From assembly GCA_038503075.1 (NCBI GenBank), contig JBCAML010000018.1, positions 310,001 to 374,000 of the forward strand: DNA of 64,000 nt. Direction: 5' to 3'. A program made the translations under genes and the position numbers. Shown piece after piece: positions 1 through 64,000 of the stretch (its first letter is position 1; every line of letters begins with the position of its first letter). Source of the stretch: Gyromitra esculenta (Eukaryota; Ascomycota; Pezizomycetes; Pezizales; Discinaceae). The notes below the pieces were generated by a model, which did no database searches, was not told where the DNA came from, and saw only the letters and a program-made list of their open reading frames with translations.

Positions 1-947
1 AGGTCTAAGTCTTCTTCGACCCATCCAGAGAGATCAACTTCTTCAGAAGGTTGTCCAAATTGAGGATAATCGACATCGATAAAGCAGAAGTCCATAAAAG
101 ATGCTGTCCATCCTTCGGCGGTTATTTCCACTACGTTAGATTCCGTTTTTTCTTCCTTCTTTTTGGCTTTCCTTTTCCGGCAGTCCTTCTGGAGGTGTCC
201 TATATAAGTGTCTCCGTTTTTCTTGCAGTAGGAGCATTCTTTGGAAGTGTCTCGCTTGAAGCCTCCTTTGGTTCTGCTCGCATTGAAGGATTCTGTTGCT
301 TGTGTCGAGAGTTCTTTGCGTGTAGCGATGTCCATGAGCTTGTCGTAGACGTCCTGGTATGTCACCTTCTCTTTTGTTTGGAGGTTGTCTACCACATTGT
401 CGAGGGACTCGTGACGAAGAGTCATTAGCAGGAAGGATCCTTTAGCTTCGACGTTGTTGGACAATTTGTTCATGATCTGGCCAAAGGTTTCGGTGGGATC
501 GCTTTTGTATTGTTCCGTTCTCTCGTTAAGTTCTGTCCAGGCTGTTGCGAATGTCGAAACATGGTCCTTAAGGGATACGTCGGGAGTGTATTGGAGGTTG
601 AAGACTCTGGCTGCTAACTGATGGAGAGTGCTTGTAGTTCTTTTGTCGAACATGTCTTCAAGACTTTTCCACATGACAGCTGTATCAGAGGATGGGGTCA
701 TAGCTCCGAAGACTTCTCCGTCGATGTTTCGGACTAGGAAAGCTTTGGCCCAGATATTTTTCTTCTTCCATGTTGTTACCCCTTCTTCGTCGGTGCTGGC
801 AGGTATAGTTGACTTCCCAAGCATAAGGGCGTCAGCGTCGTAGTACTCGAGCATGATAATAGCTGCAGCTCTCCATCGTGGATAGTCAGTTTGACTGGCG
901 AGGATGACTTTTAACGTGGGGATGCGCTCGTGCGTAGAGGACGACAT
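1..947 (-). CDS. Ty1/copia retrotransposon Gag (N-terminal part, runs off the window)
   Basis: An open frame starts with ATG at 947 and reads 315 codons to the left edge without a stop, so it is a 5' fragment of a larger Gag or Gag-Pol frame. The product has the helical layout of copia-type Gag (UBN2/retrotrans_gag class): a segment near residues 20-35 reading SQTDYPRWRAAAIIMLEYY, then a long helical region. A zinc knuckle of the form C-x2-C-x9-H-x4-C follows (CSYCKKNGDTYIGHLQKDC), then a lysine-rich stretch and an acidic tail. Gag forms the virus-like particle and binds element RNA. Just upstream on the same strand lie a primer binding site and an LTR, so this is the start of an LTR element. 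The frame is uninterrupted here, so the copy may be young. Protease, integrase and reverse transcriptase would lie outside the window. Confidence 0.88.
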   Translation of the reverse strand, partial: MSSSTHERIPTLKVILASQTDYPRWRAAAIIMLEYYDADALMLGKSTIPASTDEEGVTTWKKKNIWAKAFLVRNIDGEVFGAMTPSSDTAVMWKSLEDMFDKRTTSTLHQLAARVFNLQYTPDVSLKDHVSTFATAWTELNERTEQYKSDPTETFGQIMNKLSNNVEAKGSFLLMTLRHESLDNVVDNLQTKEKVTYQDVYDKLMDIATRKELSTQATESFNASRTKGGFKRDTSKECSYCKKNGDTYIGHLQKDCRKRKAKKKEEKTESNVVEITAEGWTASFMDFCFIDVDYPQFGQPSEEVDLSGWVEEDLD

Positions 948-1056
948 TTTGATCGAAGTGAGGAGTTCTTTTTATTGCGGGGTATCTTGTTGTTGCGCAG
1001 GTTCTTATGGAAGCAAGTAACTTTTTGCTATGAGATTTTTTTAAATGAAATCTCCC

Positions 1057-1068
1057 GGGCTCATAACC
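1057..1068 (-). other. Primer binding site, half-tRNA type (initiator Met tRNA anticodon region)
   Basis: The plus strand reads gggctcataacc, which matches the anticodon stem-loop (anticodon CAT) of fungal initiator tRNA-Met. The minus strand is therefore complementary to it and sits three bases inside the LTR edge. Drosophila copia primes reverse transcription from an internal fragment of initiator tRNA-Met, not its 3' end, and the same arrangement is inferred here. The match is 12 bases. Confidence 0.75.
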
Positions 1069-1071
1069 TTT

Positions 1072-1303
1072 TGTAATGTTATAAGATAGTGTAGAGAATA
1101 AATGACTATTTCGATACTGATTTAAGCTACTAAATCCCCTGACTTAAATACTCCTTATTCCTCATTCAACAAACTCGTTACCACAAGAGAATATGCCCGT
1201 CGGGCTAATACAAAGTAAATCCTCCGTCGGCTAAACATCTATCCGCGTTACTCCGGATGTACCACCACAATAGTATTATAGGTGAGAGCACCTTATTCCA
1301 ACA
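1072..1303 (-). repeat. 5' LTR of the copia element (about 232 bp)
   Basis: On the minus strand the segment begins TGTTGGAATAAGG, a typical copia LTR start, and ends ...AACATTACA immediately before the primer binding site. It contains a TATTTAA sequence in its second half that could serve as a TATA box. The 5' edge rests on the TGTTGGAA motif because the second LTR is not in the window. Confidence 0.7.
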
Positions 1304-4300
1304 CCGACCACCTAGAGGGTATACATATTCCATGAAAAGACAAAATAATCTTCGGTGCTCAGATACCGATTATTTGAGTCAAACTATCTTACCCCCACGA
1401 AAATAATAGCACGCACAAGTGATGTAATTATAATGCAAAGCAAATATCTAGCTATAGGTGGTAAAGGGCGAACGGGATGGCAGTAATCTGTAGTGCAAAA
1501 CCGGAGGACAGTTTATAATTAAGATAATAGCTAATAGAGATCGAAGAGCCGAAGTAAGAGCGAGAAGCATACATAAGGGAACTAGGGATTAGAGAAATAA
1601 CTTCACGCTGTTTGTTACTGTAGTCATATATTATCACTCGCTTAATTTTGCGACCACACCTATTTTCTGCAAAATTAGCTCTACGTCAGTCAAAACTCGA
1701 GCATATAAGCGATACGCAGTATGTTAGAGCTTGCAAGAGCACTTACATACAAAAACAGCTAATTATAATAAACGCTTTAGCGTACATTTCAATATGCTCT
1801 ATTCACACGTGCCACCCCATGGCCACTTAATGTCCTTCTTTGTTTAGTCTCTGACCACAACTGTTATAATCTTCTCTATCGATAAGTAATTACTCAACCA
1901 CGGATCTCTGTATATATCGTCATGGGTAAGTCCACTGGGATCGAGTTCGCCAAACCCTAACCCACTGCTTTCATTCTGACCTTCAGCAGTAAATGTAAAA
2001 GTGGACGATACATCATGACAGATATGCGTCCGGATGGGCCACTAAGTCTAGAGGGTTTCTAGAGGGTTGATTGCGTTTATTTGTGTCTATAGCTAGTGCT
2101 TTAGTTATATAGTACGTTTGCACGCATCTCGGCGCTCTACCGACCGATACACTTGGTACATTGGTTCAATACTACGGTAAAAGCCTCGCCTGAATTACAG
2201 ACATTAAATTTCTGAGATTTTTATAAGCGGATATGTTTAGTGTGCCCATATGTTCTAACTGGCTCTAGAATTCAAGGTCGCAACTTGGGTGGGTATTAGG
2301 ATGCGATGCGTTTTTCATTGTACGGTAATTCGTAAACTAGTATAAAGGACATTGCATCACGAGAAAGAAGCTAATATAAATGCGAAAAGGCCGATATTAC
2401 TTTTCTTGTGCAAGCACTAGCGGGCATACATTATCGGTATACTACCTGCAGGTTTGATTTTGACATTGCCATTGTCGCACTAGCGCGAGCTATGGGATAT
2501 ATAACTGTTCGATCCTCGCTAGTGTTTTTCTATTTAAATTTCCACTTGCGCTAAAAAAAAAAAGGCTGCGCATAACTCTACAACCATGGCCAGGGGGAAT
2601 AAATCAATTTACACATTTCCCATATAAAAAATTCAAAAAAATGTGTATATTAATGTACTTTTGGAGGATCACTGAGGGAAATGCATTACTGGATGCCTCT
2701 ATTGATGCCTTTGCATTTTCACTAGTGTGATTCCTGTAGGAAAGGTGTAGGGGAAGGTGTAAAATAAAGCATCAAGTATAGTAATATAATGTGTACCTGA
2801 GATTAAAGTTGTAGAAAAAGGTGTTTGGGAAAGGAACCAGGAAAAGCATCGTGAGAGGTATCAGGAATGGCATCAGGATATGTATATTTCGCGAAATAGG
2901 ACCCCATATGTGAAGACCTTTTGATGCTTGTCCATATGAACTAGTAGTTTAGGTGGTAAAGAGGGCGGTTAGGGGATATGTCATGTGGCAGCAGGTTAGC
3001 TGGCCAGGGGGGGTTTCGATTCCCTGATCATGATAATTTAATCTTTTAGCGTAGATTTTTTCCTAGTTTTGGGGACTAGAAAAAGGATGGCGAAGGGATG
3101 GAAAATGGAGGGAAAATGGAGGGAAAGGCATCGGATTTACCTTATTACGACTTTCTTGATGCATTTCCCATATGAATTTTGGGCTGCTAAAGCACACTTA
3201 TTCATTCATTTACATGTCCCATGGGTCCCATACAAAATTTAGATAGCAAAATATATACATTTACTGGTTTATTCCCCATACTAATATTTTGCAGTAAAAG
3301 ATGATGCATTAGCTGATTGATTACTCCCGACGGTAGAGTAACCTTTTCCGTAGCCATGGATCCATTTAATTTCGCATTGTTTTCGAGAGTAAAATGAGTT
3401 GTGCTCGTGACATGTTAGTTGCGTAATCAGCGCTCAATTGTAGGGGGTAGCCAAATATACGCACCAAACTAAACACCAACGTTAAGAAAAACATTTCCGC
3501 CTATGGTCCGATTAAGCCAGCCATCACACCTATTACCTACCCTGAGCAGCATCTTCTTCGACTGGATATATATTCTTGGCTGGTCCTTGTAAATTAATCG
3601 GATTACATTCACACGCCCTCCTTTCTAGGTAGGTACTTGCGAAACTTTAATTGCCAGTTAAAGCTGCCCGGTACCGATAGAACGCAGTAGCCCAATACCC
3701 ACGAGAAGCGCCAGCTAAGAAAGCACGGAAATCACGGATTTAGGATTTCCATTGGTCTTTTTAGGATGTAACGAAGATTCTGCCCGTGAGCACTAGCCAT
3801 GGAGTCCCCGTTCACTAACTCTTGTTTTTTGGGAAAACCTTTCCAATGCTAGCCACTAGCCACAACAACCTTTAGAATACCATCCAACACCAAGCACAAC
3901 TAGAAACACACGGAAACCTCTGCCTAAAACACACACACAGCGTGCTGCCATGCTATTCCTACCCCCCCAAGCCTAAGGTTTTAGGATAAAATCGAACGGA
4001 TTAGATTGAATAAATAATAATTAGAAGCATTTAGCGATGGGAACCCTTTAGGCCAGCGTGTATGGTCCTGTCGGACATTGTTTGGTTTAAGCGAGGTGTA
4101 TTTGGGGCAGCTGGATCTTAGAGAAGCTTGGAGACAGCGTGCTCAAAGTGTTACTATATCTAGTAGAAACTAGGGAATTTGGTCGATAGCAGGGCTGTTT
4201 ATGTGGTAGGCGGAGGGTTCCGTGTGTCTCTGGTTATGCTCGGCGTTGGATGGTATTCTAAAGGTGTTTGTGGCTAATGGCTGGCATTGGAAAGGTTTTC

Positions 4301-5523
4301 TCCCTACGACGATCCTCTCAGCCCCACCCTCACCGGAAAAACTTAATTTTGACATTTTTGTGATTTCCTGGATAAGGTGTTGTGTCTCAAACGAAGTGAA
4401 TTTGAATGGGTGCGCAGTTCAGACTCGTTCATGAGTTCAAGTGGCGATCTGAGTAAAACGTTTGAATTGATTGGAATTGGTAATGGTTTTGCTGCTATCT
4501 CGTTAAACTCAACGAGAGCAACTCATTCGTTGAATTCCTAATATGTCGGCTAAGCAGCGATAACCTCTAATAAAAACTGATCGATGGTAGGGCTAAGAAA
4601 CCACCGCAAGGCCTCGAAAAGATCGTGAACATATATAGAAACCGGGTCTTGACGGAGTTTGGTCCTTACCTAGAGCCACAGAAACCCGTCTTTTACTCCC
4701 ACGCTAGTATTATTGATTGCAGCTGGGGTGTCTGACGGGTTGGAGTTTGATAGATATCTAGATTAGCTACAGTGTGACACAAATATGATTGGTCATCCTG
4801 GAGCCAATGATCAAGGAGGGTAACGCCAAGCAATTGACACCGCCTCTATGAAGTGGCGAATACGTGCAGTTGACAAAGTATTGGTCTTTAAGGGGGTGCT
4901 CATTGCTGACATCTAAAAGCCGAGATGAAGCCTCAAGTAAGCTTAAGGGTCATCAACGGGATGACCGTTGAAGCTTATTACTGACAAGGCAATGATATTC
5001 ACATGTTTTCCCCGAATCATATATCGATATCCTGTACAGCCAATATCAACACTTTATCCAGGGGCCGAAACCAGGCACCGAAGCTGTCATGATGCTTACT
5101 TCAGATTAGTAATAGAGCCCGGCCCGCTAATGGTCGAAATCCTAGTCTTAAATTTGGATAGCACAATCTTAACAATCCGTAAACATCCTAGCCAATAGTG
5201 TTCGTTGAACTGTACGAATAGCTATTGGCTCTATTCGCGAGCTGTTGCGAAGCGGATATAATAGGTCTTACCAAACTCAAAATACATCTTTTTATTCTTA
5301 ATTATTGGAGGAACGGTTGTTGATTTCCGATGAATTAGGCTTTGCAGTTGTAAGCGTATACAAATAACTAATTACACATTAGCATCACTGAAATCTTGAT
5401 CATAACTCTTACTAATTCTAACTGTTGATTTCTAGCTAGCCTACCCTAAGGATCACCAATGATTTGGGACTAAAAGAACTCTCTAGTGTCCTATCAATAG
5501 TGACCGGATATAAAGTTTCACGA
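1304..5523. other. Gene-poor AT-rich stretch
   Basis: No coding region can be supported. Short frames here lack family signatures and start context. The stretch carries a tRNA-related fossil at 2945-3023. It also has GGGAAAATGGA-type short repeats near 3090-3130 and several variants of a gatgc...catatgaa motif between 2670 and 3180, which suggests a worn repeat element of about 0.5 kb. Confidence 0.6.
2945..3023 (+). other. tRNA-like internal promoter boxes (possible SINE or tRNA fossil)
   Basis: An A-box-like sequence (tagtttaggtgg, 2945-2956) is followed 56 bp later by a B-box-like sequence (ggtttcgattcc, 3012-3023) with one extra base relative to the GGTTCGANTCC consensus. The B box is flanked by CAGGG/CCCTG that could form a T stem. 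No acceptor stem could be found, so this is not a functional tRNA as read. It may be the head of a tRNA-derived SINE or a decayed tRNA gene. Confidence 0.3.
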
Positions 5524-5530
5524 TATAAAA
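5524..5530 (+). promoter_or_regulatory. TATA box of the secreted protein gene
   Basis: TATAAAA lies 140 bp before the start codon at 5670. It is followed by a C/A-rich leader typical of strongly expressed fungal genes for small secreted proteins. Confidence 0.55.
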
Positions 5531-5669
5531 GGGCTATGGTTTCCCTCCGTCCAGAAAAACCACCAACTCACGATAACTCCAAGCTTCCATACCTACCAAG
5601 CCACTACACATCCTCTCCACTTCTAAATCTTCATTAAATCCATTCCAGTATCAATATCTACCACTCAAA

Positions 5670-6230
5670 ATGTTAGCCAAACTCCTCTTCCTTGCAACCT
5701 TTTTCTCAGCCAGTGCCTTTGGTGCAGCTGTGCCTACCACCACAGACTCCGGACTCACTCCGGCCAACATGACCACAATCGGCGACCCTATCGTGGCCTG
5801 CAAAGAAAACAACATCGACATCCACGGCCCTATTCCCGACGATGCCGTGAAGCAGCCCGATGGCAGCTACCACTTCACCGAAGGTTCCAACGCCTACCAC
5901 TGGGTCCGCGCCCAAGCCGCTCTCGCTGAGTCAACAGACTACAAGAAACGCGAATTCGCCAACATCGGAATCGGAATGTTCGCCAAGGACTGGTGTGGCG
6001 GCAATGGAGCTTGGTTCGACGATGTCTCGTATGGAGTACAGAGCTATAACACTCTCGACTACTTTTCGGTTGGGATTTCGTACCGCGGGTTGAGGAATAA
6101 CGAGCATTTGGATTTCTCGAAACTAAAGGGAAACGATTGGTGCGGTACTTATGTTTATTCTGCTGGATTTGAGACTCCGATTGGATGTTTTAACTCGCAG
6201 GCTATTAATTGCTTCAGGCTTTGGGAGTAA
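5670..6230 (+). CDS. Small secreted cysteine-containing protein, candidate effector
   Basis: An intronless gene encoding 186 residues. Residues 1-19 (MLAKLLFLATFFSASAFGA) form a clear signal peptide. A pro-like region follows up to KKR near residue 93, a possible Kex2 cleavage site. The part after KKR holds four of the five mature cysteines, enough for two disulfides, plus a repeated DWCG motif (KDWCGGNGAW and NDWCGTYVYS) and many aromatic residues. No enzyme motif is seen and I do not recognise a named family. Length, secretion signal, dibasic site and isolated position in gene-poor DNA are the usual traits of fungal effector or antimicrobial protein candidates. The secreted status is well supported; the role is inference. 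Confidence 0.8.
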   Translation: MLAKLLFLATFFSASAFGAAVPTTTDSGLTPANMTTIGDPIVACKENNIDIHGPIPDDAVKQPDGSYHFTEGSNAYHWVRAQAALAESTDYKKREFANIGIGMFAKDWCGGNGAWFDDVSYGVQSYNTLDYFSVGISYRGLRNNEHLDFSKLKGNDWCGTYVYSAGFETPIGCFNSQAINCFRLWE

Positions 6231-9200
6231 AAGGTATTTCATCCCCTTCCGTTGAGAATGGTTAGTGGTTGCTAATACGGTCATCGGATCCAGCCGCGGA
6301 TAGAGTAATGCTTGCCGAGAAATATTTCAGGATTTCTTTCTGTGGTGGTTTTACTGTTGTTGGGTGGTTATATAGTGTTGAATCAGTACTGTTGGAGCGG
6401 CTTGGTAATGGTTTTTTGTATCGTTGGCTAGAATTGAGGATTTACTATATTATTTTATTATAGAAGCTGCTAGTTGGTGTATAAATGGCAATTTTGGCCA
6501 CAAATTTGTCCTATGACCACTGCTAAATCGTGCGTCAATTCCGCAAGCCCATGACCCAACCTCATGCCTCACCACACCGCTCATTCTTCTGCCCTTCTTT
6601 CCATATCTACGCCGTCTCCTCCCCCATTCTCTCCATTTCCCACCTCTCCCTCTCCATAGACCAATACCGCTAACATCGTGGGTATTTTAGTACCCAAAGC
6701 CTTTGGCTTCAGACCACGCTTTCGACCCCCCAACCCCGGTATGAGATCCGCCTGCCTTGACAGCCTGTTTCTTACTCGCTTTAGGGCCTGTTTTCCGCTC
6801 GCTTTCAAGTTTCTGCTCGCTTAGGTGCGTGTTTCATGCCTGCTTTTCTACCCGCTTCGAGGCTAGCTTTGGGACCCACTTTCCTGCCTGCTTCCCTACT
6901 TCCTAATTTCCTTCCTGCTTCGAAACCTGTTCCCCAACTGCTCCAGAGCTCGTTCGATGCCTGTTTCCTGCCCGTTTCCTATAGTAAATAGATGTATATC
7001 GACTTATAGAGTGAAAAACGTCTCAGGTGATCGATAACCCGGTGATGATAGGGTACACGGTAAAATACGTTACATGTGTTGGCTTGTACTAGATCGCTTG
7101 CGCCGGGCGCAGTTCGCCTGCTACATCAGTGGGTAGGGTAACCGCGCCATTGTGGTCGCCCTATAAGGTAGGGTTCCAACTGCCTAGTATGTTCAATGAC
7201 CGTACACGACTAACATAATACTGCTCATGACATGTAATTAATGGTAGCACCGTTACAATAGTGCAATTGCATCCACGCAATTATCTCGTGTACTTCTGTG
7301 TCCCGTGTAACGAAATAGTGGTTGGGTACTGTGTGCCGTAACCAAGACTGTGTATTTGCAAATTCTCATGAAGCTTGTTTCAATCCGGTACAAGTATGTT
7401 TGCCGTTAACAATTTTCATTTTTATGTCGCCAGTAGGAGTTAATTATAATGTTGCACAAACTCGCCATTCACAGCCAGCCGTTTGGTCGCAACAATGATA
7501 GTTAGCTCGGATTCTGTCTTTTTTAGGAGCACAAAATGTGAAATTTTCAGAGATGGCCCCGTTCTCCACCTTTGTTTTTAATGCAATGCAGGGTGTGGAG
7601 AAAGTGCTTGGATTGGTGGTAGTGTGGGAGGTAGGGCAAGACTTGGGGGCAGCAAGAAAACTGATTCTTGAATCTGTCACGGTCATTCTGGCAATGAATG
7701 TCACGGTGACTGTGATACTACTACTTTAGCGACTATTGCACACTATTTAGATGCCAAAAAAACCCGCTAGGCCTCTTGTTTCCTGCGGATCTTTTGTTTT
7801 TATTTATCTGAGTGCGGCTGTTCAGGGAAACCGCGACCATAGCTTGTCTTAGCCAAAGGTTTCACTTTTTGGCTGGTATTATTTGGTGGTCAATGATGGC
7901 ATCCGGAAGCGCTGCACGTTGGGCGCTGGCATACAAAAGATTTCCCCGTACAGTCGAATTTCAGAGTTTCAGCCATTGGCTAGGATTGAACTCTCTAACT
8001 ACTTACGTTTAAAATCCAGAACGTTGCACATATTTGCGTTTTGACCCTTCCTTAAAATTCGTCTTGAGTTATAGGCATATCTCCTTTGACAGTTTTTTTA
8101 TATCTGTCACCCGGGATCTCTGCCTTACCACTTGGGTATAGGTCAATCTTGGGTTCCTACCTCTTCGCTCGTACTAGGTTAGTTTGGCATACAACAATGC
8201 CATGGTCCAACCCAAACAGACCCATCATGATTACCTAAATTGTAGAAGAGCTTGAGCTAACGAACACTTTGTAACGCTTTCGCTGACGAGGGTTATCATC
8301 GTTATATTGCACGCTCTAAACCTCCTTATTTATTTATTTCCAGCCGGCACTAAACGCGCCGCATGTGCATACAGATTTCATGATTGAACTATCGCAGATT
8401 TCCAAAATAATAATAATATCGACTCGTGGACGTGTGACTAATGTGGGGGGGGGGTGTTCCCCTCATGTTCGTGTCATGTAGCCCAAATTCGCACTCGGTT
8501 ATCCCTTGTGCAGACCTATGCCCCGCGTTCGGTCTCTTATTACTAGAGACTAATAAGGAAAGAATTCCTTCCATGTCACGGTGCACGTGGCTGATGCGTA
8601 AGGCAACACATCTTACTGTAATATCTTGCGAATAACAAACACGCCTTGACTAGACCAGGGCTGTGCTTTTTACAAGCTTTACGGGGGGTGTAGATTAGTG
8701 ATCAAGAACTATCTCTTGGTAAGCTACCCGATCGGTTGACTTGGTGGATGCCGAGAGCTGCCGATTGGCGACTATGGATGCAGTTAGGTAACCCTGTTCA
8801 GTAAACCTTAAATGCAAGGGTTAAGGCTGGATAGTGAATACGGCCATTTGGACCGAATTGTACTAAGTGATTTACCAGAGAATGAAATACCATGGCATTT
8901 GGTGAAATTCGTTCCGGCGCTAGTAAGTAAGACATGCATATAAACTATTACTACTCTACATTTATGATGCCTCCGGGGGTGGCTTTTGGCGGAAAATCAT
9001 GGAATGTCAACAGTCCTATTTCTCCAACACTCCTCTCTTTGGGCTTGAGTCTGGGTTCGAGCCCAACTGCTTAGCTCGAACACCACGAGCTGTAATCACC
9101 ATAAGCCGAGCTAGCTCGAGCTTTCTCTCGGGCATCACTGGTGCCATCACTGTATTATCTCAGAGAAATATCGGTCTCTTGCTGTCTGATAAAATACCGC

Positions 9201-12200
9201 ACTCCAGGAATTTTAATTTCCCTTCTGATCCCTCAGCCTCTTTGCCCCAATAGCGTTACCATGACCAAGTAGTTGGTAGCTGATTGAACTTCAACTCAAA
9301 GCTGTATCGCACGCTTTTGATATCTAAGGCGACAAGGCGTCTATCAAAGACTAAGGTTCTCTAACAACTAGTAACATCCGCGGCCTACATGGGGCTGTGC
9401 ATTGGCTGAACTTCATGTGGAAATGGCTAACAGTACATATTAACCTACCGTCAACTTGGATGACGGTGTAGACATCCAACTTGCTGAATCCTCCGATCAC
9501 ATTATTCGCCGAGAACAGAGCAGTTGGCTTTCCGCTAGATCTATAGAGACTTCCTACGGCATAAATTAAGTAATCGCATTTAAGGCGCATAGAATCCATA
9601 ATGATAGGATTGATGTACATGCTAGTACTGCCTGCTTCGTTCATAATACACTATAGCTCAAGTGTACGGACAAGCCGTCCGCCGGGGTAATGACGAGGGT
9701 CAGACTGACGGCCGAATCCCAATAGAGAGATATAGTCCTCACTTGATGCGGTTGCTGAGGTCCAAAGTTGAAGAGTTGTGAGTGGGTAAACATTTCAGAG
9801 GCAATTTCCGGTTCGCTATTCAGTGAATTAAAACACCTAAAACTCTAAAATTTGCTTACAATAGGGAGTGGAACGGAAAGGCGGCCGAATGGGTGGGGTC
9901 CTCATCGAGAAAGTGCCTATAATCAGACCTCCGAGGACGAGAATGTCTTAGGGTTGGGCTTGCCAACGCCCCAGCCTCATCCTCAGGTCATCTAGATTTA
10001 GGGCATTTTGTGCAAGGCAACTCTGCAGTGTTGGTCGGCAGCGATAACAAAGTACGATTGTTAACTTGCGATTGGTGAGTACTGGGCGGCAACAGATTAG
10101 CTGTGTGCAGATCATTACTGGGGCAGGGCTGAGGAGGCAGGTATAGCCTCAGTTAAGGTATACGAGTACACGCAGTCAAGATCGTCCTAAGCCGAACCAT
10201 AGAAAAGCATAAGAAACGGTGAAAGAGATCGTCGCATGCAGGGTCCTCGTGTAACCAATCCTGCATGTACTGGTAATATCTTCGCCGAGAGCCCGAAAGA
10301 AACAATAGTAATCCGAACCCTAAATCCCACATTTGTGGATCATCTTCACGAACGTTAACGTTATGCTTGATCCATAGATCTAGAGTGCCATGCTAAAACT
10401 GCTGACACTGCTCGAGTGCATTAACCTAATTCTAAACACGGGAATGTGACCAATGAGGAGGAAATTTGTAGTGCCACATATAGTAAGCGATCGTCGCATT
10501 ACATAAAAATGGGAACCAGCTTACTGTACATAGCCGGTCCTCGCATATTCGACAACAGCAAAGATAAATAAGTAGCGCTCCGCCTCCAGGCCTAAGTAAG
10601 TGAATATATCGATCTCTCATAAGAGCGATGAGCCAATCGGGTATGATCCTCCGGCCCTAGGCCATGTTTTAGTTTACTGTGTAATTACAGTCAATCGTAT
10701 ATCAATCCCCCCACTTCTTGGCCTGAAAAGATTTATGTCAGATTAATGATGTTAATTTATCAAGAGCAACTTTCATATCCAATCTCGAATGCTTTACTGT
10801 GTGGGGGGATCGTTGGTTGCCAAGTCAAAATGTACACTAGTTCTATGCGTAGGAGGAGTCTCGATACCTCACGTCACCAAGGAGACATGAGTCACTGGGG
10901 AATCAAGACTTTCTTGCATGGCTGTCCATCATGTTCGCACAACCCACCGGTTGGATCGGCCACGTCTAAGCTAGCCTACTGGGAGCTCGGGATGGTTCCG
11001 ATTGGGAAGATGTTCAAGATACTATGTTCCACTGAGTTTATATACCTAATATCACAACTAGTCTGCTCTGACTATGCCTACTGTAACTAAATCTATACTG
11101 TCAGTCGCTTACCCCTTTTACGCACTTAGCTAGGCAGAGCGAACTTCAGATTTTGAGTTATAGATTCACGGAAATCTTAATAGTATTTGATTTTTTCACG
11201 ATATCCTTAGATGAAATAGTATATTATAAAGAGTTCTTTGGCATGAAGCCTACGGCTGTGTAAGGAGCATTATTACGGCGGATAGGCACATTCAGAGTGA
11301 ATTGATTATGCTATCTGACATACGAACTAGTTAAAACCGTGATGTCCTGCACGTTTCCCCTTCCCCTTTCCCCTTAAGCTTAGCTGTATTTAACCTTGCA
11401 GTTCATGATATCCAGTGATAAATCGTTGCTCTGGGTCGATTTTACGCAGATCTTTACTATCGGGAATGTTCTCACTAAATTCATATCGCGAGGAATTGCC
11501 GCTGAGATACGACTGCCTGGAAGGAATTGTTGTCAGCACATTTCTCGTCCTAATATTTGCCGTGAAACATAGTAAGCAGAACTGAACCCCAGTGAAGCAA
11601 TACAGTTAAATTAGCGTTGCGATATGTTGGTGTTTTTGCCGCCCTATATCGATCTTCACTTACTAAAGGCTATTAGCTGTATGCGTATTTACTGATTCCG
11701 ATGTCGACCAGTGGGTAGTAATACGATCCTACCTGCAGCACTGAGACAAGCTTTACTAGTGGAGTATTTCGCCTAAACCTAAACGTTACTTTCTCCGTCC
11801 CTGATCTTGGATCCAATTGATTACCAGTTTGGCAAACTGATCGCCAGCTTTATAATGCCCTGCCACCTTGACTAAGCGTCTAGAAACGCAGTACCCGGAG
11901 ATTTCTTAATTGCATGGCCTGGCATCTCGGGTAGCCGTTCCTGCACCTGTCATGATTTCCTAATCGGGTTGAGCCCGTCCTGAACCCTTTTTGTCTCGCC
12001 AACAATATACCCAGCTACAGACAATGACAACGAAATGGAACTAATTACTAAATACATGCAGGCTGACAGAGCTTGTTGTATAAGCCTAGAGTGATATCTA
12101 ATTAGTACAGTGATGTACAATAATGTGGTTTTGCAGTTGATCACGAGTCACGGGACAATTACAACCTGTGCCCGACTTATAATTAAGATAACTTGAACAG

Positions 12201-12224
12201 CAGTGCATCCTTAGGGAAAAAAAA
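6231..12224. other. Long gene-poor stretch
   Basis: About 6 kb without a gene I can support. Frames are short and their codon use is unremarkable. The first part (6580-6985) holds a pyrimidine-rich degenerate repeat listed separately. The rest looks like mutated intergenic or old repeat DNA. One minus-strand frame (9351-9644, 97 codons) starts with ATG but shows no recognisable domain. Confidence 0.55.
6755..6985 (+). repeat. Degenerate pyrimidine-rich short tandem repeat
   Basis: A run of loosely repeated units of the type gcctgctttcc / cccgcttc / cctgttttcc, spaced about 11-16 bp. It accounts for the arginine/serine-biased shadow frames in this interval. No gene is attached. Confidence 0.5.
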
Positions 12225-12232
12225 TATTTAAA
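12225..12232 (+). promoter_or_regulatory. TATA-like box of the KP4-family gene
   Basis: TATTTAAA stands 180 bp upstream of the start at 12412 and is followed by a CT-rich leader, a common fungal core-promoter arrangement. Confidence 0.45.
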
Positions 12233-12411
12233 GGGAAGCTCTCTCCCCCGCAACTAACAGTTCTCATTCTCATCACATCTTTCATCAGCACATCCCCTCT
12301 ACTATATCTCTCGATACAAGTAACCTCCAAAAAGAGTCAGTGGTATTTTCCATCTTACAAAACATCCTCACCATCAATTGAAGCTAAAAGCGAATAGTAG
12401 ATACCTCCACC

Positions 12412-12876
12412 ATGCTTTTCAACATCCTCACCAGCTTCATCGCCCTCGGCGCACTCGTTGGCCAAACTATGGCACTCCCCGGGACATCCCCCAACGTCGC
12501 TGCCCGCGCCCTCGGCATCAACTGCAGAGGCAGCTCCGAGTGTGGCACCCACGGCAGCGGAAACATGGGGAAGATTCAAGGCTACGTCAACAACATCCAG
12601 GAAAGCCGCCTGTACAGCAACGGCGTCCACATCGCGTGTGTCAACACCGGTCAAGGCCACGGCATCTGTGCTTTCCTCCAAAACTGCGACCATCAGGTTT
12701 CCGGCGGCGTCATCAAAGAGCTTGTTAAAGGCTTGGTCAATCACAATTGCGGAAACTGCGGTTCGAACCCGGTCTATAACTACGGTGGTAGTCCGAGCAA
12801 TGATCCACAGTGGGGCATCTTGACGGTTAACTATGTCGCCAACACCGATAACCCGTGCAGTGGTCTTTGCGGTTAA
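12412..12876 (+). CDS. KP4 killer-toxin-family secreted protein
   Basis: An intronless gene encoding 154 residues. A signal peptide occupies about residues 1-21, followed by a short pro-like segment. The mature part begins with LGINCRGSSEC near residue 35. It has nine cysteines, an N-terminal C-x5-C pair, a central C-x(n)-C-x4-C cluster, an NCGNCGS motif and a C-terminal C-x3-C (PCSGLC). This is the pattern of the KP4 family (Ustilago killer toxin KP4 and its many ascomycete homologues). KP4 is known to block calcium channels of sensitive fungi and can affect plant roots; ascomycete members are mostly uncharacterised. The chain is somewhat longer than viral KP4 (about 105 residues mature). 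No break is seen. Family assignment is strong; activity is inferred. Confidence 0.88.
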   Translation: MLFNILTSFIALGALVGQTMALPGTSPNVAARALGINCRGSSECGTHGSGNMGKIQGYVNNIQESRLYSNGVHIACVNTGQGHGICAFLQNCDHQVSGGVIKELVKGLVNHNCGNCGSNPVYNYGGSPSNDPQWGILTVNYVANTDNPCSGLCG

Positions 12877-13792
12877 AGTGGAGATTTGGTGGTTATGGCA
12901 TTTGGATGGGAATAGAAGTATAGGCTTAGACTATATCTTTCATTTGTTTGAATATTTATTATGCTGCTGTTGATCTGTAACCTTTACCGCTTTGTGTTTT
13001 AGCTCTTAAGCTTATATTAGGAAATGAAAACGTATTAACCTGCGAATTTGGCTCAATTTTCAACCTAAAATAGCGAGTAAATAAAAGTAGCTAAGAATCT
13101 GAAGGAAGGCATATGCTATCATTAAATGGGGTGATCGAAAGAGGTCAGCATAAGGCTACATGACTAGAGCAATGGCTTTGCGTAGCTTGAATATTTAACC
13201 TTTCTCGTATGCGGTCCAGCTTTCCCCACCTCCTGTACACAGCCTGAACATAAGAAGAAACAAGGAAAAACACAACCTATATATAAGACGAGAGAAAAAT
13301 CTAAGCTTCGTTCAAACGAGAAAAATACATATAAGTTAGCTGTGCCTAATTAAAAATGAAATAAGCAGTAGTGTGTGGGGTACGGTTTGACGACGATTTG
13401 GACACGAAGGGTAATAAAATAGAAAGAGAAGTTGAGCTTTGTACTTCTTCAAGAATTCTGCGCTATCAATGGAAATAGGTGCATAGCTATAGTGCGCGTT
13501 GTCTTAAATGCTGGCCAATCAAATTTGGATGTAGAGTGCTTCTGCCTTGGCTGAATCCTTGTAAAGTCGGGCTACGTTTGTATCAAATTAATACCCCTTT
13601 GAGATTTCTACCATCGATGCATATCATTGAAACAGTAATTTATTTGGAAAGTGAATGCATTGAACAGTAAATCAATGCAAATTAAAACGTATTGGAAGGA
13701 AAACAAAAAGACATTAAATGCGTCGACGTCTACTAGTAGCTCTTGGCTGCCAGTGGTTCTGAGAAACAAAAAGGGGCATTTCTTCAGAGTTG
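12877..13792. other. Intergenic stretch between the KP4-like gene and Myb/SANT copy A
   Basis: AT-rich; no coding region supported. It contains a possible polyadenylation region of the KP4-like gene just after 12,930. I found no counterpart here of the downstream repeat array that flanks copy B. Confidence 0.5.
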
Positions 13793-14428
13793 TCAGTTGG
13801 CATATATTTTAGAACAACTAGCACGAACATTGCCACTGACTCCCTCTGCCCGCTCCTCTTCTGATAATTGAAAAAACATAGTTTCCACAACTCCCCATGG
13901 GATCTTCATTACCGTTGCAATAGGTTGCCACATTTTGGCACGAACGCTGTTTATTATTATATGTGTTGTCAACAATCCCTCCTATTTGTTTTTTAAAGAC
14001 CAAGCCCAGAAATTGCTAATTACCTTTTATACCAGAGAAATTGTCTGTTACTAATCACAGCAGCCTTGTCATTACCCAAGCCTGCCCATGGTGTTTTACC
14101 AATTCGTTCAGGTCTACACAGTGTAAACAAATAAGTCCATATCGGGTCAGAAGATCTTATGCTCCTATTATTAGTTATTTTACCAAATCAAAAGCTAATC
14201 ATAAATAGATTGATACCCTTTATATATAGCGCTAAATGTTTCCGCTTCTTCTTTAGTTGGTTCTCTTATCATAAGACACCTCCTCCAATGATGCTGACAA
14301 GCATAAAAACTTCTGCCCCAAACAATAGATACATCATCTGGCCATAATACTGAAGGCATGCTGTTTACGTGATCTGTTAAAATTTTATCTTCTTCACTAG
14401 ACCACCCAGAACCAGGAACTCCCGCCAT
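13793..14428 (-). CDS. Myb/SANT-domain protein, copy A of a local three-exon family
   Basis: Exons 14428-14217, 14164-14024 and 13946-13793 join in frame to 168 residues. Both introns are phase 2; the first (52 bp) has donor GTATCA, a CTAAT-type branch and TAG acceptor. Exon 1 is a single Myb/SANT repeat with W9, W29 and W48, opening GWSSEEDKILTDHV. Exon 2 carries SSDPIW...TPWAGLGND...WYK. Exon 3 carries MWQPIATVMKIPWGVVETMF, itself Myb-like. Copies B and C share this structure with 50-60% identity, and the 5' leaders are also alike, for example ttctgtgctttcatt near 14510 (on the minus strand). The conserved ATG is at 14428; an in-frame extension upstream falls in the conserved leader and is probably not coding. 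A DNA-binding role is inferred from the fold. The reading frame is intact. Confidence 0.78.
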
Positions 14429-14699
14429 ATCTTGAGCTATAGAATAACAATATTTCAACAAAAAATGTGCAGTGTTTGGAAATATGGATATTCTGAAAAA
14501 TAATGAAAGCACAGAACTCTCGAAAAAGGGAATAAAGCTGTTGGGGGTAAATGACCAGAAGATAAGTGCAAACTCCATTTCTTTTATGCGCGATTTCATT
14601 AACTCTACTGGAGACCAGAGCGCATACTGTGGAAAGTGCCAGTGATCGTCACAATTGAATGTAGCCTGAAAGGAGGTACATCGCCCAGAGCCGGGGCTC

Positions 14700-15015
14700 A
14701 CCTGGGCACTGACACAGGGGTAAGTGCCAGGCCCATCCCCATATTTTGTGTGCCAATATGCGTCTCACTGCGTTTATATACGCTGGTGCTTCTACTGCGT
14801 CCATGCTGTAGTGCGCCTATATCTGCCCGCTCTCGGTATATTAGTATGTACAGTACGTCGTCCCCATAGTACGTCGGTACGCTCAACTGCATTTAGTGCA
14901 CCAATGCGCCTAGTACACCCATATATTGCTCTACCTCTCGCTCCAATAGTACGCTCCCCACGCTCATACCTTTTCTCCCTCGTCCGTCATACATCCAGTA
15001 CGCCTGGCACGCACA
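14700..15015 (-). repeat. Inner repeat module upstream of Myb/SANT copy A
   Basis: A degenerate array of gtac-gtc/cgcc-type units. On the minus strand, facing gene A, it contains gcattggtgcactaaatgc followed by agttgagcgtaccgacgtac. The array before copy B (43,600-43,680) has gcatagatgcactgaatgc and agttgggcgtgccgacgtac in the same order. The module is thus shared between the two copies and lies on the 5' side of the gene in both. Confidence 0.65.
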
Positions 15016-15339
15016 GACTTTTGGACATACTGAAGATATTGGGAGTAGAATTTCTCTCGGCAGTGTGGTGGACATAGCATAGCATGGATGGATTCCGGCG
15101 TCTAGAGATATGAATATATAACCCGCCCACACAGGGAAAAATCAATCCAAGCCCAATATGTTCAAACCACAGGACGCACAGGATGTACAGGATGATCTAG
15201 GTGAGTATGAAAAGATCATAGTACGGCTCCGTCACCGCACTCTTTAAAGCCTAATGAATAACTATGAACTTGCCGATTTTTTCGATCAGTGATCTATATA
15301 CACATGAAACTCTGAATATCTACTCTGCTCGGCTTTTCA

Positions 15340-15650
15340 GTATTCTAGTTGACGGTGTATGATGTTTGCTAAGCCCGTCAAACGGGTCATCAAAGAGGCG
15401 CCCAAACAGGCGGTAAATGGCGCACTTAAAGCAGTGGAGCAGGCAGTCAAGTAAACTGTGTATGTGGTTCGCTTGGGATCTATCCTGTAGTTTAACAGGC
15501 GATCGAAGAGGGACCCTATAGGGCTCGTCAGGGACCGATTCCGTAGTCGATTCCACAGCCGAATAGGCAGTCTATTCGGCGGTCTCATGAACACTGGGGC
15601 TCTATGGGGATTGATCCTGCGGTTGAACAGGCGGCATGGAAGGCAAACGA
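15340..15650. repeat. Middle repeat module near Myb/SANT copy A
   Basis: Contains several copies of a unit resembling gatcctgcggttgaacaggc (for example 15,607-15,626 and a variant near 15,484). The same unit occurs in the arrays on both sides of copy B (43,020-43,260 and 45,760-46,070). Unit spacing is irregular, and copies differ mostly by transitions. Confidence 0.55.
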
Positions 15651-15888
15651 CGCAATACTCTATAGCTCTCTGGCAAAACTTACTGACTAAAACAGAAGCA
15701 GAAGGGCACCCAGAAGATTGGGCGAATAAGCTATATAAAAGAAACGCTGGTAGGTGAAGCGACACATATCGAGAGGCTTCGGAAAAACGATCGCCAACTG
15801 AAAAGAAGCTCTAATGCGATACGGTTGAAGTAGTGGATTACAGATCAGCGCCGAATTCACACCGGTATCCAATTCCAAACTAGAGTTG

Positions 15889-16104
15889 TCCCTGGGGATG
15901 TGGCGAAACTGGGGGGTGTGACGAATCTCATCCAAAATCAACGGAACACGAAGAAAAAAAACATGAAAAAGTTGGTAGTGTCTATATATGGAGAGTAAAT
16001 AGAATTCTCCTGATAGCTCGGGAAGGGGAAAACTTTGATTTTATTGATTTTGGTTCTCGGATTTTAGGAAACTCGTCACACCCCCAGTTTCGCATACACC
16101 CGGG
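15889..16104. repeat. Hairpin (MITE-like) element with cgaaactgg arms
   Basis: The left arm (15,891-15,940) includes tggcgaaactggggggtgtg followed by acga. The right arm (16,044-16,104), read on the other strand, gives tgcgaaactgggggtgtgac followed by ga. The spacer is about 100 bp and non-coding. Small size, inverted arms and no reading frame fit a MITE-like non-autonomous element. A related core (gacgaaactgg) forms the arms of another hairpin at 51,532-51,696. Confidence 0.6.
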
Positions 16105-18133
16105 GGTGACTCTAACAAGCATGTCCGATTAAGTACGGGACATCTGTGGCTCAAGAGGCTTGTGTGGAGCGAGCCAAGCACCTCGAGTGGTGTACGAATC
16201 AGGTTTACAATGGGTACATGTACCTATCCGGGAGGTAAATACCACCGTTGCCTGCTCAAGACTTACTAAGTAGAGGTACGGGTGGGAGCTACTATGCAGG
16301 TAATATGAGACCTGCACTAACACCAAACCCTAACCCTGGTATACACTCGCTAATAATCAATAGGGTAGATAAGCTGGCGCTAACAATTATCTATTCACAT
16401 TAGTCAGTTTTCTGTCAGCTAATGTGAGCTTCGAAACTCAATAGTATCCATCCAATCGATTTGAGTGATAAGAAATCCACTTTCGATCGCTAAACTTATA
16501 GAGTCGAGCCTGGGGATACGTCGAAAGGGGGTATGCTAAACAAGGTTTGTTTGTATGGAAGTTTAATCTGGTTGTTGTCACCGACGAATTGTCTTCATAC
16601 AATATACCCCTGTTCGGAATTCCACCTTCTCCAGCGTACCCCCAGGCCCCACTCTACCTAGTACTGATTACCGTATGTTCTCGATCGTACTCGGGTATAC
16701 GCATACAGTCTTATGCCCAATACCATTGGTTTGGACGCCGAGCCTACAAAGTATTTAACCGAAGAATCGTTCAGACTAGGTAGAATAGTCTGTGGTCCGA
16801 AACCGAAACATGACTCCATCTACGCGAGGCCATTCGTGGGAGCTCTAAGCAAAAGAGTTGAGCTGTGTGGAACAGGAACCTCTCGCGAGTCTGACTCGAT
16901 ATAGGACTTGGTGGCTCGGCGTTGTGATGTTCAGTGTTCAAACTTTCAGTTGCAAACTTCATCCCGTCACCGACTTGTTTCATATGGTTCAAATATGTCT
17001 ATTTTTTGTAGTCTTCCGCAAGCTACTTTTTCAATTAGGCAGAGGTGCAAGGTCTTTGCATGCCATACTCTAAAGTATGGTACTCTAGCCCTAAATAGAA
17101 CTCTCGCTTCCCAGGATTCAGGATTCAGGATTCCCTGGTTATGCAAGAACTCACGCAACACCGAACAAGGGTAAGCGGGGTGGCTTGGCGATCGTTATCG
17201 TCGATCAATATCCCACGAACCGCGAGTCCTACTCTTCCTGCAGGACGCTCCGAGCCTATTACAATGCAATAGCACGACACGGCCAAGATCGCAGGATCTA
17301 ATGGATTCCGCTTCGTCAGCCAAGTTTTCGAACCCGTATTTAGTGAACATTGGGAGCTGAGCATTGCAGATGTGGGGTTGATCTGGCGGTCCAATTGACT
17401 TTGGAGTGCATGGTAAATAGTACGCGATCCGTGCTTCTTTTGCCTTTTTGTACTCCTATCTGCCGATTGTATGTAGCGCGAACGGCTCGGCATTGCTGTA
17501 GATGGGCGTGGATGAAGAGCTCCTGCATGCTGTGTTTTCTACCCCCAGAAAATAGTACCGTATGATCTCGCCTATAGCGAACACAACCGACCGGGAGTTG
17601 TTGGCAACTGGTCTAGTTTTTGATAGGCCAAATTGACATTGTCAGGCTAGCTTTTGGCTTCAAGCATGCTATTCGACAATATTGGCTGAAGCACTGACTT
17701 CAAGTTCCCAAGTCTTTTACTAAATCTTCATCAAATCTTTCATTCTGTTGTCGTTGAATTGATAGATTCAAACCCTAATCCTGACATTTATATTCGAATA
17801 TTGATTTGGCCTGGGCTACCCCCGGTCATTCGTGCCTACTATAGGCGAGCTAATACGGTATTTGAGACCTCTATGTACTAGTTGTTTGGGAGGAAAAATC
17901 TTAGTCCTTAAGATCGGAGTCCCTTTCAAAGTAGAGGTTTGTCTTCCATGCCTCTCACGACGTCAAAACCCATATCGTATGCCGGATTGAGAACAAATTA
18001 GTATATCGCGTTAACATCACCGAAGTACAATGCTATGCAGAGCCAGGTTTGATATTGATGCAGACAACTGGATCTGGGGGAACCAATACTCGCGAATATT
18101 TCGGACACATGTTAGGGCCCACAGGACCACACC
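16105..18133. other. Gene-poor stretch
   Basis: No gene supported. Frames up to about 120 codons overlap each other on both strands and show no domain. A fragment at 16,508-16,535 (ctggggatacgtcgaaaggg) resembles the arms of the cgaaactgg hairpins, so repeat fossils are present. Confidence 0.5.
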
Positions 18134-18301
18134 TAGTCGCTCCCGGTCACTCGACGAAGCTGGCCAGCTGACGAACAGGGGTGTGGATTACTGAGGAACT
18201 GAACTTTCCTTGGTGTTTGTTAGTGGCTAAGCACCCAACTTTCGCCTTTACGGACCCTTGTTCATCAACTGGCCAGTTCCGCCGAGTGACCAGGAACGAT
18301 T
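18134..18301. repeat. Hairpin repeat, about 168 bp, arms differing by transitions
   Basis: The left arm (18,134-18,186) has ggtcactcgacgaagctggc then cagctgacgaacagggg. The right arm (18,251-18,301), reverse-complemented, has ggtcactcggcggaactggc then cagttgatgaacaaggg. The differences are C/T or G/A. This is consistent with an inverted repeat degraded by repeat-induced point mutation. Confidence 0.6.
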
Positions 18302-19336
18302 GCAATACCAAGCTAAGATGTGGTTTTATCTCATTTTGGTGGCTAGTTTTAGTGCGAATCAAGGAAGGGAAGACATTTCGTATACCACGTTTCTGATGAG
18401 TTTGTATGCTGGATACAAACCTCTATAATCAGTCGTTTATCCCCTTGAGCTCACTTAGCTAGGGTGGGAAACCCGGGAAGTATTTTATCTCTTCTTAATA
18501 TTTAGCAAAGTACTATCCAATCAAGAAAATTTGTTGCCTTGAATCCTACAGAAGTTTAGGTGGTGGTGTGATGTTAGTGGATGGGCGCGGCCAGAACAAG
18601 GTGATTTTGTCTTGGATTTCAGTACCTCATATATCATTGCTGTGCTGTGCAGCCGTGACAGGGCGAATTCCAGCAGATCATACGACAATTCAAGCAGATT
18701 ATCTTGGTATTGTCGGGGAGGACAAAAATAACCGGAACTCGATGCAGCAACCAATACATCACGATGCGACACGATTTTTCAGCCCCTCTTTGAGCACCTA
18801 TTGAAGCAGAAGACTGGTCCACGAGATATCCATATATTTTGGAGATCTACTCTACTGCTCTACCTTAATTTTATAGCTACATCAGTAGTTGTATAGTTGC
18901 GTCGGGCTACGCCAAATTCCGGTTATTTTTTGACCCCCAACACTAGTACCAATGATCGGCGGGATGCCAAGGAGGACCCCAGCGCGGACTTTGCGAAAAT
19001 CGAATGCAGCAAATGCTCCTATCATAGCAATGCAACGTTCAGCTGAACAGAGCAAGCTTCCCAGAGAATGGAATTACAACCCCTCGAATCATGGGCTGAA
19101 GGGGTGGTGTGTTAGTGGCATGACAGCAAATCCCCGCAGAAAATCCAGATGTCAGAGGAAACCGAGGCGGGTAGATTCATCCTTACCTATACAAGTGGAT
19201 CAGGACAGCCTCAGCTATTCTGCCATACCTGTTTCCTTGAGTAGAAGTTTACGGTAAGACTCAATCCTCTGATTTAGCCCCGTAGCGACCCGCCGGGGGG
19301 GGGAACACGGTGGGTAAGGGTTTGGGCAATAGAGAG
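18302..19336. other. Intergenic stretch
   Basis: No gene supported. The right-hand part (19,260-19,336) is the likely promoter of the beta-trefoil-like gene, with a cataaata element at 19,337-19,344. Confidence 0.45.
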
Positions 19337-19514
19337 CATAAATACAGGTGTCCATCGACCTCATCGCAATCAAAAACCAAACACACTACATCAAACATAA
19401 CATTTCAGATCCTACAACACTCGTCCTATCAAAGGTACAATACCCCGAGCCCCGATAGCGTCTCCCTCGAAAGACTTGTTGGTGGAGGTTCTAATGTGAT
19501 TGAGCGCCTAGATC

Positions 19515-20039
19515 ATGTCTGTCCCGCAAGGCATTGCTATAATCTCCCTCAACCAAGGCAACAATCTCAGCAGCTTCAACGATCACGGAGTTGTTGGCCT
19601 GGGCGCCGATACGCTCTGGAAACTCGAAATCGTGGGAGAACCCAACGACGAGAATACCGAATACGTAATCAAGCTACACAACAACGACGACGATGGCCCA
19701 GAGCGCGCCTTAACGCTGGATCCAGAGACCAACAATATTTTGGTCAGCCCGCTGAGGGGTCCACTTGCCAGGGAGCAGCTATGGACCTTTCCTGAAGCTA
19801 TCATGATGCCGCGGTTCGTTTCCAATTGCTGTTTTTGATGGATAGAAAGATGCTTACTCGCCTTCTGCAGTAATCCACCAATGGTCAATTGTCTCATTCG
19901 GAGCGTTCTAGATGATCGGCGCTGGGCAGGTGTGGGTGGTGACGTACCTCTGCCGAGGATCTATATGAATGTCGCTGGTTTGCTTCGCGACGAGGTGGGT
20001 GACAGGAGATGGACCATCGATTACAAGCAACCCATGTGA
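19515..20039 (+). CDS. Small intracellular beta-trefoil-like protein (lectin- or protease-inhibitor-like)
   Basis: Exons 19515-19813 and 19871-20039 join in frame to 155 residues. The 57-bp intron has donor GTTCGT, a cttactc branch region and acceptor CAG. There is no signal peptide. The chain shows three similar strand-rich thirds, each closing with an aromatic W motif (LWKLE near residue 35, LWTFP near 90, RWTID near 148). That threefold spacing of about 55 residues is the hallmark of a beta-trefoil. Fungal beta-trefoils of this size without a secretion signal include mycocypin-type protease inhibitors and ricin-B-like lectins, which often act in defence against grazers. I cannot choose between them, and the fold itself is inferred from the repeat pattern. 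A cataaata element at 19,337-19,344 may be its core promoter. Confidence 0.6.
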
Positions 20040-21380
20040 GAGTCGATGTTGAGGAACTATATCTACATTAGTTGGGATTGATCTCTACTCTAGCTGCTGT
20101 GAAGGGTTGAAATGGCTATCTGCTTACTATCAACTCTTATATAAAAGGAAAGAAAAAAAATGTTTGGAGATTGTCCTTCTACTGGAAACCGAGAGGGATC
20201 TTTAGTTTTAGCTCAAATGGTTTGCGAAATTATGGACTTGTGTCTAAGCGATTGCAATAGCTTATACTCTTTCGTGCCATGTGGATTATCATGGTGACAC
20301 AGATGAAGTAGGTGAAGAGAATAGATCCCTCATTACTGCTAAAGTCAGTTTGTAGAATTATCCCGTAAAGCATCACTTCGTAGCATTGCACCCTCCGCGA
20401 GCGGTTTACAGCAGCCCTCAAATTCTTATTGACAACATGTTATTTAAAAAGACAAGGAAAACTACAGCAAAGCGCGTGCATATCAGAGCGAAACAGTGCC
20501 GCTTGGCAAATCCCCTCCCCCCAATAAGCTCGAAAATACCAAAAGACCAAAAGAAGAAAAAAACACTATTCTCGAGTAAACAGTTCTTAATATTCGCTGC
20601 TGGACCACCCAATCAAGAAGTGCGCTAGCTATCGCGACTAAGACTGGACTGCCCAATAAGAAACCCTAGTCTTCCGACATGTCTCATACCCGCGACGTGC
20701 ATGCAGCTTGCATTTTCAGCTCAATAATACCTGTCTCTAGCAGATCTTGACTCGATAAGGTGTGTATTTGGCGTGAATATCTAGTTTTTAAGCTTCAAAT
20801 CGCGATGCTGATTACGGCGGTTCGCTGTGTTTGAGTCGGATCACAGCCTATCACCTTCGATCCTGTAAGCTGAACTCTGCTCCTCGTTGCTTCCCTACTG
20901 GAACGGTATCTAACCCGCTGTATGCGGATTCCTCAAATCGCAGAAACCTCGGGGATGACTTTAGTAGAGTAGGTACCTAGGGTAGGCGTGAGGAATACAA
21001 AAACGTCTTTTTGATTGTAAGGGTTTTCGATTTGCTCTCCCTAGCCACATTATCTGGTTTATTGGGCAGCTTATGCCTGCGTTTTCAGCCTGGATTTTCG
21101 GGTTCTTCATGCCTGCCCGCCGCAGAGTAGAACACCGAGACATCTATTCCTGCAGAGTTGATCACTGTGAAGCCCCCCCACCCCACGATGGCTTCCTGTA
21201 GTCCATAAGACGCCTACCACGTATCTGACACAATTGATGGTCTTCTAGCCCGTGGCATTATTCCCCAGATGCTACACCCCTCCCACGTATGTAATATCAA
21301 CTCTATATCAAAGCTGCCAATCCCCTCCCCTCCCTCCTCCCCCTCCCTCCTCCCTCCTCCATCTCCCACCACCACCCACC
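20040..21380. other. Intergenic stretch before the FAD oxidase gene
   Basis: No gene supported. AT-rich at first; the last 80 bp before 21,381 are a strongly C/CT-rich leader typical of fungal 5' untranslated regions. Confidence 0.5.
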
Positions 21381-23474
21381 ATGCAACTCAACTGGCAGTC
21401 CCTCCTACCCTCATTCCTCTCCCTACAACCCTGGACCTGGACCAGCACCAGCACCACCTGCAAAGCGCTCCCGGGCGACCCCGACTGGCCCTCCACCACC
21501 CAATGGTCCGCCCTGAACGCCTCCGTCAACGGGCGTCTCATCCACTACGTCCCCACGGGGGCGGTATGCTCCGCAGCCTCGGGCCACTACGACGCCGCAG
21601 CGTGCGAGACGCTGCTGCCGCAGCACTGGCGCCAGCAGTTCGTCGACCGCGATCCGGGACTGATCCGGTGCTACGAGTACACGAACGGCACGTGCGATCC
21701 CACGCCCGACAAGACGGCGGATTGCACGCAGGGGTACTACCCGGAGTATGTGCTGGATGCGGCGAGCACGGCGGACGTGGGCGCTGCGGTGCGCTTCGCG
21801 AGGGATCGGAATGTGCGGTTGAATGTGAAGAATACTGGACATGTAAGTTGGTCTCTACCCTGCGGTCGGTCGGGGGGGGGGGGAGGGGAGGGGAGAGGGG
21901 AAGGGATGTGTAGGCTGAGGGTGGACGTGTGTGGTAGGACTTTACGGGACGGAGCACAGCGCGCGGGTCGCTGAGTGTGTGGATTGCGAACTGGCGGGGC
22001 ATCGAGTGGACGGAAGAGTTCACGACGTCCTGCGACGAGCGCACGTACAGCGCCGTGACCGTCACCGGCGGCGTCCAGTGGAAGGAAATATACGCGGGTG
22101 CAGCGGCGCACGATAAAGTCTTCACCGGGGGTGCTAGTGGGGTATGTATGGCGGGCCCGAGGGGGGGCGGCGGCCTCCTTTCCTCTCCATCACCGCAAAA
22201 TTGGAGCTGACGGATGGGGGGGTGTAGACCGTTGGAGTCCTCGGCGGGTATCTCCAGGGCGGCGGCCACTCGCCTATCGGGCCGATGTTTGGGATGGCGG
22301 CTGATAACGTCCTGGAGTTCACGGTCGTGCTGCTCACGACCGGCGAAGCGGTCACTGCGAACGCCTGCACAAACCCCGATCTCTTCTGGGCGCTGCGGGG
22401 AGGCGGCGGCGGCACATATGGCATCGTCACGTCGGCCACGCTGAAGACGTATCCAACGGTGCACAATGTCGTCGTGGGCCGGCTCGATATCAATCTTGTC
22501 CCGGGGAAGGATGTCGCTGGGTGGAAAGCTGCCAATGCATATTTCCACAGCCAGCTCGGGACAGCATCGGACGCGGGAGTAGCAGGATACTACTTTACGC
22601 TGTACGACTACACGATGCATTTCGTGCACGTTATGCTGAACCAGACCGTGGCCGATATGGCCGCCGTGATGGGGCCCGTGGTGGAGAAGCTGCGTGGAAT
22701 GGAAGCTGCAAAAGACGCGGGCTTCACAGTCGGATACACCGTCAAGTCTGTGCCATGGAAGCTGTACGCTCTGGCCTACACCAGCGATAAAGAAATGGAT
22801 ATCGGTCCGTCCCCTACTTCCCCCGGGCTTCTACTACATACAGCCATACTAACAAAGCAGTAGGATTCGGCGATCCCACCCACGGCAGCGGTGGCACAGT
22901 CCTCGGCTCCCGCCTAATCACCCGCCGCGCAATGGAGTCCGCTCCAGCAGCATACATGGACGCGCTGATGTACGCCCTCGACGACAAAACGGCTGTTCTC
23001 GGCCACCTCACAGCCGGCGGGCAGGTCGCGCGCAACAAGGATATCCACAGCGCCGTCAACCCGGCCTGGCGCGAAGCACAAGCACATATTGTCCTCTACG
23101 ACGACCTCCCGCTCGGTGTGAGTCGCGAGGAACGGGAGGCTGCACGGGCGCGGATGAGTCTGAAAATTGCAAAGCTGACCAGCTTGACGCCGGGGTCGGC
23201 GGCGTATATGAATGAGGTAGGTTCTTTCCTTTCTTGTGGATGTTGGTCGAGAGTGGGCTGGACTGACTGGCGTGGACGGTAGTGCGATTTGAATCAACCG
23301 GATAAGGAGCAGACGTTCTTTGGGAGGAATTACGCGGCGTTGCATGCGCTGAAGAAGAAGTATGATCCGCACGGGCTGATGTGGTGCAGTAACTGTGTGG
23401 GCTTTAGGGACTGGGAGGAGGTGGATGGGAAGCTGTGTAAAGTTAATACGTGGGGGATATTGCGGGAGTTGTAA
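21381..23474 (+). CDS. FAD-linked oxidoreductase, berberine-bridge/6-hydroxynicotine-oxidase type
   Basis: Five exons (21381-21842, 21938-22141, 22228-22804, 22861-23216, 23283-23474) give 596 residues in frame. The FAD-binding PCMH-type domain starts near residue 118 (YPEYVLDAASTADVGAAVRF). It contains NTGHDFTGRSTARGSLSVW, whose histidine (residue 154, last codon of exon 1) is the usual site of covalent FAD attachment. GGYLQGGGHSPIGPMFG and ALRGGGGGTYGIVTSATLK follow. The C-terminal BBE domain has NYAALHALKKKYDPHGLMWC near residue 549. Such enzymes oxidise alcohols, sugars or amines and reduce O2 to H2O2; the substrate cannot be told. The N-terminus is weakly hydrophobic, with several N-glycosylation sites, so secretion is possible. 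Intron 3 ends in a CAGTAG tandem acceptor, allowing an isoform differing by one residue. Length is close to family norm. Confidence 0.9.
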
Positions 23475-25035
23475 TTTGGCGCTGGATGGGCTCTGGTTCA
23501 CGGTTTCGATTTAATGGAGTATTTTGGCAGGAGCCTAGGACTGTGGAAGTGTGAGGAGGCTTGTCCTCCCTTCAGGACATTAATTCCTCTCAGTGACCCC
23601 AGAATGCATATTATTTCCCACCCCAAGCCGAATGCCTTGAAGATCTGCCACACAGGTACTCTAATACAGTAATGAGTGAAAGGGCGTGGAGTGTGAAGTG
23701 TAAGTACTAAAGCGGAGCATACAGATATCGAGAGATGGCGATGAGTCGCAGGAGATATACTTCCCACTATGGTACGGCACCGCCAGACAGTGGGAAATTT
23801 CTGCAGCTACCCAGAGATACACAGAAGATAAAGCATGTCCGCTGTGTGCATGGTGACAGTGGCCCAGCTGCTAATGTGTGGCATCGCCGCCGTCGCCTCA
23901 TTAAATGGCACCGCTATATGGTCCACTCACGAAATATCACTCGCGCCAAGCCTTCGCCAGCACATGGAGTTTTTAAGGGAGAGCTTATGGAGTATCGAGA
24001 TATCAAGAGACATTTTCTAGAAAGTCGCTGGTAAAGACTGCATACTATCTACTTCTCTAGACCCAGCTAGATTCCATCACGGCTGGGCAGCCGGAAAACT
24101 GCTGCTTGCGTGCCCAAACCTACCGCCAGTCACTTGGATCACGCATCAATCCGCCTCGTCGCAGTTCTCTCCGTTCTGAATGCAGCCAATCCTAAATCGC
24201 TCACGCCTTGTTCCTCCTCCAATCTTCCAAATGCACCCTCTTCCACTTCGTCGCACTTGCTTTCTGCCTCAAAGGGGACGCGTCGCTTGTACCTGCCTAC
24301 TCGGGAGCCCGCTGGACCTGGAAACAGTATTGTTTTCCTGGTGGGTAGTAGGACAGAGGATGCGATTCCCATCGACGGGGTTTCTTTGCCCAATCCAGTT
24401 TCTACTGTTCCGCGCGAATTGGGCGGGCACTGGAGAACTTTAACTGCGCCTCCCGCCAAGCGACGTTGACGTCGACGCGTAGTCCATTGCGTGTTCTGGG
24501 CAGCACCCGGTTGGAGCTGCGGGTCGTGATGTGGATCGCTGCAGATAAGGTACCCAACTGCCCCCGGAATACGGGCTGGGCAAGGCGTAATCGACATCTA
24601 GAGTACAGAGTTAATGGTATTACCTAAACCCCACCTAGGTACTGGATATGGCTCTGGTACGGTGCGCCAATGGGAGTGATTCCTGGATTGATTACGTGCT
24701 AATGTGTTCTGGCAGATTAGGCCGCGGGAGCTCTCTGCATCATCGTATTCCATCCTGTGGATACTCTAAAATTCGAATATTGCCCGAAAGCAGGTGCCAG
24801 GTGAGCTGCTGGGCTCCTGAGGACGGGGATGGCCCAATTCCACAGTACCACCATGGCTCCATGACGCGGGGATACATGGCGGGATCTTGAGATCTGTGAG
24901 ACTGAGGCATCAGTATAAAAACCAATGCCAATCCTGCTGTGAATCCTTATCAGCAATACAGTGCCATTTCCTACTCTCATATCTCGTCTTGGAGAACCCT
25001 TTCGACGCACCAGATACTCCATCTCACCACCCACA
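23475..25035. other. Intergenic stretch between FAD oxidase and esterase genes
   Basis: Frames overlap on both strands (for example 24,110-24,469 plus and 24,139-24,597 minus), with no domain in either. No gene is supported. The last 120 bp form the promoter of the next gene. Confidence 0.45.
24914..24920 (+). promoter_or_regulatory. TATA box of the PAF-acetylhydrolase-like gene
   Basis: TATAAAA lies 116 bp before the start codon at 25,036, a normal fungal distance. Confidence 0.5.
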
Positions 25036-26145
25036 ATGGCACGCACAACTAAACTGTTCACCGTTTTCCTCACCCTCATCACCGAAATCATCGCCTTCTC
25101 CCTCCCCGCCGTGACGGGAAAATACGATGTCGGCACCGTCCAATTCCCACTGACAGACCACTCCCGCAACGACTCCTCCGCACCCCCGGGCACGCCCCGC
25201 TCCATCATGGTGCAGCTATTCTACCCCGGCCAGAAAGCCGCAAACTACCCACTCGCACCCTACATCACCCCCAAAATGGCACAGTACATCGACGCCGCCC
25301 TCGGCGCCCCCAACGGCACCATCAACCAGATCAAGACCAACTCCCACCAGGGCGCACCCCTCCTGCAGACCGCCTCCTCCCTGCAAACCGTCTTCTTCTC
25401 CCCCGGCCTCGGCACGTACCGCGCCCTGTACACCACCCTCGTCGAGGACCTGGCCTCCCACGGATACCTCGTCGTATCGATCGACCACCCGTACGACGCC
25501 AGCATCGTCGAGTTCCCCGACGGCACGCTGATCTTCCTGGACCCAGCCATCGCGAACGTCACCGATGCGCAGCTCACCGCACTGCAGGACGTCCGCGTCA
25601 AAGACATCCAATTCGCGCTCTCCTCGCTGCAGACCCGTCTCTCCGCCTTCCTCCCCGGCGCGGGCTCCCACCTGCGCATACGCAGCCCGGGCGTATTCGG
25701 ACACTCCTTCGGCGGCGCCGCCGCCGCAAACGTCATGCTCGCGGAACCCTGCTTCGCCGGCGGCATCAACATGGACGGCACCATCTACGGCCCGGCCCCC
25801 GCCAAGGGCCTCGGCCGCCCCTTCCTCCTCATGGGCGTGTCGGACCACAATATCGCGTTCGACGCCACGTGGGCGACATTCTGGGCGCATCTGCGCGCGT
25901 GGAGGAGGGAGCTGGTCATCGCGGGCGCGGAACATATGTCCTATTCGGACGTGGGCGTGGATGCGAGTCTGTTGGGCGCGGGGCCGATGCCGCCGGATGC
26001 GCAGCTGGGCACGATTGATCCGCTGCGCGCGAACGTGCTCGTCAGGATGTATATCAGTGCGTTTTTTGACTTTGTGTTGAAGGGGAAGGGGGATGGGATC
26101 TTTGGGGCGAGTAAGGAGTATCCGGAGGTTTCGTTCCAGAGCTGA
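25036..26145 (+). CDS. Secreted PAF-acetylhydrolase-like serine esterase
   Basis: An intronless gene encoding 369 residues from the ATG at 25,036, which is followed by a signal peptide (MARTTKLFTVFLTLITEIIA). The fold is alpha/beta hydrolase of the PAF-acetylhydrolase isoform II family. The nucleophile elbow GHSFGG places Ser224. Asp247 lies in GGINMDGTIYG, 23 residues later, the same Ser-Asp spacing as in human plasma PAF-AH. His300 lies in AGAEHMSYSDV. FFSPGLGTYRALY near residue 118 supplies the oxyanion region and SIDHPYDASIVEFPDG follows. Family members hydrolyse short acyl chains from phospholipids or other esters; the fungal substrate is unknown. Several N-glycosylation sites fit secretion. 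It lies 1.56 kb from the FAD oxidase, same strand, same GC-rich composition. All catalytic residues are present. Confidence 0.88.
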   Translation: MARTTKLFTVFLTLITEIIAFSLPAVTGKYDVGTVQFPLTDHSRNDSSAPPGTPRSIMVQLFYPGQKAANYPLAPYITPKMAQYIDAALGAPNGTINQIKTNSHQGAPLLQTASSLQTVFFSPGLGTYRALYTTLVEDLASHGYLVVSIDHPYDASIVEFPDGTLIFLDPAIANVTDAQLTALQDVRVKDIQFALSSLQTRLSAFLPGAGSHLRIRSPGVFGHSFGGAAAANVMLAEPCFAGGINMDGTIYGPAPAKGLGRPFLLMGVSDHNIAFDATWATFWAHLRAWRRELVIAGAEHMSYSDVGVDASLLGAGPMPPDAQLGTIDPLRANVLVRMYISAFFDFVLKGKGDGIFGASKEYPEVSFQS

Positions 26146-28651
26146 GGTTTGGCGGCGGCGGGGTGGTGGGTGAGGGGTGAGGGGTGGGGAGATATAGCTA
26201 TAGATTCTTTCTTTTCTTCATGTTTAATAAACGGCGAGCTAGAAAACGGGTTTGCGGCAGGATAGACATAGCAATTAATTGCATAAGACTAGTTTACAAA
26301 TGTATCGGCCTTTCTGTACGTCGCATGCTCTAGTACAACTATATATATACCTAGGTTGGATTTTATCTAAAACCACAACACATCATTCGATCTATATAAG
26401 CCATTGCTAGCGAGCAACAGTACTATACCCTTTCTACAGTTTCTCAAAACATACAATCTCTCCACAGCCTACTCTCTCGCACTAATAATACTATAGCACC
26501 GCTTACTGCACGCCAAGCCACAGCCTCACTGCCCACACAATCCGATACAGCAGACCAGCACGTATACGTAACCTACCTACCCAAGTCCAACCTTACCAAC
26601 CGAGTGAACCCAGTCAATCTACGATCGTCATCTGCAGTCCAGCTAAACTGCCTACCTGTCCCTGACTAGGCACGGCTCAGGCACGTATATATGCGTAGGT
26701 AAGACTTCTATGTGCTGAGAGCGACCGGTAGTACGGTGAATGGCTACGGCGATTGAAAGCCGCCGCTTCGGGGGGTGTGCTGCCGGGATTAGATATAGCG
26801 AGTATTGGGGTTGGCGGATCTGGAAGTAAAGTAAATTGTTGATATTATTATTGTTATTATTATTATTAGAGCTAAATGCTTGCAGTGAAGAAAGAAATTG
26901 GCTATTGTCAAGAGTGGTAGACACCATATCTTCGGTTCCGACCCCTTTGATGAGACAATGCTACCAGGAGAGAGGTACGTATTACAAGTAAGAGAGCATA
27001 TTTTGTGAAACGACGTTGGTGTAAGATATGGTTTTTTTTAGCAGGTACGGGCTCTGGTGCTTGGTCGGAGACCTGCCTCACTTACTTAATTAGGTAACTG
27101 GGGACATGCTGTTGCAACCACACTTCTTGTGTCCTCAGTTGCCTAAAGCGGTAACTAACGACGAAGTGTTACCACACCCGAATAGGGATACAGCAACCGT
27201 AATAATGGTGGGGCTTTCTCCCCGCCTGTGTTTAGACAATCACGCAAAACATATTTCTCAATCCTTTAAGTCGAAATGTGAGCTCGGCGGGCTTTATTGG
27301 AATATTAGGTATTACGTTCTAATACTACTGTATACGTACTGAGGACTCCACCCTTGTAGAGATGGATTTTAGGATCCCGGCTTTTGGAGGCTTTTTATTG
27401 GCTGTACTGCAGTGTATATAGTGCTTGCACTTACCTGTATCTCGTTTAACGCCTAAAACCCAAATCTAGAAACTCTAGAGAGCCTGGCGCAGCACAGAAA
27501 CGAGTGACATATCATGAATATCAATGCGATAACGTTTTCTATACAGACAAGAATCATAACGCCAACAGGCTTCGGTTCTCAAGCGAGAAAGGGCCTCCTA
27601 TGAATAAATAAAATGCCCTGAGCGAAGGGAAGAGTTAAAGGGGAGGGAAAGGATCAAACTCGATGCTGATTGGTCGATTGATCTGACCTCCAAGAATAGG
27701 GGCCAGAGAACCCTAACCCTGTTTCATGACTTCTGACTTCAAAAGCATTGTGTAGGCGCCACCGGATAGGAGCGAGCTAGGAGGTATCGAGCGGTGCGCA
27801 GCGATGTGGGGCCCCGACTACGAGCTTTTAGTGCTCTGGGTACGAGGACATGGTTCTTCGTTCAGGGCATACGGCCCCTACAGGGTAGCGAGGCTAGGCC
27901 TACCGAGGAACACCACCAAATAATGGATCGCTAGGGGCCGTTTCTAGTTGAGGAATGGACTGGGGATTACTAGATTTGCAAGGAGTGATTTGGTTCGCTG
28001 AAACAGTCGACAATAGTCATATGTGTAACGATGCTAGCCCATTTGAGCCGAAATAGTAGATTCAATCTTAACCCTAAACGGATCAACATGTTTCAATTCT
28101 GGATTCAACGACAAGCTCAGATGCATCAAGATTCTTGACCCCTACATACATGTATTACTCGATAAAAGAAAAGCGGAACCCTTTCCATATGTAATAAAAA
28201 GTCATATACTATAAGCGAAAAAGAGCGTCGTGGGTGTTTCTATACAAAACCATTGTTATTCTTATGGCACCGTCCCACACTTCCCTTTCTTCCTACCAAA
28301 ACATGTAAATTATCCGCCAGATCATTGTTGGCCGGTTAGCTTTACCCTCTCCTGTCTGAACCTTTCGCGGACTGTTTCGATAATGATAACAAACGGCCTC
28401 GAAGTTTACGTTTATAAATATCGAGGAGCCGTCTTCGGATCGGGCGTGGAAGTCCATGAGGGAGGGCGCATGGAAGAATTACGCTGTGCTTACTGAGGGT
28501 CTGAAGGGGCTGATGATTTTTATCCGTAGATAGTAAGGAAATTGTCGTAGCGCAGACGGGACAGCAGCGCTCTGAGGGAGCGAGAAGATTGTATGAACTA
28601 CTGATGGTACGAAGGACATCTAGGGGGATTTTGGTCTATAGGTATTTGCCG
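26146..28651. other. Intergenic AT-rich stretch
   Basis: No gene supported. Base composition drops sharply after 26,200. An attatta-type microsatellite sits at 26,840-26,872. A plus-strand frame at 28,230-28,496 is short and domainless. Confidence 0.5.
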
Positions 28652-30352
28652 TTAAAAATATTTCCCCGTCAGCGGGCGGGAGATGTTAAGGTTTACCCAA
28701 GTGTAATCACCACCACCGTTAGCAAGGCTATAGAGGCAGCCTAGTACACCTTCGCAGTGAACTTGGCCTTTGAAGGGGAGCGATGGTGCGTCGGGGCTGA
28801 ATACTCTGAATCTTTTGTTCTGAGTACTCTTTTCGTAGAGGGCTTTGATTACTAACTCCTCAGCATCGCTACCGAAGAGGTCAGCTATCACATCCCGCCA
28901 TGGCTTCATATTCCCGTCAGAGCGCGGATACTTGAGAATCCGGAAACTTATCCGCATGCCCTCGAGTCTGCGCTGAACTGCTTGTATATGGGCTAGATGT
29001 TGGACATTGGCGGTTATGAGCCGCAACTCGCTCATGCACTTATGAGCTAGCAATAATACGCCACCCAGAGACTCTGCGGACTGTCCTTCATCGGTATCGA
29101 ATTCAGTCGCTATATCTAGTATAGCTTCACCCCCCTCTCCCTTACCCGCATCGTGCTCAGAATCAACGTCCTCTTCTCTCAATGTGTCAAATTTTTCGGT
29201 ATCGATAATAGCGTGTTGAGCGCTATATGCTTTGCTGCTTAGGATGGTTTGGATATATGTCACGAAGGAATCCGACTTCCACGTAAAATAGCGCAAGGCG
29301 CTAAGATTAGCGCGGGCAACGTGTATTTCTTTCGATGGAAATATTTCCGGTGGGCCTGCCCCCACCCGCAAGTCGCGCAATAGCGAGAGCTCATCCCAAA
29401 TCTCAGCTATGAACCATTTAAAGAAGGCGTGAAACATGGGTAAGAATGATCTTCGATCTTCCGGTAGCCGACGCTTAAGCCCGGCCCTCCGCGGAGACTC
29501 GACAAAGCTGTAGAGAGCCGGATGATTCTCTTTCGCTTTGAAATTCCATTTGGAGATAATGAGAATATATCCGTCGTCCACCGCTGTCAGACCAAGAGGG
29601 ACGCATGGACAGCTTTCAAGTGACTCTGGATCGATGCTGCGAAGCTTTTTGATAAAAGCGCTGCTGTGGAGGCGCCGGTGGATCTTTGGGATGGATTGGA
29701 ACAGTGAGTAAATATTGAGATTGCGCCATGCGTGATTCGGCTTTGCGTGGTCACTGAGGCAGCTGTTGAGCAGATTTTCAAAATTTTTGACGTGACTATC
29801 AAAAGATTGATCCCTAGAGTCGTTTTTGGGTTCATTTTCGTTGGAGTTTATACCTCAACTTTAAGGAGGAGCAACGAACCAATTGTCCAGGATAAATTGT
29901 GTGATATCTGGTCCAACATTCGATTTTGGAGCCTCGAATAACTCCAGATTGCTGTTGTCATGGGGGTTGCGGGCGAGAAAGCGGTACGGTGGCGATGGCA
30001 ACGGTGAAGGAGAGGATGGAAGCTCCTCCACCGAGGTTACGAAAAGCTCAGTGCCAAAACTGCCAGACCTCTTTGGGAGGATTGCAAGAATTTCGCGGTC
30101 TCGAACCAGCAAGGATGACAAGGCGGTCAAAAGTCTCAGATACGGATACTGTTCAGGGTTGACTTTGAAGTTCCCCAGTTTCAAATTCTCTGGCTTCACA
30201 TTCTCGCTGGAGTCGAGGATGTATAGGAGGGTAGTGATGGTACGGAATTCGAGGTCATCGTCAGTGAAGCGTTGAGCCTCTGCATTTATGGAGGCAGGAG
30301 AGAGATGCGGAAGTGGATCTGAAGAAGGTGAGTGTATATTTAGGGACTGCAT
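28652..30352 (-). CDS. OTT_1508-like deaminase-family protein (fungal)
   Basis: Exons 30352-29880 and 29813-28652 join in frame to 544 residues. The 66-bp intron (donor GTTCGT, acceptor CTCTAG) removes two in-frame stops. The N-terminal part has TLLYILDSSENVKPENLKLG then NPEQYPYLRLLTALSSLLVR, a recognisable signature of fungal proteins annotated as OTT_1508-like deaminases. Near the C-terminus KGQVHCEGVLGC gives a H-x-E pair (H510, E512), the expected zinc-binding and catalytic residues of a deaminase fold. The downstream C-x2-C pair usual in deaminases is missing, since the frame stops 32 residues after E512. Either a last exon is unresolved or the enzyme is truncated. No signal peptide or membrane segment is seen. 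The substrate of fungal members is unknown. The intron has a weak branch site, so a two-stop pseudogene remains possible. Confidence 0.68.
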
Positions 30353-30881
30353 CTATGGTAGAGAGTAAATGATTGCTGGTGATGGTGGTGATGGCGATGG
30401 TGATTGGAGTAGACTCTGGAGAAGATGTATGACGTTGGGTTCCTCGAAATACGCCCTGTGCCAACAAACTATATCATGCTGTACAACCTGCATAACTGCC
30501 TAGCTTCACAACATCGCGAGAACGGGCAGGTAGTACTTGAAACTCTATCAATTAATCAGACCACTTCGGGTGTTAGCGAGGTCACGTGGGATACATCTCG
30601 GGGTCTCTGTACCACAGCATACACGTATCATTGGCATTTGGTCCTGGTGGATACCGTGTTATTTGGTCACTTCTCTCACTCTCTCCTGATCTCCTATTGT
30701 ACACTTAACAGCTCGTTCCTCCATATCCCGCCAATCTGAAATACAACTGATTGGGATTCTGTGACACCTCGTGAATTAATGAGCATCGCAATTCGCCACC
30801 GGAATGATCACAACCTGCATCCAAGCCATAGGGTGCTGGGGGTGCAGCCCAACAACTCGAACCCTCTAACTTCTTGCGAGT

Positions 30882-30994
30882 GCTATACTCATGGCGCCAG
30901 ATTTATAACGCGTCGCGTGACCGGATTTTAGAACAGTCCTCAACTAAAATCTAGTCACGTGACGCATTATAAATCTGGCGACATGAGTATGAGC
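30882..30994. repeat. MITE-like hairpin, about 113 bp
   Basis: The left arm has actcatggcgccagatttat then aacgcgtcgcgtgac and ggattttag. The right arm, reverse-complemented, has actcatgtcgccagatttat then aatgcgtcacgtgac and tagattttag. Arms of about 45-50 bp are separated by a loop of about 12 bp, so the single strand would fold almost end to end. No coding content. Most mismatches are transitions. Confidence 0.75.
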
Positions 30995-31280
30995 GGCTTG
31001 CTCTTTTTCTTAGTAGGTGGGAAGGGAAGGGATCTGGTCTTTCGTCCACTTTAAATCTGTTTGAACCAGATCGCTGTGGTTTTGTTCTCAGAAGTTGGGC
31101 CGATGAAGATATTGAATCCGAGTTAACAGCATATGGTGTGGGTTTGTGACTTAGCAGAACATGGTATAGAATAAATAAAAAGGCTCGGGAAACTCTGGGG
31201 ACTTGAATGCGATAATACAGTACCGAAATCGCGGGTCTACCGCTTTGGAATACTATCGTGATTATCCGAGTCTTGTTGTA

Positions 31281-31591
31281 ACCTCGTCACCAAATGCTAG
31301 CTCAACGACGTTCATTCAACCTATCGCAGCCCGGGTCAATTACCAGCACTTACCACCCAGCCCCGTTCGGTGCTGCTGAGATATTACGGTAAATGCATAT
31401 AATGGCCCTCTGAGGAACGTGGTATTGTTGCATATAATACAATACATAACAGAAGTGTCTACTGAGCCCGAATACCAGGTTAGCCTCAGAATCGTCGATG
31501 CCAACTCGGCGGCGTTTATTCGACCTATCACAATCCAGGCCAATTCCCAACACGCCGACTCAGCCTCGTTCGAATAGGATGAGATAATCGG
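31281..31591 (+). repeat. Diverged direct repeat of about 110 bp (two copies)
   Basis: Copies span about 31,281-31,390 and 31,482-31,591. Matching stretches include cgttcattcaacctatcgca versus cgtttattcgacctatcaca and ggtcaattaccagcac versus ggccaattcccaacac. Most differences are C/T or G/A, which suggests repeat-induced point mutation after duplication. Confidence 0.55.
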
Positions 31592-32002
31592 TGTCGACCT
31601 GGAAACTGCAATCATTGGGTATCGAATCAAGCCGGTTACGTTTTGGGCTGGTTGCCTTCTGATAAGCCTTCGATGAAGGCTTGGTGGGTCGTACTTGCGA
31701 TTCAGAGCAGACTGCTATCTCATATTTGGAGCAGCCAAATATACTCACGCGTAGTACACTTCAACACACCACCTACATTTTGGGGCTTTAAGGCTGTCAC
31801 ATAATCCGCGGGCTTAACGGAAATTTTTTGTTTTTCCCCCCATGTTGCAATATATATAGACGATGCCGAATACTTCGGACTGAAGGGCTCTGTTTGTCCC
31901 TGTCGTCGAACACCACCCTTCGCGGCAAATTCACATACTATATTTTCACGAAATTCTTCGTGCTTCAACCTCCTAAATACCTGTTTGATACTGTTGACTC
32001 GA

Positions 32003-33820
32003 ATGGCCAGCAGAGAACATCAGGGTTATATCCGACTCGAAGATGAAGGTAGAAAAGCCACCTACGGTTCAGCATCTCCTCCAGATGAAGGCGAATGGAA
32101 GGATAAAGCAGAATACCGCAGAGAACCCATTTCCGAATGGAAAATCCACTGGAGAAAGCCGGCTTCGGTTATAGGTCTGATCGTTCTCGGCCTTGCATGT
32201 GCATTCGGGCACCACAAATTCTACACAATCAAAGATAATACACTAGCCACACGCCAGGAGTGGACTATTCGTATCGGAACGGCATTGGCCTACCTTTTGG
32301 GGTTCTCGCTTGCTTCGGCTGTGTCAATATCCCGGGATCAGTGGATTTGGTATAACCTTCGTACTGTACCCTATACCTTGGATGGTATCGATGCGATGTT
32401 TGGTGCCACATCCAGCGTACTCTGCTTTTTTAACTGGGACATGATACTGAGGGCAAAGATCTCGACGGTTATGGCGGCTGTGAAATGGCTTTTCCCGCTT
32501 CTGACGCTTCTGACGCCAAGTACCATATCAGTAGTCCCAGGTCTCGTCTCGGCGAGATGCATCGCCCCGTCTCTGGACTTCGATTATGCCAACAAAGACT
32601 CTTCTTTGATGAATCCGGATCCTAATGTGAGCTTCCTTCACTTTCGAAACTCGAATTACTCTACAAGCTATGCCGGGCCCAGTGACCTAGCAAAGAAACT
32701 TTTCACGGTACCGGCATTCTCGGGCCGAATCACGCCTTCAAACATTACAAGACCCTTCGGAAGGGATTGGAAAGACGAGTGTAAATCCACCTGCAACTAC
32801 ACAGTTCAATTTGATGGACCAGCAATCACCTGTACGAAGTTAGACCCCGCCAGTCTACCTGGCTATGGCACATGGGGCGGTTATTTTTCTCTTTGCAATC
32901 GACAGGCAGAAAACTCAACGCTTATGCCAGAATTTCTTGCGAATCCCACACTCCCTTTTAATAATAGCTTTTGGGTCTTGAGCACCCACCCTGAGGGAAA
33001 GGATACTTATATAGCCTGTCGGCAACCAAATGCCTTGAGATGCCAAGGGGCAGTCGCACGCTACAACGTCACGCAAACCATTGTCAGCAGCCAGTTCGTG
33101 GAGCCTACCATAGACTCTGTTCAAATTCTCCACCCTATCGCGGGCGACCGCGTCATTTTCAATAGCAGTCTAGGAGACAAATCAAACTGGGCGCTATTCG
33201 ACACAGTGATTGATATTCTTTTTGGTTCATATACGAGGGTCTATGCGCCGGGCGAAAGGGAGAATAGTACAATCACAACGGGTGGTGGATATCAAATCAA
33301 CCGCACGAGGGTCGGTCTCACAACACTGATCCAATCCAATACTGGACTTGCTCACGACATGGGCCCGGCTATCGAGCAAATGACGCACAAGATGGTTGTC
33401 TCGCTACTTTCGGAACCACTCCTCTTCAGCAGCACTAATCAGACGAGTATTTGCTATTCGATGCAAAACACCTACCACTACCAGCCGTTCATCCTGCTGG
33501 TGACATATACGATCGCGATAAGCGTTTGCGGCCTCCTAGTACCATTAGGGGTTATTGCTCTCATACGAAATGGGGTGGCAAGCGATGTCTCTTTCTCGAC
33601 TATTCTATGTACGACACGAAACACAACACTTGATCAGGAGCTGAAAGGCGCTTGTTTGGGTATGGTTCCTCTGCCGGCGAAGTATGGAAGGATAGAAGTC
33701 CGGTTTGGAGTGCTTGGAGAATATTCGTCAAAAAGGGCCAGTGAAGTAGGTCATGTTGGGATGGGTGTAAAAGGGAAGGATAACATATCGCCGGTTAAGA
33801 GAGGGAGGCCTTATAGTTGA
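32003..33820 (+). CDS. Fungal multi-pass membrane glycoprotein of unknown function
   Basis: An intronless gene encoding 605 residues from the ATG at 32,003. A charged cytosolic head (about 50 residues) is followed by three membrane segments near residues 54-72, 88-108 and 158-178. A large loop (about 180-495) has many N-x-S/T sites and cysteines, so it should face the exoplasmic side. A last segment (about 497-522, ILLVTYTIAISVCGLLVPLG) precedes a basic tail. This layout matches a fungus-specific family often labelled formylmethionine deformylase-like in databases, a label without biochemical support; no deformylase motif (HEXXH) is present. Likely located in the plasma membrane or secretory pathway. 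Function unknown. Confidence 0.82.
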   Translation: MASREHQGYIRLEDEGRKATYGSASPPDEGEWKDKAEYRREPISEWKIHWRKPASVIGLIVLGLACAFGHHKFYTIKDNTLATRQEWTIRIGTALAYLLGFSLASAVSISRDQWIWYNLRTVPYTLDGIDAMFGATSSVLCFFNWDMILRAKISTVMAAVKWLFPLLTLLTPSTISVVPGLVSARCIAPSLDFDYANKDSSLMNPDPNVSFLHFRNSNYSTSYAGPSDLAKKLFTVPAFSGRITPSNITRPFGRDWKDECKSTCNYTVQFDGPAITCTKLDPASLPGYGTWGGYFSLCNRQAENSTLMPEFLANPTLPFNNSFWVLSTHPEGKDTYIACRQPNALRCQGAVARYNVTQTIVSSQFVEPTIDSVQILHPIAGDRVIFNSSLGDKSNWALFDTVIDILFGSYTRVYAPGERENSTITTGGGYQINRTRVGLTTLIQSNTGLAHDMGPAIEQMTHKMVVSLLSEPLLFSSTNQTSICYSMQNTYHYQPFILLVTYTIAISVCGLLVPLGVIALIRNGVASDVSFSTILCTTRNTTLDQELKGACLGMVPLPAKYGRIEVRFGVLGEYSSKRASEVGHVGMGVKGKDNISPVKRGRPYS

Positions 33821-35888
33821 TTCTATACTCTTCAGTATCTTTCATTGATTTTTATAAAACTACCCTCCTGCACACATTTCTTTATTGGGGCGATTATTTG
33901 TAAGCTGTAAGGCTCTCGTATTAAATACTCAGGGTACATGTAGTTATTATCTACTAGATACTTCTTTCCTCGATAATAGGGAATGAAGAGTTTGCATATA
34001 ACTTAGGGTGGGGTGTTCATTTTACGACGGTATTTTATCAAAATTGAAGCATTTATGGATAATAAATTATAGAAAGGGAATACATGGGACAGATGTAGCC
34101 GGAGGACGGAGCCTCCGAGCCGTAGGCAACCCTGCTAGGCACGAGAATCTTCTATACGGAGCCAAGCTTCTTGCTTGCCCGCGGAAAGAGTTTCCTTTAG
34201 ATGGCACGCCAATGAAAACTCAATAGTCTACAGGCACAATATGCAAGTACTGCGAGGCATGAGGTAAAACCGCCCATCACACGAAGTAATCAAAAAACAC
34301 ATGCATATGAGCTATAATAGTTTAGGTACCGTAGAGGTTCGTTACGAAATGACGAACTGGGTTGACTAGAGTTAAGTACTTGGACAAAAACACCCCCACC
34401 GATCGACAAGTTGTTGGTCGCTTTGATTTCTGTTGCCGGCCAACCAAATCGACACTTTCCCAATCATTTTGGAAGGCTAGTTTAGAACTTGTTAGCAAGT
34501 TAATCCAGGCCAGTCCATTATTACCGAAGCTTTATGGTATATCCAACGACACGAGTTTGCTATGTTGCTCCATATCTTGTCCGATACCTCGAGCCCAACA
34601 CCTCTACTATCCAACTGGATGTTGGTTGAGGGCAGTGCAGCTTTGTTCCACAATTGTGGCTCACGTGGTAAAATCTGCAGGTATCGCTGGTGCCTTGGGA
34701 CGAGAGGGTGGGTTGATACTTCGCCGATCCAGCCCCACAACCCCGCACCGATAATGAGGCTGAGTGGTGATACCCTCACGAATGAGAATCACGTGGCACG
34801 AATACATACGATTCGGGAACTGATTAGCTGAGGTTCAAATAGAACAGAAGTGCCCTTGAAGAAATCTCGGGCACATGTAGAATTGCTCTTCGCGAAACCT
34901 AATCTTGTTTCGGCTGGGAGACCATAGCGGGCAATGCGTTTTTTTTTTTTTGGAAATACGGCGTTGGAGGTTAATGGAAGTTAGTTGTTTTGCGGTCGAA
35001 ACAAGCCTTTTATTTTATAGCGAGGCTGCGATCCGCTCAACGGGGGCAAGACCTCCATGGACGATCGTAATATGCATGCATAAGACTGTGCACGTGTGGT
35101 TTTCTCACAGAAATAGCCATAAATGCAGCATTGTAGCATCGCCCACTGGACAAAGCCTATAGAATTGCAAGGGTGATTAAGTCAGGCTTGTTCCCATCCA
35201 CTGGATGCAATGCGAACCAGCCTTCGAGGAAGGGGCTGGGCAGCTTACACACTAAGTTCCGTGCACCATAAAACGAATTACTTAGCTATTTCGTCGGTTG
35301 ATCCGATCTCTATTGTCGCCAGTGAATCTTAAAGTTAAAGATAGATATGTGCAATAGTTGTGGTGCCCGCGTCTTTAAATTTGTCAGAGTTGATAACTTC
35401 GGGATATAGTAAAATTTTGCTGTAGACACCACAGTCCAAATATCATTAAATATATGTGAACCTCGGACTTCTGGGGCTTTTGTATATGAATATCGTAGAA
35501 ACCGTGGGTTAATTCTAATAAAGAGAAGATACGCTAACCATTTTTGAATTATATTCTGGGAGCTAATATAATTCGGGTTAGCCGTGTTCAGTTTCCTGCA
35601 CTATCCCGGTTCGATTGATGGCTAATGACCCAGAAAAGCAATTATCTATCAATAACTAGTTCTATTCTTTGAAGCCAATATTTACATTTACAACAGAAAA
35701 AACGCGCCAAAAACACCCTCCAACTCTAGATCTATAATATGACAAATAGAGCCCCCGAATTCTATATAAGTCCAAAAGAAACAACAAACAGTCCTCTCAG
35801 AGAATCCCAACCAAAACCCACACCTTAAATATCTAAAACACAAAAAAAATCGCAATTAAAAGTTAGACCATAGCCGCGAGCAAAAGAA
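33821..35888. other. Intergenic stretch
   Basis: No gene supported. Overlapping frames around 34,360-34,830 on both strands have no domain. The segment beside 35,889 is A-rich and probably contains the 3' end of the neighbouring minus-strand transcript. Confidence 0.5.
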
Positions 35889-37837
35889 TCAAAAACACAG
35901 CGACCTCAACAGCCCCGACAAACACCCCTGCCGCTTTTTCTTCTCCTTATGTTCCTTCTTAACTTGTCGTGACAGGCTCTGGCTCGACGAGGAAGAAGGC
36001 TGTGATTGATTCATCCGGACCACCCTCCTCCGTCTCCCCTCAACAGTCGCAACAGTCAGCACCGTAGCTACCGCGACATCTACCATATGATCTGACGGAA
36101 TCTTCAAAGTCGCACTAGTATTGACGTAGAGCACACCCGTATTAAAATCCAGCTCCGTGAACGTTTCATTCGTGTCGACATTAATCAACTACGCCCCAAT
36201 CAAACCATCTCATATATTAGCAAACTTCCGCTAGCAAGTCTTAAAGAAAACCCCCCCTCCCCGAGTTACCAGGCGCACGCAAAAAACAAACCTTAATAGT
36301 CCCATTCGCCCCCTCACAATCAAACCCAACCTCTCCTTCGATCTCAACAAGATATGCATCGCCGCCTGCCGTAACGCCCGGATGGTACAGGTAGTATCTC
36401 TTCCGCGCTGCGTTCCAGCTTAGTCTGCAGCACTCGGTCGCATACGCTTTTTGGATCGCTTCCCGGGTTCTTTCTTCGTGGTCGCGCAGCTTGCGCGGGG
36501 CCTCGTCGGCGTTGTCGGCGTCTGTACTAATTATAATCGGGGACATGGGCAGCATGGCGGAGAGAACGGCCTCCTTGGGGTATATAAGCGCGATTAGTCC
36601 GTCCCTGGTGGGCAGCGTATGGCGGAACGGTGATTCGAGACCGAGGGTTATGACGGACGTGTCGAGGCCGCTGATGGGGTCGCGGCGGAGGAAGCTGAGT
36701 TCGTTGAAGGTGTCGTCTTCGGGATTCTCTCGCATTGCGCGCATGGTGTAGAACGGTGTTTGGGGATTGGGGCCGAATGTGAAGTTTTCGGGGGATGCGA
36801 AGGGATGTTTTGGGGTTCGGGATTTTTGGGGCGGCGTTTGTCTGGTTTTGCGTTAGAATGTGATGAGAGATTGAAGTCGGATATTTTACTAACCGGTACA
36901 TATTTAAAACGTGTGTTCTACCACTCTCGGTCGAGTTCTCCGCTCCCATTCCGCTCTTTTGCGTCGCTTTCCACAACTCTATAAGCCCAGCCTGCGAAGA
37001 CACCACCGAGTTGCGATACTGTAATTGTGGAGCGGGAGGGGTAGCCATGATAGGAGTATCTGGCTCTAGCGGAAGAAACGGAGAAGAAATCGATGGCGAT
37101 CCCACCGATAGAGGCGGTGTATCGCACCATGGAGAAAACCGCGATATTGGATCTGATACCGAACGATCCCGACTGTGGCCATAGTAGTTATATCTTTCTC
37201 CACCGAAGCCGGGGGAGGTAACGCTGCTCACAGTGTCGCCCACCCCAGGTACATATACCGTTGAGGGTAATGGGGCTATTGTGGATGCATCTGACTTTTT
37301 GTATCGGTGGGTGGGGGAACGTATTGATTTTGATAGCTGGGAGGGCGGTGCGGTGACAGGATTGCTTCTTTGGTATCGACGGCTCTCGGCACGTCCGAAT
37401 GTTCCATGGGTAGGTGGGAACCCGCCCATTTGAACGATAGGAGAGGTTGGGGTTTTTGTCTTCTCCGGTATTGGTTGAGGACATTCGAAGGATTCCTCCT
37501 GGTTAACAGATGGCGACTCTGTTGGGGTCCAGGGATCTGAAGGCGTTTTTGCGACATTGTGTCCAGGAACAACGCTATTTTCAGAAGCAGTTGGAGAAAT
37601 GCTGGATGCGAATTGTTGAAGAACTAAGTCGTTTTTACTCTGAGGATTTGGCGACGTTCCTCCCAGAGCCGGTGAATTCTCACGACTGTCCGGGGGAGTA
37701 AAGTATCCTGGAATCAGCGGAGGAGGATTTGTGGGGCCTGGTCTAGGATAAGGAAGCTTTGGTGTCGAGTTAGGTGTCTCCAGAGGAGAACCCATAGAGC
37801 TTTGATAGTAGCCGCCATGGCTCACGATGTTTGCCAT
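35889..37837 (-). CDS. Conserved fungal Pro/Ser-rich protein of unknown function
   Basis: Exons 37837-36894, 36841-36292 and 36188-35889 join in frame to 597 residues. Intron 1 (52 bp) has donor GTTAGT, branch TTCTAAC and acceptor CAG; intron 2 (103 bp) runs GTTTGT to GTAG. Residues 1-290 are disordered, rich in P, S and T. LIELWKATQKSGMGAENS and then NMYRQTPPQKSRTPKHPFAS lead into a folded C-terminal half with ESPFRHTLPTRDGLIALIYP and LSWNAARKRYYLYHPG. The last 45 residues are polybasic and end in CLSGLLRSLCF, a combination that often places proteins at membranes through lipidation. The domain resembles a fungal family sometimes mislabelled acetylserotonin methyltransferase-like, but I see no methyltransferase motif and assign no activity. 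Confidence 0.75.
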
Positions 37838-40800
37838 TATAGTGTTTTAGTGGTTCTTGGTCCCGAGGATTATGGCGTCCAGTTATTGGCATATATGTCT
37901 ATCGAAAGAATATAGGCAAATTCTCAACAGTCGTAACTCTTCCTTGGGGCTGAATCGACACTGGATCAAGGTTAGTCTCTAGGCAAGATGGCAAGCATAG
38001 TGATATATATATATATACACGTCCAGCAGACGTCACCTCTGCATGGAACTTACACAAGGATAGCTAAGACTAAAGAGTACGGATGTTTCATAATCCTTAG
38101 AATCCTAGTACCACGAAAGATAGAAATGAACTTCACGCGGACAGTTCAGAATTGCATGGGTGAGGCCTCTCTTTAGGAAAGAGAACTCCGCAATGGTCAC
38201 CAAGATCGCGCGTAAGTGGTAAGGCTGACGTTGATAGAATCCATCCTGGAGCTCGGTAGCAAAGGCCCATAAAACTCAACACTACACTACCAGGGACGAT
38301 GGTTCTCGTAAAGTAGGTAGACATTACCGTTCTGTTCAACAGGTACCAATACCACAGCTGACATGCATGACCGCGCGGTAGCAGTACCGGTCAAGTTTCC
38401 TCATTTGGCATCCGTTACACAAAACCATGGCTGGGCGTATTGTTGACGGATATTTTCTTCAAACGTCCTTTATTGCCTTTTACTACTCGGAATACGTTGG
38501 AGGAGTAGACTAGAGGTTGTATCTTGAATTGCTATACTATACTACTCGAGGTAGGTTTGTTCCTGGTCTGGTAAGCTCGGTCTAATAGGCCGAGGTTAGG
38601 GTTGCTACAGAACATATTAAATTTAGGTAATAACTTAATAACTTGCACCCACGACCGCCAATAGAGGGTGAATTGAGTTATAGAAGCATCAATTTAAAAT
38701 CTGAATCTGAATCTGAATCGCAATAGCATTTCTTTCCATATGATGTGAAGAGCCAGAGATGTAGACAAAGCAGAGCCGCCTTAGCCTTACTACACTAGGG
38801 ATTTACTCCCTCTTCTCACTACCAAGCGCCTGGAGAGGCTTGCAACACAAATAAGTAAAGCTTCATTAAGTTCGCCAAAGTTTGGAAATTTTTCTCTCAT
38901 TTCTTTGCTTTCCACACATATCGTTCTACAACGAGGTATTCAATCGCAGCGCCAAGTACCAAGTCCCGAGGCGCCAGGCCATTCCGGTAAGGGCGCCACA
39001 TCCGTGCCAATCTAGAGTACTGCACGAATTGACAGTTCATGCACACACCACACACAGCCGCAAGCGCCACGAGATACACAACGAACTCTTTCCATTTCCA
39101 GGAGAACAAAACCATTTCCGAATCCCACAGAGCACCACCTACCAGGATTCTGACGTCTCCACCCACGTTTTTTTTCGCGATCGGCTAGCTGGGTATGTAC
39201 CATGACGAGGTGTACTAACCTCCAGACGACAGGTGGTACAACATAACATCCACCCACCCACCCCTCCCACCTTCCTCATCATCTCAACATCCGCGATTAT
39301 GGAATTCCACATTCCACATTTGAACACTTGGAATTATAAAAGCTGACTCCGAGCCCCCTCTATCTATCTATCAGACACCCTTTTTTTCTTCTTTCTTTCT
39401 TTTCTTTCTCGATTGCCTTGTTGTCTCTTCCGTTCGCGCTACCCGCTGCTCACATGAAACACTGGATACCTTCCTGAATTCTTAGCTGACTACATAGCCG
39501 ATGGCTTTTGGCTGGCTGGCTAGCTGGCTAGAATTATGTCACGGATTCTAGAAATCACCTGCATGCGCATGTGTTTTGTTTTCTCTCTACGTGCTCGGTG
39601 GGTATTTAGTTGCCCTAGAACAGAAGACACGAAATTGGGGTGTGCGCGAATTTCACGTGATATCATACGTAGGGTGGATGGATGGGTGGGTTGCTCGAAT
39701 TAGTTACGCCTAACGAAAGCCCTCAGAAGCCAGTATTAATAGGGTCGTCATATCCGCCGTCCTCTAGCCAAATATTGTCTATTATTATCAATTAATATAT
39801 ATTGCTTCGATACTTGGCAGGGTCAGGTTTCTTTATATTTTCATTCACAGCTAAATTTAGATCTTACCCCTCGCAGCTGGTAGCAGAATTCGAGATTCAA
39901 GTTATCACACCGTTCTATTTAAATTTCCTCTTCGCCTCTATGGCCTCTAAATGCAGACTCTCAAGAGCAGTTCGGTGCAATACACATACTATTGGCTAGT
40001 CTGTCTAAAACTAAATGCTGGGAATATCTATGGTACTTTTAATGTGGTGACACAGAAAATGCCTCTTCGACTAGCTCAACTACACTTGAGATATCTAAGA
40101 AATCTATTGGCATACACGCCGTAATATACATGTGTTTTTCTTTCTTATATTACTTTACTTAAAATTGGGGAGTTTTTGGGCATAGCACAACGCTTCGCTA
40201 CAGTCGCAGGCCCAGTTAGCATCGATTTTACGAGAACCACTTTCTCTTTCTCCTTGCACCTGCAGTGTCCAAGATATTTGTGGCTATCTCTCTATATTCG
40301 CTTGCTGAGACTAATACGATACTTTCGATCAATCACTCGAGCACCGATTACTTCATCAGGCTGAGAGGTGAGCCGGAATCAGTTACTACCTCAGTCAGAG
40401 TCGAAAATCTCGATATGATGCCACTTATTTCCTAGCTAGGGCTGTTAACGTTAATTAATATTCTTATTTTTCGTAATAAAAAAAAGCCCCCCCTCAAGAC
40501 ATAAAAAGTGCGCCTAAATATCCCAGAGGATCTGTGTGTTTTGCATACTGAGCTCTCTTTTCCTGGTTCACTCTTTTTTTGGCCGATGTACACTTTATCC
40601 TTAGTTTAAACCCAGCCATCTAGCCAGTGTCATAGCGGTGCGTTATCCGTTGTTCCAATAAATGTTAGTAATATTAGTCACACCGCCTCCATCCGCTCTA
40701 TCGTCCCCAATACGGAACTTCCTACATTTTAAACCCACAAAACTAACCACCGCGCACTGGGTCTGATATCTAGGAGGACGATGCTACGAGCAAGGTGCTG
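37838..40800. other. Intergenic stretch, mostly empty
   Basis: Apart from a weak small frame at 38,897-39,166 (listed), no gene is supported. Simple repeats include an AT run at 38,003-38,020, an aatctg triplet run near 38,698 and a ggctggctggctagctggct run near 39,509. Confidence 0.5.
38897..39166 (-). CDS. Possible small single-pass membrane protein
   Basis: An 89-codon frame with one good membrane segment near residues 28-45 (FVVYLVALAAVCGVC). It is preceded by charged residues (KWKE) and followed by a basic stretch (SRLARMWRPYRNG) and a second mildly hydrophobic helix ending in a lysine-rich tail. The positive-inside pattern is sensible. No family is recognised, no splice sites were needed, and the start could also be the second methionine (residue 18). 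It may be chance. Confidence 0.3.
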   Translation of the reverse strand: MGGDVRILVGGALWDSEMVLFSWKWKEFVVYLVALAAVCGVCMNCQFVQYSRLARMWRPYRNGLAPRDLVLGAAIEYLVVERYVWKAKK

Positions 40801-41501
40801 TTAGTTTGGAAAGTTCAGCAACCCCAACCTACAATATACCAGCGCCCCATTCACAATACCAGACTCCTTCAGAGTATCTCCCGGATTGAAGGGGGAGTTC
40901 GATGCATTTTCAAACTTGATTGTAAAATTTGCATTCGGAGAGAATTCTCTAGAGAGAAATTCCTTAATGTTATCCGCCAAGGCTCCAAGCTTGATATCAA
41001 GCGGTATACACTCTACTATCAGGTCGTCAGGAAGCGGATAAGTCGAAAATAAGCCCTTAGGGTATATCACAAAGATTACGGGTCTGATTTCACCTGGTGA
41101 AGGCTTAGTACTGTCTATAGGAGTTGTGAGAGTTAAACTAGAACGATTGGTGCCCTTGGTGTACTGCTGCTCGTAGATTTCGAGATAGAAATGTTGGCCT
41201 GATCGACCGGTGCCCCGCACCGTGTCAACCCAGCACGTGTACGGTATTGGGCAGTTGTTCTCCGTGAAGATCCTTGGGGGAATGTCCGTATCAAACAATC
41301 TTTGCGATATATGAAGAAGCTTCTGTCCGAGTTGCTCAGCGGATGAGGTCGTGTCTAAAGCTTTAATCTTACCTCAATAGTATTTATTTCGCTAACCTGA
41401 ACAAGATGAGGGTCACCAGTTCCATCAGGGGTTCGTTTGATTAAACTGACGAAGCGGTACTCATGTGAATGTTCCGTGGAATCCGTATGCAGAGTAGCCA
41501 T
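40801..41501 (-). CDS. Uncharacterised protein with a possible ubiquitin-like C-terminal domain
   Basis: Exons 41501-41373 and 41322-40801 join in frame to 216 residues. The 50-bp intron has donor GTAAGA and acceptor CAG. The start at 41,501 (MATLHTDSTEHSHEYRFVSL) is chosen because the frame upstream is low complexity (six histidines) and looks untranslated. The chain is soluble, without signal peptide. The last 70 residues (LIVECIPLDIKLGALADNIK, then NPGDTLKESGIVNGALVYCR) have the order of a beta-grasp fold: strand, strand, helix, then a GDTLxExGIxNGxxVY ending typical of ubiquitin-like domains. No terminal diglycine is present. The fold is inference; I do not recognise the family. Confidence 0.6.
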
Positions 41502-42689
41502 AGATTGCAGATGAATCAAAGACCTGTGAAAAGACGGTGATGAAGACTTGTGGTTATTGTGACGGTGGTGATGGTGGTGGTGGCTGGGTTGCCGGGGAGT
41601 TGAGAAGTGCGTACGTGTACGGCGCACATTCTGTACACGTCAGTCTGCACTTATACGTCTCCTAGTCTACGGATACCTCTCTTTATGGAAATGTAAGTTA
41701 ACTTTTATGGCTCCTATCAATAAATAGAAGACTATTCGCGTCTCATCAAACTCAGACCTTTGAGAGATTTGCTTGTACTAATTCTTTCTTTGACTTTAAT
41801 GGGTGTCGCCATCGGTCACTCGAGCACGTGTCCGACCTCCGTTATCTGTTGAAGTACAAGATACGCGCAGAGAGTTGATCGCTTCTATCGCTACTCATAA
41901 CACTGTTCGCCTAGGTAGCTTCTTCTCTCGTATAAGCAACTGCAATACTTCAATATTTGATAGCACTGCAGACAACCAACGGCCAAAGCTTTTTCCATAA
42001 CACATAAGCATTTACCACCCCTAATTTGAATCTCAATTATAATTCTGAAGCCGAATATATTTTAATTTCTGTTTCAATTACGGCTACAGGAAAGGTTTGT
42101 AATGTCTCATCCAAAGACAAGTCATTAACACTTAGGCACCAATACTTAAATGCTATTGTTGAAGGGGCTGTAGCGGGACAGAGGTTTGACATTAAAAAAC
42201 TGAACATCTTGATCGGAAGCCTGCATAATATCCATCAAATTTCTTCGTGGGAATTCAAGTGTTCATAACGGTTTACAGCGATTTGTAGATACCAATTTAC
42301 TATATAATGCTTCTTTTTCTAAGTGCATGCACATTCGCCAAATATATTTCTGTATCATATCTTCTATTTTTAGAAATATATACTCTAAACCCCAAAACTA
42401 TTTATATTCCGCAGCTCTTTTTTATAATAGAGAATTATAAAAAATCGTATAAAGCTAGCGAGTGGTATTGTAACAGGTCCTAAATAGCGTTACATGTCAC
42501 GAGCATTGTCGTCTTCGTTGTACATGTGTGCAGTAACTGTACTTAGTAGGCGGCTGTTACTATAACAGGGCATTCCTAAGGACAAAACCTTAATCTAGAG
42601 CACAACCGTGCGAATCCAAATGCGTGTGGATAAAGGGTGATGATAATGATTTAAGTAGAATAGTTTTGCTGGCAAGGACTTAATGTAAA
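41502..42689. other. Intergenic stretch left of the copy B element
   Basis: Two adjoining plus-strand frames (41,803-42,000 and 42,026-42,268) read as plausible protein but are separated by stops and show no domain. They could be a decayed gene. Otherwise AT-rich. Confidence 0.4.
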
Positions 42690-43750
42690 TAGGGTTCGAC
42701 GTCGTACGTAGAGCTCAGGATGCACTAGACGCGGCCATCTTAATCCTACTTCTGGACGCACGAGAGAATGGATCTGTGCCTGGTACACCCTATGTATCGG
42801 CTCTTCTAGACGTACTAGATGAACTAGACGAGCTAGACCAGTATGAACACGCCACGATCACGCTCCTATCACGCTGCTTTTGAAGCTTTGAATAGGTGCG
42901 AATTCATCGCTTTTCTAGAGCATTACTATTCTATATACATATATTTCTCTCTACTCTCCGCTCTGCTCCTCTCCCTGCTTGCTGCTCTGCTGTCCGCCCC
43001 TCCCCCCCGGCCCAATCCGCTCGCCTACCTGCCCGCAGTCGAATAGGTGTCATACGGGCATAGCTTGAGGGTCAATCCTGTTGTCGAACGGGCTTTATGG
43101 GCGGATCTAAGACGATCTCTAGAGTAGTCAACCTGGCCGTCGAACGGAGGTATACGGCCGTCACTAGAGCAGTCAATTCGACAGTCAAACAGGCGCTCAA
43201 GCAGGCAGGATATGGAAGTTGCTAGGGACTTGCTAGGAAGCCAACCCCGTTGCCGAGAAGATGGTATACTAGTAGGAGACGCCGCCCGGTGGGGGGTCGG
43301 ATACTCCCTGGTAATTTGTTAGCGAAATTCGTTTACCGAGACAGGAGCGGGAGGGCAAGCAGGATGGGAAGTGTGTGGCCCATAAGAGAGGTGTTGTTGG
43401 GAAGGCGTGAGTGAAGTTATGATGATCGTGAACGAAGCTGACCCACAGAGCTGAGAGGGGACTAGGGTCTGACTTAGATAGGCGAGTACGGGCGTGCTGG
43501 GTGCAAGAACGTACTAAGTGCACTAAGCGTACTAAATGTAGGGTAAACAAGGGAATAAAGATACGGGCATAAAGAGTGTATTCAATAGAATAAATATATG
43601 GACATACTAGGTGCATAGATGCACTGAATGCAGTTGGGCGTGCCGACGTACTATGGGGGAAAAATACTGGGCGTGCCAACGTACTGGGCGCAGGTAGACT
43701 TACTATAGCACGGATAAACAAGACATACTAGCTCGTATAAACACAGTTAG
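42690..43750 (+). repeat. Left inverted array of the Myb/SANT copy B element
   Basis: Three modules in order. Outer (about 42,690-43,010) has tcaggatgcactagacgc, gagaatggatctgtgcctgg, gatcacgctcctatcacgct and ctatatacatatat, then a C/T-rich stretch. Middle (about 43,020-43,260) has degenerate units like tcctgttgtcgaacgggc. Inner (about 43,480-43,740) has gtac/gcgt units. The same modules occur in the opposite orientation at 45,000-46,430 beyond gene B. Shared outer sequences include gaatggatc...gcctggtac and gtcacgctcctatc, so the two arrays are long imperfect inverted repeats around the gene. Confidence 0.7.
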
Positions 43751-44026
43751 ACACATATAAACGCACAATTGTACAAGCTTTAGGGTGTGTGCCTTCTTTC
43801 ACAGTACTTTAAATTATGACAATCACCTTCAATAGTATGTACTCTTGTCTCCAGTAGAATTAATGAAATACCATATAAAAGAAACATAATCTGAATTAGT
43901 CTACATGCCATAAAACTAAACCATTTATATTTCTTTTTCAAGAGTTTTGTGCCTTCATTCTTTTTCAGAATATTCCCATTTTCAAAAACCGAAGTTCTTG
44001 CATAGTGTTTTTAACGAACAAGAAAT

Positions 44027-44717
44027 ATGCCCAGAATCAATCATTTTTTCTGGTCTAGTGCTGAAGATGAAGTTTTAACAGAGTATTTAAACAGTAGCCC
44101 TTCAATAACATGGCCTTCGAATATATCAGATATTGTGAAGGGCAGGACTCTAGATGCCTGTAAAAATCGTTGGGGGACTTTTCTAATGAAAAGAAAACCT
44201 ACTGTGGAAGAGACAGAAGTATTTGGCACGATATATAAAGGGTATCAATCTATTCATGATTAATTTGTGAGTTTGTAAAAGTTACTAACAAAAGGCACAA
44301 AAGATCATCTGATCCATTATGGACCTACTTGCTCACGCAATGTGGTCACGAGTACATTGGCAGCAGAACGCCATGGGCAAACCTAGGTGATAGTCCAGTT
44401 AATATTATTGCCGACAAGCCATATGGTTGGTATAAAGGGTCTGTATAAATTTTTTGGCCAAGTCATTTTAATTTGAAAAGAAAGAATTGTTAACAACCTG
44501 AAACCCTTTAACTAAAAACAGGTACCGTACTCTATTATGGCAACCTATTGCAAAGCAAATGAAGATTTCATGGGGTGTGGTTGAAACCTTGTTTTTTCAA
44601 TTAACAGAAAAGGAAAGGGCAGATGGAGTCAAAGTTGATGCTCTTGTTAGCCCTTCTGGAATTTATACCAGTATGGTAGCAGATTTCTCCGACGAAACAA
44701 CCTATTTGTTTGATTAG
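44027..44717 (+). CDS. Myb/SANT-domain protein, copy B (intact)
   Basis: Exons 44027-44241, 44295-44438 and 44522-44717 join in frame to 184 residues. Both introns are phase 2, at the same codons as in copies A, C and D; intron 1 (53 bp) has a TTACTAAC branch. Exon 1 encodes a Myb/SANT repeat with W9, W29 and W49 at 19-residue intervals (FFWSSAEDEVLTEYLN ... DACKNRW). Exon 2 has RSSDPLWTYLLTQC, then TPWANLGD and WYKG. Exon 3 has LLWQPIAKQMKISWGVVETL, then FFQLTEKERADGV and an acidic end. No signal or membrane segment, so a nuclear DNA-binding role is likely. The gene lies between two long inverted repeat arrays, which a Myb-type protein could recognise. The leader shares gacaatcacctt and tagtatgt with copy C, and the 3' flank is shared too. 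Confidence 0.8.
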
Positions 44718-44999
44718 ACCTTAACTAGAACTAGGCATATTTGTTGTTTTTAGCATGCAGAGTAATATGTTTGTATAAGTTCTAATAAACCGTTCACTGA
44801 ATTCATGTTCCCGATAACTGTAACCGGGACGGCCCTGAGACAAAGACTCCACAATGTACATGTAGCTGTGTGAACTTGAATGTAGTTGTATGTAGGAGAA
44901 GGATATATGTTCTAACTGATATTCCAAGAAAGCCGGTTTACAAAGCAGCCTAGCCAATTTACATATTGGTTAACCCATTTACAAACCGTCTAACTTTAC

Positions 45000-46430
45000 A
45001 TATCGGTTGGCTAACATCAGCAAAAACGGGTCTGCGCATGCGCGCATGGGCAAACGTCCGGACGCACTTCTAAAAATTTGTTTGTCTATATGCGTCTAGC
45101 TGCACCGGTGCGTCTAATACATCGCCAATATGGAGCTCTCGTACGTCCATCTGCGCCAGGTACGTCTATCCATGCTTGGTACGTTGATACGTCCCAAATC
45201 TTGTCCGTTCACATGCCCCAGTACGTTCAATGCGTCCATACGCCCATACCTTTGCTTCAGTGTCCTCCTGAATAGTCTGTCTAATACGTCTAGTACACCT
45301 GTACGCCTATACGTCTATATCTTTGCTTCAATGTCCTCCCGAATAGCCTGCCCAATACGCCCATACGTCTTGTACGCCCATGCACCCATACGTCTACACC
45401 CAGGACGCCCGTACGCCGTGGCCCAATAGCGGCCTCGGTCGGGTTCTTCTAAGTCGAAACCCTAGCTCCCCTCTCGGATCTTTGGGCCAGCTTCAAGTTC
45501 CTTCACGATCACCATGACCTCGCCCACACCCTCCCAGCAGCACTTCTCTCATATGGGCCACATCCTCCACCTCCTACTTACCCTACTACTACTACTACTA
45601 CTACTACAATGAACTTCGCAAACAGATCTCCAGGTTGTATGTCGCTGTCGTTCAGTGCCCCTGACCCTCCCGCCCCGCCTGCTTGACTGCTGGATTGACT
45701 GCCACAGGAATTTCTCCAGCGATACCCATAAACTGACAGCTTAGTTGCTTTAGGACGCTCGGATTGACCCGTTCGACAGCAGGATCGACCTCCCTAGCGA
45801 CCTCCCCAGCAGCCCCCCTAGCAGCGTCCCTAAGGCGCCCATATTGACCTCGCTCGACTGCATGATTGAGCTCCCTAGAGACCCCCCCTAGAGAGCTTCC
45901 TAGGACGCCCTATTGGGCCCTTTTGACAGCAGGATCAAGCCCTCTAGCGAGCCACATATGGCTGCAGCTCGACTGCAGGATCACCTCCTAGGGAGCCCTA
46001 TACGGCGCCTGCTCGACAGCGAGATCGACCCCACGAGCGAGCTCTATATGGCGCCTACTCGACAACGAGAGAAAGAGAGCGGGTGGGGGGCGGAGGGCGC
46101 AGGAGAAGCCGCAGAGTGTAGGTGAGAGCGGAGGGCGGAGAGCGGAGAGTGCCATATATGTATATAGCTTAGTAGATATAGAGAATTGACGATATCGCAC
46201 ATATTCATACCCTTGAAAGCAGATTGATAGGAGCGTGACCGTGATGCGTCTATATAGACTCTAACCCGTCCAGTGCGTCCAGTGCGTCCAGAACCTAGGA
46301 CGTACCAGGCGAGGATCCATTCTGGGATTTGTATCGGGCGTGGGGCGTGCGTTGGAGGCCCCCACGCGTGCAAACTTTGGGGCCTGCGTCCAGTGCTTTA
46401 TGCGCATCCTGACGCAGACCCCCCTTTTTG
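45000..46430 (-). repeat. Right inverted array of the Myb/SANT copy B element
   Basis: Mirror of the left array. From the gene outward: inner gtac/cgtc units (45,040-45,430), middle units (cgacagcaggatcgacc at about 45,772, with relatives near 45,850, 45,913, 45,963, 46,013 and 46,055), then the outer module (about 46,080-46,430). Read on the minus strand, the outer module gives ggtcacgctcctatc, agaatggatcctcgcctggt and gcgtcaggatgcgcat, all matching the left end in order. A ctg/cta-rich simple repeat and a cct-rich stretch interrupt it near 45,520-45,610. Confidence 0.7.
45583..45607 (+). repeat. (cta)n microsatellite
   Basis: Eight consecutive cta triplets inside the right array of the copy B element. 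Confidence 0.9.
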
Positions 46431-46439
46431 CTAACGTGT

Positions 46440-46560
46440 GTGATGTCGCCAATTCTCTTGATTTATCGTGCTATATTCATATATGATATCTTGCACTCCC
46501 TGCTCCCCCCTGCGCTCCCCGTTCCCTTCTCTGCGCAGTTGTTTGTGTCCGGGTGCATTT
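46440..46560 (+). repeat. Outer repeat module directly upstream of copy C
   Basis: Contains gtgtgatgtcgccaattctc, then gctatattcatatatg and a run of C/T-rich sequence. The outer module of the right array read on its minus strand has gtgcgatatcgtcaattctc, gctatatacatatatg and the same C/T-rich run. It is therefore an outer element end in the orientation expected left of gene C. The middle and inner modules are missing, as if deleted. Confidence 0.55.
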
Positions 46561-46923
46561 TTCTTTTTAGTGAAGTCATTTTGTTCACAGTGAAAAGATA
46601 ACATTTCTTCCTAGCCATCAAGTGCATCAGGCAAGCGGAAAGACAATTTTTTTTCTCCTTACGTAATCTTTGCGTTGATATTCTTTCCTACTGTATTTTG
46701 AATTAAGACAATCACCTTTGATAGTATGTGCCCTTGCTTTTAGTAGAATTTATAAACTGTTGCTTAAAAAAAAAACGGTGTTCGAATTCATTTTCTTGTC
46801 ATGTACCTCGTGTATTCAAATCTATCTTTATTTTTTGATAGTTCTGTACATTCATAATTTTCTTGAATCTCCACATTTTCCATAACTTTTATTTCCGCAT
46901 ATCATTATTAACCAATTCCAGAT

Positions 46924-47612
46924 ATGCCTAGTACCCCAAGTGATTACAAATGGACTGTTGCCGAAGATCAAATTTTAACTGATCATATGAACAACACTCC
47001 ATCAACTGCTTGGTCCGCTAGAAACAATATTGTTGAGGGCAGGGGTTGGCAAGCTTGTCAGATTCGCTGGAAAAGGACGCTTATGAAACGTGATCCAACC
47101 GAGAGTGAAATTGAAACATTTGCCATTTTATATAGAGGGTATCAATCCATTTGTGATTTATATTGGAATACGTAAAATTACTAACAATAGGATCCGGAGC
47201 TTAAGGTCTTCAGATCCATTATGGGCTTACCTGTTCCAACAGTGTGAACTTGATAGGATTGGTACCAATACACCATGGGCAAACATGGGTAACGATAAAG
47301 ATCTTTTAATTGCCAATAGAATGCATGATTGGTATAGAAGGTTTGTATCAATTCGCAGGCCTTGTCTTTTAACTTTGAGTAGAAAAGATTATTAACATAT
47401 ATAACATATGACAACAAACAGCTTTCGCCATGAAATGTGGCAACCTATTGCAACAGAAATGAAGATCCCCGGGGCGTAGTAGAAGCTATTTTTTTCGATT
47501 GACAGAAAAGGAACGAGCAGAGGGAGTCAAAGTCATTAATGCTCTTGCTAGCTATCCTGGTATTTCTATGCCAGCAGATGACTCTGCTGAAATGACTTAT
47601 TTCGTTGATTAG
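46924..47612 (+). pseudogene. Myb/SANT-domain gene, copy C, broken in exon 3
   Basis: Exons 46924-47138 and 47191-47340 are intact and phase-compatible: Myb/SANT repeat (YKWTVAEDQILTDHMNN ... QIRWKRTLMKRDPT) and RSSDPLWAYLFQQC with TPWANMGND and WYRR. Exon 3 (47422-47612) is recognisable from MWQPIATEMKIP, but aligned with copies A and B it lacks one base near 47,470 and one near 47,490. This gives a stop right after the KIPGA codons; the lost frame is recovered further on up to the TAG at 47,612. So the C-terminal module is destroyed while the DNA-binding part remains open. Either this is a recent pseudogene or it yields a truncated protein with only the first two modules. Leader and 3' flank match copy B. 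Confidence 0.75.
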
Positions 47613-48300
47613 GCCCTGTCTAGAGCTAGATATATTTTGTCTTGATGCTTTTATTTTAGTACATTTTTATGAACTGTAATTGACCACTTGTCGTATTCAT
47701 TTTTCCAATAACGTACTGTTTAAATAGTAAATTATTCGATACTCCTTGTGGATCGAATGTATCAGCCCTTGACCCAGCCTTAGCAGTATATCTTAGATCC
47801 TCGGAATAAGCGTAGTTTCCGAGTTAACAATCTGGAGGTTGTTCTTTGATTTGGGTCGGCACTGCGACATAATTCGTGCAGGGAAACCTGGGCTGCATTA
47901 CTTACTTAATCTCACATTATACTTAGTAGAGCATCAGCAAAAGAGTATATGTGTTGACGGATCTATAAACACTCCCAGGTAGCTATTAAATACGGGCGAA
48001 AATGATATAATCACGACGGACGCTTGTATAAAGTCGGCTGTCTCATGCTTCACTACCATTTGCATCCCATCCACAACTTCGTTTTTAGCCAGCGTCAATT
48101 CACGACTTCCCACAATATAATTCACACCTAAGTACCTCGTTGAGCTTGCAATTGCACAGAAATCTGATAAAGTTGACTATTACTATGCTAGGTAAACCCA
48201 ATATCTAAATCCAAATACCCATCATCCGACCCGAAACCACATCCGAAAAACCTTCCCCCCCCTACAAAAGAAAGAAACGCCATGAAGCTCAGCTCCTATA
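47613..48300. other. Intergenic stretch
   Basis: The first 100 bp match the 3' flank of copy B (for example ctagagctagatatattt against ctagaactaggcatattt). No gene is supported in the rest. Confidence 0.5.
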
Positions 48301-50873
48301 TTACCTCCAGCCCCACCCCCTCTTTTCGTCCCCTTGCCATTGGTCATTCCCCGCCTGCTCTATAGCTTTCCTACTAACATCCTCACTCACCCATTCCTCG
48401 ATCCTCGCCGCAACATCACCAACCAACCGCTCATACACCTCGCCTACAAAGAATAACCCACAGTGAGCACCGACTTCATCGACGCCTTGCATTTCGACCT
48501 TGATCCAGCATTTATCATCCTTGTCGCTGGGGAGCATACAGAACCTGTGTTCACGTTTCTTTTTCTGTTTGGGTTGTGGTGATGGTTTCGGTGATGGTAC
48601 GACGGGTGGAATGTAGCCGGGCTGCGGTGGCGGTAGGTTTGATCGGGATGACGAAGCGGAGGGTGTTACGTTTCTGGACGATAGAGGTTCGGACGGGGGT
48701 GGTTCCGGGATTCCGTTCATTCGGCGGTACTCTGCATCCATTCGTTCTTGCTCTTTGCGTAGACGTTCGAGTTCTTGTTTTTCATGCGAGTTTTCTTGTT
48801 TGCATTTTCCACTTTTGCGTTCTTCTCTTCGTTGTTGGTCTTTTTCCTTTTCCAATTCTTTGAGTTCGCGTTGTCTCTCTCTCGCCTCGATCTCGTTGTC
48901 TAGTTGCTGTAGTTCCTTCTCTCTCTCCCAATCTCGCAGTTCCTGGATTCTAGCACTATCCTCTTTCTGCATCTTTTTCTCAAGGTCTCCAAGTTCTCTT
49001 AGTTTATCCTTATCCGCTTTCTCCAATTCCTTCTCTCTACCTCTCAGCTCCTTCGATCGATTCTTCTCTTCCTTCTCCTTTTCTTTCACTTTACATTTCT
49101 CCTCTTTCCCCCTCGTCTTAACCTCTCTCTCCACCTCCTTCCCCTTCCGCCTCTCCATCTTCTCCAACATCCGCTCCCGGTCTCGTACAAGCTTCGCATG
49201 GTCTTTAGCCGCCCTCTCGTACCTCCTCCGTACCCTCGCCGCCTCCTTCTCCGCAACCTTCCTCACAATCGGGTCCGGGATGACCGAATAATCAAACGTA
49301 CTCGGTTCCTCCGGCGGAGGTGGTATCGGCGGTAACGCCGCTACCTCATCAGTATACCCTGACTCAACTGTACTCTGTCGCGCAATCTCAATCGACAATT
49401 TCTCTCCTTCCTCCCCTTCTCCATCGTCGATTGGAATTTTCTCATTTGTGAGCAGATCAGAAGGCGGTTTTCCGTCCGCGACGGGTATGTCGTTTGTTTC
49501 GACTATGTGCAGTGCTATCGGACCGCCATAGAGCTCATCATCATCTATCGGGTCTGGAGAAATATTTCGCATCTCGCTATGTGAAGATGATGCAGTGTTA
49601 TAAGAGCTTGCACTGAGGGTTTTTCTATGCCCGCTCGAGATACCGTCATCCATTCTCATTGCCTGCACCTCTTTAGCGAATGCTGTATCGGTGATGGGTA
49701 CCGAGTAGCCGTCAAAAGCATGGTCGGATACTGTGGCGGTAGGGGGAAGTTTAGGGGCTTCTTTAGTGCGGCCGGTGGAGGAGGTGTAATAATTTACGAA
49801 ACGGACGCGCGCAACGCTGCTGTTGGGGGTTGGGAGGCCGTCTTCGAGAGCACGGATGGCGAGATAGCGGTTTTTGAGACCTATTGGATCGGCGAGACAG
49901 CCGCCGAATTCAAGGTGCGACATTAGGTATTGGCCGGTTGCTTGGGTTAGTCGAGAGTGGTATTTATTTATGAAGTGGAAGGTTGAGTCCCATGTCCCCT
50001 CTGTGTGTTGGAGTAAGGGTTAGTATATTGTGCTAGAATGCAGGTGAAAAACGGGTGGTTGCTTACCCTTCTTTGGTATTGAGACGGTATAGTTCCGCTG
50101 TGGTTTTTTCGAATAGAATTCGTCAACCTGCGAACCACCAGAGTTCATTGTATGTAGTGACGTGGAGCTCTCTCCGCCATTCTGATACAGCGACTCGGCT
50201 TCCTCTCCAGGCGATTTCGGGGCTGGACGGAAGAGGCTTCCGAGACCTGCAGTGATAACACCAGGGTGCATTCCCAGGAATGGGGTATCAAAGGAGATGG
50301 TTCCAAGCAGACGGTGTCGTCTTAGACCTGTATAGTCTTTCAGGAGGGCGACGTCAGCGGATAGAAGCCCACCCATCGAATGGCCGAGCAAGACAACGTC
50401 TGTATTCTCATTCTCGAACTGTGATAGCCTGCAGTAAACTAAGGTCAGTCTCTACACTAAGACTAAATTGCTATGAAAGAGGCAGACCATTGTGAAAAGT
50501 TCTCGGTCGCAACAAGGATATTGTAACGAGTCTTGAACTTGGGATACACCTTCGTGTGTACCAGATAACCCAGCGGTTCTAGAGTCACGCATAACAGATT
50601 GTGTAGATGGGCGGGGAACGATTGAAAGCTCGTCTCGTTTCCCATGAAGCCGTGGATGTAAATAATGAGCAATGTCCGTTTTGTGGCATCGCTGATGGGC
50701 ACGAGTGATACCTGTGAAGCTGAGCGGAGATCCTGATGGGGGGTGGCGGCGACAGGGGTTGGCTGCAACGACTGTCTAGGGGGTAGAGGCGGACGAGGCG
50801 ACTGCTGCGGGTGTCGACCCCCCACGCTAGAGCCTTGTTCGGGCAGCGGGGTGTATGGCGGCGGGGGATCCAT
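48301..50873 (-). CDS. Alpha/beta hydrolase (lipase-like) fused to a long charged coiled coil
   Basis: Exons 50873-50488, 50428-50067 and 50000-48301 join in frame to 815 residues. Intron 2 has donor GTAAGC, branch TACTAAC and acceptor CAG. The start MDPPPPYTPLPEQGSS is chosen because no ATG precedes it in frame. A proline-rich head is followed by LLIIYIHGFMGNETSFQSFP (oxyanion region) and VVLLGHSMGGLLSADVAL (nucleophile Ser146), then ISFDTPFLGMHPG, as in fungal DUF676-type lipase-like proteins. FINKYHSRL and SHLEFGGCLADPIGLKNRY follow. Residues of about 485-680 are an extremely charged helix of E, K and R, a single long coiled coil. The tail is a short proline-rich linker plus a conserved end (HRFCMLPSDKDDKCWIKVEM). 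Likely cytosolic or membrane-associated; substrate unknown. Confidence 0.83.
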
Positions 50874-51018
50874 CGGTGGGTGTGGAGACAACTAGACGGG
50901 AGGAGAACTACTGTGCTGTCGAGTAATCTCTATCACAAAGCTTATGTGGGCTTACCAGAAGGTGGAAGCTTTTGCTGGTGGACGGATGGATGGGCGGGCA
51001 GGCTCCTGTAAATAAGCT

Positions 51019-51339
51019 TTAGCTTGTACCTGAGTCTTCCGCATCCTGCATACTCGGCTCGGCCTGAGCTGACGTTGCCTCTGCTTCTCCCCGCACTTGG
51101 CGGCTGCCTTGGCGGGGGCGCAGATACGAGGATGCTATCCTATTTGGGCTAGCGCAGAAAGGGTTAGGGGTAAAGAGGCTTGTTACAACAACACCGCCCG
51201 CATCGCCTGGCTCTGCTGGCCAGGAGTCGTCAGCTTCAGCGACGCGTGTATGCTTCAGCTGGACGTTCGCTACGTTACGTATGTGCTCCAGCACCTCTTG
51301 GAGTGTGGAGTTAAGGTTGTCGAGTGGTGCTGTGATCAT
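51019..51339 (-). CDS. Possible small hypothetical protein
   Basis: A 106-codon frame starting MITAPLDNLNSTLQEVLEHI, an amphipathic helix of coiled-coil character, followed by a disordered acidic region. It lies 146 bp upstream of the hydrolase gene on the same strand. It contains potential donor sites, so the true 3' end may differ. No family recognised; codon use does not settle whether it is real. Confidence 0.35.
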   Translation of the reverse strand: MITAPLDNLNSTLQEVLEHIRNVANVQLKHTRVAEADDSWPAEPGDAGGVVVTSLFTPNPFCASPNRIASSYLRPRQGSRQVRGEAEATSAQAEPSMQDAEDSGTS

Positions 51340-51531
51340 CTGCTCGCATTGCTAATTACGACGACGACACGAGTATGGTTTATGGCTTTTAATCATCATC
51401 CAATCCAACCGTGAGGTTTGACATTTCCACACCATCAAATTATACCCCCATAGTCGAGGATCTAGGCGAAGACACGGATGAAACACGGGAGTATTACGGG
51501 GAAAACCGTTCGAAAGACCCTCGTATCACCC

Positions 51532-51696
51532 TATCGCCCTCGGAGTCGTGACGAAACTGGGACTTTGACGAAAGTAACCTGTGAGGATGCATTTTTGATA
51601 TGGGTAACAAGGAATGGGGCTTGGAGCTAGAAATTTCTATGGTTGCAATCCTTGTTCGTCAAAGCACCAGTTTCGTCGCGACTCCAGGAGCGACTA
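51532..51696. repeat. Hairpin (MITE-like) element, second member of the cgaaactgg group
   Basis: The left arm reads ggagtcgtgacgaaactggg then actttgacgaa. The right arm, reverse-complemented, reads ggagtcgcgacgaaactggt then gctttgacgaa. Arms are about 40 bp with an 84-bp spacer. The gacgaaactgg core is shared with the hairpin at 15,889-16,104. Confidence 0.65.
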
Positions 51697-54240
51697 TAAG
51701 GATTGTGCAAGGACAAGATAGCTTGCTAGCAATCTTGGACAACTCCAATCAACTAATGAGATAAAGGTACTCATGTCGCTGGATTTCATTGCTCTCCCTG
51801 TCTAGGAAATAAATAGGACTGGATCCTTACGCAAATAGGAAGCTTTCCAGTGTGGCAGCCAAGTTCTTGGTTACTCTCTCCAAAACTAACCTATCATGCT
51901 TGTCTTGCTGAGTGGTTTTGGTTGCTATATCTATGGTGCGCGTATATCTAAATGTGGACCACGTTTTCAAGGCGATATTCCAACCCTCACGGTCAACCAA
52001 TTTACCCAGGAAAAGATACATAGCCTAGGAATATAGTAATAAAGCTCTGTTTCTTTTTACAGGCTATTTCAGCCAATTGTTGTAAGGGCTTCGCTGGTAG
52101 CAATCTTGGTGGTGATATCTACCCCGAAGCGTTCTTTATAAAATACAATGGAGAGCTTGGCATTCCGAGCAAGGCAAAGGGTACGCCTAGTAAGACAAAG
52201 GCATTCCGCCACGGAATTTTATTGGTGCACATTTATGGGTACATGCACAATACTTCTATAAAAGGGAATCTAGCGACATGAGCAGAACTCACTACATAGC
52301 TCGATGGGCGATGGGCGTCTCTCAAGCATGAGACGATTCCCTCCTCGCCATCTTGCACACAAGCAAGCAACCTGCTGATTGTTCCACAAACCCCGCTTAG
52401 CATTGCTTCGCCCTCCAATAACCGACTGCATCACGGTTAGGGTTGCTAGAAAGCTTATCTGAACGTCAAGGCCATTCAACCTCAGATTCGACCCAGAAAC
52501 AGAAAAGCTAACCACTTACACGAGAAAATAATAAAGACATGGTATGGGAGAACCCTAATGATGAGAACGCGCTCCTTGTTCTGACAGCCAAAGCTTTCTA
52601 ACTGCATTTCTCGTTACTTGGAACTCGAGCGTGATTCGGCCAGTATTGATCTCGTTAGCTTCACCAAATTACTCCGTTTCCTATGCGGTGATGTCGAAGA
52701 GTCCTTGCTTCTAAGCGAGGGTTCTGGCATCACAGCTGTGGCTAGATCCATCCCTGAAGTTCCAAGAAGTGATCCCCGTGGACCTTTTCCGTTTCTGCAC
52801 GCAGGTCTAGGGTGGATCCGATTCGCGGAAGCGATCTCAGAATTACCCTTTATATCGATTTCCATAGCGGACCCTGAGCAGAAAATAACCCAGAAATTCG
52901 GTCTGCGGCCGCATTTTCGGTCCTAGCTGAAATCTCGAATACGGACCGATCCCCAAGAAGAGGCGTACTTTATCATTGCTATAATACTTCTTTTACACCG
53001 TTCGGCCCCATCTGCTTTAACTGAGCTCCAGCTATGCGATTTTATGGGAGACTGTGATTTTCGGTTCAACACAAAAGAGGCTCACATCAAATATACTTTA
53101 AAAAACCTCATCGAGCTGTGCGAATCGCGTCGAGAAACGGATTTTTTAATGCTTCAACCGGAGCCTCGGTTATACTGTCTTCTCTTTTACATCAACTGGC
53201 ATGAAAAAATTCATCTCCAAACGGCTACATTCTAATAGTATTTCATTAGGTGCAGATAGATAGATAGATTAATCATACACTTTCATTAGACATTAGGTGT
53301 TATTCATTGGGTGGTATTCGTGTTATGCAGCCACTGCTCGGGCGATACCTGATATATCACTTTAGGACTTTTCTATTGATACAAATGCTATAGAGCGTGT
53401 TTCCTTACCTGTATCTCTTTCTACATGTAAAGCTTGAATACCACTCGATCATGGCTTAAATCCTAACAACCCGTGTTGAGGAAACTTCTTAATATGATGG
53501 TTTTCCGGATGTGGCTTTGGAGGCGAATATTGGGGAGAAATATAGACCCGAGCCCACAGACACATGAGGGTTAACATTGTATGGTATGTAAATATCAACT
53601 AATCACAAGCTCTATAAGGGTATATACTTTATATATAGACCGGGGGGGGGGGCGCTTTCAATCTGCAGGGAATCAAACAATCGATCTCGTTCGTCCTAAT
53701 ATTACTGCAACATATTTCTGCAAAATTCGAGTGATACTATGTGATTGAATAATTCCCTTAGAATTTTTCATTCGCGCTTATTGATCCGATTGTGTATCTA
53801 TAGGGTACAATGTATGTATATCTATCCTCGGAGTTTCGAAGATGCACATGAGCTACCCCGGACCTAGAGAAAAGTAACCTTGTTCTTATATAGCTATCGG
53901 ACGTGACTGTCACTCTGTAGACCGTAGCACATTCATAGGGAGCAAAGACATTTGAGGTATCTAGCCTAACATTAAATATATAAAGCGCATTGGATATATA
54001 AACTATCAGAGAAAAAGTGTTTTTTTATTTTTTTTATTTTTTTGAAGCACCTCGGCCCGCATATATATCCACTCGTTTTAGGACGAATTTTCCTGCTTGT
54101 TGCGCCGCGGAGGTCTGTAGCGGGGGTTTCCGTAGCGCGATATCCACTTTATTATCATTTTATCAGCATAATCACTATCACCCTCAGCCACAACACACTG
54201 GCTGACTGATATGATAGGAACAGAACATGCCAGTTCTCCT
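51697..54240. other. Gene-poor stretch
   Basis: Two plus-strand frames (52,618-52,926 and 53,044-53,235) could be parts of a decayed gene, but no domain, start context or splice pattern supports this. A poly-G run (53,642-53,652) and several T runs near 54,020 are present. Confidence 0.45.
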
Positions 54241-54687
54241 CTACCTCTCCAAAACCGCTACCACTTCCGCGTGTTTCTTCCACCGCGCAAGTCCTATCGG
54301 AAGCACCCCATTCTTATCCTTTTTCTTAGTGTCTGCTCCAAACCCTAGAAGCACTTGCACAGCATACACGTGTCCAAACCGTGCTGCAAGATGTAGCGGC
54401 GTGCAACCATTATTATCCGGCCATGCATGAATACTTGCGTCTTTCTCCAGCAGAGCCAGGACCACGTCTGCATCGCCTTTGCTGGAGGCGATGTGGAGTG
54501 CCGTTGCTTCCTCGGGGTCGACCGTAGCGGGGTTTGCGCCGGCCTTTAGTAGGATTCTAACGAGGTTTGCGTTGCCTTGGCGGGCTGCGTTGAGGAGTTC
54601 TATATCTTCGATTGTGACTATTTCGATACCTGATATTGAGCTGTAGAACGTTGCTTGTATGTGGATGGGGTGTTTGTACTCACTCAT
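54241..54687 (-). CDS. Ankyrin-repeat protein
   Basis: An intronless frame of 148 residues. After a 28-residue lead come four ankyrin repeats. The first is ELLNAARQGNANLVRILLKA. The second is TALHIASSKGDADVVLALLE. The third is TPLHLAARFGHVYAVQVLLG, the most canonical. The last is the degenerate LPIGLARWKKHAEVVAVLER, which ends the protein. Ankyrin repeats bind other proteins; no catalytic or targeting signal is seen. The arrangement of a short lead plus repeats up to the stop is typical of small fungal ankyrin proteins. The partner is unknown. An upstream exon cannot be excluded because the lead has little character. Confidence 0.82.
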   Translation of the reverse strand: MSEYKHPIHIQATFYSSISGIEIVTIEDIELLNAARQGNANLVRILLKAGANPATVDPEEATALHIASSKGDADVVLALLEKDASIHAWPDNNGCTPLHLAARFGHVYAVQVLLGFGADTKKKDKNGVLPIGLARWKKHAEVVAVLER

Positions 54688-55569
54688 TGGGATTACGTGG
54701 AGATCCTGTAATTAGAAGGGGGGGGGCAACCTGGACAGTAGAATAGTCGGGAGAAGGATCTGTGATGAAGATTCGAATCGATGGTATGAATGTTAATACT
54801 AGTCCTTCGTTAGGTGATATTTGAGTTTCTGTAAAAGCGAAAGATGTGAAAAGTTTTTTTTTTAATGCTGTAGTGGCGGTGGCAGCCTTGTGCGGTTCAC
54901 AGCGTGATATTTCATATTATCTTGTGTTATGTGACCTGGTGTGCGTCCAATAGGTTGCTTGGTGCACTGCGAACTCTAACTACCCTATCCAGTTAAATTT
55001 CCCGAGAGTAAGCATCACACTTGGCTATTGTTATTTCAGCCAATAGCATTAATGAATCCGTCCCTACAATAGGATGATCAAGATCGTACTCCCTTTGGAG
55101 GGCAGCACCTCGTCGGTCGCGATACCTCGAGCTCATTCGAAGCCATAGTAGCTTACTAAATGCCTTGGAGCGCGCCCGACTGTCTCCAAAGCCCTCCTTT
55201 AGCGGAATGTTGGGATGAATAGTAATTGGGATATCTCTCCATATAGGTGGAGAGAAGCTTGCACGAAAATAATGCGAACGAACTAAATATTGCTATAGAA
55301 ACCGAGATACTGATATCGCGATATATAGCAACGTATATACAAATAGATGACAAATAAATGCCCATAATATGCCCAGTACTTAGAGTTCTAGAAGCAGTTC
55401 CTAAAGACCTGCATGACAAGAAATGCACTAATGCAATCACTTCGCACACTTCCTATTTACTCCATGCACTTCCATTAGTTGACATTTGTCTCCAGCAACC
55501 TACAGCTGTGCCAGCTCCATCCCTGGACGAGCCAGGTCCGCGTTATACTGTGACGAGGTAAACCTCAGT
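54688..55569. other. Intergenic stretch
   Basis: No gene supported. The minus-strand frame at 55,156-55,449 is hydrophobic by composition only. Confidence 0.45.
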
Positions 55570-55760
55570 CTTAACAAATCAACTAGGTGCCAGGTGCCAG
55601 CTTTTGTCTAGGGAATCATATATACGGCTGGCGCCGTCTAGACAAAAGTAGCAAGCGTTACAAGGACCGTAGGTCTGCCATTCCCAAGTTCCTAGTCATC
55701 CTCAATCTCGCTGCGCTCGAAGTACTGGGTATTTCTAGCAAGCTGGGGCTCCTCTGTGGT
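55570..55760. repeat. 190-bp repeat, copy R1 (3' side of the SAP-like gene)
   Basis: Nearly identical to 57,052-57,240 (about 85-90% identical by eye). Inside lies an inverted pair cttttgtcta ... tagacaaaag around atatacggctggcgccg, and near the end caagctgggg. Similarity continues more weakly to about 55,830 (tcacttggcgct against tcacttggcatt). Most differences between copies are transitions. Confidence 0.85.
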
Positions 55761-56146
55761 GGGTTTTTTAGCGAAAAAAATATTGATTGATTATCATTCT
55801 GATCTAATCACTTGGCGCTCTCGCCAACACATCCAACATCCTTTCCCGAACATTCTAATTGCTCGGCGCTTCGCTACGGAAATGAGACAACACATTCAAA
55901 GAAATCCATGAGCCTTCGCCCATCATGGATTATTGAAAATTAATTAATCGAGATTTACATCTAAAATACATTTACATGTATACTACCTTCAGCGCGCTAA
56001 CGATCAAACATTCTTATACTCCTCTACACATTTCCGACATTTTAATCAGTTCAACCCATGTACCTCGCTTACACGGTCGGGAATAACTCACCTTTCATGG
56101 ATCTCGTTCCACTCGCTCTCGTGAACTCCAGAAACGAATACAAAGC

Positions 56147-56691
56147 CTAAATCACCATCGCCGTGATGCCGAGGTACTTCTTCAACTGTCGCCGTCGAAC
56201 ACCTATCTGACCCGCCGTCGGTAGGCCATAGGTCTCGAGAAGTCTATTCAGATCCATCGAGGTCAGGCGATCGATGTCGCCCTGAGTCATCGGGAAGTCT
56301 TCGACTTCTTCGTTGCGTCGAGTCCTGAGAGGGATTAACTGAGAATCCGTCGTGATCGCGACCGAGCTATTCGTCAACCGAGCCACCGCGTTATAGTCAC
56401 TAGTTGTAATCAGCTGATCATTCATCTATCTCAATAAAAAATAACGCGGTGATTATCATGGGATACTCACGCTGCCTCGAGACGCGTCGTGAGCCTCTCT
56501 TCCATGTCTCGCATCTCCTGTCTCAACTCCTGTCGCATCGCCCTCAGCTCAGCAAGTATCAACGCCCCGCCGTCGAAAGCAGGGACATTTCGCATCCTCG
56601 AAACGTTCGTAGCCAGCTCCGTGAACTGACCGGCCATCGCCTCAAAGTCAGGCTGTTCCTGATCATGAGCAGCCATTACTAATTCTTCCAT
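56147..56691 (-). CDS. Small fungal protein with a SAP-like C-terminus, first cassette gene
   Basis: Exons 56691-56471 and 56399-56147 join in frame to 157 residues. The 71-bp intron runs GTGAGT to CTAG. The N-terminal half has QPDFEAMAGQFTELATNVSR, VPAFDGGALILAEL and a charged helix (RQELRQEMRDMEERLTTRLE). The second half has DYNAVARLTNSSVAITTDS, PMTQGDIDRLTSMDLNRLLE and TYGLPTAGQIGVRRRQLKKY. The end has the helix-loop-helix look of a SAP domain (LxxLLxxYGLPTxGxxxxRRxxLKKYLG), a DNA-binding or scaffold motif. The overall pattern belongs to an abundant but uncharacterised family of small ascomycete proteins. The gene shares its upstream and downstream flanks with the next gene although the proteins are unrelated. 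The second methionine (MAAHDQEQPDF) may be the true start. Confidence 0.72.
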
Positions 56692-56918
56692 CGGTTAGAA
56701 TGTATCCTCAAAACGTCTCGGGGGTTAGAGATGACACTCACAATTAATAGGGGTTGTGCCGTCGAGTATGAAGGTATCGTGATGCGAAATACCTGAGCTA
56801 GCAGCGAGTGGTTAACCCTGCCAGGAAGTACATCGATGGTTGTCGAGGATGATCACTGTTCGTTTCGAGTGGTGCAAAGAAGATGGTGGTGAGGAGGGAG
56901 AGAGGCGGGATGCCTCCC

Positions 56919-56944
56919 TTTTATACTGTGCTGTGGCCGGGTAA
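56919..56944 (-). promoter_or_regulatory. Cassette core promoter, first copy
   Basis: On the minus strand: ttacccggccac, then agcacag, then the TATA box tataaaa and gggagg. The arrangement recurs before the second cassette gene at 58,209-58,235. It lies 228 bp upstream of the start codon. Confidence 0.6.
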
Positions 56945-57051
56945 TGTTCTCAGTGCGGTTGCCCCAATCGAATGGGTGGCCACCCCCGGGTAGCCAAGGG
57001 TTAGGTCCAGGAGCCAGGACCGAACTTTACTCTGGTGCTGTATTCTCCATC

Positions 57052-57240
57052 CTTAACAAACTCCCCAGGAGCCAGGTGCCAGCTTTTGTCTATAGAATCA
57101 TATATACGGCTGGCGCCGTCTAGACAAAAGTAGTAAGCGTTACAAGGACCGTAGGTCTGCCAACTAAGTTCTTAGTCATCCTCAATCTCGCTGCGCTCGA
57201 AGTACCGGGTATCCCCAGCAAGCTGGGGCCCCTCTGTGGT
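57052..57240. repeat. 190-bp repeat, copy R2 (3' side of the PD-(D/E)XK gene)
   Basis: Second copy of the repeat at 55,570-55,760 in the same orientation, ending about 120 bp beyond the stop codon of the neighbouring minus-strand gene. Weak similarity continues to about 57,320. Confidence 0.85.
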
Positions 57241-57361
57241 GTTTTTATATATAATAAAATAATAGATAAGATTGGATTCTCTCATCTTATCACTTGGCAT
57301 TATCTTGGCAATTATTTATTATTAGTTACTGCACCCGGGAAACTCCACCGGGTACTCACCT

Positions 57362-58105
57362 TCAATCATTCTTGACAATGCCTCCATTGTTCAACGCGAC
57401 ATACATGCAATCAACCAGGACGGAGTAATCCTTCATCCACCTCTCATTTTCTTCGACCATCGTATCAAATAGTACGTCGATCTTGTTTGTCATCTGAAAC
57501 TTCCCATCGTATTTGAGCATTCGCCAGGTATCTCCCGTTGTAACGAAACCGTAAACCTCACCTCCACCATTGTTGTCTCTTGCATTTTTCATTGCCAACA
57601 AACACTGTTTCATCGCCTCTCCAAGAGATGACCTCTTTGCTTCCATGATGACGACAAACCTTTCTTGTCCCACTGAAATCCGGTCCATCACAACAAATTC
57701 CTCCGCACCGCCTGTCTCATTGTCTGTGGATATGATCTCTCTCTCTTTCTCCCTCACTAACCGTAGTCGTTTGCGTTCTGTCTTCTGACCGAAATCAAAG
57801 AGGATTGGACTGATGATAGCATAAGCAAAGTCACTAACGTTGGCTTCTTTAAAATCGGCACTCGCTTCCGTAGGATATCCTTCGTTTGCAAGACATTCCA
57901 CTATCTGGTCATAAACCTTCTCCTTGATGGCATCGGTCCCTTTAAGGCTATGCTTTGCGTTTACCAACATTGTATCGACCGTTACCGCTCTGAGTTCATC
58001 GATCCAAAAGCCTAGTCTCTTCTCTGCTTCTGGAATGGTCATCTTGGAATAGGAGGTAGTCCACTTGGCCTTTCTCTTCTTCTGGTTCGTGTTGTCGTCA
58101 TCCAT
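57362..58105 (-). CDS. PD-(D/E)XK nuclease-like protein, second cassette gene
   Basis: An intronless gene encoding 247 residues. After a basic start come helices with AEKRLGFWIDELRAVTVDTM, then ANVSDFAYAIISPILFDFGQ. The core is FVVMDRISVGQERFVVIMEA: D141, then E155-A-K157 on the next strand, then Q167 in a helix (LGEAMKQCLLAMKNARDNNG). This D...ExK...Q order is the catalytic pattern of the PD-(D/E)XK nuclease superfamily. GEVYGFVTTGDTWRMLKYDG and VDCMYVALNNGGI complete the family signature. Related fungal proteins are common, often multicopy and near repeats; I know of no tested function. No signal peptide. Flanks match those of the first cassette gene. Nuclease activity is inferred. Confidence 0.75.
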   Translation of the reverse strand: MDDDNTNQKKRKAKWTTSYSKMTIPEAEKRLGFWIDELRAVTVDTMLVNAKHSLKGTDAIKEKVYDQIVECLANEGYPTEASADFKEANVSDFAYAIISPILFDFGQKTERKRLRLVREKEREIISTDNETGGAEEFVVMDRISVGQERFVVIMEAKRSSLGEAMKQCLLAMKNARDNNGGGEVYGFVTTGDTWRMLKYDGKFQMTNKIDVLFDTMVEENERWMKDYSVLVDCMYVALNNGGIVKND

Positions 58106-58208
58106 CGTGTCTGTATACAGAGGGCTGTGCGCCGTGTGGTTTACAAACGTCCGTCGGAGTGTGCAGCGGTGATGGTTTCTATCAACCGGAGTGGGGAATC
58201 GTCCCCTC

Positions 58209-58235
58209 TATATACTCCTGCAGTGGCCGGGTAAC
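58209..58235 (-). promoter_or_regulatory. Cassette core promoter, second copy
   Basis: On the minus strand: ttacccggccac, tgcaggag, then the TATA-like tatatag and agggg. It lies 104 bp upstream of the PD-(D/E)XK-like start and matches the copy at 56,919-56,944. Confidence 0.6.
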
Positions 58236-59058
58236 CGGGAGGGCAGGTGTGCCAGCTCCCTATTGACTAGCTCAAAATGAGCCAGGCGCTGATTGTAGTT
58301 AAATATTAATCAGAATTTCCAGCTCTTTCTTCCTCATTCAGCATAAAAAATCTTCGTTCAACTATATACTCCCCACGGGCAGTTAAATGTAACCGCCATT
58401 GATTGCAATTGGCCTCCAAATTGTTCCCCCAACACAGTCACTGTATACACATACTCCAATTCTTTGTCAAAAGACATATTTAATCAATTGGGTATACTTT
58501 TTTTTTTACCTGATATATCAATGTGTCGAAGGGATTAGACTCCCCCTACCCAAGCCAGCCCAAGGACTCAGGCATAGCGATTCACATGCGGTTTACCAAG
58601 TCTCCCGGAAATTACTGGAAAGAACAAATCCTGAAATCGAAAGTACTCGAATAATCAAGATAGCTATAGACTACCGTACTTCGGGAGAAGTCGGACACCG
58701 TGTGGAAGCAGTGCAGGTCCATGCGTCTGTCAGTGTGTGATTCGGGGAGAGAAGATAGGTAGTATAGTATCCATTCAGTACGTGTATCGGACTAGTCATA
58801 CAGGGTCATTTTTACGATGCATAGTGCTGGCACTACCGGATGTTACGCAAATACTTCCCAAATATTTGGTTGATACTTTTGCGAGCTTACGATTGGTAAT
58901 TTACGATTGAGAGATGCTGGCGCTTTTAATTCCTATGGACTGGACCGATATAAGTGCGCAGTACGTACAGTTAATGAAAAGGTAGAGATACTAGCTAGTC
59001 GCACTGCTAAGTGGATAATAGAGTAATAGTTTGATCGGAAACAAATGTATTTATAGCA
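58236..59058. other. Intergenic stretch
   Basis: No gene supported. The frame at 58,399-58,740 has no domain. Confidence 0.45.
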
Positions 59059-59793
59059 TTAACTAATTAAATCATTAACTGTAAGTATGCAGCTGTTGCA
59101 ATTGGCGCCTCGTGGATTCGAGTCAAACACTCCAGCTCTTTCTTCCTCAGTCAGGTAGAAGAACATGGTTTCGACCACCCCCCACGGACAGTCAATAGTG
59201 ACGGCCAAAGATATCCACAAGCGTCTTCGAAGTCCGCGTGTACTACGTATGCAATCGTGTCAGTCAGCTGTGAAACTCGCCCATATTTAGTCACATAGAT
59301 TGGTATTTTTACCTGGAGTACCAATGACTAGCCACACCAGTATTCATCGTCCTCATATGCGAGCCGAGATTTTCCCATGGCCTAAAAACTCCTAGTGGCC
59401 CCAGCCTAGCGCGGGAAAACGACCACACGTCCTTAAAATTGCTATTTTTGAGACGGTCAGCAAAGAAAAAAAAGAACTAAACAATTCTGGTGTGTTGGAA
59501 AAACTATTCGGGGTAATGCTTTACAGTTTGTAAATTTCTTTAAATCTTGCAAATTCACTTTCGGTGGGCATCCGAGAATTTAAATAGCGTATAAAAACAT
59601 GCTTGCAGGACGCGCTACTTCTTCCAGGGAAATGGCTTGCGACTTTGCTCCAACTAACATTTTCGAGTGTGAGACATTGCTGGTGCAGAATTAACTTTTC
59701 TTCTTCGGTCCAAGGCCTATGATCTCTAGGACTCTCATAACCGCGAGCTAAACTTTCATCTGCGGCCGGTTCGTACGTTTCCTTGCTATCCAT
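59059..59793 (-). CDS. Myb/SANT-domain protein, divergent copy D
   Basis: Exons 59793-59525, 59441-59313 and 59242-59059 join in frame to 193 residues, with both introns phase 2 as in copies A-C. A 22-residue acidic lead precedes the Myb/SANT repeat (HRPWTEEEKLILHQQC, VSWSKVASHFPGRSSASCKH), where the third tryptophan is replaced by an aromatic. Exon 2 keeps the spaced signature: KDVWSFSRARLG, FRPWENLGS and SHWYSR. Exon 3 keeps LAVTIDCPWGVVETMFFYLT followed by EEERAG. The coding match to the other copies is clear only in these motifs, so this copy is older. No repeat array flanks it and its leader is not shared. It could be the resident host gene from which the repeat-linked copies came. A nuclear DNA-binding role is inferred. 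Confidence 0.76.
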
Positions 59794-61046
59794 TGTGATA
59801 TATATTGGGTATCTTTTTTTTTATAACGTTCCACCGATGATGGTAACGGTAATGGATAGCTAGTGTGTTTGTTTGCTAAGGGCGCTGTAACTATTTTCCC
59901 ACACGTTTTATACAAAAAACGTCTAAGAGAATGACGTCAAGAGGATCAAACAAGAGCAGTGTCATAGCCACGATAGAAGGATCGCAAACTTCCGTGAAGG
60001 CTGGTCGAGTGGAGAGATATAAAGCTTTGGTCTATTTCACTCCGTGGTCTGGGATTCAAACGCTACAGAGTTTACATTTACCTGGATACTGACCGGCAGA
60101 GTATCGACTCAGCGAATCAAGATCACAGGGCGGGTCGTTCCCTCGATCCCAACCAGCAGCGCTAGTATTTGCAGAAGCAGTAACACCTCGCCACTTACCA
60201 AATCGTGTAAACGTGATATTCTCAAGGCCCTCGGAAATAGACTGGCAGCAACGGTGAAAGCTGCGGTGAGGTCAGAGCCGGTTGCGAAGCCGAATCTCAC
60301 GGGGGACACGATGTTATTGCAACTGGTGGGAAGGAGGGGGAGGATGAGTAGGGTTTTGTAGATTTGGGCTGGTGGTTTGTATGGATGGTTTTATGGTTTG
60401 GCTTTGTTGAGCTGTCTGGATGGTTCTTTGTCCGGTGCGCATTGTTTATCCGCCAGAGACTCAATGATTTAGAGTACTGGAAATGGAGGTTAAAGGGATA
60501 TTCATCACAGATCTTCGAGATCTCGAGAGTGATTCTTTGCACGCTCAACTGGTTTTTAGTTACGTAAATTGCGATCCAGTGGTCAGGTTTCTATCATCGA
60601 AAACCACTCGATGGTTTAGTAATTGCTATTACCACAGCCCAGGGATGATTGTACCTGCATGAAATCCAGGTATCCGGCAACGCGCCCGCCAGAGGGGATC
60701 TCTAGATATCCTCATCGCCCCTTACCAGTGTCAATAAACCCCTTTTCTCTGCAGAACTGCGCTTTGCAGGATCGGAAAGGCGTGTAAGCGCCCAGAGCCA
60801 CAGCAAAAGCACATTTCACACCCATCGGGGCAAGGCAGCAGCGTGTGGCTTGCAATTGTGTGATACACAATTGCCTCAAGCGAATCTGTGTAACTTGATC
60901 CTTTCCCGCTGGTTCCACCATTATTCTGCATTCAGTTCCACAAACGCCCATTCCTGGGGGTCAAAAAGGCCATATTCCCCCCATATTCCCCCTCCGCAGC
61001 CCTCTCCTGGCCAAACTTGAATTTGTGTTCTCTCCTGTGCACTGTC
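59794..61046. other. Intergenic stretch
   Basis: No gene supported. Overlapping frames around 60,044-60,361 and 60,109-60,548 lie on opposite strands and show no domain. The segment just before 61,047 is the promoter and leader of the next gene. Confidence 0.45.
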
Positions 61047-63325
61047 ATGGCATATAACAGCTTCCCCAATCCGCAGAGCCCGCTGCAGCAAAGCAATCCG
61101 TGGGGCCAGCCCACCCCCCCGCTGTCGCCTTACTCCAACGGGCAGCCCTACCCCGCAGCCCCAACCCCAACCATCGACGCCGCCGCATTAACCCCGCAGC
61201 TGCAGCCCGCCTACCAAGCGCCGCAATTCCAGCCGCCGCCTCCGCCGCCCGCGAAGCCGAGCACCGGGGGGGTGTTGGGCGTGCTGAACTTCTTCTCGTC
61301 AAAGCCGTCGTACCAGCAGCAGATCAACACCGGCGAGAGCTCGCTCTCGAGCCCCGCGACTCCCCCGATCCACGGCAGCATCTACGCCGCTACCCCGGGC
61401 CCGCAGTACGGGCCGACGCTACAGACTACGCCGCCGGCGTCTTCGACTTATAGCTCTACGCACATACCGGCCCCGCCGACCCCGATCCATACATACACTC
61501 CGTCTGCGATCCCGGGACAAACAACCCCCGCGTACCAGAATCCGCAGTATCCTCAAGCTCAGCCGCAGTATTCGCAGCCGTACACGCAGCCGCAGCCGCA
61601 CCAGCCGGTACACCCGGTATCACATACGCCGATTCCGCAGTCTCAGCCGCACCCGCAGCAACACCCGGTACACCCAGTATCACATACGCCGGCTCCGCAA
61701 TCTCAGCCGCACCCGCAGCAGCAACAGCCGGTCCACCACCAGCCGGAGAAACCGCACGGGCAGTCATTCCAGCCGCACCAGGCGGCGGGTCAGAATAGTC
61801 CGTATGGAGCTGCAACAAATAATAGTGCTCCGCCGCCGGCGTATGCGCCGGGCCCGAGCGGGGCCCATGTATGGCCGGAGAAGCCGACTATACAGTCAAC
61901 TCAAGCGGCGGCTCCGGCGGCGGGTACTCAGGCTCCGCATCCAGCTCCGCAGTACCAGACTCCGCAGCATCAGAACCAACAGCAGAATCAGCATCAGACC
62001 CAGCATCAGAATCCACAGCAGGCCCAGGATCAGGGCCCGCATCAGAATCAGAATCAGAATCAGAATCAGAATCAGCACCAAGCTCCCCAGCATGCCCCGC
62101 AGCAGGCTCAGCATCAAGCCTCTCCTCAAGCAATTCCACACCAGCAGGGGCAGGTACTCGACAATACGAAGTACTGGGCAGTATTAGTACAGCAGGCCAA
62201 AATCCCATTGGCGCCGAAGCCGCAGCTGCGGACTCTTTTCAGGGGAATTGCTGCATGCATAGTAAGTACCCCCATACGCAGCCCATCTTCATCCAGTACT
62301 AACTCCTCCCTATCAGAATAAAGAATGCACTCTCGACAAAACCCCGCAATGCGTCCTCTCCCCCGCCAAAATGTCCATGTACTACGGAATGCAGTCTGGC
62401 TACAACTCTCGCGAATCCCGTAACTCCTCCCTTTCTTCCTTCTTTCCCCTTCTCCCCTTCTCCCTCCCTTCCCCCCCTCCCATTTATCAGTCAAAAACAC
62501 TAACCCCCACCAGAACTCTTCTCCCGCGCCCAAACCGCGCCCAGCACGCTCCTAACCCTCTACACCCGTCTCGAAGTAGAGCACGTGCTACTCCCCTCCC
62601 CTCCCGGCGACGGCAGACGCAAGCCCCCCGTCCCCGCACTAACAATAACCGGCTTCGAGCACTGGCTCCTCCTGCAGGTCCTGCTCAACCCAGACAGCGA
62701 GTACCACCGTCTCTCCAAATTCATCTCCACCCCAGCCCGCACCATCCTCGACGACGAAACCGGGCACGCATTCCCGGCGTCTGGGTTCCCGCGCGAGGCG
62801 CTGCCGTCTGCGCCGGACAGCTTCGTGGTCGGCCGGTACGGAGGACACATGGAGGCCGCGCTGGCGAGCACCGCGAAAGTGGCGCGGGCGGAGGAGGAGC
62901 TGGCGGAGGAGGAGGCGCTGCACGGCGAGATCGCGGCGCTGAAGAAGCGGCTGTTTGAGAATAAGGGCGAGCTGGAAGCATCGCGGAATAAGTTCCAGCA
63001 GAGCCAGAGCGAGCTGGAGCGGAGCAACCAGGAGCTGGGTAAGATGACGCAGGTGCTGGCGAAGACGATCGCGGAGGCGGATGAGAGGGTGACGAAGATG
63101 GCGGCGTCGCTGGGGGTCAGGCTGCCGGAGGAGAAACAGGGGGGGACTCCGCAGAGTCCGTATTCGCCGTATTCGCCGCCGCCGCAGCAGCAACAGCAGA
63201 GGAGGCAGTCGGAGCAGATGTGGGCGCAGGATCAGAGGCCGCCGCCGCCGCAGCAGCAGCAGCAGAGGAGGCAATCGGAGCAGCAGTGGCAGCAGCCGGG
63301 ACAGGGCCATTCGCAACAGCAGCAG

Positions 63326-63357
<32 letters not shown>

Positions 63358-63397
63358 ACAAACATATCAGCGGCAGCAGTACCAGCCAGCTCGTTAA
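61047..63397 (+). CDS. Pro/Gln-rich DUF7514-type fungal protein with coiled coil and polyglutamine tail
   Basis: Exons 61047-62261, 62317-62419 and 62514-63397 join in frame to 733 residues; both introns carry CTAAC branch sites. Residues 1-370 are disordered, dominated by P, Q, H and N with repeated blocks (HPVSHTP twice, then NQNQNQNQNQ). The folded domain begins TKYWAVLVQQAKIPLAPKPQ and continues with LRTLFRGIAACI, CVLSPAKMSMYYG, LLTLYTRLEVEHVLLPSPPG and LTITGFEHWLLLQVLLNPDS, the pattern of the fungal DUF7514 domain. A coiled coil (about 580-660, ALKKRLFENKGELEASRNKF) and a Q-rich tail (a pure Q run near 63,319-63,360) follow. Function unknown; low-complexity ends suggest a scaffold or condensate-forming protein. 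The glutamine tract is coded mainly by CAG/CAA and is probably length-variable between strains. Confidence 0.85.
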
Positions 63398-64000
63398 ATA
63401 GCGAATGTAATTGGGTAGGGGGTGGCTTAGAACAGGACTGAAAATGGTGTTTGTGGATTAGGTTATTTGGCCATGTTAACGGAGGGAGTGATATCTTCTT
63501 GTAGCTGCAGTTAATAGTCTTAAGCATAATCACGAAACATCACTCGGGCTTTTGCAGAAGGCTAAATCTTTAATGTGGAGATGATAGATGGAATGGATTG
63601 AATCTATTTTTTTTTAAATTGGATGCTGTTTTATTGATGCTTGAATGTGCATATCTCAGAAGGGTCTATCTTAATTACCATGATCTCTGGCTTAGCAAGG
63701 ACCACCGAACCACACTTCACGACATCTTCGGGCGATACTAGCCGTGAACTCAAGTGGACTGCAATTCAGCAATCTACGTGCACTGTATGGGGGGGTATGG
63801 CCCTCAGAAATTTTATACATAAGAGATTTATTTTTTAGCACTTCTGTTACATCGAAAAGCGGCACAGGACAGAAGTTATCTACTCTAGACAGACTACACC
63901 CACAGACAGACTACGCCCACCTCAAGTAAGCACTGAAGATACCTGTACCTAGAGATCCCAGCATCCGCCAAGCATGAATAGCAATCTATCAATCCTGCCC
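63398..64000. other. 3' flank and intergenic end of the window
   Basis: No gene supported. A cagacagactac / cacagacagactac duplication lies at 63,887-63,918. Confidence 0.5.

Follow-up and report, generated by a model that had tools for sequence, protein, structure and literature searches.

Mirrored repeat arrays around a Myb gene in Gyromitra esculenta: most likely stacked insertions of PlavakaB-type transposons

How does a gene come to lie between two mirror-image repeat arrays: as part of one mobile element, or because elements inserted separately on either side of it? This question is raised by a 64,000-nucleotide stretch of DNA (hereafter the window) at positions 310,001-374,000 of contig C18, within a 47.1-Mb fungal genome of 23 contigs. 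In the window, mirrored arrays at about 42,680-43,790 and about 45,015-46,436 have a three-exon Myb gene between them. A preliminary description of this DNA had likened the whole to a DNA transposon with long subterminal repeats. The features of the locus are the following.

42680..43790, minus strand: left array, a decayed non-autonomous element with its outer end on the left and its inner end beside the gene, of the subfamily of copies L051, L004, L003 and L002; limits approximate
44027..44717, plus strand: Myb gene A, a predicted spliced open frame of 184 aa (exons 44027-44241, 44295-44438 and 44522-44717)
45015..46436, plus strand: right array, a complete 1.42-kb non-autonomous element with its inner end on the left and its outer end on the right, delimited by both termini and by genome copies with the same edges
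45015..45035, plus strand: inner terminal inverted repeat CATCAGCAAAAACGGGTCTGC, with 1 mismatch to the inner-end pattern
46411..46436, plus strand: outer terminal inverted repeat GACGCAGACCCCCCTTTTTGCTAACG, with 2 mismatches to the outer-end pattern
46681..47637, plus strand: Myb copy B, 66% identical to A in DNA, apparently broken, with single-base gaps in exon 3 relative to other copies
13777..14680, minus strand: Myb copy Lw, whose frame is open wherever it was read; array-like sequence lies upstream of it, at 14746-14927

The inverted arrays around the gene were confirmed. The best inverted match between the left and right arms scored 91.5 bits, whereas the maximum in 200 dinucleotide shuffles of the right arm was 31.0 bits (0 of 200 exceeded 40 bits). 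Self-comparison of the window with BLASTN gave two inverted matches (E 1e-18 and 4e-18), and inverted co-linear pairs between the left and right arrays were numerous in the window comparison. The two sides do share modules, as had been claimed: the outer marker GAATGGATCnnnnCCTGGTA was present in one mismatch-free copy per side, and TCACGCTCCTATC had exactly two matches without mismatch, one per arm. At up to 3 mismatches, two or more matches to GAATGGATCnnnnCCTGGTA were also obtained in 7 of 100 shuffles, so this marker is weak when taken alone. For TCCTGnnGTCGAAC at up to 2 mismatches, 15 matches were found in the window versus 3.9 expected, and 6 of the 15 were within the two arms. The outer limits, placed at 42,690 and 46,430 at first, were refined to about 42,680 on the left, where the end is decayed, and to 46,436 on the right, where it is sharp. 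An open spliced frame does lie between the arrays, but the gene is not alone, with two further copies in the window. Scans of the window for tRNA genes and Rfam families gave no match. Other features of the window include a PAF-acetylhydrolase-like frame at 24,943-26,142 (nearest named matches: Calcarisporiella thermophila at 41% and Basidiobolus ranarum at 39% identity), a direct repeat of about 290 bp (55,529-55,816 and 57,011-57,298, 82% identity), and, at 30,885-30,990 and 3,833-4,300, a 106-bp palindrome and a 105-bp inverted pair (83-86% identity).

The right array is delimited by termini of its own. They are of the CATCAGC...GCTGATG type, with CATCA at one end and the other end changed (TAACG). 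A genome search with this array gave at least 88 matching pieces (a lower bound, with 40 of 57 candidates scored), many of which shared start or stop edges; the shared edges, CATCAGCAAAAACCGGTCTGCG at the inner end and CGCAGACCCCCCTTTTTGCTGATG at the outer end, represent one terminus in inverted forms. With 3 mismatches or fewer allowed, the genome contained 36 inner and 20 outer ends, and the reversed patterns gave 0. The bare CATCAGCAAAAA occurred 185 times versus 11 for its reversed control, which indicates that the array family belongs to a larger group; members of this group with the same ends include 400-bp miniatures and elements of 1-4 kb. After matches of the array searches had been merged with the scans for inner and outer ends, the repeat was found at 57 or more places. 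Only 2 of the 57 had a Myb member at a distance of 2 kb or less and 55 did not, so that the arrays are widespread without the gene, an outcome that the preliminary description had itself named as speaking against its reading. A further array fragment, adjoining Myb copy C22, was found by local comparison only. The distribution was uneven: 20 of the 57 places were on C23, the smallest contig (904,152 bp, about 2% of the genome), a possible accessory or heterochromatic chromosome, and 10 of the 57 were within 15 kb of a contig end (calculated with the lengths of C15 and C16 left out). An inverted arm pair without a gene was present at C4:208.5-210.4 kb. Besides, a 643-bp element on C23 (L061, C23:253,851-254,493) is bounded on both sides by the inner terminus and has long inverted arms.

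The left array aligned lengthwise with a complete copy of about 1.12 kb (L051), of another subfamily than the right arm, and also with L002-L004; its own ends are decayed. The two arrays of the window are members of different subfamilies. In a tree of 17 of the 20 prepared copies (>600 bp, part of the 57 places) the arms were separated by a 100/100 branch, and forcing them together cost 45.9 log units (AU p 4.55e-5); with all 20 copies the cost was 54.4 log units (AU p 2.63e-5). The ranking by summed BLAST scores counts against this split, as the right arm was the top match of the left arm (248 versus 215 bits for the next).

Gene A belongs to a lineage-restricted family, mostly located on C18. 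The Pfam match of the Myb domain of gene A (E 1.2e-4, 22.6 bits) is below the curated cut-off of 24.4, and a profile of five family members matched c-Myb chains with E 2.1e-12. Searches of 19 and of 657 candidates gave no relative of the Myb protein at E 1e-3. Seven close copies were recognized (A, B and Lw in the window; C1, C3, C22 and C23 elsewhere), with introns and upstream sequence in common; they form one group (support 81/87, no starred branch, long branches). Copies B and C22 look broken, and in five close copies the compared coding pieces are open; dN/dS (NG86) was 0.26-0.68 in the 6 of 10 pairs that allowed the calculation, and the 4 pairs with C23 were saturated. Four divergent members are located on C18 (at 231, 292, 369 and 380 kb), where the nearest array place is at least 12.6 kb away. 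One divergent member, in three pieces, lies in the window at 59,062-59,820 (minus strand), and the C-terminus of the C3 copy (L035, C3:73.3-74.5 kb) contains tandem coding repeats of the YPGIS type.

An element end seems to lie at the same upstream place in the close copies, clearly in three of the seven, where it was found by scan beside the start of the shared gene region (C1 with 0 mismatches, C22 and C23 with 1 each), and by alignment only in the remaining four, being recognizable at C3 and given by alignment position alone at A, B and Lw. Array sequence continues upstream in A and Lw. Downstream of the gene, within the flanks seen, an arm is present in one of the seven close copies, A, and copy B starts 245 bp past this arm. 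Near the place that the right arm occupies at A, an exact CATCAGCAAAA word occurs in B (1,250 bp into the copy) and a version with one mismatch in C22 (1,329 bp in). These findings bear on whether the arms and the gene move together as one composite element with working outer CATCAG ends, in the manner of an IS-flanked composite transposon. The mirrored layout, the common upstream end and the two words near the right-arm place would all agree with such an element. However, the arms are derived from different subfamilies, the right arm forms a complete element of its own, the arm-gene-arm block did not recur at the other close copies within the flanks seen, no arm-like sequence was visible by eye behind the CATCAGC-like words at B and C22, and 55 of 57 places are free of the gene. 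We thus regard a composite element as very unlikely. A single element with long inverted repeats was rejected on account of the right arm's own termini, the subfamily split and the gene-free places. Of the transposon reading in the preliminary description, transposon DNA with internal repeat arrays was upheld, and a single element ending in the two arms was not.

To which class of transposon do the arrays belong? Among 24 copies with both ends read (the count excludes one-ended copies, among them L040, L041, L043, L046, L053, L054, L055 and L056), 8 had an exact 2-bp duplication versus 1.9 expected on random re-pairing (p 1e-4), including 3 of 11 with array-type ends and 5 of 13 with other insides; none had an exact duplication of 3-6 bp. 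For a 401-bp relative, four empty sites were found with uninterrupted flanks and one GG versus two at the filled site. The absence of any duplication had been considered on ten two-ended copies (3 exact) and was revised after 13 more and L061. PlavakaB has been described with termini 5'-CATCA..TGATG-3' and duplications of 2 or 3 bp, and Plavaka has been placed near CACTA/EnSpm, the CMCT group being CACTA/EnSpm-Mirage-Chapaev-Transib; the named Plavaka families given there were reconstructed from Agaricomycotina (PMC12730594). The ends studied here agree with these termini, with one end changed in the right window element and the left window element decayed. The 2-bp duplication is a property of the group with these ends and is not found at the right window element, whose flanks are AA and TG. 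Matches to Plavaka transposase were detected at nine loci of the genome (15 rows) and in 0 of 14 control genomes. Because of the termini, the duplication and the Plavaka transposase genes in the genome, we call the arrays non-autonomous PlavakaB-type elements.

No transposase match was obtained within the window elements, both of which are filled with degenerate repeat arrays, and none was noted between the arms, where open frames of 150 aa or longer were inspected as a list alone. PF02992 had 0 matches in this genome and also 0 in the controls, and is hence uninformative. The need for mobilization in trans, noted in the preliminary description, was borne out, and a Plavaka transposase would be the probable source of movement. 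In the seven of nine Plavaka loci that were read, no Plavaka gene was enclosed by CATCAG ends on both sides; at one Plavaka locus, a lone CATCAGCAAAAA end lies at a distance of 2.7 kb. At L079 (C18:971,588-972,427), a Plavaka frame is flanked by inverted repeats of 340 bp, which are spaced about 6.2 kb apart and match other repeats too.

The CATCAG ends might alternatively belong to another superfamily, piggyBac-like or unclassified, that shares them by chance. This idea is prompted by a 3.4-kb element with matching CATCAG ends and a broken DDE_Tnp_1_7 (piggyBac-type) frame (L048, C7:640,551-643,985). The target of piggyBac is TTAA, which was present at 0 of the 24 sites of the duplication test, and piggyBac was not adopted as the driver on the basis of L048. 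Moreover, by eye and among the ends listed, only 1 of 28 DDE_Tnp_1_7 match rows was between such ends, and the termini and duplication fit PlavakaB, making another superfamily unlikely. Matching ends were also seen 6.1 kb apart at L049, where one frame resembles a retroelement gag by eye; the two frames searched from the six-frame list had no Pfam match.

A different kind of explanation would make the arrays and the Myb family a working pair, in which the Myb protein might bind the arrays as helper, repressor or targeting factor, and an element end in the promoter might let it control its own gene. The apparent upstream element end of the close clade is in line with this, as are dN/dS values below one in the six pairs given above and the array insertions that adjoin Myb copies at A/B, C3 and C22, above an even spread. 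On the other hand, none of the four divergent Myb members has an array place closer than 12 kb, and clustering is also observed away from Myb genes, on C23 as noted. As judged from sequence features, a working pair appears highly improbable, and we would give equally little credence to its extended form, in which the Myb family would have been recruited as a TNPA-like array-binding partner and new insertions would be steered to its binding sites near Myb copies. Clusters of the elements also occur on C23 and close to contig ends, so the arrays beside the Myb copies may be due to silent chromatin common to these regions. The gene and the arrays probably do not work together.

The reading we prefer, with a probability of about 80%, is that two non-autonomous PlavakaB-type transposons, moved in trans, inserted separately and now frame the gene by chance as the two arrays. 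The elements would be CACTA/EnSpm-like, moving by cut and paste, filled with degenerate repeats and mobilized by transposases encoded elsewhere. The probable order of events starts with the left element, which would be old: in the gene ancestral to the seven close Myb copies, an element end would have stood about 230 bp before the start codon, and copying of the gene would have carried it along. The right element would have inserted independently, in reverse orientation to the left one, into the space between the tandem copies A and B, so that gene A happens to be framed. Thus, ordinary stacked insertion rather than one new mobile element is the most likely origin of the locus. This suggests that even a striking layout of a gene inside inverted arrays can arise via stacked insertions of a dispersed transposon. 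Besides, a gene clade that apparently carries an element end in its promoter through copying offers a testable case of transposon-supplied regulation.

Comparison with known systems places the elements as follows. In PIF/Harbinger and Nuwa, both genes (DDE transposase and Myb/SANT) are inside one element, and the duplications of Harbinger and Nuwa are 5'-TWA-3', 5'-CWG-3' or C|TNA|G (PMC4482050). The likeness is a Myb/SANT protein near transposon DNA. In contrast to the 3-bp duplication there, the duplication of the CATCAG-ended group is 2 bp long without fixed sequence, no transposase is found, and the gene is outside both elements rather than joined with a transposase in the one-element arrangement of PHIS. 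The Harbinger analogy drawn in the preliminary description fails on these points, and a Harbinger-like element was rejected on duplication length (no exact 3-bp duplication at the 24 copies). Plant CACTA/EnSpm elements have subterminal repeats bound by TNPA, which is encoded inside the element. They resemble the present case in short repeats in the ends and a DNA-binding protein as a possible partner, and differ in that the TNPA gene is inside the element, whereas the Myb gene is outside. PlavakaB differs in that the window elements have no transposase match and are filled by degenerate repeat arrays; the likeness consists of the CATCA..TGATG termini, the 2-bp duplication and Plavaka transposase genes in the same genome, and we report CATCAG-ended, array-filled Plavaka-type elements in this fungus.
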